Assembly (NCBI RefSeq): GCF_030291135.1
Contig: NZ_CP127409.1
Coordinates: 558,001-622,000, forward strand
Length of the DNA stretch: 64,000 bases
Direction of reading: 5' to 3'
Origin: Rhodanobacter thiooxydans
Lineage (GTDB): Bacteria; Pseudomonadota; Gammaproteobacteria; Xanthomonadales; Rhodanobacteraceae
Positions within the stretch are counted from its first letter, which is position 1. Every line of letters starts with the position of its first letter. Of the stretch, positions 1 to 64,000 are shown in pieces. The translations under genes were made by a program, and so were the position numbers. The notes under the pieces were generated by a model. The model did no database searches and was not told where the DNA came from. It was given only the letters and a program-made list of their open reading frames with translations.

Positions 1-615
1 AAGAAGGCCAGCCCCAGCAAGGGGCTGATCCGCAAGGATTTCGACCCGGCAGGGATCGCGAAGAGCTACGCGGCCGCCGGCGCGGCCTGCCTGTCGGTGC
101 TGACCGACAGCGACTTCTTCCAGGGTAGCGAGGCGTTCCTGCAGCAGGCGCGCGAGGCGTGCTCGCTGCCGGTACTGCGCAAGGACTTCATCATCGACGC
201 CTACCAGGTGTACGAGGCGCGCGCGATCGGCGCCGACTGCATCCTGCTGATCGTCTCGGCACTGGACGACGACGTGCTGCTGCAGCTGTCGCTGCTGGCG
301 GCGGAGCTCGACCTGGACGTGCTGTGCGAGGTGCATGACGAAGATGAGCTGGAACGCGCGCTGGCGTTGCCGGTGCCGCTGATCGGCGTGAACAACCGCA
401 ACCTGCGCAGCTTCGAGACCTCGCTGGAGACCTCGCTGGCCCTGCAGGAACTGGTCGAGTACGACCGCGTGCTGGTGGCCGAATCGGGCATCCATACGCC
501 GGAAGACGTCGCGCGCCTGCGCGAGGGCGGCATCCAGGCGTTCCTGGTCGGCGAGGCGTTCATGCGCGCCGAAGACCCGGGTGCCGAATTGCGGCGGTTG
601 TTCTCGATCCCGTGA
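1..615 (+). CDS. trpC: Indole-3-glycerol phosphate synthase, 3' part (5' end outside window)
   Basis: Converts 1-(2-carboxyphenylamino)-1-deoxyribulose 5-phosphate to indole-3-glycerol phosphate in tryptophan synthesis. The frame is open from base 1 and begins inside the protein at KKASPSKG, followed by IRKDFDP and [12 protein letters not shown], which are typical of the N-terminal third of the TIM barrel. Later conserved pieces are the LRKDFI strand, GVNNRNL, VAESGI and FLVGEAFM near the C-terminal phosphate site. The ATG at 97 is internal and is not the start. The stop at 613-615 overlaps the GTG of the next gene, so the two are probably translationally coupled. Roughly the first 60 residues are missing because the window starts there. 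Confidence 0.96.
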
Positions 616-1313
616 CCGTGATGCCGGAGCAGGGGGCGCTGGCGCCAGCAAGCACGGATGCGGCATTGCCGCGCGTGGTGCTGTTCGATTTCGATGGCGT
701 GCTGATCCGCGGCGATTCGTTTTATCTGTTCATGCGCGAGCGCTACCGGCGTTCACCGTGGCGTTGCGCGCTGGCCCTGCTGTGTTCGCCGCTGCTGCTG
801 TTGCTGCGTCCGTTCTCGCGGCGCGGGCCGATGCACACGCTGGTGCGTATCGCCCTGTTGGGTCTGGATGAACGGCGTTACCAGACCGCTGCGGGCGCGT
901 TTGCCGCGACCCTGGCGCGGCGGCCGAAGCAGTTCTGTCGTGATGGCCTGCAGGCACTGCGCCGACACCAGTTGCAGGGCGACCGGGTGATCGTGGTGAC
1001 CGGCTGCGAGCACACCCTGGCCAGCGGTATCCTGCAGCAACTGGGATTGACCGATCTGGAAGTCCTCGCTTCGCAACTGCGTCCCGGCTGGCTCGGCATG
1101 CGCCTGCTGCGGCACAACGTGGGGCGGCGCAAGGTGCAGTCGCTGGCCGAGCGCGGCGTCGAGGCATGGCAGCTGGCCTATGGCGATTCGATGTACGACG
1201 CGCCGATGCTGAAACTGGCCGCCGAGGCAGTACTGGTCAATGGCACGCCCACGCTGTGCAAGAAGATGGAGAGGGCGCTGGGCCGCGCGGTCACCCGCGT
1301 CGAGTGGTTCTGA
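612..1313 (+). CDS. HAD-superfamily phosphatase (subfamily IB-like)
   Basis: This 233-residue protein carries the HAD motifs. DFDGVL near residue 26 holds the nucleophile and general acid/base aspartates, VTGCEH is motif II, and [11 protein letters not shown] is the metal-binding motif IV. The layout resembles phosphoserine phosphatase-like IB hydrolases, with a helical cap between motifs I and II. The substrate cannot be deduced. The GTG start at 612 overlaps the trpC stop; an in-frame ATG at 621 is an alternative. It may be co-transcribed with trpC, but nothing in the sequence links it to tryptophan synthesis. Confidence 0.85.
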
Positions 1314-1427
1314 TTACGGTTTCGTGGTTTCGCAGCACGGGCACTGCCGCCGGTTCTGCCCGGCGCGAGCGGTGGGTAGTGCCGCCCTGCGCAGCAACCT
1401 CCGGCACGGGAATCACTTCCCTCGCGC

Positions 1428-2171
1428 CTACAGCAGTGCCTGCGCCAGTTGGCCCAGGCTGATCAGCACGATCAGGCTGCCCACGGCGGCCATCACGGCC
1501 TGCTCGGGCAGGTGGCGCACCAGCCAAGCGGCGAACGGCGCGGCGATCACGCCGCCGGTGAGCAGGCCGAGCACGATCGGCCAGTGGCCGACGCCGACGT
1601 GCCAGACCAGGGTGGCGGAGACGCAGACCGTCACCACGAACTCGGCGGCGTTGACCGAGCCGATCGTGCTGCGCACGCCGCCACCGCGCGCGATCAGGGT
1701 GCTGGTGGCCAGCGGCCCCCAGCCGCCGCCGCCGATCGCGTCGAGCAGCCCGGCGAAGAAGCCCAGCACGCCGCTGTGCTGCACCTGGTGGCGGGTCAGC
1801 CGCTTGCCGAAGGCGCGCAGCAGCACCATCGTGCCGAGGATCAGCAGGTAGGCGTTGACCCAGGGCCGGATCGCCTCGCCCGGCACGCTGGCCAGGAAGG
1901 TCGCGCCAAGGATGCCGCCGATCGCGCCGGGAATGGCCAGTTGCCAGAACAGGCTCCAGCGCACGTTGCCGAACCAGGCGTGCGACGCACCGGAGACGCC
2001 GGTGGTGAACACCTCGGCGGTGTGCACGGTGGCGCTGGCCACCGCCGGCGGCAGGCCCAGCGCCAGCAGGATCGAGTTCGAGACCAGGCCGTAGGCCATG
2101 CCCAGCGCGCCATCGACCAGTTGGGCGAGCAGGCCGACACCTGCAAAGATGAAGAACTGTCCGTAATCCAA
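1428..2171 (-). CDS. TauE/SafE (TSUP) family membrane permease
   Basis: A 247-residue, very hydrophobic protein with about seven to eight membrane segments. The N-terminal stretch LLAQLVDGALGMAYG and the mid-protein LLDAIGGGGWGPL are the two pseudo-repeat signatures of the TSUP family, which exports or imports sulfite, sulfonates or other organic anions. The substrate is unknown. It is transcribed alone on the minus strand; 90 bp separate its start from the clp stop upstream. Family assignment is confident, function is not. Confidence 0.85.
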   Translation of the reverse strand: MDYGQFFIFAGVGLLAQLVDGALGMAYGLVSNSILLALGLPPAVASATVHTAEVFTTGVSGASHAWFGNVRWSLFWQLAIPGAIGGILGATFLASVPGEAIRPWVNAYLLILGTMVLLRAFGKRLTRHQVQHSGVLGFFAGLLDAIGGGGWGPLATSTLIARGGGVRSTIGSVNAAEFVVTVCVSATLVWHVGVGHWPIVLGLLTGGVIAAPFAAWLVRHLPEQAVMAAVGSLIVLISLGQLAQALL

Positions 2172-2262
2172 GCGTCATCTCGCAGCCGATGGCGAGGCAC
2201 CATCCTCGACCAGTCTTCGTAAAAAACCGGTTCAGACGGTGCGCGGGGTGCCTCGCGAGGGC

Positions 2263-2958
2263 TCAGCGCGTGCCACGCACCACGATGGTCTTGCCGGAGA
2301 CGTCGATCATCCGTTGCTCTTCCAGCTGCTTGAGCACGCGGCCGACCATTTCGCGCGAACAGCCCACGATGCGGCTCACTTCCTGGCGCGAGATGCGGAT
2401 CTGGGTGCCGTCCGGGTGGGTCATCGAATCCGGCTCCTGGCACAGGTCGAGCAGGGTGCGCGAGATGCGGTTGGTGACGTCCATGAACGCCATCCGGCTG
2501 ACCTGGCGCGAGGTGCGCAGCAGGCGGTTGGTCAGCTGCGAGCCGATGGCGAACAGGATCTTCGGGCACTCCTCGCGCAGCGGACCCTCCATCAGCTGGA
2601 ACAGGCGCTCGTAGCTGACCTCGGCCATCTCGCACGGGGTGCGCGTGCGCACCATCGACTCGCGCTGGGCCTGCTCCACGAACAGGCCCATTTCGCCGAT
2701 GAACTGGCCGCGGCTGATGTAGGCAAGGATCAGTTCGCGACCCTGCTCGTCCTCGGTGCATACCGCCAGCGAGCCCTCGACCACGTAATACAAGGTGTTG
2801 GCCGGGTCGCCGGGGCGGATGATCGCGGTCTTGCCCGGGTAGCGCCGGCGGTGGCACAGGGCCAGGAATCGCTCCATGGAGGCGGGGTCCGGGGCGAAGC
2901 CAAGCGGTGCCTGCGAACGTTCGAAAGCCTGTTGGAGCTGGTACTTGAGTTGCGCCAC
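2263..2958 (-). CDS. clp: Crp-family transcriptional regulator Clp
   Basis: A 231-residue Crp/Fnr-type regulator. The cyclic-nucleotide-binding fold covers roughly residues 25-145 (RPGDPANTLYYVVEGSL, GQFIGEMGLF), and the C-terminal helix-turn-helix contains ISRQEVSRIVGCSREMVGRVLK. In xanthomonads Clp responds to c-di-GMP rather than cAMP and controls virulence and biofilm genes; ligand choice here is inferred. The chosen start is the GTG at 2958, preceded by GGGGGATAA, which gives the normal family length. The frame stays open to 3180, but the extra 74 residues are Arg-rich and not conserved in type. It is divergent from speD across about 290 bp. Confidence 0.9.
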   Translation of the reverse strand: MAQLKYQLQQAFERSQAPLGFAPDPASMERFLALCHRRRYPGKTAIIRPGDPANTLYYVVEGSLAVCTEDEQGRELILAYISRGQFIGEMGLFVEQAQRESMVRTRTPCEMAEVSYERLFQLMEGPLREECPKILFAIGSQLTNRLLRTSRQVSRMAFMDVTNRISRTLLDLCQEPDSMTHPDGTQIRISRQEVSRIVGCSREMVGRVLKQLEEQRMIDVSGKTIVVRGTR

Positions 2959-3075
2959 GTTTATCCCCCACAGATGGTTGAAGTCACAGCGGCGGCCATT
3001 GCCACACGGCACTGCTTGTCCGCGGACCATCCCTGCAAGCTTGGCATTATGGCAAACCTGACGATTTGCGACAGG

Positions 3076-3104
3076 TTCAATTTCTCGTTCTTTTGCCCCA
3101 TAAT
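3076..3104 (+). promoter_or_regulatory. Possible sigma70 promoter for speD
   Basis: TTCAAT, a 17-base gap and CATAAT lie in the AT-richer centre of the clp-speD intergenic region, pointing toward speD with a leader of about 140 bases. The -10 is good and the -35 poor, so this is a tentative call. Confidence 0.35.
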
Positions 3105-3252
3105 TCGCGGTCTTCCGTATGCGGCAGGATTGTCGCATGCGATACGCAAGGGTCGTGCAGGCTGCGCGCCTGTACTTCACACCATATCGCGGGGACCCTT
3201 GTCGCTAACCCGCCTCTGCTGATGGCCGAAGTCCGGTCATGGAGAGCTGCCC

Positions 3253-4038
3253 GTGGTCAAGCCACTTCCCCGTCTGCGCCTGCAGGGTTTCAACAACCTG
3301 ACCAAGGCGTTGAGCTTCAACATCTACGACATCTGCTATGCGGTGTCGGAAGACCAGCGCCGCAACTACATCGAGTACATCGATGACCAGTACGACGCCG
3401 ACCGGCTGACCCAGATTCTCACCGACGTGGCCGAGATCATCGGCGCGAACATCCTCAACATCGCACGCCAGGACTACGACCCGCAGGGCGCCTCGGTGAC
3501 CATGCTGATCTCCGAGGAGCCGGTGGTCGAGAAACTCGGCCGCGACACCATTTCCGGTGCCGTGGTCGCGCACATGGACAAGAGCCACATCACCGTCCAT
3601 ACCTATCCGGAAACGCATCCGCACAACGGCATCGCCACGTTCCGCGCGGACATCGACGTGGCCACCTGCGGCGTGATCTCGCCGCTGAAGGCGCTGAACT
3701 ACCTGATCGACAGCTTCGAGTCGGACATCGTGGTGTGCGACTACCGCGTGCGCGGCTTCACCCGCGACATCAAGGGCAAGAAGCACTTCATCGACCACAA
3801 GATCAATTCGGTGCAGGACTACCTGGCCAAGCACATCCGCCAGAAGTACGAGATGTTCGACGTCAACGTGTACCAGGAGAACATGTTCCACACGAAGATG
3901 CACATCAAGGACTTCGACCTGGAGACGTACCTGTTCGACTCGCACGCCGACGACCTCTCGTTCAAGGAGCGCCAGCGCATCGAGTCGCTGCTGCGCCGCG
4001 AGATCGAGGAACTGTTCCACGGCCGCAACCTGATGTGA
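3253..4038 (+). CDS. speD: S-adenosylmethionine decarboxylase proenzyme
   Basis: Makes decarboxylated AdoMet, the aminopropyl donor for spermidine synthesis. The 261-residue length matches the E. coli-type class of about 264 residues. [11 protein letters not shown] at residues 110-120 is the autocleavage site; Ser111 becomes the pyruvoyl group after self-processing into beta and alpha chains. The start is the GTG at 3253, preceded by GGAGAG. The gene is monocistronic, divergent from clp, and ends in a strong terminator at 4041. No speE lies nearby. Confidence 0.95.
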
Positions 4039-4040
4039 CG

Positions 4041-4068
4041 AAAAACCCGCCGAGAGGCGGGTTTTTTT
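4041..4068 (+). terminator. Rho-independent terminator of speD
   Basis: CCCGCC and GGCGGG form a stem with a four-base loop, flanked by five A and seven T, so it could stop transcription from either side. It lies three bases after the speD stop. Confidence 0.92.
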
Positions 4069-4070
4069 GG

Positions 4071-4367
4071 ACTTCCTTTGCGGGAACGGTTCTGGCCACG
4101 CGCATGGTCCAGCGGTCGCGAGCATTCGTTCGCCGGTGCGCGTCGAGACTTCGGTGCCGTCGGGCGGGTGTTCGCCGAAGGCCTGCCCGGGCGCTGACTA
4201 CCCTCATGCCGGTGCTGGGGGTGCGTGCAGTTACCCGGCGAGCTTTTCCCTGAAGCCGAGACCGGGTTTCCACGGGGCATGACAGTCATGGCCGCACACG
4301 GTTTTCGTTGCCCGGTTGCTCGGCGGCCGCGAGCCGCCGCCATCGCCGTCCTGCGCGGTAGCGGTAT
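4071..4367. other. Non-coding gap between convergent genes
   Basis: About 300 bases between the speD terminator and the stop of the minus-strand oxygenase gene. The short frames crossing it have no recognisable protein features. I see no repeat, RNA gene or promoter with good spacing. Confidence 0.5.
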
Positions 4368-5090
4368 TCAGGCACCGCCGAACAGCTGCTCGGCGCGCTG
4401 GAACAGCACCCAGCTCGTCGCAATGACCTTGTCGCCGCCCTGTGGGCGGTTGCCGCGGTGTGTATGCGTGAACGAAGCCGGCGCCAGCAGCAGCGTACCC
4501 GTGCGCGGTACGATCTTGCGCTGCTGGTACAGAAACTCGGTCTCGCCCTCGGCAAAGCCGTCATTGAGATAGATCGTCCACAGCAGGTGGCGGTGCAGTG
4601 TGTCGGCGCGCGGGTCGCGTGGGTACAGCTCGCAATGCCAATAAGGGTAGCCACCGCGTCCCGCGCTGTAGCGTTGCAGGTTGATTGCCCCTGGCCGGAA
4701 TACCGTTTCAACCAGGGACGACAATGCGCCGTCGTCCATGGTCTGCAGGCGTTCGGACGTCAGTCGGTGGCGGGTGCCGCCCGGGCCCGGAACCTCGAGC
4801 ATCAGCGGCGCGATCAGCGCATGCGGATATCGCCTCAGGTAGGCAAGCACCCCGCGGAACACCGCCTGATTGAGCGCCGTTTCCGCCTCGTGCCAGTCGG
4901 CCTGGTCGCTGAGGGCAAGATCCTGGCTGTCCTTCAGTTCGGGGAGCACGCCGCCGCCAACCCGCCCCGGGCGCGTCCGGGCACTCGCGGCGAAACGCTC
5001 GACCAGCGCAGCACACTGTACCGCCGGCAACGCATCGGGATACACCTCGATAAAGTCATCCGGGGCATTCGTGGTAGTGGACATGGGCAT
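4368..5090 (-). CDS. 2-oxoglutarate/Fe(II)-dependent oxygenase family protein
   Basis: A 240-residue protein ending in a prolyl-4-hydroxylase-like double-stranded beta helix. YWHCELYP supplies His152 and Glu154 as an H-x-E metal pair (Glu replaces the commoner Asp). THTHRGNRP supplies the distal His211 and an adjacent Arg. The following Lys or Arg residues could bind 2-oxoglutarate. The N-terminal 130 residues match no motif I know. The substrate is unknown. ATGs at 5090 and 5084 are both possible starts and neither has a strong ribosome site. It lies downstream of the signalling operon on the same strand, with a 126-bp gap. Confidence 0.75.
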   Translation of the reverse strand: MPMSTTTNAPDDFIEVYPDALPAVQCAALVERFAASARTRPGRVGGGVLPELKDSQDLALSDQADWHEAETALNQAVFRGVLAYLRRYPHALIAPLMLEVPGPGGTRHRLTSERLQTMDDGALSSLVETVFRPGAINLQRYSAGRGGYPYWHCELYPRDPRADTLHRHLLWTIYLNDGFAEGETEFLYQQRKIVPRTGTLLLAPASFTHTHRGNRPQGGDKVIATSWVLFQRAEQLFGGA

Positions 5091-5216
5091 GCGGTGGCAC
5101 CGTTGGCGCGCCGCGCGGTGCGCGGGAAAGCACGAAGGCGGTCATCATGGCACGGCGCGGGTGGCCCTTGAACCGGTGTCGCGTCGCGCGCGCAGCTGCC
5201 GCCGCGCAATGGATCC

Positions 5217-5867
5217 CTAATCGAGCAATCCCCGGCGCAATGCGTAGCGCACCAGCTCGGCGGTGTTGCGCACGGCAATCTTGGTCAGCACGCGGGCACG
5301 GTGGTTTTCCGCGGTCTTGGTGCTGATCGCCAGCTGGCGCGCGATTTCCTTGGTGGTCAGTCCCTCGGCGATCAGGCGGAACACCTCCCGTTCGCGTGCG
5401 GTCAGGAGCTCATAGCGATCATCCAGCACGCGCTCGGGGTGCTGCAGCTGTTCGGCCAGCGCGCGCGCCGCTTGTGGGCTGAAATGCCCCCGTCCGGCAT
5501 GCAGGTTGCGTACCGCGGCGAGCAGTTCCGCGGCGGCGCTGTCCTTGACCAGATAACCGCTGGCACCAACGCGTACGGCCTGCAGCACGTACTGATCCTC
5601 CTGGTGCATGGTCAGCACCAGCACGCGCGTATCCGGCAGCGCCTGACGCAGCTGGCGCACCACCTCGACACCGTTCAGGCGCGGCATCGACAGGTCGGTG
5701 ATGACGATGTCCGGGCGCGTGGCCAGCGCCTTGTCGACGGCTTCGACGCCGTCGGCGGCCTGCGCGATAACCTCTATGTCGCCGTCGCTTTGCAGGATGC
5801 CCACGAGGCTCTCACGAACCAGGGTGTGGTCATCGACGAGCAGGACGCGGATCGGGATGGGCGGCAT
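5217..5867 (-). CDS. NarL/FixJ-type response regulator
   Basis: A 216-residue two-domain regulator. The receiver has the acidic pair Asp12-Asp13, the phospho-acceptor Asp58 in VITDLSMP, Thr86 and Lys108. The C-terminal GerE/LuxR helix-turn-helix is LTAREREVFRLIAEG with the recognition helix STKTAENHRARV. The ATG at 5867 has AGGG eight bases upstream; an in-frame ATG at 5888 is less likely. The cognate kinase gene ends 58 bases upstream. It is the last gene of the signalling operon, and its targets are unknown. Confidence 0.93.
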   Translation of the reverse strand: MPPIPIRVLLVDDHTLVRESLVGILQSDGDIEVIAQAADGVEAVDKALATRPDIVITDLSMPRLNGVEVVRQLRQALPDTRVLVLTMHQEDQYVLQAVRVGASGYLVKDSAAAELLAAVRNLHAGRGHFSPQAARALAEQLQHPERVLDDRYELLTAREREVFRLIAEGLTTKEIARQLAISTKTAENHRARVLTKIAVRNTAELVRYALRRGLLD

Positions 5868-5925
5868 GCGACATACCCTGCATGCCATCTCCAACCGCGT
5901 CAAGCGCAGGGCCGGTGTGCGCCAC

Positions 5926-6657
5926 TCAGCGACTGTCGAGCGGCACCAGTGCGCGCAGGCGGGTGCCGTGGCCGGCGGCGGAGCGCAATTCGAGCTGGCC
6001 GTCGAACAGTTGCAGGCGTTCGCGGATGCCGCCCAGGCCAATGCCGCCGACGGCCTGCGCGCGCTCCGGGTCGAAACCGCAGCCGTCATCGACGATCTGC
6101 AACTGCAGGCGGCCGCCGCGTTCGACCAGGTGCACCAGTACGCTGTGCGCGCCGGCATGCTTGACCACGTTGTTGAGCGCTTCCTGGGTGATGCGGAACA
6201 GCAGCGTTTGCAGTTCGCCATCGAGGTTGGGCATTGGCTCGATCTCCACTGCGATCGCGATGCCGGCAGCCTCGCCCAGGCTGCGCGCCAGCCAGCGCAG
6301 CGCCGGTTCGAGACCGAGGTCGTCGAGGATCGGCGGGCGCAGCAGGCGCGAGAGCTGACGGGTATCGTCGAGGGTGTCGGAACACAGCGTGACCGCGTCG
6401 TCGAGGCTGGCGCGCAGCGCTTTGAGTTCCGCCGGCAAGGCATCGCCGATCTGCGCGAGGCGGTGTTTGAGGGCAGTCAGGTTCTGGCCGATGCCATCGT
6501 GCAGATCGCGCGCGAGCCGGCGCCGCTCATCCTCCTGTACACGCAACACCGAGCGACCCAGGCGGTGGAACTCACGCTCGTTCGCTTCGAGCCGTTGCAG
6601 CAGTTGCTGATACCGCAGCTGGGCTTCGGCGGGCGGGGGGGGGGCATCGCGGGTCAT
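5926..6657 (-). CDS. Sensor-less histidine kinase (HisKA_3/NarX type)
   Basis: A 243-residue kinase with no transmembrane or named input domain. A short coiled-coil-like N-terminus leads into RRRLARDLHDGIGQNL, where His53 is the phosphorylation site of the HisKA_3 class. The HATPase domain follows, with N box TQEALNNVVKHA, DDGCGFD and GGIGLGGIRERL. Its ATG overlaps the stop of the Ser/Thr kinase gene, so input may come from that protein or from the FHA-GAF protein. The coding strand carries ten consecutive C at codons 5-8 (6635-6644). It pairs with the NarL-type regulator downstream. Confidence 0.92.
   Translation of the reverse strand: MTRDAPPPPAEAQLRYQQLLQRLEANEREFHRLGRSVLRVQEDERRRLARDLHDGIGQNLTALKHRLAQIGDALPAELKALRASLDDAVTLCSDTLDDTRQLSRLLRPPILDDLGLEPALRWLARSLGEAAGIAIAVEIEPMPNLDGELQTLLFRITQEALNNVVKHAGAHSVLVHLVERGGRLQLQIVDDGCGFDPERAQAVGGIGLGGIRERLQLFDGQLELRSAAGHGTRLRALVPLDSR
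6635..6644 (-). repeat. C10 homopolymer in histidine kinase codons 5-8
   Basis: Ten consecutive C on the coding strand encode part of a Pro run four codons after the ATG. Slippage by one base would truncate the kinase. Confidence 0.9.
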
Positions 6658-9600
6658 GGCGTAGTTTCGTCCGTTCCGATGCGCCGGACGGATGTACCGG
6701 TCGCGTTGCGCAGATCGGCAGGCAGTTTGCCGCGGAAGCTGGCCAGCGCTGCAGTCGCAGCGTGCTCGGCGTCTGTCGCAGCGGGGGTATCGCCGGCCAG
6801 GCGCTGGGCGCGTGCGCCAAGGGTGTGGATTTGCGCCGCATCGAGCACCTCGCTGCCGCGCATCAGGCTGGTCGCCTCGCGGTAGGCGCGCAGCGCGGCG
6901 GCCGCATCGTGCGCGGCAAGCGCACGCTGCATCGCCAGGGTCAGCCAGTCCAGCCGCAATTCGGCGTTGCCGAGCGCTGCAGTCGCCGCATCCAGCCCGG
7001 TGTCGGCATGCGGGTCGATGCGCGCACGCAGCAGCGCCACCCGCAATTGCAGTTCGCGCACGCCCGAGGCGTCGGCCAAGGGCTGCGCACGATCCAGTGC
7101 CGCGCTCGCCTCGCGCGTCTGGCCGGCATGCAGCGCCAGCTCCGCGCGCACGATTTCGACGCGCGCGCGCTGTTCGCGGGAAGCGCCGGCATCGCCCGCT
7201 TCGAGTGGCTTGAGTTCGCGCTGCGCATCGGCGCCGGCGCCCGCGGCGAGCAGGGCCTGCACGCGCAGCAGGCGCGTGTCGGCTTCGCCACGCTGGTCCT
7301 CGCGCTGGCGAAACAGGGCGATCGCCTTGTCGGCCTGGGCGAGCGAGCCGGCCACGTCACCCTGCATCAGCGCGAGTTCGGCCAGGTTGCGCCGGCTCAC
7401 GGCGGTCTCCTCGGGCATCTGCAGTTTCTCGGCCTCGGCCAGCGCGCGTTGCTGCAGTTCGCCGGCCTCCTGCCAGCGGCCGCGCGCCGCAGCCAGCAGG
7501 CCCAGGTTCTGCCCGGTGCGGATGCGGCCGGTGTCGCCGAGCCCGGCGCCGCTTTCTGCGGCACGCTGCCAGTAGCTCTGCGCATCGTCGTAATGGCCGA
7601 GCTGATAGTTGGCGAAGCCGATATCGTTGAGTGCCTGCGACAGCCCGTGCGCGTCGCCGGCCTGCTGCCAGCCCTGCAGGGCGCGACGGTAGGCTTCGAG
7701 CGCGCCGCGATAGTCGCCGCGTTCCTCGGCGAGCACGCCGAGTTCGTTGTCGACCGCGGCGAGGCCCTTGCGGTCGTCAAGTTCGGCATTCAGCGCGCGG
7801 GCCTGCGCAAGCTCGTTGCCCGCTTCGTCGAAAGCACCGCGCAGGCTCAGCACGTTGGCAAGATTGCGCAGGCTGGTGGCCACGCCGCGACGATTGCCGA
7901 CCTCGCGTTGCAGCGCCACGGCCTTGCGGTATTGCTCCTCGGCGTTGACGGTCTGACCGAGGCGGCCGTAGCCGATGCCGAGCGCGTTGACCGTCTCGGC
8001 CACGCCGTAGAGGTTGCGGCTGCGCTTGTACAGCACCAGCGCACGCACCAGATAGTCGTCGACCGCGCGTCTCGCTTCGCCCTGCAGGATCGAGAACTTC
8101 CCCAGCTCGAACCAGGCGCGTGGATCGCCGCTGTCGCGTGCGGTGAGCAGCGACAGCCTGGCGATCGCCGCGCTGAAATCACCGCCGCTGCCCTGGGCGC
8201 GCGCGAGCTGCAGATCGGCCAGGGTATCGTCGGGAGTCTGCGCGAGTTGCACACGCCATTGCGCGATCGCGCCGGGCACATCGCCATCGTGCAGCGCATG
8301 CTCCGCGGTAAACACGCGCTGCAACCGTGCGGGTGCCGTATGGGCGGCGCGTTGCCCCTGTTCGATCGCATCGCGCGCGATGTCGCGCTCGCCGATCGCC
8401 TGCGCCAGCCGGAGCTGGACCAGCCACAGCACGGGATCGTTGCGTTCGCTCTTGGTGATGGCGCGCAAACCGTCCAGTGCCGCGGCGAACTTGTCGCCCT
8501 CACGCGCCTGCAAGGCGGTACCGAACGCGTCGAGCGTGGCAGTCGCGGCGGGCAGGCGCAGCTCCGGCATGGCCGTATCCGTGCCCAGTGCGTGCCCCAG
8601 GGCCGGTTGCGCCAGCCACACGCGGAACGCGGCGACGGCATCGGCCGCGGGCGGGCCGTCGAGAGCCTGCGGCGGAGCGCGGTCTTCACGCAGCTCGGCG
8701 TGCACATACCAATGGCCTTCGCGTCGGCGCAGTTCGGAGGACAACGTGCGATCGGCGACGACGAGACGGCGCAGCGTGGCCGGATCGGGATCGCTGCCGG
8801 CCGCATCGAGCTGGCGCAGCGCCTGTTGCGTTCGTTCGGTATCGACGCTGGCGACGCCGGGCAGGGCGAAGATGGTTGCGCGCAGATAGGCATCCAGCGC
8901 GACCAGACGTGGCACCGGTACCGCCGCACCGCGCAGCGGCAACACCAGCACACGATGCAGCGGCGGCGCGGCGCTGGCGGCACCCTTGTCGCGGGCCGTC
9001 CACCACAGCGTGCCGCCGACGCCGGCCAGGGCCAGCAAGGTCGCCATCGCGAACCATGCGCGCCGGTGCGGGCGGAAATCGCGCGGCATCGCGCGGCGAT
9101 CGATCGCCTCGATCACCGCGGCTGCATCCTGCAGCCGATGCGCGGGCTGCGGTCGCAGCAGCCGTTCGGCAAGCCGCACAACCCAGCCTGGCAGGTCGGG
9201 GCGTTCGCGCGTGACCGGTGGCGGCGAGCGCACCAGTCGCTGCGCGATCGCCTCCGTGGCAGTGGCGCTCTGGAACGCGGGCATGCCGGTCAACATCTCG
9301 TGCAGGATCAGGCCCAGCGCGTAGAGATCGCTGCGCGTGTCGACCGGGTCACCGCGCGCCTGCTCCGGCGAGAGATAATCGGGGGTGCCGACCACGCCAC
9401 CCATGCCGGCGTGGGTGAGGCCATTGCTGGCGAGCGAGCGGGCGACGCCAAAATCGCTGATGTAGGCATTGCCCTCGCGGTCGATCAGCACATTGGCCGG
9501 CTTGAGGTCGCGATGCACCACCTCACGCGCATGGGCCGCCTGCAGGCCGAGCGCAATCTGCCGCGCGATCCGCAACGCATCCTCGAGCGGTAGCGGGCCG

Positions 9601-9947
9601 CGGTCGATGCGGTGGTCCAGTCCTTCCCCATCGACGTAGTCCATGCTGATCAGCCAATGGCCGTCGTGCTGGGCGAGGTCGTGGATGCGCACCACATGCG
9701 GGCTCGACACCTGACGCGCGAGCAGCAGCTCCTGGCGAAAGCGCTCGAACGAATCCGGTCGCGTCGCCAGCTCCGGCCGCAACAGCTTGATCGCCACCGG
9801 TACGTCGAGCGCGATGTCATGGGCACGGTAGACCACGCCCATGCCGCCCACGCCGAGCAGCGCCTCGATACGAAAGCGCCCGGCAAGCAGCGTGCCGGGC
9901 GCGAGATCCATTTGCGCGTAGATGCCGGTGGCGGTGGGCTGGCTCAT
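6654..9947 (-). CDS. Membrane-anchored Ser/Thr protein kinase with TPR sensor region
   Basis: A 1097-residue Hanks-type kinase. The catalytic domain occupies residues about 24-285: glycine loop GVGGMG 32-37, Lys54, HRD 145-147 with catalytic Asp147, DFG 165-167, and SPE 193-195. A single membrane segment follows at about 298-316. The remaining roughly 780 residues are alanine-rich helical repeats, with clear TPR units around residues 700-900 (for example a YGVAETVNALGIGYGRLG unit). By topology the TPR part would be periplasmic and could sense protein ligands. The ATG at 9947 overlaps the FHA-GAF stop, and its own stop overlaps the histidine kinase start. The longer upstream frame is the tail of the FHA-GAF gene read in another phase. 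Confidence 0.93.
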   Translation of the reverse strand: MSQPTATGIYAQMDLAPGTLLAGRFRIEALLGVGGMGVVYRAHDIALDVPVAIKLLRPELATRPDSFERFRQELLLARQVSSPHVVRIHDLAQHDGHWLISMDYVDGEGLDHRIDRGPLPLEDALRIARQIALGLQAAHAREVVHRDLKPANVLIDREGNAYISDFGVARSLASNGLTHAGMGGVVGTPDYLSPEQARGDPVDTRSDLYALGLILHEMLTGMPAFQSATATEAIAQRLVRSPPPVTRERPDLPGWVVRLAERLLRPQPAHRLQDAAAVIEAIDRRAMPRDFRPHRRAWFAMATLLALAGVGGTLWWTARDKGAASAAPPLHRVLVLPLRGAAVPVPRLVALDAYLRATIFALPGVASVDTERTQQALRQLDAAGSDPDPATLRRLVVADRTLSSELRRREGHWYVHAELREDRAPPQALDGPPAADAVAAFRVWLAQPALGHALGTDTAMPELRLPAATATLDAFGTALQAREGDKFAAALDGLRAITKSERNDPVLWLVQLRLAQAIGERDIARDAIEQGQRAAHTAPARLQRVFTAEHALHDGDVPGAIAQWRVQLAQTPDDTLADLQLARAQGSGGDFSAAIARLSLLTARDSGDPRAWFELGKFSILQGEARRAVDDYLVRALVLYKRSRNLYGVAETVNALGIGYGRLGQTVNAEEQYRKAVALQREVGNRRGVATSLRNLANVLSLRGAFDEAGNELAQARALNAELDDRKGLAAVDNELGVLAEERGDYRGALEAYRRALQGWQQAGDAHGLSQALNDIGFANYQLGHYDDAQSYWQRAAESGAGLGDTGRIRTGQNLGLLAAARGRWQEAGELQQRALAEAEKLQMPEETAVSRRNLAELALMQGDVAGSLAQADKAIALFRQREDQRGEADTRLLRVQALLAAGAGADAQRELKPLEAGDAGASREQRARVEIVRAELALHAGQTREASAALDRAQPLADASGVRELQLRVALLRARIDPHADTGLDAATAALGNAELRLDWLTLAMQRALAAHDAAAALRAYREATSLMRGSEVLDAAQIHTLGARAQRLAGDTPAATDAEHAATAALASFRGKLPADLRNATGTSVRRIGTDETTP

Positions 9948-10855
9948 CCGGTCTGCACCACCGGTCCGGCGAGGATGCGGTCCCAGTCGACCGGTGCCGG
10001 CGAACGCGCGGCCAGAGCGTCGCTCGCACGGTGTGCGCTGAGCCACAGCGCGGTGCGGTCGGCGAACGCCTCCAGCAGCTCCAGGTCGAGTGTGGTCAGT
10101 GGCGGCCCCGCTTCGCGGCGGTCGGCGTAGATCGCGCCGAGTACGCGATCGCCGTCGAGCAGCGGCAGGCACACCAGCGTGCGCAGCCCGCCCTCGACTA
10201 CCGAGGCGCGCGCGCCGGGCCATGCGTCGCCGCCGATGTCGTTGAACACGATCGCGCGACGCTGTTCGATGGCGCGGGTGACCGCACCAAGGCTGCCGGC
10301 GAATTCGCGTCCGACCATCTGCGCCGGGTCGAGCGCGAGCGCCGCCCGGACGCGGTAGCGGCCGTGCTCGTCGATCAGCAGGAAGCCGCGGCTGCAGCCG
10401 GCGAGCTCCGCCACCGCGCGCAGGCTGGCCTCGAGCAGTGCCTGGCCGGGGGCGGCCTCGGGGTCGCCGCCATGGGCGATCGTGTCGAGTCGGACGGTAT
10501 GCGCGGTAGCGGCGCCGTGGCGCTCATGCCAGCGCCGGGCTTCGGCCTCCACCGCGGCAGCGTCGAGCGCCGCGAATTCGCAGTGCACGTCGCCGAAGCG
10601 CAGCCAGCAGGAGGATTCAAGCAGCGTGGAGGCGACCTGGGCACCTTCGACGAAGCTACCGTTCTTGCTGCGCAGGTCGGTCAGGCGCCAGCGGTCGCCG
10701 CTCACGACGAGCTCGGCGTGCAGGCGCGATACCGAGGGGTGTGCCAGCAATAATTCGCAGTCATCGCCACGGCCGATCCGTAGCCGTTCACCTGGGCTCA
10801 GGGAGCGGGTGATGGCGGCGCTGTCGGGGACAAATGCGGTCAGCCGTGCCTGCAT
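9944..10855 (-). CDS. FHA-GAF domain protein
   Basis: A 303-residue cytoplasmic protein. An N-terminal FHA domain (about residues 5-100) has the phosphothreonine-binding residues Arg29 (IGRG), Ser43 and His46 (SVSRLH) and Asn65-Gly66 (KNGSF). A GAF-like domain covers about 145-275 (SRGFLLIDE, VCLPLLDGDRVLGAIYADR, LLEAFADRTALWL). FHA domains read phosphothreonine made by Hanks kinases, and the kinase gene overlaps it by four bases, so it is probably a substrate or adaptor of that kinase. The GAF domain may bind a small ligand. No output domain is visible. Confidence 0.9.
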   Translation of the reverse strand: MQARLTAFVPDSAAITRSLSPGERLRIGRGDDCELLLAHPSVSRLHAELVVSGDRWRLTDLRSKNGSFVEGAQVASTLLESSCWLRFGDVHCEFAALDAAAVEAEARRWHERHGAATAHTVRLDTIAHGGDPEAAPGQALLEASLRAVAELAGCSRGFLLIDEHGRYRVRAALALDPAQMVGREFAGSLGAVTRAIEQRRAIVFNDIGGDAWPGARASVVEGGLRTLVCLPLLDGDRVLGAIYADRREAGPPLTTLDLELLEAFADRTALWLSAHRASDALAARSPAPVDWDRILAGPVVQTG

Positions 10856-10969
10856 GCAGGCATCTTAGCGTGCAGCATCTGTGCGTGCAGGCGTTCGTGC
10901 GCACCATCGTGGCGAAGCGCCGCGGTCGCCATGGAGTGCATGGAACCCAGGTTCACGCCAGCGCGTGTC

Positions 10970-11812
10970 TCAGCGACCGAAATCGCGCTGATAGGCGATG
11001 CTGAACGAGAGCGTGGCGGTGGCGGCCAGCAGTTCGCCGGCCTGGTTATCGGTGTCGCGGGTGGCCCGCCATTGCGACGGGATGGCCGTGCCGGCCCGAG
11101 CCGCCACGCGCGCGCGAAGCTGGTCGAGCGCGGCCAACGCATCACCGTACTGGCCCTGGTCCATTGCACTCTGCGCCGTGTCTGCGCTCATCTGCAACGG
11201 CCCGCGTTCGGACAACGGCAGCAGCGCGATCAGCGACTGCAGCCGGGCGAACTTGTCGGCCACCACATGGCTGGTAGGGCGCAGATCGGTCAGCACCAGG
11301 AACTGCGAGAAGCCTCCGGTGGTGCCACGCGCACGCACACTGCCTGGCGCGATCTCGTCGGTGATGTCGCGGAAACTGCCGTTCAGCGGCGCCTTGAACA
11401 GACGCAGCTGGCTGCCGGCCGCATAGGCCAGCGCATGCGTATGCACCTCGACCCGCACCGTGCGCTGAAAGCTGAGCCCGCCGAGTGTCGGCGGTTCGAT
11501 CGTGACCATCAGCGGAAACGACGGATCCGGCCGGTTCAAGCTGCCGTCGGGCAGTCGCGACAGCAGTGCCGGGTCCGACACGTCCACCAGCTGTGCGCTC
11601 ACGCCGAGGCTGCCTGCATTCAGGCCGAGGCTGTCGTCGAAGGTCAGGATCACTTCGGCCAGCGTCTGCTGCGTGGGCAGGTCGACCCGCACCGTTGCCA
11701 CGTTGCCGGCAACCGCCACCGTGACCGGCAGGTTCTGCGCCGACACCAGCGAGGCGCACAGACCGAGAACAGAACCGAGCAACAACTTGGCAGCGAGGGT
11801 GGATTTCGGCAT
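10970..11812 (-). CDS. Exported protein of unknown function upstream of the FHA/kinase genes
   Basis: A 280-residue protein with a clear signal peptide (LLLGSVLGLCASLVSA, cleavage before QNLPV). The N-terminal half looks like an all-beta extracellular module. Near residues 195-250 an amphipathic helical stretch (LQSLIALLPLS, AMDQGQYGDALAALDQL) resembles small C-terminal helical modules of some secreted proteins. No catalytic motif is seen and I cannot name a family with confidence. The start at 11812 has AGGAG six bases upstream; the ATG at 11872 lies upstream of that site. It is on the same strand as the kinase operon, 114 bp ahead of it, and divergent from the subtilase gene. Confidence 0.75.
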   Translation of the reverse strand: MPKSTLAAKLLLGSVLGLCASLVSAQNLPVTVAVAGNVATVRVDLPTQQTLAEVILTFDDSLGLNAGSLGVSAQLVDVSDPALLSRLPDGSLNRPDPSFPLMVTIEPPTLGGLSFQRTVRVEVHTHALAYAAGSQLRLFKAPLNGSFRDITDEIAPGSVRARGTTGGFSQFLVLTDLRPTSHVVADKFARLQSLIALLPLSERGPLQMSADTAQSAMDQGQYGDALAALDQLRARVAARAGTAIPSQWRATRDTDNQAGELLAATATLSFSIAYQRDFGR

Positions 11813-12214
11813 GGCGGACTCCTGGATGCGGCGCCGGCGGCCGGCCGGCGCTCGGAAAATTTTGCGATTCAACCGAAGCTAGTGGATATGGTCCGACCGT
11901 GCCAGTAGGGGGTTTCACCCAGTACGGATGCGTGTGGTGTGGCGGGTGGGCGCGGTAGCTTGGCTCCGGGGCCGGACGGAATGCGCGCGGCCCGCTCATG
12001 GGCGCACATTCGGCAACTGCAGATTCTGTTCCTGGATCGCCGCACGTGGGCCCGGCGTGGATTCGGCCCGGCATGAGTCGTTATGCCGGAAGGCGGGGCG
12101 TAGGTGATTTCCCCTGCCGCGGATGGATGCAACTCCGGATGGGAGAACCGCAGCATCGGTGTGAATACTCCGCTGGCGCCCCATTCCGGCGGGCGAATCT
12201 CCGGAGCCATCATC
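11813..12214. other. Divergent intergenic region between exported protein and subtilase genes
   Basis: About 400 bases with no convincing gene. It holds the 19-base palindrome at 11906-11924. The subtilase frame stays open upstream to 12104, but nothing protein-like is seen before the ATG at 12215. The promoters for both flanking genes should lie here; I found none with good consensus spacing. Confidence 0.5.
11906..11924. promoter_or_regulatory. Palindromic candidate operator
   Basis: TAGGGGGT and ACCCAGTA are separated by three bases. On either strand the half-site reads TA(G/C)(G/T)GGGT, giving strong dyad symmetry in a divergent promoter region. It is suitable for a dimeric regulator such as a LuxR/NarL-type protein. 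Which protein binds is unknown. Confidence 0.45.
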
Positions 12215-14713
12215 ATGTCGTCCATGTCTGTTTCAACCGTCAAGCGCAGGACCTTTCGCCTCTGCGCAGTGGCAGCTGGCCTGCTCGCCAGCGGCGTTGC
12301 GTTGGCCGATGCCCAGCTCGATCCGCAACTGTTGTCGAAGATGGGCGTTGCCGCACCGACGGACCAGTTGCAGGTCGTCATCAGCTATCAGCAATCCGGC
12401 CCGGTCACCGCCGACCAGGTCGCCGCGCTCAGGACGCTCGGCATCAGCAAGGGCGTTACCATGCGCACGCTGCCGATCGCCGGCGCGCTGGCGACCCCGG
12501 CCGAGATCCGCGCGCTGGCGCAGCGCAACGATGTGGTCTCGATCTATTTCAATGCGCCACTGCAATACCTGGACCAGGAGGCGAATGGTCTCTCCGGTGC
12601 CGCGCGCACGGTCGGGAACCCGGCCGACTACCACCGCGCGATCCCATACAGCGGCAAGGGCGTGAGCGTGGTGGTGAACGATTCCGGCGTCGACGGCAGC
12701 CACATGGACCTGCAGTACGGCCCGCACGTGGTGCAGAACACGCAGGGCGCGACGAATCTGGCAGCGTACGACTCGATGCTGCCGATCACCTACACCGAGG
12801 GTGTGATCAATACCGACTGGGGTTCGGGCCATGGCACCCACTGCGCCGGCATCATCGGCGGCACCGGCGCGCGTTCGAATGGCCTGTACCGCGGCGTGGC
12901 GCCCGGTGCCGACCTGGTCGGCTATGGTTCCGGCGCGGTGTTGTTCATCCTCGATGCGGTCGGTGGGCTCGATTATGCCGCCACCAACCAGTTCAGCTTC
13001 GCCAACCCGATCCGCGTGACCAGCAACTCCTGGGGCAGCTCGGGCAAGTTCGATCCGCTGAACCCGGTCAATATCGCCAGTTACGAGCTGTACAAACGCG
13101 GCATTGTCAGCGTGTTCGCCGCGGGCAACGACGGCCCGGGCGAGGACACCCACAATCCCTATGCGCAGGCACCGTGGGTGATCTCGGTCGGCGCCAGCGA
13201 AAAGAACGGCGTGCTGACCGATTTTTCCTCGCGTGGCAAGCGCGGCGAAACGGGCACGTTCAAGATGCCCGATGGCGTGCAGTGGACCTACGTCAACCAG
13301 CCGACCATCGTCGCACCCGGTGTGGACATCATCTCCACTCGCGACAGCACGGGCACGCTTCCGGCGCTGGCCGCGGAACAGGATGCCGAGACCATCGATC
13401 CGGCTTACCTGCCGTTCTATACCGTGATGAGCGGTACCTCGATGGCCACCCCGCATGTGGCTGGCATTGTCGCGCTGATGCTCGAGGCAAATCCGAAGCT
13501 GACCCCGGCAAATGTCAGCGACATCATCAGGCGCACCGCGACCAACATGACCGGCCGGTTGCCGTGGGAAGCTGGTGCCGGCCACATCAATGCCTATACC
13601 GCGGTGGCCGAGGCCGCTGGCGTGCGCACCGGCTTTGGTGCGACCGTCAATGCATTGAACGTGTTCAACAGCAGTGAGCTGCTCGTCGCAGGTGCCCCGC
13701 CGGTACCGTTCTCGGTGGACTTTGCCCCGATCGGGCCGGTGGGCGAACAGTCCTTCGTCGTCGGGCCGGAAGCCGCCTGGGTCAGCGCGCGCGCCACCAT
13801 CGACGCCAACACGCTGGCGCTCGTCCTGATCGATCCGGACGGCGTGCGTTACGGTTCGTCGATCGCGCTGCCGGTAATCGGCGATACGGTGACTACCGGC
13901 GCGCCGGCCAAGCCGGGCGTATGGCGGGTCACCGTACGCGGCATCGGCTCGATCTCCGGTACCAACGTGGATCCAGCCCATGTCACCAACGGCTACGCAG
14001 CACCAGGCACCGTGACCGGCGAGGTCAGTTTCCTCAATAGTGGCGGTTACACCGGCCTCAACGACATCGCCGACCATCCAGCCAGGCAGGCGATCCAGTT
14101 TGCCGTCGCCAACCGTCTCGTCGATGGCTATGCGAATGGGCAGTTCCGCCCCGACCAGGTGCTCAAGCGCAGCGAGCTGGCGCAGTATCTGCTGATGGGC
14201 ACCAGCGTGCGCCAGTATCTGCCGTTCTCCGGCACCCCGAGCTTCACTGATCTTGGTATCAGCAACAGCGCGTATGCCTTTGCCGAGTCGGCCATCGCCC
14301 GCGGCGGCGCCCTGCGCAATCTCGGTCAGGATCAGGATGGCGTGATGACCCTGCAGTCGACCGGCGCGTTTCGGCCGAACGACGGTGTCACTCGGGTCAG
14401 CCTCGCCTACTCTCTGGTGCAGAGCCTGGCGCTACAGGATGAAGCGCGTTCGTTCACTGGCACCCTCACAGCGTTTTACGATGGCCGGCGCATCCCGCTC
14501 GACGATGCCGCCGCGATTCCGGCGAACCTGCGTGGTTATGTGCAACTGGCGCTGGACCGCGGTGTAATCAATGCGCGCTTCGCGGTGACCCAGGGTCCGT
14601 ACGATCTGCAGCCAACCCTGCACGCCTACTTCGATCCGAGCCTCATGGTCACTCGTGCCGCCTATGCCGTTGCAGCCGGCCGCTACCTCTCGCTTTATCA
14701 GAGCGGTCAATAG
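12215..14713 (+). CDS. Exported S8 (subtilisin-like) serine protease with three C-terminal SLH modules
   Basis: An 832-residue secreted protease. The signal peptide is residues 1-31 (cleavage after GVALA). The catalytic triad is Asp156 in VVNDSGVD, His206 in GHGTHCAG and Ser409 in SGTSMATPH, with the oxyanion Asn271 in NSWG. Residues 490-610 form a beta-rich linker domain. Three SLH-like modules follow: about 616-661 (with YANGQFRPDQVLKRSELAQ), 677-735 (FRPNDGVTRVSLAY) and 761-822 (YFDPSLMVTRAAYAV). SLH modules normally tether proteins to cell-wall polymers, so a cell-surface location is inferred. The ATG at 12215 has GGAG eight bases upstream. A strong terminator follows. Confidence 0.92.
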   Translation: MSSMSVSTVKRRTFRLCAVAAGLLASGVALADAQLDPQLLSKMGVAAPTDQLQVVISYQQSGPVTADQVAALRTLGISKGVTMRTLPIAGALATPAEIRALAQRNDVVSIYFNAPLQYLDQEANGLSGAARTVGNPADYHRAIPYSGKGVSVVVNDSGVDGSHMDLQYGPHVVQNTQGATNLAAYDSMLPITYTEGVINTDWGSGHGTHCAGIIGGTGARSNGLYRGVAPGADLVGYGSGAVLFILDAVGGLDYAATNQFSFANPIRVTSNSWGSSGKFDPLNPVNIASYELYKRGIVSVFAAGNDGPGEDTHNPYAQAPWVISVGASEKNGVLTDFSSRGKRGETGTFKMPDGVQWTYVNQPTIVAPGVDIISTRDSTGTLPALAAEQDAETIDPAYLPFYTVMSGTSMATPHVAGIVALMLEANPKLTPANVSDIIRRTATNMTGRLPWEAGAGHINAYTAVAEAAGVRTGFGATVNALNVFNSSELLVAGAPPVPFSVDFAPIGPVGEQSFVVGPEAAWVSARATIDANTLALVLIDPDGVRYGSSIALPVIGDTVTTGAPAKPGVWRVTVRGIGSISGTNVDPAHVTNGYAAPGTVTGEVSFLNSGGYTGLNDIADHPARQAIQFAVANRLVDGYANGQFRPDQVLKRSELAQYLLMGTSVRQYLPFSGTPSFTDLGISNSAYAFAESAIARGGALRNLGQDQDGVMTLQSTGAFRPNDGVTRVSLAYSLVQSLALQDEARSFTGTLTAFYDGRRIPLDDAAAIPANLRGYVQLALDRGVINARFAVTQGPYDLQPTLHAYFDPSLMVTRAAYAVAAGRYLSLYQSGQ

Positions 14714-14745
14714 TCGAAAAGAGCGGGCAAGTGCTTCATCCCGCG

Positions 14746-14775
14746 TGCGGCCCGGTCACCGGGCCGCAATTTTTT
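14746..14775 (+). terminator. Rho-independent terminator of the subtilase gene
   Basis: A ten-base-pair stem starting TGCGGCCCGG, with a three-base loop, is followed by A and six T. It lies about 30 bases after the stop codon. Confidence 0.92.
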
Positions 14776-14818
14776 GTCAAATCTCGGCCCTGCTCCTGTC
14801 AGGGAAGCCACGGACTCT

Positions 14819-14886
14819 CGCAGGAGCGCAAAAGCCTTCACTCAAGACGGTAGTTAAAGAGCCACCGGGGCCGAAATCGCTCCCGC
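14819..14886. repeat. Possible degenerate REP-like inverted pair
   Basis: CGCAGGAGCG at 14819-14828 and the inverted CGCTCCCGC at 14878-14886 face each other between the convergent subtilase and coq7 genes. Both resemble the GTAGGAGCGC core seen better at 42605. The matching is imperfect. Confidence 0.3.
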
Positions 14887-14898
14887 AGGCGGTCGAAC

Positions 14899-15540
14899 CT
14901 ACACGCGATAAGCCACCGTCTTCATTACCATCGAGCTGGCGTGCATCAGCTGCGGCAGCGGGAACGGCAGCTGGATGCCGCCTCGTTGCCTTGCGGCCTG
15001 CGCGTGGCGGATCTCGTCCGACTGCATCTGTGTCAGCACGGCGCGCGAACGCTGGTCCTGCACGGGCAGCTTTTCCAGGTGTTCGGCCAGGTGCGCTTCC
15101 ACCTGGCGCTCGGTTTCCACCACGAAGCCGAGGCTGACCGGGTCGCCGGCCAGCGCGGCGGCGGCGCCGATCGCGTAGCTGCCGGCGTACCACAGCGGGT
15201 TGAGCAGGCTGGGGCGGCTGCCCAGCTGGCTCAGGCGCTCGGCGCACCAGGCCAGGTGATCGGTTTCCTCGACCGCGGCATGCAGCAGGTGCTGGCGGTT
15301 GTCGGCGTTGCGCGCCAGTGCGGCCTGGCCGAAGTACAGCGCCTGCGCGCAGACCTCGCCGGTATGGTTGATGCGCATCAAGCCGGCGGCATGGCGGCGC
15401 TCGGCCTCGTCGAACTCCGCCTCGGCGAGGCCGGCAGCGGGCGAGGGACGATGGGCGCGGGGCGTGCCGGCGATCGCTTCCAGCGCGCGTTCGCAGCCGG
15501 CGAGCAGGCGGTCGAAGGGGCTCAATGTGCGCACGTTCAT
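14899..15540 (-). CDS. coq7: Demethoxyubiquinone hydroxylase (Coq7/UbiF-type di-iron monooxygenase)
   Basis: A 213-residue enzyme catalysing the late hydroxylation of the ubiquinone ring. Carboxylate-bridged di-iron ligands are visible as [34 protein letters not shown] and [10 protein letters not shown], the repeated E-x-x-H pattern of the Coq7 family. The C-terminal [10 protein letters not shown] is also typical. The start is the ATG at 15540, preceded by GGGAAA; the frame runs further upstream but without family features. It is divergent from rplM across about 290 bp. Confidence 0.94.
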
Positions 15541-15720
15541 GGGGTTTCCCGTTGCGATTGTTCGGCCAGCAAGGTCAGGGAGGAACCGGCCGGCAGGCAA
15601 AGTCCGCGCTGCACGCACTGGTCGGCCAGTTCGGCGATACGGCCAGCCCACAGGGGGACTTTTCAAGCAGCCTGGTGATCATGCTATCATTGCCAGCTCA
15701 CAGCTCGCCGACCGGTGGGC

Positions 15721-15750
15721 TTGCGCCATGGATGACGGCTCCGCTATCAT
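15721..15750 (+). promoter_or_regulatory. Candidate promoter of rplM-rpsI
   Basis: TTGCGC, an 18-base gap and TATCAT lie about 78 bases before the rplM ATG. A second CTATCAT copy lies at 15684-15690, with TTCAAG 17 bases upstream, so tandem promoters are possible. Assigned by consensus match only. Confidence 0.4.
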
Positions 15751-15827
15751 CTCGCGCCTTTGTTCCACCGAAGCATGCTTTCCCGGATCATGCGTACCGC
15801 CTCACGGCGGCAGACAGGTATTCTGAA

Positions 15828-16256
15828 ATGAAAACGTTTAGCGCCAATGCCGACAACGTCAAGCGCGACTGGTTCGTGGTCGATGCCACGAACAAGACGC
15901 TCGGTCGCCTGTCGACCGAAATCGCCCGTCGTCTGCGCGGCAAGCACAAGCCGGAATACACCCCGCACTGCGATACCGGCGATTATATCGTGGTGATCAA
16001 CGCGCAGAAGGTGGCCGTCACCGGTGCCAAGCTGGACGACAAGAAGTACCACCGGTTCACCGGCTACGTCGGCAACCTGAAGACCACCAGTCTGAAGGAC
16101 CTGCTGGCGACCTACCCGGAGCGCGTGATCGAGATCGCCGTCAAGGGCATGCTGCCGAAGAACCCGCTGGGCCGCGAGATGTATCGCAAGCTCAAGGTCT
16201 ACGGCGGTGCCGAGCATCCGCATACCGCACAGCAGCCGCAGGCGCTGGAGATCTAA
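15828..16256 (+). CDS. rplM: 50S ribosomal protein L13
   Basis: The 142-residue protein has the exact family length. It starts [20 protein letters not shown] and contains [33 protein letters not shown] and [12 protein letters not shown]. The ATG is at 15828. It forms a two-gene unit with rpsI, ten bases downstream. The leader of over 150 bases may carry autoregulatory structure, but I could not define a fold. Confidence 0.97.
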
Positions 16257-16266
16257 GGAAATGAGC

Positions 16267-16659
16267 ATGGCAATCCAGCAGAATTACGGCACCGGCCGCC
16301 GCAAGACCTCCGCCGCCCGCGTGTTCCTGCGCAAGGGCAGCGGCGCCATTGAAGTCAACGGCAAGTCGCTCGAGCAGTTCTTCGGTCGCGAGACCTCGTG
16401 CATGATCGTGCGCCAGCCGCTCGAACTGACCGAGAGCACCGGCAAGTTCGACATCAAGGTGACGGTCGCCGGCGGTGGCATCACCGGCCAGGCCGGCGCG
16501 ATCCGCCTGGGCATCGCCCGCGCGCTGATCGAGTACGATGAAAGCCTGAAGTCGCCACTGCGCAAGGCCGGCTTCGTGACCCGCGACGCCCGCGAGGTCG
16601 AGCGGAAGAAGGTCGGTCTGCACAAGGCACGTCGCGCCACGCAGTTCTCCAAGCGCTAA
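16267..16659 (+). CDS. rpsI: 30S ribosomal protein S9
   Basis: A 130-residue protein with the family signatures [40 protein letters not shown] and the C-terminal QFSKR, whose basic tail reaches the P-site tRNA. The start at 16267 is set by AAGGA at 16255-16259, seven bases ahead. The ATG at 16261 is too close to that site and would add two residues. A tRNA-Gln gene begins 12 bases after the stop. Confidence 0.97.
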
Positions 16660-16671
16660 ACCAAGCTTCAT

Positions 16672-16746
16672 AGCCCCGTCGCCAAGCGGTAAGGCACCTG
16701 ACTCTGACTCAGGCATTCGGTGGTTCGAATCCATCCGGGGCTGCCA
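16672..16746 (+). tRNA. tRNA-Gln (anticodon CTG)
   Basis: A 75-base cloverleaf. The acceptor stem AGCCCCG pairs with CGGGGCT, followed by discriminator G and an encoded CCA (16744-16746). The D-arm is GCCAAGCGGTAAGGC. The anticodon stem CCTGA/TCAGG has the loop CTCTGAC, with CTG at 16704-16706 reading CAG codons. The T-arm contains GGTTCGAATCC. There is no terminator between rpsI and this gene, so it is probably cut from the rplM-rpsI transcript. Confidence 0.96.
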
Positions 16747-16792
16747 AATCCAGATGCCGATACCCGCAGTGATGCGTGGTGATCCGGTCGAG

Positions 16793-16817
16793 AAGCCCGC
16801 CTTACGGCGGGCTTTTT
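16793..16817 (+). terminator. Terminator after rplM-rpsI-tRNA-Gln
   Basis: AAGCCCGCC and GGCGGGCTT form a nine-base-pair stem with a TTAC loop, followed by T residues. It lies 46 bases after the tRNA. Confidence 0.9.
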
Positions 16818-16921
16818 CGTTCTACCAAGGGTGCGGTCGGGGACAGGGCGTCACCGCTTTCGAGCCGAAGTGCTGCCGCAGAACAGCAAGATATTGCGTG
16901 CAAATTCATGGACTTCGCCCC

Positions 16922-16950
16922 TTCGGTTTTGCGGTGCACCAGAGTAAAAT
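16922..16950 (+). promoter_or_regulatory. Possible promoter of the ClC channel gene
   Basis: TAAAAT at 16945-16950 is a good -10, with the weak TTCGGT 17 bases upstream. It lies 28 bases before the ATG. Consensus match only. Confidence 0.35.
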
Positions 16951-16977
16951 TTCCGGTTTCACCTCTGCGATGATTTC

Positions 16978-18900
16978 ATGACGCCAGCCACTGACACCCC
17001 CGTGGAGCATACCGATGTGCGTACGGTAGGCAGTACGGATGCACTGCCGATTGCGCCCGCACTGGGCCTTTCACTGGATGCCGCGCGGATGCCGCGCAAA
17101 TCCACCCTGGTCACGCGCCGCATCCTGCTGATCAGCGTACTGGCGGTGATTCTGGGTGTCGTGGCGGCTTATGTCGCGCAACTGTTGATGCTGACGATCA
17201 ACCTGATCACCGATCTGTGCTTCTACGGTCGGGTGTCGGACGTGATCGGCCCGCATGCGCATACGGGCTCGTTCGTGCTGTCGCCGGCCGATAACCAGCT
17301 GGGTGCATGGGTCATCCTGATTCCGGTCATTGGCGGCCTGCTTGCGGGCGTCATGGCACGCTGGGGCTCGCGGGCGATCCAGGGGCACGGCATTCCCGAG
17401 GCGATGGAGCAGATCCTCACCAATGAATCCAACATCCCGGCGCGGATCACCTGGTTGAAGCCGCTGTCGTCGGCGTTTGCCATTGGTACCGGCGGCCCGT
17501 TCGGTGCCGAGGGGCCGATCATCTCCACCGGCGGCGCCATGGGTTCGCTGATCGGCCAGCTGCTGCGGGTCACCGCGAACGAGCGCAAGGTGTTGCTGGC
17601 GGCGGGTGCGGCTGCCGGCATGGCCGCGGTATTCGGGGCGCCGGTGGCGTCGCTGGTGCTGGCGGTGGAATTGCTGTTGTTCGAACTGCGCCCGCGCTCG
17701 CTGATTCCGGTGGCTCTGGCTGCGGTGACGGCCGTTGGCGTCCGCTACGCCACCTACGGTTCGGCGCCGGTATTTCCGATGCCTGAAGTGCTGCAGCCGG
17801 GTGGCTGGGCCTTGATCAGCTTCGTGCTGATCGGTGGCCTGGTCGGCTTTGCCTCGGTGTGGGTGACCAAGGCCGTGTACGGGGTCGAGGATATGTTCGA
17901 GAAGCTGCCGATCCACTGGATGTGGTGGCCGGCGCTCGGCGCACTCGTTGCAGGTGTGGTGGGCTGGATCGAGCCGCGGACCCTGGGCGTGGGCTACGAC
18001 AACATCGATGCGCTGGTACAGGGTCACTTCGGCCTCACCGTGCTGCTCAGCTTTGGCGCGTTGAAGTTTGTTTCCTGGGTCATCGCGCTGGGCAGTGGTA
18101 CCTCCGGCGGTACGCTGGCTCCGTTGTTCATGATCGGTGGATCGCTGGGCGCGGTGATCGGTATCGGCATCAATCATCTGGTCCCGGGCCTCAACGTCGA
18201 TCCGCGTATCGCGGCGCTGGTGGGCATGGCGGCCATTTTTGCCGGCTCCTCGCGTGCCCTGCTGACCGCGGTGGTGTTTGCCTTTGAAACCACGCGTCAG
18301 CCCGCGTGCCTGTTGCCCTTGCTGGGAGGCTGCACCGCGGCCTACCTGATCTCGGCCCTGCTCATGCACAACACGATCATGACCGAGAAGATCGCCCGCC
18401 GTGGCGTGAAAGTGCCGTCCGAATATGCGGCCGATTACCTGGAGCAGGTGAGCGTGGGCACAGTGTGTTCGCGCAATGTGGTGACCTTGCAGACCACCCA
18501 GACGCTGGCGGAGGTACGGCGCTGGCTGGCCGAGGACTCCGCCGACACCCAGCACCGGAGCTATCCGGTCATCGACGAGAAGGGTCACGTGAAAGGCATG
18601 CTGCCCCGACGTACCCTGCTCGACCCGCAATGGCATTACACGCTGGCGTTGAGTGAACTGATCACGCAGGCACCGATTGCGGTCGATGAAACCCACTCGC
18701 TGCGCGAGGCCGCCGACCACATGGTTGCCGAAAACGTCGGGCGGCTGGCCGTGGTGAGCAAGAGCGATCCGCGCAAGCTGGTGGGCATCGTCACCCGTGG
18801 GGATATCCTGGCGTCCCACGCCCAGCGCCTGCGCGAGGCGCGTTTCAAGGGCCGGCACATCAAGCTGGGCAAGTCGAACAAGGCAGCGCCAGCGGCGTAA
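16978..18900 (+). CDS. ClC-family chloride channel/antiporter with C-terminal CBS pair
   Basis: A 640-residue protein with about ten or more membrane helices followed by two CBS domains (about residues 480-625). Selectivity-filter motifs are present: GHGIPEAM (GxGIPE type), GAEGP with the gating Glu, and SGTSGGTLAPLFMIGG. FELRPRS aligns with the stretch that carries the internal proton Glu in bacterial exchangers, so proton-coupled antiport is more likely than a passive channel; this is inferred by eye. CBS domains often bind adenine nucleotides. It is transcribed alone. Confidence 0.92.
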   Translation: MTPATDTPVEHTDVRTVGSTDALPIAPALGLSLDAARMPRKSTLVTRRILLISVLAVILGVVAAYVAQLLMLTINLITDLCFYGRVSDVIGPHAHTGSFVLSPADNQLGAWVILIPVIGGLLAGVMARWGSRAIQGHGIPEAMEQILTNESNIPARITWLKPLSSAFAIGTGGPFGAEGPIISTGGAMGSLIGQLLRVTANERKVLLAAGAAAGMAAVFGAPVASLVLAVELLLFELRPRSLIPVALAAVTAVGVRYATYGSAPVFPMPEVLQPGGWALISFVLIGGLVGFASVWVTKAVYGVEDMFEKLPIHWMWWPALGALVAGVVGWIEPRTLGVGYDNIDALVQGHFGLTVLLSFGALKFVSWVIALGSGTSGGTLAPLFMIGGSLGAVIGIGINHLVPGLNVDPRIAALVGMAAIFAGSSRALLTAVVFAFETTRQPACLLPLLGGCTAAYLISALLMHNTIMTEKIARRGVKVPSEYAADYLEQVSVGTVCSRNVVTLQTTQTLAEVRRWLAEDSADTQHRSYPVIDEKGHVKGMLPRRTLLDPQWHYTLALSELITQAPIAVDETHSLREAADHMVAENVGRLAVVSKSDPRKLVGIVTRGDILASHAQRLREARFKGRHIKLGKSNKAAPAA

Positions 18901-18906
18901 ACACCC

Positions 18907-18925
18907 GCGGGCGCATTACGCCCGC
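18907..18925. terminator. Weak hairpin between convergent genes
   Basis: GCGGGCG and CGCCCGC form a seven-base-pair stem with a CATTA loop just after the ClC stop. There is no T run, so termination activity is uncertain. Confidence 0.4.
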
Positions 18926-19035
18926 AGATTCAGGCGTTCTCGCATCAGCAGGATGCGACGGTGGAGATCAATGGCCAGCCCAGGCTGGCACGTTGCATGG
19001 CCGGCGCGGCACTCATGCCGCGCGGTACCGGCACT

Positions 19036-19677
19036 TCACATCTCGCGATCGCCAACCAGCACCACGTCGGCCGGTCGGCGCGCGAACAGGCCGACGGTGA
19101 CGATGCCGGGCAACTGGTTGAGTTCGCTCTCCAGCGCGGCCGGGTCGACGATCTGCCAGCCGTGCACGTCGATGATCCAGTTGCCGTTGTCGGTAACCAC
19201 GCCGTCGCGCCATACCGGCTGGCCGCCGCGCTTGATGATTTCGCGGCCGACCAGGCTACGCGCCATCGGGATCACTTCGATCGGCACCGGGAACTTGCCG
19301 AGCAGCTTGACCTGTTTGCTGGAGTCGATGATGCAGACGAACTTCTCGCTGGCTGCCGCCACGATCTTCTCGCGCGTCAGCGCCGCACCGCCGCCCTTGA
19401 TCAGCCGCTTGTGCGGATCGCACTCGTCGGCACCGTCGATGTAGATCGTTAGCGGACCGGCGGCGTTGAGGTCGAGCACCGGGATGCCCAGCTTCTTCAG
19501 CTGCGCGGTGGACTGCTCCGAGCTGGACACCGCGCCCTGGATGCGGTGCTTCAGGTCGGCCAGCGCGTCGATGAAGAACGCCACGGTGGAGCCGGTGCCG
19601 ACGCCGACGATGGCGCCGTCCTCGACGTAGCGGATCGCGGCTTCGCCGGCCTGGCGTTTTTCGTTGGCGTTGCTCAT
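19036..19677 (-). CDS. rpiA: Ribose-5-phosphate isomerase A
   Basis: A 213-residue enzyme interconverting ribose 5-phosphate and ribulose 5-phosphate. The signatures [30 protein letters not shown] (active-site Asp), [14 protein letters not shown] and GREIIKRGG are all present. The ATG is at 19677. It lies 34 bases after the EVE-domain gene on the same strand, so the two may be co-transcribed. Confidence 0.96.
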
Positions 19678-19711
19678 CGGTGGATTCCGGTGGAGGGTGG
19701 TCGGTTCGCGC

Positions 19712-20164
19712 TCATTCCAGCGCGAGGATGTGTTTCCAGTATGTCGCGTCGACCGGCATCACCGACAGCCGGTTGCCCTTGCGCAACAGCGGCATGTCGG
19801 CGAGGGCAGCGTCGTTTTTCAGTTCGTCCAGGCTGATCGTGCGCTTGAGCTTCTTCACGAACTTCACGTCCACCAGCATCCAGCGCGGGTTGTCGCGCGA
19901 ACTGCTGGGGTCGAAGTACTTGCTCTTGGGATCGAACTGGCTGGGATCGGGGTACGCATCTGTGGCCACCTCGGCGATGCCGACAATGCCGGGCACGGCG
20001 CAGTTGGAGTGGTAGAAGAACACCGGGTCGCCCACGCGCATGCCGTCGCGCATGTAGTTGCGTGCCTGGTAGTTGCGCACGCCGTCCCAGGCTTCACGCT
20101 TCTTGCGCTTGAGGTCGTCGATCGAGAACGTGTCCGGCTCGGACTTCATCAGCCAGTGGTTCAT
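19712..20164 (-). CDS. EVE-domain protein
   Basis: A 150-residue single-domain protein starting [18 protein letters not shown], with [23 protein letters not shown] and PGIVGIAEV. These are characteristic of the EVE branch of the PUA-like superfamily, which binds modified bases in DNA or RNA. The role of the housekeeping EVE protein is unknown. Its ATG at 20164 overlaps the fau stop (ATGA), which sets the start. The longer frame upstream reads through fau in another phase and is not a fusion. Confidence 0.92.
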
Positions 20165-20766
20165 GCGTTTGCTTCCGGGTGACAGTCGATCAGCTCGCGC
20201 TCGGTGGCGATGAAGTCGAGCGGCACGTCCCACGTTTCCTCTTCGACCTGCGGCAATTCCTGGAACGCGTAACCGATGCCGACCAGCAGCGGCTCGGTCG
20301 GGCGCACCTGTTCGTTGAGGAAGGCGAAGCTGCGGTCGTAGTAGCCGCCGCCATGGCCGAGCCGGTTGCCGCGACGGTCGAAACCGAGCAGCGGCACGAA
20401 TACCAGGTCGAGCTGGAACGGTTCCAGCAGTTCGCTCGGCGCGACCGGTTCGGGGATGCCGTAGCGGTTCGGCTGCACGTCGTCGCCGGATTGCCAGGGG
20501 GCGAAGCGCAGGAGTTTGTCGCGGCCGATCACCGGCAGCAGGAACTGCTGGCCGCGGCCGGCCAGCGGCGCGATCGCCAGGTTCAGCGGCAGCTCGCCAT
20601 GGCTGGCCCAGTAGCCGGCCACGCGTGCGTCGGTGAGGTATTCGGGGAGTTGTTCGAGGTTGCGGCGCAGGCCCTGCGCGGCGGCGATGCGCTCGGCGGG
20701 CGGCAATGCGCGGCGCTGGTCGGCCAGGCGCTGGCGAAGCTCGCGTCGTCGGGCGGGGGCGTCCAC
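20161..20766 (-). CDS. fau: 5-formyltetrahydrofolate cyclo-ligase
   Basis: A 201-residue ATP-dependent enzyme converting 5-formyl-THF to 5,10-methenyl-THF. The signature GFDRRGNRLGHGGGYYDR is present, with RRRELRQRLADQR at the N-terminus. It lies directly downstream of the 6S RNA gene on the same strand, the classic gammaproteobacterial zapA-ssrS-fau order. It is probably read from the same transcript. Confidence 0.93.
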   Translation of the reverse strand: MDAPARRRELRQRLADQRRALPPAERIAAAQGLRRNLEQLPEYLTDARVAGYWASHGELPLNLAIAPLAGRGQQFLLPVIGRDKLLRFAPWQSGDDVQPNRYGIPEPVAPSELLEPFQLDLVFVPLLGFDRRGNRLGHGGGYYDRSFAFLNEQVRPTEPLLVGIGYAFQELPQVEEETWDVPLDFIATERELIDCHPEANA

Positions 20767-20790
20767 GTTTCGCGCAGCTCCGTCGTAGTT

Positions 20791-20820
20791 CGCCCCGTTC
20801 GTCGCGGGACGAACGGGGCG
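20791..20820. repeat. Perfect 13-bp hairpin between 6S RNA and fau
   Basis: CGCCCCGTTCGTC and its exact inverse GACGAACGGGGCG are separated by GCGG. There is no T tract, so it is not a typical terminator. It may protect or define the 6S 3' region, or attenuate read-through into fau. Confidence 0.8.
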
Positions 20821-20827
20821 GGGGAAT

Positions 20828-21022
20828 GAGTGGCGTCAACCGCGATGCCGCTGCCCACCGAACGACCTTGATCCACGATGGATCAGGTGGGAGAGCTACA
20901 TGGCCTCAAGGCTTTCCGCACGTGGCGGACATGCACAACAGCCGATGTGAAGCCGACCCGGGGCCGTATTTAGGAACAAGGCAAATGTAAGAGTGTGCTG
21001 GCGCACATCGCAGAAAACGCCG
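20828..21022 (-). ncRNA. ssrS: 6S RNA
   Basis: Lies between zapA and fau, as in other gammaproteobacteria. Conserved features on the minus strand are GCATG followed by a small hairpin and AAGCCTTGAGG, CACCTGATCC with the inverse GGATCAAGG, and a 3' GGCATCGCGG. The long closing stem is visible: GGCGT (21021-21017) pairs with ACGCC (20836-20832), and CTGCGATG (21013-21006) pairs with CATCGCGG (20847-20840). A TAAAAT -10 lies at 21034-21029. The ends are estimates and the length is about 195 bases. It binds sigma70 RNA polymerase as a promoter mimic in stationary phase. Confidence 0.85.
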
Positions 21023-21028
21023 AGAGCG

Positions 21029-21034
21029 ATTTTA
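21029..21034 (-). promoter_or_regulatory. -10 element of 6S RNA
   Basis: TAAAAT on the minus strand, about seven bases before the inferred 5' end of the closing stem. No good -35 is visible. Confidence 0.5.
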
Positions 21035-21096
21035 GGCGCTTGATCCCGAATGCGCCACTGTCCGCGGCCAGCCCGGGTTCATGCAGGCAAGCTTTT

Positions 21097-21405
21097 TCAG
21101 CGCTTGACTGGCTCGCTGTCGAGAACGGCATCAAGCTTGCTTCGCAGCGCGGCGAGGCCGTCGCTGAGACGCTGTTCCTGGTTGTCGTGCTGCTTGCGCA
21201 GGCTGAGGAATTCGTGCGCCACGCTGATCGCGGCGAGTACCGCCAGCCGCTCGAAGCTGGGCGCCTTCGCGTTCGCGCGCAGCTCGCGCATCTTGCGGTC
21301 GAGAAAGCCGGCAGCCTCGAGCAGGCCGTCGCGCTCTTCCGGCGCGCAGGCGATCAGGAATTCTCGGTCGATCAGTCGCAGCGCGACCGGTTCACTGCTG
21401 GACAT
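21097..21405 (-). CDS. zapA: Cell division protein ZapA
   Basis: A 102-residue protein that crosslinks FtsZ filaments. VALRLIDREFLIACAPEERDGL is the N-terminal beta-hairpin and dimer region; the rest is a coiled coil (about residues 50-95, SLRKQHDNQEQRL). It sits 8 bases after the zapB-like gene and ahead of 6S RNA, the standard order. Confidence 0.93.
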   Translation of the reverse strand: MSSSEPVALRLIDREFLIACAPEERDGLLEAAGFLDRKMRELRANAKAPSFERLAVLAAISVAHEFLSLRKQHDNQEQRLSDGLAALRSKLDAVLDSEPVKR

Positions 21406-21413
21406 GGTTTCTA

Positions 21414-21653
21414 TCAGCCGTTGCTTTCAAGCGATTTGAGCCGCTGGATCATCGCCTCGACGCGGCTGCGGGCCTGCTCGTTGCGGGCCAGCAGGCCGGC
21501 GCGTTCGCCGGACAGTTGCTCCTGGCTCTGGCGCAGGCTGCGGTTTTCCTCGGTGAGGCGGCGCACCGTATCGAGCAGCCGGTCAAGCTGCCGGGCCAGG
21601 GAGGCCAACTCCTGATGGACCGGATCGGGCTGGAGGGGATCGGGCGTACTCAT
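21414..21653 (-). CDS. Small coiled-coil protein (TIGR02449/ZapB-like)
   Basis: A 79-residue, almost entirely coiled-coil protein (LARQLDRLLDTVRRLTEENRSLR and onward). The same small family precedes zapA in many gammaproteobacteria, suggesting a division role; this is inferred from context. The start is the ATG at 21653. A TATAGT box ends only about ten bases before it on the minus strand, so the messenger may be nearly leaderless. The frame continues upstream without protein features. Confidence 0.82.
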   Translation of the reverse strand: MSTPDPLQPDPVHQELASLARQLDRLLDTVRRLTEENRSLRQSQEQLSGERAGLLARNEQARSRVEAMIQRLKSLESNG

Positions 21654-21750
21654 GCCCGAAACTATAACAGGACGCCGGCGGAAATCAGCCGGCGCGGAGG
21701 TGGGGCCGGGCTGCATTAAACTGGCGGCCATTCCCAGCAGGAGCAACGCC

Positions 21751-22314
21751 ATGACGGCACCCGGACTTGTGGGTCACGACGACATCGACGCGCTGGTCAG
21801 GCGCCTGCGCCTGGGCACCGAGGCCAGCGAACTGCATGGCTCGCTGTGCGGCTACCTGGCCGGCGGCGGCTCGCTGCGCGGCAGCTCGGTGCTGGCCGCG
21901 CTGCAGCTCGATGGCGAGGCGACCGACGCCAATGCGGACGACCTGGCCTTGCTGGCCCGGTTGGCCCGGCAGAGCGAAACCGAGCTGGCCGACCCCGAGC
22001 TAGGCTTCGAGCCGCTGCTGCCGGAGGACGACCGTCCACTGGAGCAGCGCGCCGAGGCGATGGTTGACTGGTGCCGCGGCTTCCTCGGCGGCTTCGGCCT
22101 AGCCGGCACCGCGGCGCATGCGCAGTTGTCGGACGAGGCGCAGGAGGTGCTGCGCGATCTCGGTACGATCGCCGCCTCGTCGTTCGATTTCGGCAGCGAG
22201 GACGAAGACGAGGATGCGCTGATCGAGGTGCAGGAGTTCGTGCGCGTCGCCGCGATGCTGCTGTACACCGAGTGCGCCGCGCCCGACCCGTCTGCCAGCG
22301 GCACCGTGCATTGA
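21751..22314 (+). CDS. ygfB: UPF0149 family protein YgfB
   Basis: A 187-residue protein with the family pattern SELHGSLCGYLAGG, MVDWCRGFLGGFGLA and EVQEFVRVAAMLLYTE near the C-terminus. Its biochemical role is poorly known. GGAG precedes the ATG at 21751. Its TGA overlaps the TTG start of pepP, indicating translational coupling, and it is divergent from the zapA group. Confidence 0.92.
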   Translation: MTAPGLVGHDDIDALVRRLRLGTEASELHGSLCGYLAGGGSLRGSSVLAALQLDGEATDANADDLALLARLARQSETELADPELGFEPLLPEDDRPLEQRAEAMVDWCRGFLGGFGLAGTAAHAQLSDEAQEVLRDLGTIAASSFDFGSEDEDEDALIEVQEFVRVAAMLLYTECAAPDPSASGTVH

Positions 22315-23651
22315 TCCCGAGCGCGCCGAAACTGGCCGCGCTGGCGATCGGTCCGGACGAATTCGCGCGGCGCCGGCGCCAGTTGATGCAGATGGCTGGC
22401 GAGGATGCGGTGCTGCTGGTCGCCGCCGCGCCCGAGCGCATGCGCAATGCCGACGCGGCGTGGCCGTACCGGCAGGATTCGGACTTCCATTACCTGGCCG
22501 GCTTCCCCGAATCCGACGCGGTGCTGGCGCTGTTGCCGGGGCGCCGGCACGGCGAGGTGGTGCTGTTCTGCCGCGAACACGATCCCGAGCGTGAACGCTG
22601 GCACGGCCAGTCGATCGGCACCGAGCAGGCGGTGGCCGCCTACGGCATGGACGACGCGTTTCCGATCGAGGACATCGATGACATCCTGCCCGGCATGATC
22701 GAGGGTCGCGGCCGGGTGTACTGCCATTTTGGCCGTGAGCCGGAGTTCGACGCGCAACTGCTCGGCTGGATGCGCCGCCTGCGCCAGTTGCGCGGCGGCG
22801 GTGTGGTGCCGAAGGAATTCGTGGCGCTCGGCCACCTGCTGCACGATCTGCGCCTGTACAAGTCGCGTGCCGAGCTGAAGCTGATGCGCGCGTCCGCGTC
22901 GATCGCGGTGGACGCGCACCTGGCCGCCATGCGGATCGCCGCGCCCGGTCGCCACGAATATGAGGTGGAAGCCGAGCTGTTGCGCGTGGTGCGCAGCCGC
23001 GGCGCGGTGCCGGCATTTTCGCCGACCGTCGCCGGCGGCGCGAATGCCTGCGTGATGCACTACCAGAGCAACCGCGCGGCGTTGCGCGACGGCGAGCTGC
23101 TGCTGATCGACGCCGGCGCCGAACTGGACTGCTATGCGTCCGACATCAGCCGCACGTTCCCGGTCAACGGCCGTTACAGCCGCGAGCAGCGCGCGCTGTA
23201 CGAAGTGGTGCTGGCCGCGCAGCTGGCGGCGATCGACGAGGTGCGTCCGGGGCGGCCGTTCGGCGCCGCGCACACGGCGGCGGTGCGCGTGCTGGCCGAA
23301 GGCCTGTGCGAACTGGGCCTGCTCAAGGGCGATGCCGACACGGCGATCGCCGACGGCAGCTACCGGCGCTATTTTCCGGCCAAGACCGGCCACTGGCTGG
23401 GGCTGGACGTGCACGACGTGGGCGATTACCGGGTCGACGGCGAATCGCGCCTGCTCGAACCGGACATGGTGCTGACGGTGGAGCCGGGTTTGTACGTGCC
23501 GCCGGACGACCGCTCGGTGGCCGAGCGCTGGCGCGGCATCGGCATCCGCATCGAGGACGACGTGGCGGTGACCCGCGACGGCAACGAGGTGCTGACCGCC
23601 GCCGTGCCGAAAGAGGCCGAGGCGATCGAGGCGTTGCTGGCCGGACGCTAG
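22311..23651 (+). CDS. pepP: Xaa-Pro aminopeptidase P
   Basis: A 446-residue M24B metallopeptidase that removes N-terminal residues preceding proline. The N-terminal creatinase-like domain contains QDSDFHYLAGFPE. The C-terminal pita-bread fold has the dimetal ligands in LIDAGAELDCYASDISR, GHWLGLDVHD, TVEPGLYV and IRIEDDV. The start must be TTG at 22311, overlapping the ygfB stop (TTGA): no ATG or GTG fits the family N-terminus. Length matches E. coli PepP (441). The stop lies inside a hairpin shared with the convergent cydX gene. Confidence 0.92.
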   Translation: MIPSAPKLAALAIGPDEFARRRRQLMQMAGEDAVLLVAAAPERMRNADAAWPYRQDSDFHYLAGFPESDAVLALLPGRRHGEVVLFCREHDPERERWHGQSIGTEQAVAAYGMDDAFPIEDIDDILPGMIEGRGRVYCHFGREPEFDAQLLGWMRRLRQLRGGGVVPKEFVALGHLLHDLRLYKSRAELKLMRASASIAVDAHLAAMRIAAPGRHEYEVEAELLRVVRSRGAVPAFSPTVAGGANACVMHYQSNRAALRDGELLLIDAGAELDCYASDISRTFPVNGRYSREQRALYEVVLAAQLAAIDEVRPGRPFGAAHTAAVRVLAEGLCELGLLKGDADTAIADGSYRRYFPAKTGHWLGLDVHDVGDYRVDGESRLLEPDMVLTVEPGLYVPPDDRSVAERWRGIGIRIEDDVAVTRDGNEVLTAAVPKEAEAIEALLAGR

Positions 23652-23670
23652 GAGCCCGACAGGCTCCTAG
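23648..23670. terminator. Shared hairpin holding the stop codons of pepP and cydX
   Basis: CTAGGAGCC and GGCTCCTAG form a nine-base-pair stem with loop CGACA. The left arm contains the plus-strand TAG of pepP and the right arm the minus-strand TAG of cydX. With no T run it may act as an mRNA end stabiliser or a weak bidirectional terminator. Confidence 0.6.
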
Positions 23671-23807
23671 GTCAGTTCGTCCGGCAATGCCGAGTCGTCA
23701 CGCAGCCGGTTCGCCTCGTCGGTGGCGTGTACTTCGTACCACATCGCGTTGAGGATCGCGAAGGTGCAGGCCAAGCCCAGCCCGAGGATCCATGAGAAAT
23801 ACCACAT
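23667..23807 (-). CDS. cydX: Cytochrome bd oxidase small subunit CydX
   Basis: A 46-residue protein beginning MWYFSWILGLGLACTFAILNA, a single membrane helix with the conserved W-Y-F-x-W start, followed by MWYE and a charged tail (DEANRLRDD). It stabilises the haem-containing core of bd-type quinol oxidase. AGGGAG lies before the ATG at 23807, 15 bases after the cydB stop. It is the last gene of the cyd operon. Confidence 0.9.
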   Translation of the reverse strand: MWYFSWILGLGLACTFAILNAMWYEVHATDEANRLRDDSALPDELT

Positions 23808-23822
23808 CGGTCCGCACTCCCT

Positions 23823-24953
23823 TCAATAACCGCCGTGCGCCTTGCGCACCTGCTCCAGCGTGACTCGTCCGCGCATCACCCGGTATACCCAACTGGTGTA
23901 GAGGATGACGATCGGCAGCAGCATGAGGGTGGCCAGCAGCATCAGCTGCAGCGTGCCGCGACTCGACGAGGCGTCCCACACGGTAAGGCTGGAACGCGGG
24001 TCGAGGCTGGACGGCAGCAGGAACGGGAACAGCGCGAAGCCGGCCGAGGCGATCGTGCTGCCGACCATCAGGCTGCTGGCGATGAAGCCGGCCACGCTGC
24101 GCCGGCCGACCAGCGCCTGCACGCCGACCGCCGAGGCCAGCGCCAGCAGCGGTGCGGCCCAGAACCACGGATATTGCATGTAGCCGGCAAACCAGCTGCT
24201 GCCATGGGCGACCTGCTTGTACAACGGATTGGAAACGCCATCAGCGAGCACCGGGCCGACGATCGCGTAGCCGGGGATGCCCCAGGCCAGCCACACGCCG
24301 GCCAGCACGTACAGCACGGCAAACACCAGGGTCGCCCAACGCGCGATTGCCACCGCGCGCACGGCGATGGCGTGGTCGGCCTTCAGCGCGGCGAAGCAGG
24401 CGCCGTGCGCCAGCAGCATGCCCAGCGAGACCAGGCCGCACAGCAACGCGAACGGATGCAGCAGGTCGAGGAAGCCGCCGTGCCAGCTCATGCGCAGGTC
24501 GTCGTCGAAGCGGAACGGCAGGCCGAGGAACAGGTTGCCGAACGCGACGCCGGCCAGCAGCATCACCGCCAGCCCGGAGCCGGCCAGCACCCAGTCCCAC
24601 AACGAGGCCCAGCGCGGGTCGTGGATCTTGCCGCGGAAGTTGAAGCCGACCGGACGCAGGATCAGCGCCAGCAACACCAGCGCAATCGCCATGTACATGC
24701 CGGAAAACGACACCGCGTAGAGCATCGGCCACGCCGCGAAGGTGGCGCCGCCGGCCAGGATGAACCACACCTGGTTGCCCTCCCAGGTGGGCTCGATGCC
24801 TTCCAGCAGCACCTTGCGTTCGTCGTTGTCGCGTCCCAGCACCTTGAGCAGGCCGGCGACGCCGAAGTCGAAGCCATCCATGATCGCGAAGCCGATCAGC
24901 AGCGTGCCGAGCAAGGCCCACCAGATCATCCGCAGCGTGGCGTAGTCGAGCAT
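23823..24953 (-). CDS. cydB: Cytochrome bd ubiquinol oxidase subunit II
   Basis: A 376-residue membrane protein. The N-terminus has [21 protein letters not shown], followed by [23 protein letters not shown], which is diagnostic of CydB. About eight or nine helices are present and the C-terminus contains [11 protein letters not shown]. The ATG at 24953 follows the cydA stop by ten bases. The frame remains open upstream but only overlaps cydA. Confidence 0.95.
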
Positions 24954-24963
24954 GGCGATGTCC

Positions 24964-26535
24964 TCAGTGCTGGCCGGATGGGATGGCGGCAAGCGCCGGC
25001 GGCCAGATGCCCAGCCCGTCCGGCCCCTTGCGCACAAACTTCAGCATCAGGAACACGTCGACGATCGCCAACGCGGTGTAGAAAAACACGAAACCGCCGA
25101 GCGAAGTCAGCACCTGGCCGGCGCTCACCGACGATACGCCCAGCGCCGTCGGCAGCACGCCGTCGATCGCCCACGGCTGGCGGCCGTACTCGGCCACGAT
25201 CCAGCCCAGTTCAATCGCGACCCACGGCAGCGGCAGGCTCCACAGCGCCAGGCGCAGGTACCAGCGACGGCTGTCCAGCGTGCGCGTGCTGGCCTTCCAG
25301 AACGAGAACGCAAACAGTGCGATGAAATAGAAGCCGCAGCCGACCATGATGCGGAATGCCCAGAACAGCACCGGCACGTTCGGAATGGTGCTGTCGGCAG
25401 CCTTCTGGATGTCCGCCGGCGTTGCCTGGCGCGGATCGTCCACGTACTTCTTCAGCAGCAGCGCATAACCCAGGTCCTTGTCGTGCGCGGCCAGCGTGGC
25501 CCTGGCCTGCACGTTGTCCTTGTCCTGGCGCAGCATCAGCATCGCGTCGTAGGCCTGGATGCCGTTGCCGATGCGACCCTTGGCGGCATCCACCAGTTCG
25601 GCGATACCGGGCATCGTTTCGTCGAGCGAACGGGTGCCGATCAGACCCATCACCCAGGGAATCTTCACCGCGAAGTGGGTGGTGCGCTGCTGTACGTCCG
25701 GGATGCCGAGCAGGGTGAACGAGGCCGGTGCCGGCTCGGTGTGCCACATCGCCTCGATCGCCGCCATCTTCATCTTCTGGTTCAGCGACACGGTGTAGCC
25801 GGAGGCGTCGCCCAGCACCACCACCGACAACGCCGCCGCCAGCCCGAAGCTCGCCGCCACCGTCATCGAGCGCCTGGCGAAATCCACGTTGCGTCCGCGC
25901 AGCAGGTACCAGGCGCTGATCGACAGCACGAACATCGCCCCCAGCACGTAGCCGGCGCTCACCGTGTGCACGAACTTCTCCTGCGCCACCGGATTGAAGA
26001 ACACCTCGGAGAACGAGGTCACTTCCATGCGCATCGTGTCCGGGTTGAACGCGGAACCGACCGGATGCTGCATCCACGCGTTCGCCACCAGGATCCACAG
26101 CGCCGACAGGCTGGTGCCCAGCGCGAGGAACCACGTCACCAGCAGGTGCTTGATCCGCGAGATGCGATCCCAGCCCATGAAGAACACGCCGACCAGGGTG
26201 GCTTCGAGGAAGAACGCCATCAGTCCCTCGATTGCCAGCGGCGCGCCGAAGATGTCGCCGACGTAATGCGAGTAGTACGCCCAGTTCATGCCGAACTGGA
26301 ATTCCATGGTCACCCCGGTGGCCACGCCCATCGCGAAATTGATGCCGAACAGCACGCCCCAGAACTGCACCATGCGCTTCCACACCTCGCGCCCGGTCAT
26401 CACATAGACGCTCTCCATGATCGCCAGCATCCACACCAGCCCCAGCGTCAGTGGCACGAACAGGAAGTGATACAGCGCAGTCAGCGCAAACTGCAGGCGC
26501 GACAGCGTGACGACGTCGGCGTCGATCAGCATCAT
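24964..26535 (-). CDS. cydA: Cytochrome bd ubiquinol oxidase subunit I
   Basis: A 523-residue haem-bearing subunit that oxidises quinol and reduces oxygen. Ligand regions are visible: His23 in [11 protein letters not shown], His190 in [11 protein letters not shown] and the Met of FWAFRIMVG. Glu103 and Glu111 of the proton path lie in [14 protein letters not shown], and [13 protein letters not shown] is conserved. The start is one of two adjacent ATGs (26535 or 26532), overlapping the stop of the small upstream gene. Confidence 0.96.
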
Positions 26536-26762
26536 GGCTGGATTTCCGATGGCGCGTGGGCGGTGGGGGCCAGCCGCTGTGCGATCGCAGCCGGGCTGAC
26601 GTCGGGTTTCGGCTGCGGCGCGAACACCACCCACCAGATCAGCGTGAGCGCCGCGATCTTCAGCGCGACGATACCGAACAGCTCAAGCGTCAGCCGCCGC
26701 AGTGGCCGCGGCGGCTTATCGAAGGTCCCGGCGGAAGTGCTGGAAACCGGAGAACTGGACAT
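26532..26762 (-). CDS. cydP: Small membrane protein of the cyd operon (CydP-like)
   Basis: A 76-residue protein with one membrane helix (about residues 28-47, LFGIVALKIAALTLIWWVVF) and a Pro/Ala-rich tail. Its stop overlaps the cydA start (ATGA). Position and size match the putative small subunit called CydP in related genomes; the name rests on context more than on sequence. It is the first gene of the operon. Confidence 0.65.
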   Translation of the reverse strand: MSSSPVSSTSAGTFDKPPRPLRRLTLELFGIVALKIAALTLIWWVVFAPQPKPDVSPAAIAQRLAPTAHAPSEIQP

Positions 26763-26844
26763 GCGCCGAATCCGTGCATTATCTGCCCGTCAGCATACGC
26801 CGCAGGGATGTTTCGGCCATGTGGACGAATGTCGCAGCAGTGAG

Positions 26845-28161
26845 TTACAGCATGCCGAACGCGTCCCGCGTGAGGTTTTCCGGCGCGCCGTCGGTGCACA
26901 CCACGTCGTCCTCGATGCGGATGCCGCCGTATTGGCGGAAGTGGTCGACCCTGGCCCAGTCGATGTCGGCGGCGACCGGTTTGTCGCGCAGTTCGGCCAG
27001 CAGCATGTCGATGAAATACAGGCCGGGTTCGATCGTCACCACCATGTCTGCTTCCAGCACGCGGGTCATGCGCAGGTACGGATGGCCGTCTGGACGCGCA
27101 ATGCTGCCGCCGCGTTCGCTCTGCTGGAAGCCGGCGACGTCGTGCACCTGCAGGCCGATCGGATGGCCCAGGCCGTGCGGGAAGAACGCGCTGCTGACGC
27201 CGGACTCGACCGCGCTTTCCGCGCTCATGCGGATGAAGCCGTGCTCGCGCAGCACGCCGGCCAGCACGTGGTGGGCGTGGATGTGCAGCTCGGGGTAGCT
27301 CTGCCCGGCGCGCACTTTCGCCACGAAACCCTGCTGGGCGGCGTCTACGCTGTCGATCAGTGCCTGGAACTCGGCGGCCTGCGGCGTGGCGTAGGTGCGC
27401 GTGATGTCGCTGGCGTAGCCGGCGGCGCTGGCGCCGGCGTCGATCAGGAACGAGCGGTGGTGCGCCGGCGGCGCGCGGTCGAAGTGCGTGTAGTGCAGCA
27501 CCGCGCCGTGTTCGTTCAGCGCCACGATGCTGGCGTAGGGCAGTTCGGCGTCGATCTGTTTCGCGGCGGCCAGGTAGGCCAGGTGGATGCCGAACTCGCT
27601 CTCGCCGGCGCGGAACGCGGCCGCGGCGGCGCGGTGGGCGCGCGTGCCGATGCGGCTGGCTTCACGCATCAGTGCCAGTTCGTAGGGCGTCTTGTACGAA
27701 CGATGCCAGTGCAGGTAATCGAGCACGGTCGGCGGATTGTTTGCCTCGACGCCATCGACGGCGGGGCAGGCAGCAGCGATCACCGCACGCTTGCCGGCGG
27801 GCAGCTGCGCGACGGCTTCCGCCGCGCTGCGCACGATCACGATGTCGAAATGTTCGACCCAGTAGCCGTGCGGCGCCTCGGGCACCACATGCCAGTAATC
27901 GCGCGGCTGCACGAAGATCAGCTTCGGCTTGGTTCCCGGGGTGTACGCGATCCAGCTGCCCGGCGCATCGGTCAGCGGCAGCCAGTGCCTGAAATGCGGA
28001 TGGGCGATGAACGGGTAGTCCTGGTCGTCGAGGAACTTGCGCGGCGGCGTGCCGGCGGCGACCAGCAGGTGGTCGAAGCCGCCCAGCGCGAGCGCCTTGT
28101 CGGCGCGTTCGCGCACGCTGGCCAGGTGGTGTGGATACAGCCGGGCGAGTTGGTCGTGCAT
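26845..28161 (-). CDS. pepQ: Xaa-Pro dipeptidase
   Basis: A 438-residue M24 metallopeptidase that cleaves Xaa-Pro dipeptides. Metal ligands lie in FLIDAGASAAGYASDITRTY, FPHGLGHPIGLQVHD, VVTIEPGLYF and GGIRIEDDVV. Length is close to E. coli PepQ (443). The ATG at 28161 has AGGAG upstream; the 11-codon upstream extension has no such site. It stands upstream of the cyd operon on the same strand, with about 80 bases between. Confidence 0.93.
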   Translation of the reverse strand: MHDQLARLYPHHLASVRERADKALALGGFDHLLVAAGTPPRKFLDDQDYPFIAHPHFRHWLPLTDAPGSWIAYTPGTKPKLIFVQPRDYWHVVPEAPHGYWVEHFDIVIVRSAAEAVAQLPAGKRAVIAAACPAVDGVEANNPPTVLDYLHWHRSYKTPYELALMREASRIGTRAHRAAAAAFRAGESEFGIHLAYLAAAKQIDAELPYASIVALNEHGAVLHYTHFDRAPPAHHRSFLIDAGASAAGYASDITRTYATPQAAEFQALIDSVDAAQQGFVAKVRAGQSYPELHIHAHHVLAGVLREHGFIRMSAESAVESGVSSAFFPHGLGHPIGLQVHDVAGFQQSERGGSIARPDGHPYLRMTRVLEADMVVTIEPGLYFIDMLLAELRDKPVAADIDWARVDHFRQYGGIRIEDDVVCTDGAPENLTRDAFGML

Positions 28162-28426
28162 GGGGACTCCTGCGGTGCCGGTCGGCCGAATCACTGCGTG
28201 CGCGGCGGCATGCAGGGCGGGGACCGCCGGTGATGAACTGGGGAGGGAAGGACGCCGCCCATGATGACGCGCGGGCGCGGTGGCTGCCAGTGGAGTGCCG
28301 GAGCCATGACACTTGCCTAGAGGTTCGATCCCCGGGTTTCGTCAACCCTGCCTGACCAGCCGTGCGGCTGTTGAAAACCGCGGGAATGATGGCGCCCGGG
28401 CAAGCGCCCTTCGTGAACTGGCTGGC

Positions 28427-28774
28427 TCAGGCTTGCGCCAGCCAGCTCTCGATCCGGGCGGCGTCGGCGTCGGTGATCGCCACGATGCGGTAGCCGGCCC
28501 AGATCTGCCCCGAACTGGCAGCGGATTCGTGCCACTGTTCCTGGATGCCGACTTCGATCGGCTGCGACTGGGCCAGCATCCGCTCCGAACCGGGCAGGGT
28601 CATGCTGACCTGGTACAGCGCCTCGCTGCGCGGTGCCTGCGCGCTGATCAGCAGCATGCCGGTGGTCGACAGGTTGCCCAGATGGCCGATCGGCAGGCCG
28701 CTGATCGCGTCGGTGACGACGGCGTTGATGGTGGCGCGCTTGCGTTCGGCACGGCGCTGGTCGCTGCTGCTCAT
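28427..28774 (-). CDS. PilZ-domain protein
   Basis: A 115-residue single PilZ domain. The RRAERKR stretch near residue 8 and NLSTTGMLL (D/N-x-S-x-x-G) are the two c-di-GMP contact motifs, so it is likely a c-di-GMP effector. Its ATG overlaps the DUF1631 stop, pointing to joint function with that large protein. Confidence 0.82.
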   Translation of the reverse strand: MSSSDQRRAERKRATINAVVTDAISGLPIGHLGNLSTTGMLLISAQAPRSEALYQVSMTLPGSERMLAQSQPIEVGIQEQWHESAASSGQIWAGYRIVAITDADAARIESWLAQA

Positions 28775-31071
28775 CGGTGGGCGGCTCCCGGTGGGGTGGA
28801 GCGGCGCGGCTCGGCCGCCTGACGCAGGTTACCGGTGAGGCTGCGCCAGGCGCGGTCGAGCAGGCTCTCCGGCTGCGCCGGCACCTCGCACACGCGGCCG
28901 CTGGCGATCTCGTGGGCCAGTTGCGCCAGGCTCATCTCCTCGCCGCGCTGGCCGCGCCGGCTGACCAGCAGGCAGCGCCCGGACATCGGCGAGTGCCAGG
29001 CCAGCTTGCGCCGGACGATTTGCCCGGTGTCCGGATCGACGAACTCGAACCAGCTGCCGAACGGCAGCTCGCGCAGGTGCTGCTCAATGCGCTGCTCGCG
29101 CGGGTCGGGCGCCGCGACCGCCGGTGCGGCAGCTGGTGCGGGGCCGGCGCCTGCTTCATGGCTGGCCTGCTGTTCGCCCAGCCGCTGGTGCTGCTTCAGG
29201 CGCAGCGCAAGGTCGGTAGCGCTGGGCAGTTCCACGGCCGGGCCGGGCCGGCCCGCGCCGAGCAGCCGCTGCGCCACCTGCACCGCCTCCTCGACGTGCA
29301 TGCCGATCTGCTGCAGGCCGGCTTCCACCTCCGCCTGCAGTTGCAGACGGTCGTCCACCGGCAGGCGGCCGAGCAGCTGGTCGGTGATCGCCAGTTGCGC
29401 GCGGAACGCTTCGCTGTCCTCGCCGTGCCGCAACAAGGTCAGCGCCAGCACGTCGGACCAGGCACGGTCGAGCAGGGCGCGCAGCAGGCCGCGCGGTGGC
29501 GATTGCGTGAAGCGTTCGGTCATCAGCTCGCCGGCGCGATGGCGCGCCTGATCCAGCCGCTCGCGTCCCTGCGCCGCTTCCACATGGCGCCGTTCGGCCG
29601 CCTGTGCCTTGCGCGTGAGCAGGGCCAGGTGGTGCTCGATGTCGGCCAGCAGCGTGGTGTACAGGCCGGCGCTGGGCGGCTCCTGGCTGGCGCGGCTGAC
29701 CAGTTGCTCGAGCTTGGTTGCCAGCGGGCGGTTGCTTTCGTCGTCGCTGCCGTCGAGCCAGTCGTTCGCCGCCGCGGTCACCGTGTCGAGCAGCCGGCGT
29801 GCTGGATGTTCGCGCTTCTCGAAGAAGCCGCGGTCGGCCACCGCCATGCGCAGCACCGGCAGTTGCAGGTCGCTGAGCAGGTGGTGGGCGCTGCCGCCTT
29901 GTTGCATCTGTTGGCCAAGCTGCTCGAACAGCCGTGCGACCAGTTCCACCTTGTCGCCCTGCTCGTCGCTGAGCTGGGTGCGCGGCGCGTCGCCGGGTTT
30001 GCCGGCGTTGAGCTGGGCCAGCAGTTCCTCACGCAGCCGTGCCGCGCTGCGCAGCTCGCGGCCGGCCTGGTCGGTGACCTGGGCCAGGTGCAGCTGTAGC
30101 GCGCCCAGTGCGGAGGCCAGTTCCTGCTCGCTGGCGGCACGGCCGACCGCCTGGCCGCTGACGCCGCTCTGGCTGGCACGTTGCCGCGCCAGCAGGTCGC
30201 GCAGGGATTCCAGCACCTCGATCGGCGCGCCGGAGCCGGTGCCTTGCGCCGTGCCATGGCCTTGCGTCGTGCCGGCTGCCGGTGCCGGCTCGCCAGCCGT
30301 GGCAGAACCGCTGCCGGCGAGGGGGCGTGCCCGTTTGCCAATGTGCCGCGGGACCGGGATGCTGCGCAACTGCGGCAGGATGCCGTCGCCCTGCAGGTGG
30401 GCGTTGATGATGTCGTACAACGGCGCCAGCGCCTGGATCACCCACTGGTCGAAATGCTGCAGCAGCAGCAGCTGATGTTTCAGCGGTAGTTCCAGCTCGG
30501 CGCCGGCCGCATGGCATGCCTGTGCTATCGCATAAGGCCCCAGCGGCAGCGCCTGGCCTTCCAGTGGCGGTGCGCCGATCAGCACCGCCAGCCGGTGGCC
30601 CAGTTCGTACAGCACGCTGCCGTGGCGCACCTCGCCGCGGGCGCCCAGCTGTTCCAGGGCCATCGACACTTCCTGCTCGCCGGGGTCGACCAATGCCAGT
30701 GTTTGCCAAGGCTTGACGCCGGTGGCGGCCGTGGTCGGCCTGGTGCTGGCGCTGGTGCTGTCGACCTCGTTGAGCGTGCTGCCGAGATGTTCCATGAAAC
30801 GCTGCGCGAAGGTGGTGCGACCCTGCAGCACACGTTGCCGGCTGGCGAAGCAGTCCTGCTGCTCGGCGGCCTGGTGCGCGCGCTCGGCCAGCGCAAAAAG
30901 CTGCTTCTCGAATTCGCTCAGGCAGCGGCGCAGGGGTTCTTGCAGGCCTTCCACGCACAGGCCGTAGCTGGCCTCCAGCAGGCGTTGCGCACGCGCCGGC
31001 CAGCGCGCGCTGCCGATGCGGCCGCCGTGGTGCGACGCGGATGAGTGACGTCGATCGTGCCCGACATCCAT
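28771..31071 (-). CDS. DUF1631 family protein
   Basis: A 766-residue, mostly helical cytoplasmic protein with no signal peptide or membrane segment. The family is known from proteobacteria and has no settled function. The C-terminus (FGSWFEFVDPDTGQIVRRKLAWHSPMSGRCLLVSRRG) reads like a small beta-barrel with a PilZ-like flavour. AAGG precedes the ATG at 31071; the in-frame extension to 31278 is Arg/His-rich and unlikely. It overlaps the PilZ gene downstream by four bases, suggesting a link to c-di-GMP signalling. Confidence 0.8.
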   Translation of the reverse strand: MDVGHDRRHSSASHHGGRIGSARWPARAQRLLEASYGLCVEGLQEPLRRCLSEFEKQLFALAERAHQAAEQQDCFASRQRVLQGRTTFAQRFMEHLGSTLNEVDSTSASTRPTTAATGVKPWQTLALVDPGEQEVSMALEQLGARGEVRHGSVLYELGHRLAVLIGAPPLEGQALPLGPYAIAQACHAAGAELELPLKHQLLLLQHFDQWVIQALAPLYDIINAHLQGDGILPQLRSIPVPRHIGKRARPLAGSGSATAGEPAPAAGTTQGHGTAQGTGSGAPIEVLESLRDLLARQRASQSGVSGQAVGRAASEQELASALGALQLHLAQVTDQAGRELRSAARLREELLAQLNAGKPGDAPRTQLSDEQGDKVELVARLFEQLGQQMQQGGSAHHLLSDLQLPVLRMAVADRGFFEKREHPARRLLDTVTAAANDWLDGSDDESNRPLATKLEQLVSRASQEPPSAGLYTTLLADIEHHLALLTRKAQAAERRHVEAAQGRERLDQARHRAGELMTERFTQSPPRGLLRALLDRAWSDVLALTLLRHGEDSEAFRAQLAITDQLLGRLPVDDRLQLQAEVEAGLQQIGMHVEEAVQVAQRLLGAGRPGPAVELPSATDLALRLKQHQRLGEQQASHEAGAGPAPAAAPAVAAPDPREQRIEQHLRELPFGSWFEFVDPDTGQIVRRKLAWHSPMSGRCLLVSRRGQRGEEMSLAQLAHEIASGRVCEVPAQPESLLDRAWRSLTGNLRQAAEPRRSTPPGAAHR

Positions 31072-31151
31072 GCATGAACCTTGGTAATTCCCCCGGAGTG
31101 GCAAGTCTATGCCGGTTGCGGCGGCTATGCCATCCGGGTGCCGGGTGCCTT

Positions 31152-32318
31152 TCAGTCGAGAAAAGCAGCGATCACGTCGTTGAGGAATCGCTGGCCCAGC
31201 GCGGTGGTGTGCAGCCGTTGCGGATCGTCGTGCAGCCAGCCGCGGCCGCGCGCCACCGCCAGCGCGGCGGCGATGCATTCCGGCGGCAGGCCGGTGCGTG
31301 CGGCGAATGCGGCCATCGGCACGCCGTCGACCAGGCGCAGCGTGTTGAGCATGTACTCGAACGGCAGTTCGCTGGCGCCGACCACGCTGTCGCCGCCGAT
31401 CCGGGCGGGGCCGCCGGTGGCGTCCATGTAGGCGCGGGGCCCGCGGGTCTTCCAGCGCCGATGGATTTCGCCGCTGGCCGCGTCGCTGAGCTTGCCGTGC
31501 GCGCCGGCGCCGATGCCGAGGTAATCGCCGAACTGCCAGTAGTTGAGGTTATGCACGCAGCGCCGACCGGGCCGGGCGTAGGCGGAGATTTCGTACTGGC
31601 CGTAGCCGGCTTCGGCCAGGCGCGCCTCGCAGGCTTCCTGCATCGCCCAGGCGTGGTCGTCGTCCGGCAGCGGCGGCGGGTTGGCGGCGAACGCGGTGTT
31701 CGGCTCCAGCGTCAGCTGGTAGTGCGAGATGTGGGTCGGCGCCAGCGCCACTGCGCGTTCGACATCGGCCAGCGCGCCGTCCAGCTCCTGCTTCGGCAGC
31801 GCGTACATCAGGTCGAGGTTGATGTTTTCGTAGCCGGCGTCCTGCGCCGACTTCACCGCGGCCTCGGCCTCGCCGGCGGAATGGATGCGGCCGAGCCGGC
31901 GCAGCTTGTCGTCGTCGAAACTCTGCACGCCGAACGAGATGCGGTTGACGCCGGCGGCCAGGTAACCGTCGAAACGGCCATGCTCGACCGTGCCGGGATT
32001 TGTCTCCAGGGTGATCTCGGCGTCATCGGCCAGCGGCAGCCGCCCACGCACGCCGTCGAGCAGGCGCGCGATCAGTTCCGGCGCGAACAGGCTGGGCGTA
32101 CCGCCGCCGAAGAACACACTGATGATGGGGCGGCCTTCGAGGGCCGGCGCGAAGTCGGCGCGATCGGCGTCGAGGTCGACCAGCAGGTGGTCGATATAGT
32201 CGGCGTAGGGTGGCGGCTCGCTGCGCAGGCCGTGGGAGTTGAAATCGCAGTACGGGCACTTCTTCACGCACCACGGCATGTGAATGTACAGCGACAGCGG
32301 CGGCGCGATCAGGCTCAT
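31152..32318 (-). CDS. hemW: Radical SAM haem chaperone HemW
   Basis: A 388-residue protein. Cys17, Cys21 and Cys24 in CVKKCPYC form the C-x3-C-x2-C cluster motif after YIHMPW. Further features are FFGGGTPSLF, ETNPGT, NRISFGVQSF and GIGAGAHGK. HemW resembles coproporphyrinogen dehydrogenase HemN but acts in haem delivery. Its ATG overlaps the rdgB stop, the usual gammaproteobacterial pairing. Confidence 0.93.
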   Translation of the reverse strand: MSLIAPPLSLYIHMPWCVKKCPYCDFNSHGLRSEPPPYADYIDHLLVDLDADRADFAPALEGRPIISVFFGGGTPSLFAPELIARLLDGVRGRLPLADDAEITLETNPGTVEHGRFDGYLAAGVNRISFGVQSFDDDKLRRLGRIHSAGEAEAAVKSAQDAGYENINLDLMYALPKQELDGALADVERAVALAPTHISHYQLTLEPNTAFAANPPPLPDDDHAWAMQEACEARLAEAGYGQYEISAYARPGRRCVHNLNYWQFGDYLGIGAGAHGKLSDAASGEIHRRWKTRGPRAYMDATGGPARIGGDSVVGASELPFEYMLNTLRLVDGVPMAAFAARTGLPPECIAAALAVARGRGWLHDDPQRLHTTALGQRFLNDVIAAFLD

Positions 32319-32920
32319 GCGTGGCGCAGTTCGCGCAGCCGGTCGTGCAGTTTCACCAGCGCCTGGCCACGGTGGCTGAGCCGATTCTTCAGCGTCGGCT
32401 CCAGCTCGGCGGCGCCGAGGGTCTGGCCGTGCGGCAGGAACAGCGGGTCATAGCCGAAACCCTGCGCGCCGCGCGGCGCGTCGAGCACGCGGCCGTGCCA
32501 GCGGCCTTCGGCGATCAGCGGTGCGGGGTCGTCGGCGTGTTGCAGCAGCGCCAGCACGCAGATGAAGAACGCGCCGCGCTGTTCCGTCGGCAGGCCGTCC
32601 AGCTCGCGCAACAGCTTCGTGTTGTTGGCGGCGTTGTCGCCGTGGCGGCCGGCGTAGCGCGCCGAGTACAGGCCAGGCGCGCCGTGCAGGTGATCCACGC
32701 ACAGGCCGGAATCGTCGGCCAGCGCGGGCAGGCCGCTGGCGCGGGCGGCGTGGCGCGCCTTGAGCAGCGCGTTCTCGACGAAGCTGAGGCCGGTTTCCTC
32801 GGCGTCGGCGATGCCCAGACTCGCTTGCGTGACCACCTCGAAACCGCTGTCGGCGAGCAGCGCGTTGAACTCTTTCAGCTTGCCGGGGTTGCTGCTGGCC
32901 AGCACAAGGCGTTGCGTCAT
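32315..32920 (-). CDS. rdgB: dITP/XTP pyrophosphatase
   Basis: A 201-residue Ham1-family enzyme that removes inosine and xanthosine triphosphates from the nucleotide pool. The signatures LASSNPGKLKEF, ALADDSGLCVD, GAPGLYSARYAG and GFGYDPLFLP are present. The start is the ATG at 32920, which gives the normal length. It follows rph by 55 bases, as in many gammaproteobacteria. Confidence 0.95.
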   Translation of the reverse strand: MTQRLVLASSNPGKLKEFNALLADSGFEVVTQASLGIADAEETGLSFVENALLKARHAARASGLPALADDSGLCVDHLHGAPGLYSARYAGRHGDNAANNTKLLRELDGLPTEQRGAFFICVLALLQHADDPAPLIAEGRWHGRVLDAPRGAQGFGYDPLFLPHGQTLGAAELEPTLKNRLSHRGQALVKLHDRLRELRHA

Positions 32921-32975
32921 GGATTCATTCCAGATCTTTGGCAAATGCGGCGCAGGGGGCACTGCCCGTCCTGCG

Positions 32976-33704
32976 TTATCGGGCCAGCGCTGCGCGCTGC
33001 GCCGCGACCAGGTCGCCGATGCCTTTTTCGGCCAGCGCCAGCATCGTGTCCATCTCGCCACGGCGGAACGCGTGGCCTTCGGCGGTGCCCTGCACCTCGA
33101 TGAAGCCGCCGCCGTCGTTCATCACCACGTTCATGTCGGTGTCGCAATCCGAATCCTCGGCATAGTCGAGGTCGAGCACCGGTACGCCCTTGTAGATGCC
33201 CACCGAGACCGCGGCGACCGCGCCGACGATCGGGTTGCGCTTGAGGTTCTCGCGCTTCATCAGCAGGTTCACCGCGTCGACCAGGGCCACGTAGGCGCCG
33301 GTGATCGCCGCGGTGCGGGTGCCGCCGTCGGCCTGCAGCACGTCGCAGTCCAGCGTGATCACGCGCTCGCCCAGCGCCTGGCGGTTGACGCAGGCGCGCA
33401 GGCTGCGGCCGATCAGCCGCTGGATCTCCATGGTGCGGCCGCCCTGACCGCCGCGTGCGGCTTCGCGCTGGGTGCGGGTGTTGGTGGCGCGCGGCAGCAT
33501 GCCGTATTCGGCGGTGATCCAGCCCTCGCCCTTGCCGCGCAGCCAGGCCGGCGCGCGATCCTCGATGCTGGCGGTGCACAGCACGCGGGTGTCGCCGAAG
33601 CTCACCAGCACCGAGCCTTCGGCGTGGCGGGTGTAGTGGCGTTCGATGCTGACCGGACGCAGCTGGTCGCTGGTGCGGCCACTGGGGCGGCGGATGTCAT
33701 TCAT
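32976..33704 (-). CDS. rph: Ribonuclease PH
   Basis: A 242-residue phosphorolytic 3'-exonuclease that trims tRNA 3' ends. [52 protein letters not shown] and [15 protein letters not shown] are conserved. The full length suggests an active enzyme, unlike the frameshifted E. coli K-12 gene. It is divergent from yicC, a common arrangement. Confidence 0.96.
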
Positions 33705-33809
33705 GTGGGGAATTCATGGGGCAGGTCCTGGGGTCGCCTGGCCGGATTGGGCAAGGCGGGACGGGAGAGTTTACCATTGCGTCCTTTCTCCACGTCCGGA
33801 CGGCATCCG

Positions 33810-34670
33810 ATGATCCGCAGCATGACGGCTTACGCCAGTGCCGAAACCACCGGCCCCGCCGGCACCCTCGGCTGCGAGCTGCGCACGGTCAACCATCGTT
33901 ACCTTGAGCTGAGCCCGCGCCTGCCGGACGACCTGCGGGTGTTCGAATCGCAGCTGCGCGAGCGGGTGGCGGCGAAGCTGTCGCGCGGCAAGCTGGACCT
34001 CACCGTGCGCCGCACCGGCGATGCGCGCGGCGAATTGCTGCAGATCAACAACGCGCTGCTGACGCGTCTGTCCGAGTTGAATCTGGACATGATCGCGCGG
34101 TTTCCGGGAATGCAGGTGCAGTTCACCGAGCTGTTGCGCTTTCCCGGCGTGATGCAGCAGGCCGAGGTCGATCCGGAGGCGCAGCAGGCCGCGCTGTTCG
34201 ACGTGCTCGACCGCGCGCTGGACGCGCTCACCGCCACCCGCGAGCGCGAGGGCGCGAAGCTGGGCGAAATCCTGCGCGACAAGCTGGACGCGATCGAACG
34301 CGTGGTGGCCGACGTGCGCGGCTGGATGCCGGAGATCCGCAGCGCGCTGCGCACCCGGCTGGAAACGCGGCTGGCCGACCTGAAGCAGCCGGTCGAGCCA
34401 GGCCGGCTGGAGCAGGAACTGGTGCTGCAGATCACCCGCACCGACGTGGACGAGGAACTGGACCGGCTCAGCACGCACATCGGCGAGACGCGCCGCGTGC
34501 TGGGCCTGAAGGAACCGGTCGGCCGGCGCCTGGATTTCCTGATGCAGGAGTTCAACCGCGAGGCGAACACGCTGGGCTCCAAGTCGGTCGACGCGCGCAG
34601 CACCAACGCGGCAGTGGAGCTGAAGGTGTTGATCGAGCAGATGCGCGAACAGGTGCAGAACATCGAATGA
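33810..34670 (+). CDS. yicC: YicC family endoribonuclease
   Basis: A 286-residue protein starting MIRSMTAYASAE, with RTVNHRYLELSPRLP, FPGVMQQ and the C-terminal FLMQEFNREANTLGSKSVDA. YicC-type proteins act as RNases on specific RNAs. The ATG at 33810 is set by the family N-terminus; the frame extends upstream without homology. Its stop overlaps the gmk start (ATGA). Confidence 0.94.
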   Translation: MIRSMTAYASAETTGPAGTLGCELRTVNHRYLELSPRLPDDLRVFESQLRERVAAKLSRGKLDLTVRRTGDARGELLQINNALLTRLSELNLDMIARFPGMQVQFTELLRFPGVMQQAEVDPEAQQAALFDVLDRALDALTATREREGAKLGEILRDKLDAIERVVADVRGWMPEIRSALRTRLETRLADLKQPVEPGRLEQELVLQITRTDVDEELDRLSTHIGETRRVLGLKEPVGRRLDFLMQEFNREANTLGSKSVDARSTNAAVELKVLIEQMREQVQNIE

Positions 34671-35320
34671 GCATGCTCGATGCCAGCGGCAGGCCGATCG
34701 AGGGCACCCTGTTCGTGGTCGCCGCGCCCTCCGGCGCCGGCAAGTCCACCCTGGTCAACGCGCTGCTCGAGCGCGAGAGCGCGATCTCGCTGTCGGTGTC
34801 GCACACCACGCGGCCGCCGCGGGTCGGCGAGACGTACGGGCGGCACTACTACTTCGTCGAGCGCGCCGAGTTCGAGCGCGAGATCGCCGAGGGCATCTTC
34901 CTGGAACACGCCGAGGTGCACGGCAACCTCTACGGCACCTCGCGCACCACCGTGCAGGAGCTGCTGGGGCAGGGGCGCGACGTGCTGCTGGAGATCGACT
35001 GGCAGGGCGCCCAGCAGATCCGCCGCAGCAAACCCGACTGCGTCAGCGTGTTCATCCTGCCGCCATCGCGGGCGGAACTCGAACGGCGCCTGCGCGGTCG
35101 AGGTTCGGACAGCGCCGAGGTGATCGAGCGCCGGCTGCGCAATTCGCGCGGCGAGATCGCCCATGCGCACGAGTTCGACTACATCCTGGTCAACGACGTA
35201 TTCGACGAGGCGCTGGCCGGGCTGCAGGCGATCGTGCGGGCGGTGCGCCTGCGCAGCGCACTGCAGTGGCGGCGGCACGAGGCGCTGATCGCCGAACTAC
35301 TGGCCGACGAGGCCGGTTGA
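34667..35320 (+). CDS. gmk: Guanylate kinase
   Basis: A 217-residue enzyme phosphorylating GMP to GDP. The P-loop APSGAGKST lies near residues 20-28, followed by SVSHTTRPPRVGE (GMP binding), GRHYYFV and LLEIDWQGAQQ. The ATG at 34667 overlaps yicC, and a second ATG at 34673 is possible. In E. coli gmk is followed directly by rpoZ; here the mla operon lies between. Confidence 0.96.
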   Translation: MSMLDASGRPIEGTLFVVAAPSGAGKSTLVNALLERESAISLSVSHTTRPPRVGETYGRHYYFVERAEFEREIAEGIFLEHAEVHGNLYGTSRTTVQELLGQGRDVLLEIDWQGAQQIRRSKPDCVSVFILPPSRAELERRLRGRGSDSAEVIERRLRNSRGEIAHAHEFDYILVNDVFDEALAGLQAIVRAVRLRSALQWRRHEALIAELLADEAG

Positions 35321-35395
35321 GCCGGGGCGCCTGCACATGGTCTTGGCACGACGCTTCGGCTACCTTGTCCGCTTACCTCCCCGCATGTGCCGCCC

Positions 35396-36232
35396 ATGAA
35401 CGAAACCGCTCACGCCACGCCTGACGACACCACCCTGGTGCGCATCCGCGGCCTGACCACGGTGCTCAGCGGCAAGACCATCTTCGACGCGCTGGACCTG
35501 GACATCCCGCGCGGCAGGATCACCTCGATCATGGGCCCCAGCGGCACCGGCAAGACCACCCTGCTCAAACACATCACCGGGCAGATGTACGCCGACGCCG
35601 GCAGCATCCACGTCGACGGCCGCAACGTGGCCAGGCTGTCGCGCGAGGAGCTGTACAAGCTGCGCGAAGGCGTGGGTTACCTGTTCCAGAATTCCGCGCT
35701 GCTGACCGATTTCGACGTGTTCGAGAACGTGGCGTTCCCGCTGCGCCAGCACACGAAACTGCCGGAGGTGCTGATCCGCGACCTGGTGCTGATGAAGCTG
35801 CAGGCGGTCGGCCTGCGCGGTGCCGCGCGGCTGATGCCGAACGAGCTGTCCGGTGGCATGGCGCGGCGGGTGGCACTGGCGCGGGCGATCGTGTTCGACC
35901 CGCAGCTGATCCTCTACGACGAGCCGTTCGTGGGGCTCGATCCGGTAGCGCTGAACCAGGTGCTGAAATTGATCCGTACCTTGAACCAGACCCTTGGCAT
36001 CACCAGCGTGCTGGTCTCGCACGAGCTGGCCGCGGTGCAACAGATCGCCGACCACGTGATGTTGCTGTCCAACGGCAAGGTGGTGGCGCAGGGCGACCCG
36101 AAAACGATCGCCGACGACGGCTCGCCGTGGACGCGACAGTTCTTCGGCGGCGAGGCGGACGGGCCGATCCCGTTCCGCTACCCGGCTGGCGACTACGCGA
36201 CCGAGCTGGGCTTTGCCGGAGCGGCGAAATGA
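35396..36232 (+). CDS. mlaF: Phospholipid ABC transporter ATP-binding protein MlaF
   Basis: A 278-residue ATPase of the Mla system that moves phospholipids between inner and outer membranes. Walker A is GPSGTGKTT, the Q-loop is YLFQNSALL, the signature is LSGGMARRVALARA and Walker B is LILYDEPFVGLDP. SHEL holds the switch His. The ATG at 35396 is preferred over the GTG at 35387; neither has a strong ribosome site. Its stop overlaps mlaE. Confidence 0.94.
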   Translation: MNETAHATPDDTTLVRIRGLTTVLSGKTIFDALDLDIPRGRITSIMGPSGTGKTTLLKHITGQMYADAGSIHVDGRNVARLSREELYKLREGVGYLFQNSALLTDFDVFENVAFPLRQHTKLPEVLIRDLVLMKLQAVGLRGAARLMPNELSGGMARRVALARAIVFDPQLILYDEPFVGLDPVALNQVLKLIRTLNQTLGITSVLVSHELAAVQQIADHVMLLSNGKVVAQGDPKTIADDGSPWTRQFFGGEADGPIPFRYPAGDYATELGFAGAAK

Positions 36233-37005
36233 ACGCACGCGCGCCGCAGCACAACAACGTGGTGAGCCAGTCGCTGGCCCAGATCGGTGCCTGCGGGCTG
36301 TTCCTGCTGACCCTGCTGGCGGCGATCCCGCGCAGCTTCCGCCATGCGCGCGAGACGGTCCGCCAGCTGTGGTTCGTCGGCGCGATGAGCCTGACCATCA
36401 TCATGGTCTGCGGCCTGTTCGTCGGCATGGTGCTGATGCTGCAGCTGTACCATGTGCTGTCGATCTTCGGCGGCACCTCGGCCAGCGGCATGGTGGTGGC
36501 GCTGTCGGTGTACCGCGAGCTGGGGCCGGTGGTCACTGCGCTGCTGTTCGCCGGCCGTGCCGGCACCGCGATCACCGCCGAGATCGGCCTGATGCGCGCC
36601 ACCGACCAGATTTCCGCGATGGAGATGATGGCGGTCGACCCGATCGCCTACGTCGCCACGCCGCGTTTCCTGGCCGGGCTGATCGCCATGCCGCTGCTGT
36701 GCTGCGTGTTCTGCGCGATGGCGATCTTCGGCGGCCACCTGGTCGGCGTGACCTGGCTGGGCATCGACAACGGCACGTTCTGGTCGAACATGACCGCCCA
36801 GGTCGACATCCACACCGACATCGTCAACGGCGTGCTGTTGAAGAGCCTGGCGTTCGGCGCGGTGGTATCGCTGATCGCGGTGTTCCAGGGCTTCACCACG
36901 CCGCCCACCAGCGAGGGCGTGGCCTACGCCACCACGCGCACCGTGGTCGCCTCGTCGATCGCCATCCTGGCGCTGGACTTCGTCCTCACTGCTTTCTTGA
37001 TGTGA
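36229..37005 (+). CDS. mlaE: Phospholipid ABC transporter permease MlaE
   Basis: A 258-residue permease of the MlaE family with about five membrane segments. LVLMLQLYHVL, RELGPVVTALLFAGRAGTAITAEIG and ATDQISAMEMMAVDP (cytoplasmic coupling region) are typical. The start ATG overlaps the mlaF stop (ATGA). Confidence 0.95.
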   Translation: MNARAPQHNNVVSQSLAQIGACGLFLLTLLAAIPRSFRHARETVRQLWFVGAMSLTIIMVCGLFVGMVLMLQLYHVLSIFGGTSASGMVVALSVYRELGPVVTALLFAGRAGTAITAEIGLMRATDQISAMEMMAVDPIAYVATPRFLAGLIAMPLLCCVFCAMAIFGGHLVGVTWLGIDNGTFWSNMTAQVDIHTDIVNGVLLKSLAFGAVVSLIAVFQGFTTPPTSEGVAYATTRTVVASSIAILALDFVLTAFLM

Positions 37006-37039
37006 CTGCCATGACCCACCGTTCTCCGAGGATTCTGCC

Positions 37040-37891
37040 GTGAGCCAACCGAGAAGTTCCTATGCCGTCGGCACCGGCCTGTTCATCGTGCTCGGCTTCG
37101 CTGCGCTGGCCTATCTGGCGACGCAGACCAGTTCGGTGGCCAACGTGCGCCAGGGCGACAGCTACGCCGTCGAGGCGCAGTTCACCAACATCGGCCAGCT
37201 GAAGGAGCGCGCACCGGTGAAGATCGCCGGCGTGCGGGTCGGCCAGGTGCAGGCGATCACGCTGCAGCCGGGCCACGACGTAGCGGACGTGAAGCTGTCG
37301 ATCGACAAGAACTACGACCACATCCCGCAGGATTCGGTGGCGACGATCTTCACCAGTGGCCTGCTCGGCGACCAGTACGTGGGCATTGAGTACGGCAGCG
37401 CGAAGCAGTTCGTGGCCGCCGGCGGCACGCTGGCACGGACCAAGTCCACCCAGCCGCTGGAGGAGATGCTGGGCAAGTTCTTCGGTGCCGGCGGCGTGGT
37501 CGACAATGTCGGCGGCAGCTACACGGTGAAGGCGAGCTTCACCAATGTCGGCACGCTCTCGGCCGGTGCGCCGGTGAAGATGGCCGGCGTGGTCATCGGC
37601 AGCGTGCAGTCGGTGCACGCCGATCCGGTCAAGTTGAACGCCCAGGTGGTGCTGTCGATCGACAAGCGCTACGACGCGATTCCCGACGATTCGGCCGCGG
37701 CGGTGTTCACCAGCGGTTTGATCGGCAGCCAGTATGTTGCGATCCAGCCGGGTGGTTCGCCCGAAGTGCTCAAGAACGGCGACGAGATGATCCTGACCCA
37801 GTCCGCGATGCAGCTGGAGGATCTGATCGGCAAGTTCCTGGTCAACGGTTCGCCCAGTGACAAGAAAGATGCCGGCAACGGCAGCAAATAG
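37040..37891 (+). CDS. mlaD: MlaD-type lipid-binding protein with two tandem MCE domains
   Basis: A 283-residue periplasmic protein anchored by one N-terminal helix (about residues 9-27). Two copies of the MCE domain are visible: residues 41-147 and 160-267. They share S-Y-x-V-x-A-x-F-T-N-x-G, A-P-V-K-x-A-G-V, L-S-I-D-K-x-Y-D, F-T-S-G-L-x-G-x-Q-Y-V and L-E-x-x-x-G-K-F, offset by 119 residues. Ordinary MlaD has one domain and about 180 residues. The GTG start at 37040 keeps the anchor. MlaD rings pass phospholipid between MlaFE and MlaC; two domains would give a taller or doubled ring. Confidence 0.9.
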   Translation: MSQPRSSYAVGTGLFIVLGFAALAYLATQTSSVANVRQGDSYAVEAQFTNIGQLKERAPVKIAGVRVGQVQAITLQPGHDVADVKLSIDKNYDHIPQDSVATIFTSGLLGDQYVGIEYGSAKQFVAAGGTLARTKSTQPLEEMLGKFFGAGGVVDNVGGSYTVKASFTNVGTLSAGAPVKMAGVVIGSVQSVHADPVKLNAQVVLSIDKRYDAIPDDSAAAVFTSGLIGSQYVAIQPGGSPEVLKNGDEMILTQSAMQLEDLIGKFLVNGSPSDKKDAGNGSK

Positions 37892-37941
37892 CCCGCCATC
37901 CCCACCGGTTCGCCGAGCCGGTTTTGCTGAAGGAGTTTCCC

Positions 37942-38622
37942 ATGTTGCGCAGACTGGCTCTTGCCACCGCCATCGCATTCGGCACCATCGCCGCCGCTCC
38001 GGCGTTCGCCCAGGCGACCGCCCCGGCCGCTGCCCCGGCGGCGGCACAGCAGGCCCCGGTCGAGATCGTGCAGGCCATCGCCGACCAGCTGGCCACGGCG
38101 ATCGAGGGGCATCGCGACGAGCTGAAGAAGAACCAGGAAAAGCTGATCAGCGTCATCGACGAGGTGTTCCTGCCGCACTTCGACATCGACTACGCCTCGA
38201 TCCTGGTGCTCGGCCAGCATGCCCGCGAGACTTCGCCGGCGCAGCGCGAGCGCTTCGCCCGGGCGTTCTACAACTCGATCACGCATCGTTACGCCGAGGG
38301 CCTGCTCAACTACACCCGCGGCCGCGTGAAGGTGTTGCCGTTCAAGGGCGACCTCAACGACAAACGCACCGTGGTGCGCACCCAGGTGGTGCTGGACGAC
38401 GGCAAGCTGGTGTCGATCGACTATGCGTTCCGCAAGGGCCGCGGCGGCGACTGGAAGGCTTACGACGTGATCATCGAGGGCATTTCCTACGTCACCAATT
38501 ACCGCAACCAGGTGGACGCGGAGATTCGCAAGGTCGGCATCGACCAGTTGATCACCAACCTCGAGACCCAGGGCTCCAAGGCGCTGGACACGATGGCCAA
38601 GGACAACAAGGACAAGTCGTGA
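37942..38622 (+). CDS. mlaC: Periplasmic phospholipid-binding protein MlaC
   Basis: A 226-residue protein with a signal peptide (LALATAIAFGTIAAAPAFA) and an Ala/Pro linker, then the MlaC fold: FLPHFDIDYASILVLGQHAR, QRERFARAFYNSI and YDVIIEGISYVTNYRNQ. It shuttles phospholipids between MlaD and the MlaA complex. AAGGAG precedes the ATG at 37942. Its stop overlaps the mlaB start. Confidence 0.93.
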   Translation: MLRRLALATAIAFGTIAAAPAFAQATAPAAAPAAAQQAPVEIVQAIADQLATAIEGHRDELKKNQEKLISVIDEVFLPHFDIDYASILVLGQHARETSPAQRERFARAFYNSITHRYAEGLLNYTRGRVKVLPFKGDLNDKRTVVRTQVVLDDGKLVSIDYAFRKGRGGDWKAYDVIIEGISYVTNYRNQVDAEIRKVGIDQLITNLETQGSKALDTMAKDNKDKS

Positions 38623-38927
38623 CGGATGCGACCGCACACGGGTTCCAGCTGGACACCGGCACGCCCGGCACCCTGGGCGTGCGCGGCGAGCTGAGCTTCG
38701 ACACCGCGGCAGCGGCGTTGCAGGCGATCCAGTCCGCGCTGACTGGCGGCTCCGTGTCGCATCTTGACCTGGCCGGCGTGCGCCACAGTGACAGCGCCGG
38801 GCTCGCCTGCGTGCTGGCGGTTGCGGCGGAGGCTGCCCGACGTGGACAGGCGTTGCAGGTCGTGCATATGCCGGCCGGCATGCAGGCGCTGGCGCAGGTA
38901 TGCGAGGTCGATCGCCTGATCGCCTGA
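38619..38927 (+). CDS. mlaB: STAS-domain protein MlaB
   Basis: A 102-residue STAS domain (LGVRGELSFDTAAAAL, HLDLAGVRHSDSAGLACVLAV). The Ser of DSAGL matches the regulatory site of STAS proteins. MlaB binds MlaF and supports transporter activity. The GTG at 38619 overlaps the mlaC stop (GTGA), and the frame upstream of it is another phase of mlaC. Confidence 0.9.
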   Translation: MTDATAHGFQLDTGTPGTLGVRGELSFDTAAAALQAIQSALTGGSVSHLDLAGVRHSDSAGLACVLAVAAEAARRGQALQVVHMPAGMQALAQVCEVDRLIA

Positions 38928-38946
38928 TCGCTTGCGGAAGGCGGCA

Positions 38947-38978
38947 ACGAAGAAGGGGCCTTGCGGCCCCTTCTTCGT
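38947..38978. terminator. Bidirectional hairpin between mlaB and mlaA
   Basis: ACGAAGAAGGGGCC pairs with GGCCCCTTCTTCGT across a TTGC loop, a perfect 14-base-pair stem between convergent genes. A T/A-rich half of the stem substitutes for a long T tract. Confidence 0.85.
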
Positions 38979-38996
38979 ATCGGTGTCCGGTACCGC

Positions 38997-39827
38997 CTAT
39001 GGCTGCTTGGTGGCTTGGTCCGGATGCTTGTTTTCCCACTGGTGCTGCTGGTCCAGCAGCTCTTCGGGGTCGAAGTTCTTCTCGTCCAGGCCCTGCATCT
39101 GCTGGATGATCTCGACCGGCGGGTTGCCGTCGTAGATCTTGTACAGGCGCTGCTGGCGGTAGGCATCGCGGATGAACACGTAGGGATCGTAGGCGGATTG
39201 CAGGAAGCCCTCCGCGTCGATCGCGCGCGAACGCAAGGTCACCAGATAGATCGCCTGCGGCAGGTATTGCAGGCCGTTGTAGTGGTGGTTGTTCGCGTAC
39301 AGGGTCAACGGATCGAAGAAGTAGCTGTCGACCGGCAGGCGCCAGATGTCGCGCGCCGTGCTGGGTCCGAAGAACGGCAGCATCAGGAAGTCGCCTTCCG
39401 GGGCGCCCCAGCGCGCCAGGGTGATGCCGAAGTCGTTGTCTTCGATCGGCAGGCCGAGCTGGCTGGCCGGGTCGAAGAAGCCGCCGATGCCCAGGGTCAG
39501 GTTCACCAGGAAGCGGCCGGTACTCTGCAGTGCCTGCTTCGGGCGCGCCTGCAGCAGGTCGTTGGCGACCGTGACCGGCATGCGGATATTGGTGAAGAAG
39601 TCGCTGAACGAGCGGCGTACCGGCGGGTTGGTCACCTTGCGGTAGCCCAGCGCGACCGGGCGGATCACCGCCTGGTCCACCGCGTCGTTGAATTTGTAGG
39701 CGCCGCGGTTGTATTTCTCCAGCGGGTCGTCGGTGCGCGGCTTGGCAATGGTGCAGCCGGCCAGCAACGTGATCGCGAGCACGGGCAACCAGCGGCTCAA
39801 CTTGGAAAATCGAAGCGGGGAGGGCAT
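38997..39827 (-). CDS. mlaA: Outer-membrane lipoprotein MlaA (VacJ)
   Basis: A 276-residue lipoprotein. The signal ends in the lipobox LLAGC, then DPLEKYNRGAYKFNDAVD, NPPVRRSFSDFFTNIRMP, LGLPIEDNDFGITLARWG and DSYFFDPLT are conserved in MlaA. It removes misplaced phospholipids from the outer leaflet. The ATG at 39827 gives a normal signal peptide; the further upstream ATG at 39887 lies in a TATAAA-containing promoter-like stretch. It is convergent with the mlaFEDCB operon, so the whole pathway is at one locus. Confidence 0.94.
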   Translation of the reverse strand: MPSPLRFSKLSRWLPVLAITLLAGCTIAKPRTDDPLEKYNRGAYKFNDAVDQAVIRPVALGYRKVTNPPVRRSFSDFFTNIRMPVTVANDLLQARPKQALQSTGRFLVNLTLGIGGFFDPASQLGLPIEDNDFGITLARWGAPEGDFLMLPFFGPSTARDIWRLPVDSYFFDPLTLYANNHHYNGLQYLPQAIYLVTLRSRAIDAEGFLQSAYDPYVFIRDAYRQQRLYKIYDGNPPVEIIQQMQGLDEKNFDPEELLDQQHQWENKHPDQATKQP

Positions 39828-40025
39828 CGGTGCGGGGGTTCGCGTCAGGGGTGCAGTAAGTGTACTGTCTGGTTTTATATCGTGCACGGCTTTCGGCTTG
39901 CTTCCATCGAGCGCATGCCGGTCCGAGGCCAGCCCGCCATGATACGCGTCGCGTGCATTGCCAGCAAAGCACCCGCTCCTCTACACTGTCAGGCCATATA
40001 AGTCACTATTCCCTAAGGAATTCGC

Positions 40026-40316
40026 ATGGCACGTATTACCGTGGAGGACTGCCTCGAGGTGGTCGACAACCGTTTCGAGCTGGTATTGATGGCGACCAAG
40101 CGCGCGCGCCAGCTGGAAAAGGGCGCCGAGCCGGCCGTCAACCCCGATCATGACAAGCCGACCGTGCTGGCCCTGCGCGAGATCGCCGCCCGCCGCATCG
40201 ACCAGGCCACGATCGACCAGATCGACAAGGCCGAGCGCGAGCGCGCCGAGCGCGAGGCGCTGGAGTGGGCCGCGGCCGAGGTCGACGACGACCTGTCCAA
40301 GGGCGGCGACGACTGA
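40026..40316 (+). CDS. rpoZ: RNA polymerase omega subunit
   Basis: A 96-residue protein starting [20 protein letters not shown], with [14 protein letters not shown] and the conserved helices of omega. TAAGGA precedes the ATG. It assists assembly of the beta' subunit and binds ppGpp at its interface with beta'. spoT follows 127 bases downstream. Confidence 0.96.
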
Positions 40317-40443
40317 TGGACGGCGGCTGCTGTAGCACGCGTCTCCGTCGCACCGGTGCAGCCGGTGTGACGGCGTGCGTGCACATGGCAGCCGCTGGCC
40401 GTGGCTGGCGCGAGGTAGGCGCCTGAGCAGGCGCCGGCAGCGA

Positions 40444-42609
40444 ATGACTGCGGCCACTCACCCCGCCACGGTCGACCTGTCCGCGCTGCCGCCGTACGCG
40501 TTGGCCCTGAAAGAACGTATTGCCTACCTGCCCGACGTGCAGGTTGATCGCGTGCTGCGCGCGTTCCAGATCGGCGCGCAGGCGCACGCCGGCCAGGAGC
40601 GCAAGAGTGGCGAGCCGTACATCACCCACCCGGTGGCGGTGGCCGGCATCCTGGCCGAACTCGGGCTGGATGCCGAGACGATCATCGCGGCGATCCTGCA
40701 CGACACCCTGGAAGACACCGAACTCAGCCGCGAGACGCTGGCCGTCGAGTTCGGCGAGGTGGTGGCTGAACTGGTCGACGGCGTCACCAAGCTGGACAAG
40801 ATGCGTTTCGGCACGCGCCAGGAAGCCGACGCGGAAAGCTTCCGCAAGATGCTGCTGGCGATGGCGCGCGACATCCGCGTGATCCTGATCAAGCTGGCCG
40901 ACCGCCTGCACAACATGCGCACGCTGGGCGCCAAGGACGCGCCGTCGCGCCGCCGCATCGCGCGCGAGACGCTGGAGATCTACGCGCCGATCGCGCAGCG
41001 CCTGGGCATGAACAAGTTCAAGGCGGAGCTGCAGGACCTGGGCTTCCGCGCGCTGTATCCGGACCGCTACCGGGTGATCAGCGAGCGCATCCGCGCCGCG
41101 CTGGGCAACCGGCGCGAGGCGATGGGCAAGATCGAGGCGGCGCTGTCTACGCGGCTGGCCGCCGACCACCTGCCGGCCCGCGTGGTCGGCCGGATCAAGT
41201 CGCCGTGGAGCATCTATTCGAAGATGCACGGCGACCACAAGAGCTTCGCGCAATTGATGGACGTCTACGGCTTCCGCGTGGTCGTCGACAGCGCGATGAG
41301 CTGCTACATGGCGCTGGGCGTGGTGCACGCGCTGTACAAGCCGGTCGATCGCCGCTTCAAGGATTTCATCGCGATCCCCAAGGCGAACGGCTACCAGTCG
41401 CTGCACACCGTGCTGCTGGGGCCGTTCGGCGCGCCGATCGAGGTGCAGATCCGCACCGCCGAGATGGATTCGGTGGCTGAGCGCGGTGTGGCCGCGCACT
41501 GGGCCTACAAGACCGACTCGGGCCCGGCCAACAGCGCACAGGCGCGGGCGCGCGAGTGGCTGTCGTCGCTGGTCGACAGCTCGGCAAACACCGTGTCGTC
41601 GTCGGAGTTCATCGAGAACGTCAAGATCGACCTGTTCCCTGACGAGGTCTATCTGTTCACCCCGCGCGGCGACATCCTGTCGCTACCGCGCAACGCCACT
41701 GCGCTAGATTTCGCCTACGCGGTGCACACCGACGTAGGTGACCACGCGGTGGCCGCGCGCGTCGACAAGAAACTGCTGCCGCTGCGCGCAAAACTTGAGT
41801 CGGGCCAGCTGGTGGAGATCATCACCGCGCCGTCGGCGGTGCCGAACCCGGCCTGGCTGGAAGTGGTGGTCACCGGCAAGGCGCGCACCGCGATCCGCCA
41901 GTACCTGAAACACCTGCAGCACGAGGATGCGGTGGACTTCGGCCACCGCATGCTCGACCGCGCGCTGGACGCGCAGGGCAGCAGCCTGGACGGCATCCCG
42001 CCGGCGGTGCTGGACCGCTTCCTGGAAACCTCCAAGCTGAAGCGGCTGGAGGAACTGCTGTCCGATATCGCGCTGGGCAACCGCATGCCCGACGTGGTCG
42101 CCAGCCAGCTGCTGGCGTCGCGCGGGCGGAAAGCCGGCAAGCCGCAGGCGTCGGCGCACGCGCACGAGAAGATCCGCATCACCGGCGCCGAGCGCGGCGT
42201 GCTCAGCTTCGCCAACTGCTGCCATCCGCTGCCGGGCGATGACATCATCGGCTACCTGTCCTCGGGCAAGGGCATCGTGGTGCATCGCGAGGAATGCCCG
42301 AACGTGGTCGAGCTGCGCAAGTCGCCCGAGCGCTGCGTGGCGATCGAGTGGGACCGCGACGTGCAGGGCGACTACCGCGCCGAGCTGCGCATCGAGGTGA
42401 TCAACCGCCCCGGCGTGCTGGCCACCGTGGCTGCCGCGATCGCCGCCGCCGACTCGAACATCGAGAACGTGGAATACGTCGAGCGCGATTCCGCCGCCGC
42501 GACCTTGCTGTTCGCGATGGAAGTGAAGAGCCGCAAGCACCTGGCCGACGTGATCCGCCGCGTGCGCCGCACCGGCGTGGTCAGCGGCGCGTATCGCTAT
42601 CCGCTGTAG
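40444..42609 (+). CDS. spoT: Bifunctional (p)ppGpp synthetase/hydrolase
   Basis: A 721-residue RelA/SpoT-family protein. The HD hydrolase site is present (His62, His86-Asp87 in ILHDTLEDT). The synthetase domain has MDVYGFRVVV, RRFKDFIAIPKANGYQSLHT and EVQIRTAEMD. TGS (about 400-460), a helical and Cys-rich zone (FANCCHPLPGDDIIGY) and a C-terminal ACT domain (about 645-721) follow. An intact HD site argues for hydrolase activity. The ATG at 40444 follows GCAGCGA with no strong ribosome site. The stop lies within a REP-like repeat. Confidence 0.95.
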   Translation: MTAATHPATVDLSALPPYALALKERIAYLPDVQVDRVLRAFQIGAQAHAGQERKSGEPYITHPVAVAGILAELGLDAETIIAAILHDTLEDTELSRETLAVEFGEVVAELVDGVTKLDKMRFGTRQEADAESFRKMLLAMARDIRVILIKLADRLHNMRTLGAKDAPSRRRIARETLEIYAPIAQRLGMNKFKAELQDLGFRALYPDRYRVISERIRAALGNRREAMGKIEAALSTRLAADHLPARVVGRIKSPWSIYSKMHGDHKSFAQLMDVYGFRVVVDSAMSCYMALGVVHALYKPVDRRFKDFIAIPKANGYQSLHTVLLGPFGAPIEVQIRTAEMDSVAERGVAAHWAYKTDSGPANSAQARAREWLSSLVDSSANTVSSSEFIENVKIDLFPDEVYLFTPRGDILSLPRNATALDFAYAVHTDVGDHAVAARVDKKLLPLRAKLESGQLVEIITAPSAVPNPAWLEVVVTGKARTAIRQYLKHLQHEDAVDFGHRMLDRALDAQGSSLDGIPPAVLDRFLETSKLKRLEELLSDIALGNRMPDVVASQLLASRGRKAGKPQASAHAHEKIRITGAERGVLSFANCCHPLPGDDIIGYLSSGKGIVVHREECPNVVELRKSPERCVAIEWDRDVQGDYRAELRIEVINRPGVLATVAAAIAAADSNIENVEYVERDSAAATLLFAMEVKSRKHLADVIRRVRRTGVVSGAYRYPL

Positions 42610-42681
42610 GAGCGCGCCCCGCGCGTGAAAAGTGCCAGCCAGGTTGCGTGCCGGTTTTCGCGCACGCGGTGCGCTCCTACA
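42605..42681. repeat. REP-like inverted pair overlapping the spoT stop
   Basis: TGTAGGAGCGC at 42605-42615 and GCGCTCCTACA at 42671-42681 face each other across about 55 bases containing GC-rich sub-stems. This is the typical layout of extragenic palindromic repeats in this bacterial group. The TAG of spoT is inside the first arm. Confidence 0.7.
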
Positions 42682-42711
42682 ATCAACACCTTTCCCACCC
42701 GAGGCAAGCCC

Positions 42712-43095
42712 ATGTCCAGCAGCATCATCTCCACCGAGAAAGCCCCCGCCGCGATCGGCCCGTATTCGCAGGCCGTGCGCGCCGGCCATACCGTGTACTT
42801 CTCCGGCCAGATTCCGCTGGATCCGGCCACCGGCGCGCTGGTCGAGGGCGACATCACGGCGCAGACGCGGCGCGTGTTCGACAACCTCACCGCCGTGGCG
42901 GCGGCTGCCGGCGGTTCGCTGGCACAGATCGTGCGCGTGGGCATCTATGTCACCGACCTGGCGAACTTCGCCGCGGTCAATGCGGTGATGGCCGAGTACT
43001 TCCAGCAGCCGTATCCGGCACGCTCCACCATCGAGGTGTCCGGTCTGCCGAAGGCGGCGCAGGTCGAGGTCGACGCGGTGATGGTCCTGGACTGA
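42712..43095 (+). CDS. ridA: RidA family enamine/imine deaminase
   Basis: A 127-residue protein: [32 protein letters not shown], Arg in the [13 protein letters not shown] motif, and the C-terminal EVDAVMV. It hydrolyses reactive 2-aminoacrylate made by PLP enzymes. The start ATG at 42712 gives the family N-terminus, and the frame upstream lies in the REP-like repeat. It lies between spoT and recG, where enteric bacteria have trmH. Confidence 0.94.
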
Positions 43096-43177
43096 GTCCG
43101 GTCGGCGCCCCGCGCCGACAGCCAGTGTCGGCGTCCGGCTTACGACAAGAGACGGTGCTCGGTTAGGCTTGCAGGTC

Positions 43178-45292
43178 ATGGCCACCCGCACCGCCCGTCC
43201 TGCTTCCGTTGTCGGCGCCGATCCGGGCATCACGCCGGTGGGCGCGCTGCCGGGTGTCGGCCCGGCGCTGGCCGCATCGCTGGCCCGGCTCGGGCTGGAG
43301 CGGGTGCAGGGCCTGTGGTTCCACCTGCCGCTGCGCTACGAGGACAGGACCCGGATCACCGCGATCGCCGACCTGCGGGTGGGGGAGCGGGCGCAGGTCG
43401 ACGGCGTGGTCGAGGCGGTCGAGCGCGGCTTCCGCTATCGCCCGCAGCTGAAGGTGGCGATCGGCGACACCAGCCGGCAGACCTTGCTGCTGCGCTTCTT
43501 CCACTTCAACCGGGCGCAGGCAGAACAATTGCTGCCGGGCACGCGGCTGCTCTGCTACGGCGAAGTACGCCATGGCGCGCAGGGCCTGGAGATGGTGCAC
43601 CCGAACTACCAGCGACTGAGCGGGGATGCGGAGGCTGCGGTCGACGAGTTGCTCAGCCCGGTCTATCCGACCACCGAAGGGTTGGGTCCGAAACGGCTGG
43701 CCGGGGTGATCGACAAGGCGCTGGCGCTGCTGCCGCCGGCTGCACAACTGGAACTGATCCCGCCCGCGCTGTGCGCGAAGCACGGACTCACCTCGCTGCG
43801 TGACGCGCTGCTGTACGTGCACCGGCCGCCGCCGGACGCGCACCTGGGCCAGCTCATGCTGGGCCGGCACCCGGCGCAGCAGCGGCTGGCGTTCGAGGAA
43901 CTGCTGACCCAGCACCTCAGCCTGAGGCGCATGCGCGCGGCGGTGCGGCAGCGGCGTGCACCAAAGCTGGGTGACACCGGCGAGCTGCGCAGGCGGCTGC
44001 TGGCCGGGCTGCCGTTCCGGTTGACCGCCGCGCAGCAACGCGTCGGCGAGGAAGTCGCGCGCGACCTGGCACAGCCACGGCCAATGCTGCGGCTGGTGCA
44101 GGGCGACGTCGGCAGCGGCAAGACCGTGGTCGCCGCGCTGGCGGCACTGGCGGCGGTGGAATCGGGACATCAGGTTGCGCTGATGGCGCCGACCGAGCTG
44201 CTGGCCGAGCAGCACCTGCACAATTTCCGGCATTGGCTGCAGCCGCTCGGCATCGAGGTGGAATGGCTGGCCGGCAAGGTCACCGGCAAGGCACGCCAGC
44301 AGGCGCTGGCGCGGGTCGCCGAGGGTGCGCCGGTGGTGGTGGGCACGCATGCGCTGATGCAGGAGGGCGTGGCATTCGCGCGGCTCGGCCTGGTGATCGT
44401 CGACGAGCAGCACCGCTTCGGCGTGCAGCAACGGCTGGCCCTGCGCGACAAGGGCAGGGATGGCGAGCTGGTGCCGCACCAACTGGTGCTGACCGCCACG
44501 CCGATCCCGCGCACGCTGGCGATGAGTGCGTACGCCGACCTCGACGTCTCCTCGATCGACGAACTGCCGCCCGGGCGCACGCCGGTGCAGACCATCGCGA
44601 TCTCGAATGCGCGGCGGATCGAGGTGATCGAGCGCATCCACGCCGCCTGCGGCGAAGGGCGGCAGGTGTACTGGGTATGCACCCTGATCGAGGAATCCGA
44701 GCAGCTGCGCGCGCAGGCGGCCGAAGTGGCGCACGCGGAACTCTCCGCGGCGCTAGCCGGCTTCAGGGTCGGCCTGATCCACGGCCGCATGAAGCCGAAG
44801 GAAAAGCAGGCGGTGATGGACGCATTCAAGGCCGGCGAACTGGCCGTGCTGGTGGCGACCACGGTGATCGAGGTCGGCGTGGACGTGCCCAACGCCAGCC
44901 TGATGGTGATCGAGAACAGCGAGCGGCTGGGGCTGGCCCAGCTGCACCAGCTGCGCGGGCGGGTCGGCCGCGGCGCGGTCGCCTCCAACTGTGTGCTGCT
45001 GTACCAGCCGCCGCTGGGCCAGCTGGCGCGCGAGCGGCTGCAGGTGATGCGCGACACCAGCGACGGTTTCCGCATCGCCGAGAAGGATCTGGAACTGCGC
45101 GGTCCGGGCGAGGTGCTGGGTACCCGCCAGACCGGCCAGCTCAGCTTCCGCATCGCCGACCTCACCCGCGACGCGCACCTGCTGCCGGCGGTGCAGCAGG
45201 TCGGCGAACACATGCTGGCCGAACACCCGCGGCAGACCACGCAGCTGATCGAGCGCTGGATCGGCGCCGCGGCGCGCTACGCGCATGCGTAA
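43178..45292 (+). CDS. recG: ATP-dependent DNA helicase RecG
   Basis: A 704-residue helicase that regresses stalled forks and processes branched DNA. The wedge domain is N-terminal (LPGVGPALAASLARLGL, FHLPLRYEDRTRI). Motif I is GDVGSGKT, motif II VDEQHRFG, motif III LTATPIPRTLAM, and VIEVGVDVPNAS and QLRGRVGRG are motifs V and VI. The ATG at 43178 is preferred over the TTG at 43169. Hairpins follow the stop. Confidence 0.95.
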   Translation: MATRTARPASVVGADPGITPVGALPGVGPALAASLARLGLERVQGLWFHLPLRYEDRTRITAIADLRVGERAQVDGVVEAVERGFRYRPQLKVAIGDTSRQTLLLRFFHFNRAQAEQLLPGTRLLCYGEVRHGAQGLEMVHPNYQRLSGDAEAAVDELLSPVYPTTEGLGPKRLAGVIDKALALLPPAAQLELIPPALCAKHGLTSLRDALLYVHRPPPDAHLGQLMLGRHPAQQRLAFEELLTQHLSLRRMRAAVRQRRAPKLGDTGELRRRLLAGLPFRLTAAQQRVGEEVARDLAQPRPMLRLVQGDVGSGKTVVAALAALAAVESGHQVALMAPTELLAEQHLHNFRHWLQPLGIEVEWLAGKVTGKARQQALARVAEGAPVVVGTHALMQEGVAFARLGLVIVDEQHRFGVQQRLALRDKGRDGELVPHQLVLTATPIPRTLAMSAYADLDVSSIDELPPGRTPVQTIAISNARRIEVIERIHAACGEGRQVYWVCTLIEESEQLRAQAAEVAHAELSAALAGFRVGLIHGRMKPKEKQAVMDAFKAGELAVLVATTVIEVGVDVPNASLMVIENSERLGLAQLHQLRGRVGRGAVASNCVLLYQPPLGQLARERLQVMRDTSDGFRIAEKDLELRGPGEVLGTRQTGQLSFRIADLTRDAHLLPAVQQVGEHMLAEHPRQTTQLIERWIGAAARYAHA

Positions 45293-45294
45293 TT

Positions 45295-45318
45295 TTTGCG
45301 ATCATCCCTGATCGCAAA
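45295..45318. repeat. Hairpin 1 after recG (TCCC loop)
   Basis: TTTGCGATCA and TGATCGCAAA form a perfect ten-base-pair stem with loop TCCC, starting three bases after the recG stop. It may act as a terminator or 3' protector. Confidence 0.75.
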
Positions 45319-45328
45319 GATCAAACGG

Positions 45329-45346
45329 GCGGCCATCCCTGGCCGC
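45329..45346. repeat. Hairpin 2 after recG (TCCC loop)
   Basis: GCGGCCA and TGGCCGC form a perfect seven-base-pair stem with the same TCCC loop as the preceding hairpin, ten bases downstream of it, followed by ACTTTTC. The stem sequences differ and the loop is identical. Confidence 0.75.
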
Positions 45347-45374
45347 ACTTTTCAATTCTTGAAATCATTCATCC

Positions 45375-46310
45375 ATGAGCAAGCCGCAACTCCTGATCGA
45401 TACCGACCCCGGCGTCGATGACGCCCTGGCCATCCTGATGGCCTACGCCCACGCCGACATCGCCGGCCTCAGCATCGCCGCCGGCAACGTGGGCCTGGGC
45501 CATACCGTGCGCAACGCGCGCACCCTGGTCGACCTGGCCGGTGCGGTGACGCCGGTGTTCGCCGGCTGCGCCGTGCCGCTGGTGCGTGCGGCGGACGAGG
45601 ACGCCGCGTTCGTGCACGGCCAGGACGGTTTCGGCGACGTCGGCTTTGCCGAGCCGGCTGCGCCGTTGGCCGACGAACCGGCCGCGCTGGCCCTGCTCAG
45701 GCTGACCCGCGAGCGGCCGGGCGAGCTGACCCTGGTGGCGCTGGGGCCGCTGACCAACCTGGCGCTGGCGCTGCGGCTCGATCCCCGCTTGCCCGAGCGG
45801 GTGGCGCGACTCGTGGTGATGGGCGGCGCGGTCACCGGCCACGGCAATACCGGCAAGGTGCCGGCCGAATTCAACATCGGTTTCGATCCGGAGGCGGCGC
45901 ACGTGGTGTTCGAGGCGTTCCCAGCATTCGACCTGGTCGACTGGGAAGCCACCCTGCGGCACGCATTCGATGATGCCGAATTCGATCGCTGGCTGGCAGC
46001 CGGCGACCGGCGCGCGGATTTCTTCGGCAGGATCGTGGCCACCGCGCGCCGCTACAATGCGAAGCATGATCGCCACGGGCTGGTCGCCGCCGACGCGTTG
46101 GCGATGGCAGTAGCGCTGGATCCGTCCATCGTGACCCGACGCGAGACCCTGGCGGTGGCGGTGGAACTGGACGGTCGCCTGACCCGCGGCGCCACCGTGG
46201 TCGACTGGAAGGGCCGTCTGGGCCGGCCGGCCCAGGCGAACATCGTGCTGGAAGTGGACCAGTCCCGCTTCGCCGCGATGGTGCGGCGTGCGCTGGGTGT
46301 ACCGGATTGA
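45375..46310 (+). CDS. Inosine-uridine preferring nucleoside hydrolase family protein
   Basis: A 311-residue protein with the N-terminal calcium-binding [32 protein letters not shown] and VVMGGAV, typical of nucleoside N-ribohydrolases. The C-terminal motif that usually reads H-D-P contains A-A-D-A in this protein: the Asp ligand remains but the catalytic His is not in its usual place. Substrate preference is therefore uncertain. The gene sits alone between recG and rpmE2. Confidence 0.88.
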
Positions 46311-46381
46311 GCGCGGACTTGCAGGGGCCGCCGGTTCCTCGTTACAATGCCGCTCTTTTCACCACCGCTTTAGAGCCAGTC

Positions 46382-46636
46382 ATGAAGCCTGATATCCATC
46401 CGAACTACATCCCGGTGGTGTTCCAGGACCTGTCGTCCGACTTCGCGTTCCTGACCAAGTCGACCATGTCCAGCAAGGAAACCATCAAGTGGGAAGACGG
46501 CAATGAGTACCCGCTGATCAAGGTGGATATCTCCAGCCATTCGCACCCGTTCTACACCGGCAAGCAGAAGACGCTGGACGTCGGCGGTCGCGTCGACAAG
46601 TTCCGTCGCCGCTATGCGGGTTCCGTCAAGGAATAA
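46382..46636 (+). CDS. rpmE2: 50S ribosomal protein L31 type B
   Basis: An 84-residue protein: [37 protein letters not shown] and [10 protein letters not shown]. The zinc-binding cysteines of type A L31 are absent, so this is the zinc-independent form. In many bacteria that form is made under zinc limitation, but no Zur-like site is obvious here. A strong terminator follows. Confidence 0.96.
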
Positions 46637-46685
46637 TCGACGGCAACGGTCGGCGCCTGGCGCCGGACGCGCAGAACCAATCCAG

Positions 46686-46722
46686 GACACGGGGCAGGCA
46701 CAGGCCTGCCCCGTGTCTTTTT
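46686..46722 (+). terminator. Rho-independent terminator of rpmE2
   Basis: GACACGGGGCAGGC pairs with GCCTGCCCCGTGTC (14 base pairs) around an ACAG loop, followed by five T. Confidence 0.95.
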
Positions 46723-46768
46723 GCGTCTGCCATTCGACCATTCGCCATCGAATGCAAACGGGACCTTG

Positions 46769-46792
46769 TGCGATAATGGTCAGTGAACTGAC
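46769..46792 (+). promoter_or_regulatory. Extended -10 promoter and palindrome upstream of gltA
   Basis: TGCGATAAT (46769-46777) fits an extended -10. One base later GTCAGT-GA-ACTGAC (46779-46792) forms a perfect six-base dyad that would cover the start point, as an operator would. No good -35 is seen. The leader to the gltA GTG is about 125 bases. Confidence 0.5.
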
Positions 46793-46909
46793 GCCACCGC
46801 GTCCGTCGCACCGCGTGCTTTCCCCGGCGTGCAGTGCCGACATTCCCTCGCCGGACGGCGCCGCCATGGCGGTTGCCGGCGGCGACGACCCACATGTAAG
46901 GAGGTTTCC

Positions 46910-48205
46910 GTGTCCGATCCCAAGACCGTCAAGCTGGTGGATGAGTCGAGCAACCGCAGCAGCGAACTGCCGCTGGTCAGCGGCACGCTCGGCCCGGCGT
47001 GCATCGACATCGCCACGCTGTACAAGGACACCGGCCACTACACTTTCGACCCCGGCTACGGCTCGACCGCCAGCACCAGGAGCGCGATCACCTATATCGA
47101 CGGCGACCAGGGCGTGCTGCTGTACCGCGGCTATCCGATCGAGCAGCTGGCGGAACACTCCAGTTTCCTCGAAGTGGCCTACCTGCTGCTCAACGGCGAG
47201 CTGCCGAAGCCGGCCGAGTTCGCCACCTTCGAGCACGACGTCGCGCATCACACGATGCTGCATGAGTCGCTGAAGAACTTCTTCCAGGGCTTCCACCACG
47301 ACGCGCATCCGATGGCGATGCTGGCCGCCGCGGTGGCCTCGCTGTCGGCGTTCTACCACGATGACCTCAACGTCGATGATCCGGCCGACCGCAAGCTCGC
47401 CGCGATCCGCCTGATCGCCAAGATGCCGACCATCGCCGCCGCCTGCTACCGCTATTCGATCGGCTGGCCGATGCGCTATCCGCGCAACAACCTGGAATAC
47501 GTCGACCGCTTCCTGCACATGATGTTCGAGGTGCCGAGCGAGCCGCTGCAGATGAACCCGGTCGCGGCCAAGGCGCTGGACCTGCTGTTCATCCTGCACG
47601 CCGACCACGAGCAGAACGCCTCCACCTCGACCGTGCGCCTGGTCGGCTCCACCGGCGCGAACCCGTATGCGTCGATCGCCGCCGGCATCACCGCGCTGTG
47701 GGGTCCTGCGCATGGCGGCGCCAACGAGGCGGTGCTCAAGCAGCTGCAGGAGATCGGCACGCCGGACAACGTCGAGTCGGCGATCCTGCGCGCGAAGGAC
47801 AAGAACGACAGCTTCCGCCTGATGGGCTTCGGCCACCGCGTGTACAAGAACTTCGACCCGCGCGCGAAGATCATCCGCGAGATGTGCCACAAGGTGTTGG
47901 CCGAGCTGGGCGTCAACGACCCGCTGCTGGACGTGGCGATGAAGCTGGAAGAGGCGGCGCTGAAGGACGAGTATTTCGTCGAGCGCAAGCTGTACCCGAA
48001 CGTCGACTTCTACTCCGGCATCATCTACAAGGCGCTGGGCATCCCGACCGAGATGTTCACCGTGATGTTCGCCATCGCGCGCACCGCCGGCTGGATCGCG
48101 CACTGGATCGAGCAGCACGAAACACCCGGATCGCGCATCGGCCGCCCGCGCCAGGTCTATACCGGCGCCGGCGTGCGCGACTACGTGGCGACCGCGAAGC
48201 GCTGA
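46910..48205 (+). CDS. gltA: Citrate synthase
   Basis: A 431-residue type II citrate synthase of the TCA cycle. The N-terminal beta domain ([10 protein letters not shown]) is followed by [23 protein letters not shown], and active-site regions [26 protein letters not shown] and VDFYSG. The GTG start at 46910 has AAGGAGG eight bases before it, an almost perfect ribosome site. It is transcribed alone and ends in a strong terminator. Confidence 0.96.
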
Positions 48206-48221
48206 CCGCCGCACGCTGATG

Positions 48222-48253
48222 AAAAAGCCCCGGCCTTGGCCGGGGCTTTTTTT
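48222..48253. terminator. Terminator of gltA
   Basis: A five-A run and GCCCCGGCC pair with GGCCGGGGC and seven T across a TT loop. It lies 17 bases after the gltA stop and could also serve the convergent gene. Confidence 0.95.
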
Positions 48254-48276
48254 GTGTGGGAAGATATATCCCGGGC

Positions 48277-48948
48277 TCAGCGCAACGCCGCGCCCAGCCG
48301 TTGCTCGAACGTCTCCCCAGCGTCCTCGTCGAGCAGCATTTCCACCTGGGCCAGCGAGGCGCGCCGCATCGGCCGGTCGTCGGCGCGGTCCAGCGGGGCC
48401 TGGCGCAGCGCGTCGTGGGGCAGCACGGTGAGGTCGAACGGCAGTTCGTCGGCGGCGAACAGCAGCACCGGGTACTCGGGCTGGTCGTCGCGGCCGTAGC
48501 GCAGCCGGCGCACCTGGGCCTCGATCGGCACGCCGTGCTCGCGCAGGTACAGCGCGACTGCTTCCGGATCGTCGCTGAACACGTGCAGGCAGACCGCCGA
48601 GTGCGCGTCGGCCGTGCCTTCGAGCACGCTGCCGACCAGGCGCGGCTCGAACGCGGCGAGGAAACGCATCGCCTCGACCGCCGCCTCGCGGCGCTGGCGC
48701 AGCAGCTGCGGCTGGCTGTCGGCGAGGAACAGGCGCTGGTGCTCGCGCAGCGCCTGCTCGATCTCCAGGTTGCGCGGCAGCGCCTGCGTGTCGAGGATGC
48801 CGAGCCGCTCGGCGGCCTTCAGCTTGGCATGGTGGAAGTCGCGGATGCCGTGTTCGCTCATCAGCCGCGCGGCTTCCTGGGCGACGCGCAGGCGATTGCG
48901 CTGCAGGCGGTCGTGCGCATGGATGCGGTGGTGTTCGCCTCGGGACAT
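48277..48948 (-). CDS. Uncharacterised protein, possible degenerate nucleotidyltransferase fold
   Basis: A 223-residue protein I do not recognise. The first 90 residues are helical and Arg-rich (RLRVAQEAARLMSEHGIRDFHHAKLKAAERLG). A GSVLEGTAD stretch near residue 106, followed by AVCLHVFSDDPEAV and later FDLTVLP, resembles a nucleotidyltransferase core in which the usual first Asp pair is missing. No signal peptide or membrane segment. GAGGAG precedes the ATG at 48948. It lies alone between gltA (convergent) and mrcA on the same strand. Confidence 0.6.
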   Translation of the reverse strand: MSRGEHHRIHAHDRLQRNRLRVAQEAARLMSEHGIRDFHHAKLKAAERLGILDTQALPRNLEIEQALREHQRLFLADSQPQLLRQRREAAVEAMRFLAAFEPRLVGSVLEGTADAHSAVCLHVFSDDPEAVALYLREHGVPIEAQVRRLRYGRDDQPEYPVLLFAADELPFDLTVLPHDALRQAPLDRADDRPMRRASLAQVEMLLDEDAGETFEQRLGAALR

Positions 48949-49009
48949 GGCGCGCTCCTCATCGATCGGTAACCGGCAGCTTCCTTGTGCCGGAAGCTGC
49001 GTCGAAGGC

Positions 49010-51538
49010 TCAAAAGATGTCGTAGGCGTGCTGCTGGTCCTGCTCCTTCTGCTGGGCGGCCTGGCTGCGCAACCGGTCGATGTCTTCCACCTTGAACATC
49101 TCGTTGATGCCGTCCGGATCGCCCGATGCCGCAGGCAGGCCGCTGTAGCGATTGATCAGTACCGTACTGATTCCCGGCGGCATCGGCAACGTGCTCGACG
49201 GCTGGCCCTTGAGCACGCTGCCCATGTAGGACATCCAGATCGGCAGCGCGGCCTTGGCGCCAAACTCGCCGCGGCCGAGCGAGCTGTAGTCGTCGAAGCC
49301 CACCCACACGGCGGTCGACAGTTCGCCATCGAAGCCGACGAACCAGGCGTCGCGGTGATCGTTGGTGGAGCCGGTCTTGCCGGCCAGGTCGTCGCGCCCC
49401 AGTGCGCGTGCGGCCGAGCCGGTGCCGCGCAGGATCACGTCCTTCATCAGCGAGGTCACCAGGTAGTCGTTGCGCGCCTCGATCACGTGCGGTGCAAGTA
49501 CCGGCGGGTGCGCGCCATCGCCGTGCGCGTCGGCCGGCAGCACCGCGTCGCCGACGCCGTCGACGCTGCTGGACTCCGCTGGCGCCGCGGACGAGGCGCT
49601 GGCCAGGCTGTTGGCTGGCGCGGGGTTCATCCCGGCCGGCGGCGGGCCGGGCGGCTGCGTGTCGAGCAGGCGCTCCTGGCAGTTGCGGCAGGCGCGCGCG
49701 GGGTTGGCCACATAGACCGGCTGGCCGTTGCGGTCGTCGATCTCGTGGATGAAGTACGGGGTGACCAGGTAGCCGCCGTTGGCGAACACCGCGTAGCCGC
49801 GGGCCATGCCCATCGGCGACACCGAGGCGGTGCCCAGCGCCATCGACAGGTTGGCCGGGATCGCATCCTGCGAGAAACCGAAGCGGGTGGCGTATTCGCG
49901 CACGTAGCGCACGCCGATGGCGTCGAGCAGGCGTACCGAGACCAGGTTCTTGGACTGCACCAGCGCCTCGCGCAGGCGCATCGGTCCGGCGAACTTGTCG
50001 TCGTCGTTGGACGGTGTCCAGATCCCGTTCGGGCGCGACGGGTCGGGCAGGGCGAGCGGCGCGTCGTTGATGATCGAAGCCGGGGTGAAGCCGCGGTCGA
50101 ACGCGGCGGAGTACAGATAGGGCTTGAAGCTGGAGCCGGGCTGGCGCGCTGCCATCACGGCCCGGTTGAACTTGCTGCGCACGAAGTTGAAGCCGCCCAC
50201 CAGCGCCTGGATCGAGCCGTCCTCTGGCGCGATCGAGGCCAGTGCCGCCTGCGCGGCGGGGATCTGCGCCAGCTGCCACTCGCCCTTGTCGTCGCGTGCC
50301 AGCCGGATGATGTCGCCGCGCTTGAGCACACCGTCGACCCGGCTCGGTGCGGCGCCGACGCGGTCGTCATTGATGTGCGGACGTGCCCAGCTGACGGCGG
50401 CCAGGTCGAGGATCACGCTCTCGCGACTGGACAGGTAAACCGTGGCCTGCTTCGCGTCGCTGGCCGTGACGATGCCCGGCTGCATGCCGGAGACGCTGAC
50501 GTAACCGGACAGCAGGCCGTCGAGATCCGCTTCGCCGGCGCCGGCCGGCAGGTCCTGATGGGCTTCCGGTCCGCGCCAGCCATGCCGGCGGTCATAGGCG
50601 ACCAGCCCGTCGCGCAGCGCTTCCACGGCGGCCTGCTGGCGGCCGCTCTGCAGCGTGGTCCGGACCACGTAACCTTCGGTCAGCGCGTCGTTGCCGAAGC
50701 GGTCGAGCACCTGCCGGCGCACCATCTCGGCCAGGTAGGGGGCGTCCACCTCGATCGGCTGTTCGTGCGGGTAGGCGTGGTTCGGTTCGGCAATCGCCTG
50801 CTCGTACACGGCTTTGGTGATGTAGTCGTGGCGCAGCATTTCGCCCAGCACCCAGTTGCGTCGGGCGATGGCGCGCTTCGGGCTGTTGATCGGGTTGACC
50901 ACCGACGGCAGCTGGAAGGTCGAGGCGATCAGTGCACATTCGGCCACGGTCAGCTGGTCCAGCGTCTTGCCGTAGTAGTACTCGGCGGCCGCGGCCACGC
51001 CGTACGAGCGATGGCCGAGGAACATCTTGTTGAGGTACAACTCGAGGATCTGGTCCTTGCTGAGTTCGTGCTCGATGCGCAGCGCGATGAAGATCTCGGT
51101 GAGCTTGCGCGAATAGAGCTTCTCGGGGCTCAGGAAGAAGTTGCGGGCGACCTGCTGGGTAATGGTGGAGCCGCCGGGGCCCTTGTCGCCGCCGGTCACC
51201 AGCACATGCCAGCCGGCGCGCGCGATGCCGTGCCAGTCCACTCCGGGGTGGTGGTAGAAGTCCGCATCCTCGGCCGACAGCACGGCGTGCTTGAGGCGGT
51301 CCGGCACTTTTTCGATGTCCACCGGGATGCGCCGGGTCTCGCCGAAACTGGCGATCAGCTTGCCGTCGGCGCTCAGCACGCGCAGCGGCACCTGCATCGG
51401 ATAGTTCTTCAGCTCGGCCACCGAGGGCAGCCTCGGCGCCAGCAGCCAATACGCCACACCCACCGCGACAACTGCCAGGAACAACCCGGAAAAGGCCAGG
51501 ATCAGAGCCCAGCGCAACAAGCGTTTGAAAATTTGCAT
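49010..51538 (-). CDS. mrcA: Penicillin-binding protein 1A
   Basis: An 842-residue bifunctional peptidoglycan synthase. An N-terminal anchor (about 9-31) is followed by the glycosyltransferase domain with Glu90 in SAEDADFYHHPGVD and GGSTITQQ. An OB-like insert (about 320-430) and the transpeptidase domain follow, with the nucleophile in GSSFKP, the SKN motif and KTGSTND. An Ala/Ser/Pro-rich insert lies at about 630-680. It is divergent from pilMNOPQ, the standard ponA-pilM arrangement. Confidence 0.95.
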   Translation of the reverse strand: MQIFKRLLRWALILAFSGLFLAVVAVGVAYWLLAPRLPSVAELKNYPMQVPLRVLSADGKLIASFGETRRIPVDIEKVPDRLKHAVLSAEDADFYHHPGVDWHGIARAGWHVLVTGGDKGPGGSTITQQVARNFFLSPEKLYSRKLTEIFIALRIEHELSKDQILELYLNKMFLGHRSYGVAAAAEYYYGKTLDQLTVAECALIASTFQLPSVVNPINSPKRAIARRNWVLGEMLRHDYITKAVYEQAIAEPNHAYPHEQPIEVDAPYLAEMVRRQVLDRFGNDALTEGYVVRTTLQSGRQQAAVEALRDGLVAYDRRHGWRGPEAHQDLPAGAGEADLDGLLSGYVSVSGMQPGIVTASDAKQATVYLSSRESVILDLAAVSWARPHINDDRVGAAPSRVDGVLKRGDIIRLARDDKGEWQLAQIPAAQAALASIAPEDGSIQALVGGFNFVRSKFNRAVMAARQPGSSFKPYLYSAAFDRGFTPASIINDAPLALPDPSRPNGIWTPSNDDDKFAGPMRLREALVQSKNLVSVRLLDAIGVRYVREYATRFGFSQDAIPANLSMALGTASVSPMGMARGYAVFANGGYLVTPYFIHEIDDRNGQPVYVANPARACRNCQERLLDTQPPGPPPAGMNPAPANSLASASSAAPAESSSVDGVGDAVLPADAHGDGAHPPVLAPHVIEARNDYLVTSLMKDVILRGTGSAARALGRDDLAGKTGSTNDHRDAWFVGFDGELSTAVWVGFDDYSSLGRGEFGAKAALPIWMSYMGSVLKGQPSSTLPMPPGISTVLINRYSGLPAASGDPDGINEMFKVEDIDRLRSQAAQQKEQDQQHAYDIF

Positions 51539-51721
51539 GGTGTGGGGATAGCGAGACCTGAGTCAAAACATGACAGAGTATAGATGTAGGAGTATTCCGG
51601 GCATGAGCAGCGGTCGACCAAATGCGGAAGCCGTCCGCAAAGCAAGGGTCGGGCCAATAGGGGGTTTGCCTTAAATGTGGCGGGCATCACGCCAATTACT
51701 TGAGAAAGTTGCCGTAGACCG

Positions 51722-52867
<1,146 letters not shown>

Positions 52868-52868
<1 letters not shown>

Positions 52869-53578
52869 TGGCACACGTCAACCTACTTCCATGGCGCGCC
52901 GCACGGCGCAAGCAACGCGAACGCGAGTTCTACATGCAGCTCGTCACCGCCTTCGTGGCGGGGCTGGGTGTGCTGCTGCTGTGGGTGTTCTGGATGGATC
53001 AGCGCATCGACAACCAGAACGATCGCAACGCCTACCTGCAGACCGAGATCAAGCAGCTCGACGTGCGCATTGCCAAGATCAAGGATCTGGAAAAAGTGCG
53101 CGAGCACCTGCTCGCGCGCAAGCAGATCATCGAGCAACTGCAGGCGGATCGCTCGCAGATGGTGCACCTGTTCGACGAACTGGTGAAGACGATTCCCACC
53201 AGCGCGCGGCTGACCGGGCTGAAACAGGGTGGCCAGTCGATGTCGCTCGACGGTGTGGCGCAATCCAACGCCAGTGTCGCCGAGTACATGCGCAACATCG
53301 AGGGTTCGCCGTGGATGGGCCACGCCGATCTGCGCAAGACCGAAAACACGCATAACGGCACCCGCATGCCGTACGAGTTCGGCCTGAACGTGCTGCTGAG
53401 CAAGCCGAAGACGGACGAAACCGACGGCAAGATGCCGGTGCTGCCAGCCGGTACCAGTTCCAGCGCGGCCCCGGCGGCCTCGGCGGCGCCCGCGGTTCCG
53501 GCGAAGCCGGCGACGGCGGCCACCCCGGGAACCAGGCCGGTGAGTGCGCCAGCTGCCACGGGAGGTGCCGGCTCATGA
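52868..53578 (+). CDS. pilN: Type IV pilus assembly protein PilN
   Basis: A 236-residue inner-membrane protein. VNLLPWRAARRKQRERE is the cytoplasmic tail that docks into PilM, followed by one membrane helix (about 24-44) and a periplasmic coiled coil and ferredoxin-like domain. The last 45 residues are Ala/Pro-rich and unusual in length. It overlaps pilM and pilO. Confidence 0.94.
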
Positions 53579-54234
53579 GTTTCCTGAACGATATCCAGAA
53601 CCTGGACCGCAACAACGTCGGCGGCTGGCCGCAATCGGTCAAGATTTTCTTCACCGCCTTGCTGCTGGGCCTTGTATTGCTGGTCGGCTGGTACTTTTTC
53701 GTCAGTGACCAGCAGGACAGCCTGAATACGCTGGTCGGCAAGGAGAACCAGCTCAAGCAGGAGTTCTCCACCAAGCAAGCCAAGTCGGTCAACCTGGAGG
53801 CGCTGCAGCAGCAGCTCGACGAGATGCAGGACATGCTGCGCCAGCTGCTGCGCCAGCTGCCCAGCAAGACCGAGATGCCCGAACTGCTGATCGACATCTC
53901 GCAGACCGCGCAGTCCGCGGGTCTGGAGACCGAGCTGTTCCAGCCGGGTCCGGAGACACCGAAGGACTTCTATGCGGAGAAGCCGATCACGCTGCGCATG
54001 AGCGGTACCTATCATCAGTTCGGCGCCTTCATCAGCGGCGTGGCCTCGTTGCCGCGGGTGGTGATCCTGACCTTGCACGATGTCTCGCTGACCCCCAAGA
54101 CGCCCAGCAAGAGCGGCGGTAGCTCGGACGGCCAACTCGTGCTGCAGGGTACCGTGAAGACCTACCGTTACCTGGACGATGAAGAGAGCTCCACCGCGGG
54201 CGCCGGCAAGAAGAAGGCGGGGGGGGCGAAATGA
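53575..54234 (+). CDS. pilO: Type IV pilus assembly protein PilO
   Basis: A 219-residue protein with one membrane helix (about residues 25-43, FFTALLLGLVLLVGWYFFV), a coiled coil (LQQQLDEMQDMLRQLLRQLPSK) and a ferredoxin-like periplasmic domain; it dimerises with PilN. The last codons hold an eight-G tract (54219-54226) next to the overlapping pilP start. Confidence 0.94.
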   Translation: MSFLNDIQNLDRNNVGGWPQSVKIFFTALLLGLVLLVGWYFFVSDQQDSLNTLVGKENQLKQEFSTKQAKSVNLEALQQQLDEMQDMLRQLLRQLPSKTEMPELLIDISQTAQSAGLETELFQPGPETPKDFYAEKPITLRMSGTYHQFGAFISGVASLPRVVILTLHDVSLTPKTPSKSGGSSDGQLVLQGTVKTYRYLDDEESSTAGAGKKKAGGAK

Positions 54235-54776
54235 TGAACATGCTGACTGCCATCAAACCGGCCCGCATGGTGCGCCTCCTGCTGATGCTGGGCATCGCGC
54301 TGGTGCTGGCGGGCTGCACCCGCGGCATGTCCGACCTGCGCACCTGGGTCGCCCAGGAAAAGGCCAAGAAGGGCGCGCCGATCCAGCCGCTGCCGGTGAT
54401 CAAGACCTTCGAGACATTCAAGTACGACGACCAGGACCGGCGTGACCCGTTCAGCCCGAGCACGGCCGAGCTGGACAACAGCGCCGCCGCCAGTGGTCCG
54501 CGGCCGGACGCCAATCGCGCCAAGCAGCCGCTGGAGCTGTTTGCTCTGGACAGCCTGAAGATGGTCGGCACGATCGGTACCGGTGCGGCTATGGAAGTGC
54601 TGGTCAAGGACCCGGGTGGTGTGATCCATCGTGTCCATGTCGACGAGTACATGGGTCAGAACTACGGGCACATCACTGCGATCAGCGAAGACCATATCGA
54701 CCTGGTCGAGCTGGTATCCAACGGTAATGGTGGCTGGATGGAACGTCCGGCCAGCATCGCGCTTGACGCGAAATAG
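54231..54776 (+). CDS. pilP: Pilus assembly lipoprotein PilP
   Basis: A 181-residue lipoprotein (lipobox VLAGC near residue 29) that links PilNO to the PilQ secretin. YDDQDRRDPFSP in the flexible N-terminal part and the beta-sandwich with LDSLKMVGTIGTG are typical. Two adjacent ATGs (54231, 54234) overlap the pilO stop. Confidence 0.93.
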   Translation: MMNMLTAIKPARMVRLLLMLGIALVLAGCTRGMSDLRTWVAQEKAKKGAPIQPLPVIKTFETFKYDDQDRRDPFSPSTAELDNSAAASGPRPDANRAKQPLELFALDSLKMVGTIGTGAAMEVLVKDPGGVIHRVHVDEYMGQNYGHITAISEDHIDLVELVSNGNGGWMERPASIALDAK

Positions 54777-54795
54777 GTAGACAGGGGCTGATGCA

Positions 54796-56982
54796 ATGAC
54801 CAACCAAATCCAATCCGTGCGGGGCCGTGTCATGCGCCATGCGAGCCGTTACTTGTTGATGGGCCTGCTGATCGCCGGCGCCACCTGGGCCAGTGCTGCG
54901 ATGGCAGCCACCACCACGCTGAAGAACATCAGCTACGACGCACTGCCCGGCGGCAGCGTCGAGCTGCACATGGACTTTGGCAATGGCCCGGTGCCGCAGC
55001 CGAAGATCTTCACCACCGGCAACCCGCCACGCATTGCAGTCGACTTCGCCGACACCGACAACGCGGCCCCGCGTCATCTGGACATCGGCAAGGGCTCGAC
55101 TTCCGGCGTATCCGCCGTGGCGGCCGGTGGTCGCACCCGCGTGGTGGTCGAGCTGATGCGCGAGTCGAGCTACCGCTCGCGGGTCGAAGGCAACAGCCTG
55201 GTGCTGACCATCAACAACGGCAGCACGGATCAGTCGGTGACCACCGCGTCCACGATCGACCCGACCAAGGCATTGCCGTCGTCGTCGGCCGGTCCGGCCA
55301 TCTCCAACATCGACTTCCGTCGCGGCCCGAACGGCGAAGGTCGCGTGCTGATCAGCTTCAGCGGCAGCGGCGCGAATGCCGACATGACCCGCAAGGGCGA
55401 CAAGGTGCTGGTCAGCATCGACCACGCGAACCTGCCGGCCAACCTCGCCCAGCGCCTGGATACGCTGGACTTCGCCACCCCGGTGCAGTCCATCGTCACC
55501 CGAGCCGGCATGGGCGGTGGCGCGCGGATGGAAATCGCGGTCAAGGGTGATGTCGAGACCTCGGCCTACCAGACCGCCGACCAGTACGTGGTCGAGGTGG
55601 CGCCGAAGAAGGTCGATACCGCCAGCAAGGATGCCAAGCTGGCCAGGCTGGGCCAGGAGCCGAGCTACAACGGCAAGCGCGTCACCTTCAACTTCCAGGA
55701 CATCCCGGTGCGCTCGGCACTGCAGCTGATCGCCGACATCTCCGGCCTCAACCTGGTCGCCTCCGACAGCGTCGGTGGCAGCGTCACTCTGCGCCTGGTC
55801 AACGTGCCATGGGATCAGGCGCTGGACGTGATCCTGCGTGCCAAGAGTCTGGACAAGCGCCGCAATGGCAACGTGGTGTGGGTCGCGCCGCAGGCCGAAC
55901 TGGCCAAGTACGAGCAGGACCTCGCCGACGCCAAGCTGAAGGCGCAGGACACCGCCGAACTGGTCACCGACTATGTGCCGATCAGCTACGGCAAGGCGTC
56001 CGATATCGCCAAGCTGCTGACCAGCGGCAGCATGCAGGGTGGCGGCGGCAGCAGTGGCGGTGCCAATACCCAGCGCGGTTTCCTGTCGCCGCGTGGCAGC
56101 GTGTCGTTCGATACGCGCACCAATACGCTGCTGCTCAACGACACGCCGGAGAAGATCAAGCAGTTGCGTGAGCTGATCGCCGTGCTGGACAAGCCGGTGC
56201 AGCAGGTGCTGATCGAGTCGCGCATCGTGGTTGCCAGCGACGATTTCACCCGCGAGCTGGGCGCCAAGTTCGGTGTCAACGGCCGGGTCAACAACACCGA
56301 GTTCCAGAACGCCGCGGCAGCCACGCCGGCCCTGACCGCGGGCCTCGGTGGTGGCAACGTGACCTCGGGCGGCCTCAACGTGAACCTGCCGGTCACCCCG
56401 GCGGCCGGCACCTTCGGCCTGGCCATCCTCGGCGCCAATTACGCGATCGACCTGGAACTCTCCGCCGCGCAGACCGAGGGTCGTGGCGAGGTGATCTCCA
56501 GCCCGCGCGTGATCACCGCCAACCAGCAGGAAGCGGTGATCCGCCAGGGCCAGGAAATCGGCTACGTCACGTTCCAGAACAGCGCCGGCAGCGGCGCCGG
56601 CAGCGGTACCGCCACGGTGCAGTTCAAGGACGCCGTGCTGGAGCTGAAGGTGACCCCGACGATCACCGCCGACAATCGCGTCTACCTGACGATCAACGTC
56701 AAGAAGGATGCGCTGGCCGGTTACGTGGACGCCCCGGGAAGCGGCAAGATCCCGACCATCGACACCCGCGAGATCAACACCTCGGTGCTGGTCGACAACG
56801 GGCAGACCGTGGTGCTGGGTGGCATCTACGAGATCAACAAGGCCAACACCATGACCAAGGTGCCCGGCCTGGGAGACATCCCCGGCGTCGGCGTGCTGTT
56901 CCGCAAGACCTCGCGGACCAACACCAAGGCCGAGCTGCTGATCTTCGTGACGCCACGCATCCTCAGCGATACCTTGCAGTAA
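54796..56982 (+). CDS. pilQ: Type IV pilus secretin PilQ
   Basis: A 728-residue outer-membrane secretin through which the pilus exits. The signal region is LLMGLLIAGATWASAAMAA. Two AMIN domains follow (about 38-135 and 165-275), then the N0/STN domain (VTFNFQDIPVRSALQLIAD), an N1 domain with a Gly/Ser-rich loop, and the secretin barrel (VISSPRVITANQQEAVIRQG, TVVLGGIYE, LLIFVTPRI). A terminator follows. Confidence 0.95.
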   Translation: MTNQIQSVRGRVMRHASRYLLMGLLIAGATWASAAMAATTTLKNISYDALPGGSVELHMDFGNGPVPQPKIFTTGNPPRIAVDFADTDNAAPRHLDIGKGSTSGVSAVAAGGRTRVVVELMRESSYRSRVEGNSLVLTINNGSTDQSVTTASTIDPTKALPSSSAGPAISNIDFRRGPNGEGRVLISFSGSGANADMTRKGDKVLVSIDHANLPANLAQRLDTLDFATPVQSIVTRAGMGGGARMEIAVKGDVETSAYQTADQYVVEVAPKKVDTASKDAKLARLGQEPSYNGKRVTFNFQDIPVRSALQLIADISGLNLVASDSVGGSVTLRLVNVPWDQALDVILRAKSLDKRRNGNVVWVAPQAELAKYEQDLADAKLKAQDTAELVTDYVPISYGKASDIAKLLTSGSMQGGGGSSGGANTQRGFLSPRGSVSFDTRTNTLLLNDTPEKIKQLRELIAVLDKPVQQVLIESRIVVASDDFTRELGAKFGVNGRVNNTEFQNAAAATPALTAGLGGGNVTSGGLNVNLPVTPAAGTFGLAILGANYAIDLELSAAQTEGRGEVISSPRVITANQQEAVIRQGQEIGYVTFQNSAGSGAGSGTATVQFKDAVLELKVTPTITADNRVYLTINVKKDALAGYVDAPGSGKIPTIDTREINTSVLVDNGQTVVLGGIYEINKANTMTKVPGLGDIPGVGVLFRKTSRTNTKAELLIFVTPRILSDTLQ

Positions 56983-57000
56983 TCGCGCAAGCTTGCAGTG

Positions 57001-57031
57001 AAAAGAGGCGGCTTCGGCCGCCTCTTTTTTT
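57001..57031 (+). terminator. Terminator of pilMNOPQ
   Basis: GAGGCGGC pairs with GCCGCCTC around TTCG, extended by four A upstream and seven T downstream. Confidence 0.95.
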
Positions 57032-57154
57032 ATGCGTGCCGGGAAATCACCGATGGCCGGTTAAACTTCCTGGCTAGCCGATGGTCTGTAGCACGCCATC
57101 CGGTGCCGCAGCGCCCGGGTCGCGCTGCTGTCACGTCAAGAACGGAACCCGCCC

Positions 57155-58150
57155 ATGGACATGCCTGAAACCACGCCGCCAAACCGCCTGCAGCAGTCAT
57201 TCACGCGACTGCGCGACGACCTGCAGCAATGCATCATCGGCCAGCCGCACCTGATCGACTGCCTGCTGGTGGCCTTGCTGGCGGATGGCCACCTGCTGGT
57301 CGAGGGCGCACCGGGCCTGGCCAAGACCACGGCGGTGAAAGCGCTGGCGGCGCGCATCGAGGCGGACTTCCACCGCGTGCAGTTCACCCCCGACCTGCTG
57401 CCGGCGGATCTCACCGGTACCGACGTGTTCCGCCCGCAGTCCGGCAGCTTCGAGTTCGAACGCGGCCCGCTGTTCCACAACATCGTCCTGGCCGACGAGA
57501 TCAACCGCGCGCCGGCCAAGGTGCAGTCCGCACTGCTGGAGGCGATGGCCGAGCAGCAGATCACTGTCGGCCGCCGCACCTGGCAGCTGCCCGAGCTGTT
57601 CATGGTGATGGCGACGCAGAACCCGATCGAGCAGGAAGGCACGTTCACCCTGCCGGAAGCCCAGCTCGACCGTTTCCTGATGCACGTGACGATCGGCTAT
57701 CCCGATGCAGTCGCCGAACTGGCCATCCTCAAGCTGGCGCGCGAGCAGGCCAGTCGTCGTGCCCACCCGGTTGCCGCGCCGCCGGCGTTGCTCAGCCAGG
57801 CCGACGTATTCGCCGCGCGCGATGCGGCGATGGCGGTGCACATGGCGCCGGCGCTGGAGGCATACCTGACCCAGCTGGTGCTGGCCACCCGCGATGCCGG
57901 CCGCTACGGGCCGGAGCTGAAGCGCTGGATCGCCTGGGGTGGCAGCCCGCGCGCCACCATCGCGCTGGACCGCTGCGCGCGCGCGCAGGCGTGGCTGGCC
58001 GGCCGCGATTACGTATTGCCGGAAGACGTGCACGCGATCGCCCACGAAGTGCTGCGCCATCGCGTGCTGCTCAGCTACGAGGCGGAGGCCGAGGGCGTGC
58101 GGCCGGACCAGGTGATCGACCGCTTGCTGGATCTCGTGCCGCTGCCGTGA
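57155..58150 (+). CDS. MoxR-family AAA+ ATPase
   Basis: A 331-residue AAA+ ATPase. Walker A is GAPGLAKT (51-58), Walker B is IVLADEINRAP, and ATQNPIEQEGTFTLPEAQLDRF is the MoxR signature. MoxR proteins act as chaperones with partner VWA proteins, and the five genes that follow encode such partners. A start at ATG 57155 fits; a 172-bp leader separates it from pilQ. Its stop overlaps the next gene. Confidence 0.94.
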   Translation: MDMPETTPPNRLQQSFTRLRDDLQQCIIGQPHLIDCLLVALLADGHLLVEGAPGLAKTTAVKALAARIEADFHRVQFTPDLLPADLTGTDVFRPQSGSFEFERGPLFHNIVLADEINRAPAKVQSALLEAMAEQQITVGRRTWQLPELFMVMATQNPIEQEGTFTLPEAQLDRFLMHVTIGYPDAVAELAILKLAREQASRRAHPVAAPPALLSQADVFAARDAAMAVHMAPALEAYLTQLVLATRDAGRYGPELKRWIAWGGSPRATIALDRCARAQAWLAGRDYVLPEDVHAIAHEVLRHRVLLSYEAEAEGVRPDQVIDRLLDLVPLP

Positions 58151-59082
58151 ACGCCGTCGCGCCACATCGTACGGACGGCGATGGCCGAAGTCAGGTCGCG
58201 CTGGCCGAACTGATCGCGCTGCGCGCACGGGTCGGCCGCGTGCGCCTGGCGCCGCTGCTCAGCCGTGCCGCACGCAGCGGCCAGCAGTCCAGCCGTCTAT
58301 ACGGCCGTGGCATGGACTACGCCGAGTCGCGCGTCTACCAGGCGGGCGACGACGTGCGCCGGCTCGACTGGCGGCTCACCGCGCGCAGCGGCAAGCTGCA
58401 CACCAAGCTGTTCCAGGAAGACCGCGAAGGCTGCCTGCTGATCTTGCTCGACACCCATGCCAGCATGCGTTTCGGCACGCGGGTGCGCTTCAAGTCGGTG
58501 CAGGCGGCGCGTGCCGCCGCCGCCGCTGCATGGTACGCGGTGCGTGCCGGCGAGCGGGTCGGCATGATGGCGTTCGGTCACGCCGAACAACTGCTGCGTC
58601 CGCAGGCCGGGCCGCGCGGTGCGCTGGCGGTGTGCGGCGCGCTGGCCGAGTGGGACGCGCAGCCGGTATCCGAACGGGTCGAGCCGTTGTCCGAGGCGCT
58701 GGCCCGCGCCAGTCGCGTGCTGCACGGCGCCAGTCGCGTGCTGCTGGTCAGTGACGGCTTCAGCTGCGACGCATCGGCGCGGCAGCGCCTGCTCGACCTG
58801 GGCCGCCATGCCGGGGTCAGCGTGCTGGTGGTGGCAGATGCGCTGGAACGGGCGCCGGCCCCGCCGGGACGCTATCCGCTGGAGCATGCCGGCGAACGCT
58901 GCGAAGTGCTGTTGCAGTCCGAACGTCAGCGCAACGATTTCCAGCGCGCGCTGGGTGCCGGTCCGGCTCGACTGGGCGAGCTGGCGCAGGCGCTGGGCCT
59001 GCGCTGGAACAGCATCGACACCGCCGCCGATGCCTTCGATGCGGCCAGCGGTCTGCTCGGTGGACGGAGGTCGGCACGATGA
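58147..59082 (+). CDS. DUF58 protein
   Basis: A 311-residue protein. GRGMDYAESRVYQAGDDVRRLDWRLTAR is the DUF58 hallmark, followed by a VWA-like region (LLILLDTHASMRFG). It accompanies MoxR in nearly all such operons. The GTG at 58147 overlaps the MoxR stop (GTGA), which sets the start; the open frame reaching back to 57229 is a shadow of the moxR gene. Confidence 0.9.
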   Translation: MNAVAPHRTDGDGRSQVALAELIALRARVGRVRLAPLLSRAARSGQQSSRLYGRGMDYAESRVYQAGDDVRRLDWRLTARSGKLHTKLFQEDREGCLLILLDTHASMRFGTRVRFKSVQAARAAAAAAWYAVRAGERVGMMAFGHAEQLLRPQAGPRGALAVCGALAEWDAQPVSERVEPLSEALARASRVLHGASRVLLVSDGFSCDASARQRLLDLGRHAGVSVLVVADALERAPAPPGRYPLEHAGERCEVLLQSERQRNDFQRALGAGPARLGELAQALGLRWNSIDTAADAFDAASGLLGGRRSAR

Positions 59083-59589
59083 CGCTGCCGCCCGCACCGT
59101 CGCCCGGTCCGCAGCTGCGCGACATCCACCTGCCGCCCGAGCCGTCGTGGTGGCCGCCGGCACCGGGCTGGTGGCTGCTCGCCGTACTGGCGCTGGCATT
59201 GCTGCTGGCTGGCATCGGGTGGTGGCGTCGTTACCGCCGCGCGCTGCATCAGCGCCGGCAGGTGCTGCGGGAACTCGATCGGCTGGCGCAGCAGCACCAG
59301 CGCGACGGCGATGCAGCAGTGCTGGCGGGTGAGTTGCACCAGCTGCTGCGCCGGGTGGCGCGCCGGCACGATGCGCTGGCGGTGCAGCAACGCGGCGACG
59401 CCTGGCGGCGAACGCTGGCGCGGGTGCCGGTCGACGCCGCTACGCTGGAACGATTGCTGGCGCTGGACCAACAGATCTATCGGCCGCCGACCGCGTTCGA
59501 TCACGCGGCCGCGATCGCCGCCGTGCGCCGCTGGCTGCAGCTGGCGCTGAAGCCCGCGGCGTGGAAGCCGGCCGCGACGGAGCGCGTCG

Positions 59590-59597
<8 letters not shown>
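59079..59597 (+). CDS. DUF4381 membrane protein
   Basis: A 172-residue protein: LRDIHLPPEPSWWPPAPGWW precedes a single membrane helix (about 31-47), then a charged helical cytoplasmic domain. DUF4381 proteins occur only in MoxR/Bat operons, and their role is unknown. The ATG overlaps the DUF58 stop (ATGA). Confidence 0.87.
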
Positions 59598-60572
<975 letters not shown>

Positions 60573-60576
<4 letters not shown>

Positions 60577-62456
60577 GCGAACTGCTGCAGCAATTCCATT
60601 TCCTGCGGCCGTGGTGGCTGGCCGCGCTGCTGCTGTTGCCGCTGCTGGGCTGGTTCGGCGTGCGCCGCAACGTGGCGCAGGTGGAACTGTCGCGGCTGGT
60701 CGATGCCGAATTGCTGCCGCATCTGCTGCGTGGGCGCGCCGGCAATCGCAGCCTGCCGCTGTGGCTGTTCGCGCTGGGCTGGACACTCTGCGCGCTGGCC
60801 CTGGCCGGGCCGACCTGGAGCCGTGTCGAGCAGCCGCTGTATGCGAGCCGCGCGGCGCAGGTGGTGGCGATCTCGCTGTCGCAGCGCATGCTGGCGCGCG
60901 ACGTGACGCCGAGCCGGCTCGATCGCGCGCGCTACAAGGCGCGCGATCTGCTGCACGCCAACCAGGACGGCCTGAACGCGCTGATCGGCTACGCCGGCGA
61001 GGCCTTCGTGGTGGCGCCGCTAACCGCCGATGCGCACAGCCTCGACGACCTGCTTGCGGCGATGGCGCCGGACACCATGCCGGTGGATGGCGACAACGCG
61101 GCGGCGGCGATCGAGCGCGGCGTGGCCCTGATCCAGGGCGGCAAGGCCGGCGGCGGTTCGCTGGTGCTGATCACCGACCAGGCTGATGCCGCGGCCGAGG
61201 CCGCCGCGCGCAAGGCGCAGGCAGCCGGGGTACGGGTGTCGGTGCTGGGCGTGGGCACGCCGCAGGGTGGGCCGGTGCCGCTGCCCGACGGCGGCTTCCT
61301 GCGCGACGCGCAGGGCGGCATGCTGCTGGCCCGCCGCGATGATGCGGCACTTGCCGCGCTGGCCGCGGCCGGCGGCGGTCGCTACGTGGCGATGAGTGCG
61401 GACCAGCGCGACGTCGACGCGCTGCATGCGCAACTGCGCAGCGCGAAAACAACCTTGGCGGAAGGGCAGGTCGGCGATCAGTGGCAGGATCGCGGCGCCT
61501 GGCTGCTGTTACCCTTGCTGCCGCTGGTGGCGCTGGCGTTCCGCCGCGGCTGGCTGCTGTTGCTGCCGCTGGTCGTGTTGCCGCTGTGGCCGGGCACGGC
61601 CGCGGCGACGAGCTGGCGCGACCTGTGGCAGCGCCCCGACCAGCAGGCCGCGCAAGCCTTGCACGCGGGCGACGCGAAGCGGGCGCAACAGCTCGCGCGC
61701 GATCCGGCCTGGCGTGGTGTGGCGGCGTACCGCGCCGGCGACTACGCCGCCGCGGCGCAGGCGCTGCCGCAGGCGCCCGGCAGCGACGCGGCGTACAACC
61801 TGGGCAACACGCTGGCGAAGCAGGGCGAGTACCAGCAGGCGCTCGCAGCCTACGACCATGCGCTGAAGCTCGACCCGGCCAACGCCGACGCGAAGGCGAA
61901 CCGCCAGGCGGTCGAGGACTGGCTGCGCCGGCAGCAACAACAGCCGTCGGACCAGAAGGAGCATGAGGGCCACGGCGGCAAGCAGAATCAGTCGTCGCAA
62001 GGCGAGCAGGGCAGGAGCGGCAAGCAGGATGCGAAGGATCAGTCATCCACATCGAAGAACGCCGAGCCGTCCGGCCAGCCGGGCCAGGACGGCAAGTCGC
62101 AGCAGGATCCGTCCGGCAACAACGCATCGCAGCAGGGCAAGTCCGAGCAGGGCGTCGCCGGTCAACCCAAACCGCAGACCGCGCAGCAGCAGGCCGAGCA
62201 GAAGGCGCAAGCGGAACAGGCGCGACAGGCGTTGAAGCAGCAGATGGACGCCGCGTTGGCGAAACCGGGCGACAGCAAGGCCGGGCACCAGCTCGGCGCG
62301 CTGGCCAAGGACGACCCGCAGGCGAAGTTGCCGGCCGACCTGCGCCACGCCCTGCAGCGCGTGCCGGATGATCCCGGCGCGCTGCTGCGGCGCAAGTTCG
62401 AACTGGAATACCAGCAGCGCCACGGCGGCGCGCCGAGCGAGGATCAACAGCCGTGA
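60573..62456 (+). CDS. BatB/BatC-type protein: VWA domain with degenerate MIDAS plus TPR
   Basis: A 627-residue fusion. The N-terminal part has two membrane helices and a VWA fold (about 92-300), but the MIDAS segment reads S-L-S-Q-R at residues 101-105 where D-x-S-x-S is expected; the following MLARDV-PSRL is normal for BatB. A second membrane pair lies at about 310-345. A TPR region (about 360-455, YNLGNTLAKQGEYQQALAAYDHALKLDP) and a long Gln/Lys/Ser/Gly low-complexity tail with no visible fold follow. Overlaps the BatA-like gene by four bases. Confidence 0.88.
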
Positions 62457-64000
62457 AGTTCCGACATGTCGTGTGCAGCTGCCTGTTGATGCTGGCGTCG
62501 ATTCCGGCGCTGGCCAGTGCGGCCGCGGTGACCGCCACGCTGGACCGCGACCACGTGCAACTGGGCGAGACGGTGACGCTCAACGTGCGCGTGCAGGGCG
62601 ACACCGGCGGCGTCGTCGCACCCGATCTGCGCGCGCTGAACCAGGATTTCCAGCTGCTCGGCACCTCGCAGAACAACAGCCTCAGCATCATCAACGGCAA
62701 GGCCAGCTCGGAACTGACCTTCGGCGTGGCGCTGCGGCCGCGCCACGTCGGCGTGCTGCAGATCCCCGCGCTGAGCGTGGCCGGCGGCCGCACCGCGCCG
62801 CTGCAGCTCACCGTGACCGCGCCGGACCCGGCCGCCGCCGCTGCCACCCAGCGCGACGTCTTCATGGAATCGCAGGTCGAGCCGGCGCACGGCTACGTCG
62901 GCCAGCAACTGACCTACGTGGTGCGCCTGTACTACGCCAACCGCATCGGCGGCGACGCGCCGTCACCGCCGCAGGCCGACGGCGTGGAAGTCAGCGCGCT
63001 CGGCAAGGGCCTGAACTACGACGCGGAGCGTGGTGGTCGTACCTATCACGTGCTGGAACAACGCTACGCGCTGATCCCGCAGCACGCCGGGCAGATCGAG
63101 ATCCCTCCGGTGGATTTCCAGGGCGAGGCCGCCGATCCGCGCGACCCCAACAGCTTTTTTGGCGCCACCGTGCCGGTCAGCGCCAGCGCGCCCGCGCAGA
63201 CCATCGAGGTGAAACCGGCGCCGGCCGACTGGGGCGGCAGCGCGTGGTTGCCGGCACGCCAGCTGAGCCTGAGTCTGGACGGCTGGCCCACCGCGCGGGA
63301 TGCGTCGCCGCGGGTCGGCCAGCCACTGAACCTGACCATGACCCTTGAAGCCACCGGCCTGTCGTACGAGGCGCTGCCGGCGCTGAGCCTGCCGCCGCTG
63401 GACGGCGCCACGGTGTACCCGGACAAGCCGGTCACCGGCAACCGCCAGGACGGCCAGTGGATCATCGGTCGGCGCCAGCAGTCGTTCGCGATCGTGCCCG
63501 AACGCGCCGGCACGCTGACCATTCCCGCCACCACGCTGAAGTGGTGGAACGTGCTGACCGACAAGATGGAAGTGGCGCAGATCCCCGCGCACAGCGTCAG
63601 CGTGCTGCCGGCGATCGGTGCGGCGGCCACGCCGGCACCCGCCGCAACGGCGCAGGTGCATGACGAGGTGGCTGCATCACCTGGCCTTGCCGCCGCGCCG
63701 GCATCCACGCCCTGGCGCTGGATTGCGCTGGCCAGCCTCGGCCTGTGGCTGCTCAGCGCGCTGACCTGGTGGTTGTGGCGGCGCCGTCGCCGCGTTCCGT
63801 CGGCGACACCGCCGGCCGCAGCGCGCACCTCGGCGCGCAACAGCCAGCTGGCCTTCCTCGCCGCGGCACGCGGTGGCGACCCGGCCGCGCAGGTACACAG
63901 CCTGCTGGCCTGGGCGCGGGCGGAGCGGCCGGCGATCCAGCATCTGGGCGAGCTGGCCGCAGCGCTCGACGATGCCGCGCAACGCGCCGCCATCGACGCG
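62453..64000 (+). CDS. BatD-like exported protein, 5' part (cut by window end)
   Basis: 516 residues are visible and the frame is open at base 64000. A signal peptide (LLMLASIPALASA) is followed by repeated immunoglobulin-like beta domains (VTATLDRDHVQLGETVTLNVRV, ESQVEPAHGYVGQQLTYVVRLYY), as in BatD (oxygen-tolerance protein family). A membrane helix near residues 421-442 precedes a cytoplasmic tail. The GTG at 62453 overlaps the preceding stop (GTGA). Confidence 0.88.
   Translation, partial: MKFRHVVCSCLLMLASIPALASAAAVTATLDRDHVQLGETVTLNVRVQGDTGGVVAPDLRALNQDFQLLGTSQNNSLSIINGKASSELTFGVALRPRHVGVLQIPALSVAGGRTAPLQLTVTAPDPAAAAATQRDVFMESQVEPAHGYVGQQLTYVVRLYYANRIGGDAPSPPQADGVEVSALGKGLNYDAERGGRTYHVLEQRYALIPQHAGQIEIPPVDFQGEAADPRDPNSFFGATVPVSASAPAQTIEVKPAPADWGGSAWLPARQLSLSLDGWPTARDASPRVGQPLNLTMTLEATGLSYEALPALSLPPLDGATVYPDKPVTGNRQDGQWIIGRRQQSFAIVPERAGTLTIPATTLKWWNVLTDKMEVAQIPAHSVSVLPAIGAAATPAPAATAQVHDEVAASPGLAAAPASTPWRWIALASLGLWLLSALTWWLWRRRRRVPSATPPAAARTSARNSQLAFLAAARGGDPAAQVHSLLAWARAERPAIQHLGELAAALDDAAQRAAIDA

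Follow-up and report, generated by a model that had tools for sequence, protein, structure and literature searches.

Ser/Thr kinases and two-component systems usually form separate networks with occasional cross-talk. The locus considered here, which lies within a 64,000-nucleotide stretch of the Rhodanobacter thiooxydans genome (the window; contig NZ_CP127409.1, positions 558,001 to 622,000), raises the question of how the two might be wired together. One conserved operon carries both, with a phosphothreonine reader between the two kinase types and a sensor-less histidine kinase. Because both kinase types share a conserved operon, the wiring question is directly testable, with a TAGGGG site as the candidate DNA read-out and secreted subtilases as the presumed output.

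Four minus-strand genes lie close together. In the order of transcription they encode an FHA-GAF protein (9944..10855; Pfam FHA and GAF), a Hanks Ser/Thr kinase (6654..9947; Pkinase and TPR), a histidine kinase (5926..6657; HisKA_3 and HATPase_c), and a NarL-type response regulator (5217..5867, with a possible start at 5888; Response_reg and GerE). In the window sequence the kinase gene overlaps its neighbours by ATGA on both sides, at 9944-9947 with FHA-GAF and at 6654-6657 with the histidine kinase, and the gap between histidine kinase and regulator is 58 bp if the regulator starts at ATG 5867 or 37 bp with ATG 5888. Upstream, also on the minus strand, stands a gene for a protein with a signal peptide (10970..11812), and on the plus strand a secreted S8 subtilase with an SLH domain (12215..14713; Peptidase_S8 and SLH) faces the operon. 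Open reading frames and Pfam assignments thus place all six genes where a sequence-only reading of this DNA had put them, and agree with its description of the overlaps, the short gap and the facing SLH protease. That reading had also listed an exported protein of unknown function just upstream of the operon; export and place both stand, with the addition that Pfam has a named family for it, DUF6689 (PF20396, E 1.3e-108).

Conservation of this order had been named beforehand as a check, and when it was run the order extended past close relatives, into several families of the window's order and into Kangiella, Pseudoalteromonas and Marinicella. Two sets of loci were compiled, set A with 37 loci and set B with 63 loci of named organisms; weak FHA matches in G223, G006 and G017 and many FHA-only matches were left out of the locus rows. 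Counts from the two sets are not independent, since several loci come from the same genomes (for example L035/L119, L036/L118, L041/L097 and L067/L128). Gene order was retained in 35/35 testable set A loci and 55/55 testable set B loci, the three genera just named among the latter, and the four cytoplasmic genes stood together in every one of these. An overlap of -4 joins FHA and kinase genes in 40 of 55 loci and kinase and histidine kinase genes in 32 of 54, figures that, like the protein lengths in relatives, rest on the analyst's choice of start codon. Distances among the module proteins correlate at 0.75-0.94, uncorrected for the species tree. DUF6689 is the most module-specific marker: across 299 genomes it occurs at 40 places, of which 38 lie in the module, one at a contig end, and one is a partial stray. 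The association of the six genes is far beyond chance, and the module is spread over many soil and marine bacteria. A literature search found no description of it.

The protease is a looser companion. Its family flanks the module in 54 of 63 set B loci (53 by filter plus L084, whose protease runs off the contig end) and in 21 of 37 set A loci; no protease of the family lay nearby in 8 of 62 set B module loci, one of them a 4.9-kb contig, or in 16 of 37 set A loci. The presumed catalytic residues are nearly constant over 24 S8 rows (D156 in 22, H206 in 24, S409 in 23); the rows without D156 are two unrelated S8 genes, and the one without S409 is a cut gene. Orthologue-level matches were absent from 80 tested of 261 module-less genomes, where the best reached 46 bits and weaker S8 matches occurred in 55 of the 80, and in a 398-genome sample of the phylum just two genomes, G000 and G313, gave strong matches, both of them carrying the module; two others reached 86 bits.

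Such a neighbourhood could in principle be neutral, a selfish operon carried about by horizontal transfer whose genes share no pathway, and the patchy distribution within the window's genus (2 of 13 sampled genomes) is of the kind this would produce. Yet the protease accompanies the module in several orientations and positions and has a cis site in common with the operon, so that neutral hitch-hiking is inadequate and seems very improbable. The 2OG-oxygenase gene beside the module is itself patchy, with a strong match in G255 and G174 only, of 12, and an insertion-site analysis at this gene was dropped. An assignment to anti-phage defence (PD-T4-6 and similar) was likewise rejected: the PADLOC kinase matches, among the best 25 of 34, fall within residues 12-323, what matched in the regulator and protease was generic, and there was no PADLOC model for the FHA-GAF, histidine kinase or DUF6689 proteins.

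Judged by residue conservation, the active sites of the kinase, histidine kinase, regulator and FHA domain are intact. The Ser/Thr kinase has the catalytic Lys, HRD Asp and DFG Asp of Hanks-type receptor kinases (K54 in 37 of 38 loci, with one gap; D147 and D165 in 38 of 38), a hydrophobic, probably transmembrane segment that begins between residues 290 and 311 in 31 of 38 loci (Kyte-Doolittle cut-off 1.6), and an ectodomain modelled at pLDDT 93.0 as an alpha/beta domain followed by a TPR superhelix. In the window's kinase the probable segment lies near 297-316; it was not reported above the 1.6 cut-off, and that of the close relative L034 was. All four phosphothreonine-site residues of the FHA domain, the Arg, Ser, His and Asn that characterize phosphothreonine readers (R29, S43, H46 and N65), are found in 38 of 38 loci, and binding is predicted. 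The remaining two proteins form a HisKA_3/NarL-FixJ pair with phospho-His, receiver Asp and GerE domain, in which H53 and N163 of the histidine kinase are present in 36 of 36 loci and D191 in 33 of 36, and the phospho-acceptor D58, K108 and D12 of the regulator in all 36. Phosphorylation of a NarL-type regulator by a HisKA_3 kinase is established chemistry for this family pair. No dedicated phosphatase was found beside these enzymes: in 15 module genomes, the PP2C genes listed were all distant from the module or on a different contig.

The histidine kinase is central to the wiring question. Pfam finds HisKA_3 and HATPase_c alone in the window's 243-aa protein, with no sensor domain of its own, as had been claimed, and the 54 set B relatives measure 230-273 aa, which leaves no space for the usual input domain; WalK, by comparison, carries its own sensor. 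One way to read this arrangement is as two parallel pathways in a single operon, the Ser/Thr kinase and FHA-GAF protein acting post-translationally on envelope proteins and the histidine kinase and regulator answering a separate cytoplasmic cue, with the operon shared because the same proteases are served. Overlapping genes are compatible with a common function that involves no relay, a histidine kinase that lacks an input domain can work with other partners, and the coupling of the two kinases is a step that we infer. But a histidine kinase this short, in the constant company of the other three genes at all testable loci, fits better with dependence on its neighbours, and parallel pathways appear rather unlikely.

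The output side may have left a trace in the DNA. A site of the form TAGGGG-NTTT-NCCC occurs twice on the plus strand of the window's intergenic region, as TAGGGGGTTTCACCCA (11906..11921, 21.1 bits), about 94 bp ahead of the DUF6689 start, and as TAGGTGATTTCCCCTG (12101..12116, 20.1 bits), about 100 bp ahead of the protease start; a promoter scan of the same region gave one weak match. Motif discovery reached a log-likelihood of 702 vs 65-78 for four Markov controls, the shuffled controls having been given fewer seeds and iterations than the motif search itself. In a scan with the first matrix, which covered 1.21 Mb of module loci, 111 of 128 matches of at least 12 bits preceded a protease or DUF6689 gene, a count drawn from the loci that trained the matrix. 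Retrained on 57 upstream regions, the matrix placed the site ahead of 24 of 24 tested proteases from lineages it had not been trained on, against a rate of 1.2% among 1818 random windows. This held-out test took the best protease per locus for L034-L070, and the S8 genes of L058 and L062, which are not of this protease family, were scored as misses. The median position is 103 bp ahead of the protease start codon. Where operon and protease are divergent they share a single intergenic region, and in many Xanthomonadales-type lineages the site often stands ahead of the operon too. Of 52 test loci, 21 lack it ahead of DUF6689, among them 6 of the 7 from Kangiella, Pseudoalteromonas and Marinicella, and autoregulation is therefore not universal.

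A wide genomic regulon was considered and rejected. In the window's genome the one-mismatch pattern occurs at control level (6 vs 6 for a reversed control); it is hardly commoner than its control over ten module genomes (75 vs 64), and the exact pattern fails to separate module from module-less genomes (4/38 vs 19/261). Within the window two occurrences against 0.05 expected is a circular result, since the pattern was written from those two sites. Chance probably accounts for a further site in the window, at 51658 ahead of pilM, because none of the five places listed in the near relative G255 evidently corresponds to it.

Conserved sites ahead of the proteases and operon are the trace expected of a regulator that controls protease, exported protein and operon, and the NarL-type regulator is the presumed binder. 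The site might instead belong to a separate, unlinked regulator of secreted proteases that counts the module as one target among others. Such an arrangement would accommodate the lineages without a site ahead of the operon, as well as the strong sites ahead of other genes, namely large subtilases (L084, L130), FG-GAP exported proteins (L136, L137) and a LEA_2 ORF (L089). The NarL-type regulator is, however, the sole DNA-binding protein encoded among the module genes, and the protease family was not seen without the module at orthologue level in the 80 module-less genomes or the 398-genome sample; an unlinked regulator is accordingly quite unlikely.

We consider it reasonably probable that the six genes are one dedicated envelope-signalling module, in which signal would pass from the Ser/Thr kinase through FHA-GAF, histidine kinase and regulator to the TAGGGG site and the subtilases. 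The transmembrane kinase would sense a cue from outside the cytoplasm by means of its TPR ectodomain, which probably contacts the exported DUF6689 protein. FHA-GAF would read the phosphothreonine output of the kinase and, unless the kinase does so itself, switch the sensor-less histidine kinase, which would phosphorylate the regulator. The regulator, whose binding to TAGGGG-NTTT-NCCC is suggested by co-conservation, would then control the secreted subtilases, together with the operon in many Xanthomonadales-type lineages; our guess from the median site position is that it activates rather than represses. The sequence-only reading had proposed that phosphothreonine signalling feeds a two-component output controlling the cell surface. 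The output half of that proposal is supported by the site before proteases and often the operon, and transfer from kinase to kinase is the part we infer.

The DUF6689 protein invites a more speculative extension. Its AlphaFold2 model (pLDDT 93.3) has a signal peptide, a beta-sandwich at 25-178 and then a four-helix bundle, and the sandwich is predicted, with weak scores, to be ZU5/GAIN/FIIND-like. Among 91 distinct sequences, S169 and K140 are invariant, as is F171, D149 is present in 89, and residue 168 is Phe in 88 and Trp in three. The aromatic residue and S169 stand directly ahead of the last strand (170-176), the arrangement found in ZU5/FIIND/GAIN domains and the point of self-cleavage in NLRP1 and CARD8, and F968/S969 of rNLRP1 map onto 168/169 provided that the aligned end contains no gap. 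The catalytic His (rNLRP1 H942, CARD8 H270) is missing, the nearest invariant basic residue being K140; K140 and D149, 9 apart, appear to match the positions of CARD8 H270-E279. Pfam ZU5, GAIN and FIIND were not among the best 25 of 27 families (48 members, E up to 10), and the DUF6689 profile found no credible relative among PDB sequences. Accounts of NLRP1 and CARD8 (PMC8081665, PMC3210808) offer a likeness in the predicted beta-sandwich, in Phe-Ser directly ahead of the last strand, and in upstream basic and acidic residues 9 apart. Those proteins are animal inflammasome components with a catalytic His; DUF6689 is exported, carries Lys in that place and continues into a helical bundle where they have UPA. 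ZU5 autopeptidases have been suggested to originate in bacteria (PMC8195603). Self-cleavage of DUF6689 is a hypothesis. In its full form, which we think unlikely, DUF6689 would be a periplasmic self-cleaving domain cut at Phe/Trp168-Ser169, perhaps with Ser-Lys replacing Ser-His, and its C-terminal piece (last strand and four-helix bundle) would remain docked until the N-terminal domain is stripped off or broken down, a subtilase being one candidate for this. The freed piece would bind the TPR ectodomain of the kinase and, through FHA-GAF and the histidine kinase, call for more protease. If true, this circuit would parallel, in the bacterial envelope, the functional degradation of NLRP1 or the adhesion-GPCR tethered agonist, and self-cleavage of DUF6689 would mean that bacteria sense their envelope with a self-cutting signalling domain of animal type.

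The kinase relay itself resembles several known systems in part. PrkC of Bacillus subtilis phosphorylates WalR on Thr101, and there too a membrane Hanks kinase tunes a two-component output governing envelope enzymes; going by the part of that report available, PrkC-WalRK is cross-talk between separate systems with a PASTA ectodomain on PrkC, unlike the TPR ectodomain, FHA-GAF and DUF6689 found here (PMC4478028). PknS-EcfK of Xanthomonas citri, from the same bacterial order, also joins a transmembrane Hanks kinase with periplasmic TPRs to transcriptional control, but it acts on an ECF sigma factor and type VI secretion, and FHA-GAF, histidine kinase and DUF6689 partners are not described in the available sections of that account (PMC13147305). 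Cyanobacterial cbSTKIII / HstK proteins combine Ser/Thr kinase, GAF and histidine kinase domains in one fused protein, as far as the excerpted source goes, in contrast to the three proteins here with FHA, regulator, DUF6689 and protease besides (PMC2176072). For EspA/EspB-PktA5 of Myxococcus xanthus, an interaction between Ser/Thr kinases and a histidine kinase system has been proposed, but its hybrid kinase, according to the portion available, controls MrpC turnover and the gene set is another (PMC4320627). The NCBIfam EspA model weakly matches the FHA region of the window's protein. EspA itself has an FHA domain.

The window's genome (3.5 Mb, one contig) carries the module as a minus-strand operon of five genes, which runs from 11812 down to 5217. 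An exported DUF6689 protein is encoded first, then the FHA-GAF protein, a TPR-containing Hanks Ser/Thr kinase, a histidine kinase and a NarL-type regulator. The gene of an SLH-domain subtilase (12215-14713) is divergent from the operon. The sequence-only reading had claimed that the four genes from FHA-GAF to the regulator are joined by ATGA overlaps or a short gap, and the overlaps are indeed present at 9944-9947 and 6654-6657. Its claim of a histidine kinase without an input domain holds as well: the protein has 243 aa, with HisKA_3 and HATPase_c only. A 2OG-Fe(II) oxygenase gene (4368-5090) adjoins the regulator, as one also adjoins the module in the near relative G255 and in R. thiooxydans (locus L077); among 11 module-less congeners searched, a strong match was found in G174 only (67%).

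The module is real and widely conserved. With the FHA-GAF protein as query against 299 genomes of the order, 37 of the strongest places outside the window's own genome were fetched. DUF6689, FHA-GAF and kinase genes are adjacent and in the same order in all 37, and the histidine kinase and regulator come next in each of the 35 loci where the contig continues. Searched for independently, DUF6689 turned up at 40 places, spread over 38 of the 299 genomes: the 37 module loci and the window account for 38 places, one lies at a contig end (L074), and at the other (L075) the match is partial and no module is present. Among 63 loci from named genomes, 62 have DUF6689-FHA-kinase; all five genes are present in 55, and the contig ends inside or just after the kinase in the other 7. 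The exception (L117:9896-10756) comes from Lysobacter sp. Root494, where an additional DUF6689 gene stands apart from any module partners and the full module lies at L089. Among named genomes, Rhodanobacter thiooxydans LCS2 comes closest at this locus, with a DUF6689 protein 87% identical, and hosts include Lysobacter, Arenimonas, Luteimonas, Vulcaniibacterium, Pseudoxanthomonas, Xanthomonas sp., Tahibacter and Chiayiivirga. Gene order is thus kept beyond close relatives, as in Kangiella, Pseudoalteromonas and Marinicella. In wider samples the module is rare: of 398 genomes sampled across the phylum, 3 have DUF6689, and the listed matches from 166 genomes of a class sample include a full-length FHA-GAF match in the window's genome only. 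It is also patchy within the window's genus (2 of 13 sampled genomes, the window's included). In the metagenome assembly Lysobacteraceae bacterium CoA8_M120 (L053 and L135), the DUF6689 frame has a stop near its N-terminus, which may be a genuine break or an assembly error, or may mean that translation starts elsewhere.

Residues whose functional roles we take from established family knowledge are retained almost throughout: kinase Lys54 in 37 of 38 (one gap), the HRD and DFG aspartates and the four phosphopeptide residues of the FHA domain in 38 of 38, and histidine kinase H53 and N163 and regulator D58 and K108 in 36 of 36. Four-base overlaps, in counts that hinge on the choice of start codons, occur at the kinase/histidine kinase junction in 32 of 54 loci and at the FHA/kinase junction in 40 of 55. 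In the 15 genomes checked for PP2C phosphatases, none was listed close to the module, although all 15 carry one elsewhere.

A protease of the window's family adjoins the module in 21 of the 37 order-sample loci and in 54 of the 63 named-genome loci (53 passing the filter, and L084, where the contig ends within the protease gene). Most Xanthomonadales-type loci have it upstream and divergent; in Kangiella, Pseudoalteromonas and Marinicella proteases are co-directional and on both sides of the module, and in others the gene lies downstream, at times in tandem. In the 80 of 261 module-less genomes searched, the best protease match reached 46 bits, and 55 of the 80 gave S8 matches of this weaker, general kind. 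Within the phylum sample, strong matches occurred only in the window's genome and G313, both module carriers; scores of 86 bits were reached in two further genomes, and G012 carries the module but no such protease. The protease family therefore follows the module and not the reverse. The operon-adjacent copy is short in several loci, where the match extends over roughly the first 470 residues only; in L104, the one short copy scanned, S8 is present but SLH is not.

A de novo search of 78 protease upstream regions yielded the motif TAGGGG-NTTT-NCCC(CCA), with a log-likelihood of 702, against which four Markov controls gave 65-78. After retraining on 57 upstream regions (L077-L124), the matrix was applied to other loci, where 39 of 41 protease upstream regions passed its 11-bit threshold, compared with 1.2% of random windows (n=1818); both regions that failed belong to unrelated S8 genes. 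Because some test loci share genomes with training loci, the clean count is that for lineages outside training, where the site precedes 24 of 24 protease genes (L125-L132 contribute 18 of them, and each of L063-L065 and L068-L070 one). The window has a site on the protease side (12101-12116) and another on the DUF6689 side (11906-11921). Upstream of DUF6689 the site is found in 31 of 52 regions, including several loci without the window-family protease, such as that of Chiayiivirga (L137); of the 7 loci in Kangiella, Pseudoalteromonas and Marinicella, 6 lack it. Some other strong sites in module loci stand before further genes for secreted proteins. Large subtilases of other types (L084:7143-10778, 1212 aa; L130:3390-6851, 1154 aa) have one some 100 bp before them. 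In two loci without the protease family, the site precedes genes for exported FG-GAP-repeat proteins (L136:16484-17737; L137:16422-17675), which may be another output of the module.

The site most naturally points to a small, local regulon. Across the window's genome, the one-mismatch pattern is as frequent as its control (6 versus 6), and over ten module genomes it occurs 75 times versus 64 in controls; the exact pattern does not separate module genomes (4 of 38) from module-less ones (19 of 261). A 15-bit copy before pilM (51658-51673; gene at 51810) has no evident counterpart among five places listed for G255, and is therefore probably due to chance. As only the regulator, among the module genes, encodes a DNA-binding protein, it would be the one to bind the candidate site.

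The earlier proposal that phosphothreonine signalling feeds a two-component output to the cell surface gains on its output side from the site before the proteases; its middle steps we only infer. On balance, the six genes probably form one envelope-signalling module, in which a kinase relay would act on the regulator and, via the TAGGGG site, on secreted subtilases. The model of the kinase ectodomain (pLDDT 93.0) has an alpha/beta domain, some 130 residues in length, and after it a long superhelix of helical repeats; the ectodomain's profile matches TPR proteins of solved structure, and a protein-binding receptor is plausible. That DUF6689 is a self-cleaving periplasmic domain seems unlikely.

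Among the open-licence papers searched, none on DUF6689 was found, and the titles and abstracts listed for the domain combinations, and for Lysobacter with S-layer homology, do not describe the module. PrkC acts on WalRK via phosphorylation of WalR Thr101 (PMC4478028), Myxococcus Ser/Thr kinases are proposed to work with EspA (PMC4320627), and the TPR kinase PknS of X. citri targets a sigma factor (PMC13147305). Cyanobacterial proteins fuse Ser/Thr kinase, GAF and histidine kinase (PMC2176072), whereas the window's module keeps these in separate genes. Elsewhere in the window's genome, another FHA domain protein (L001; G000:C1:2566651-2569836) lies in a stretch with a further match, at 37% identity, to the kinase domain; this may be a second locus of Ser/Thr phosphorylation.
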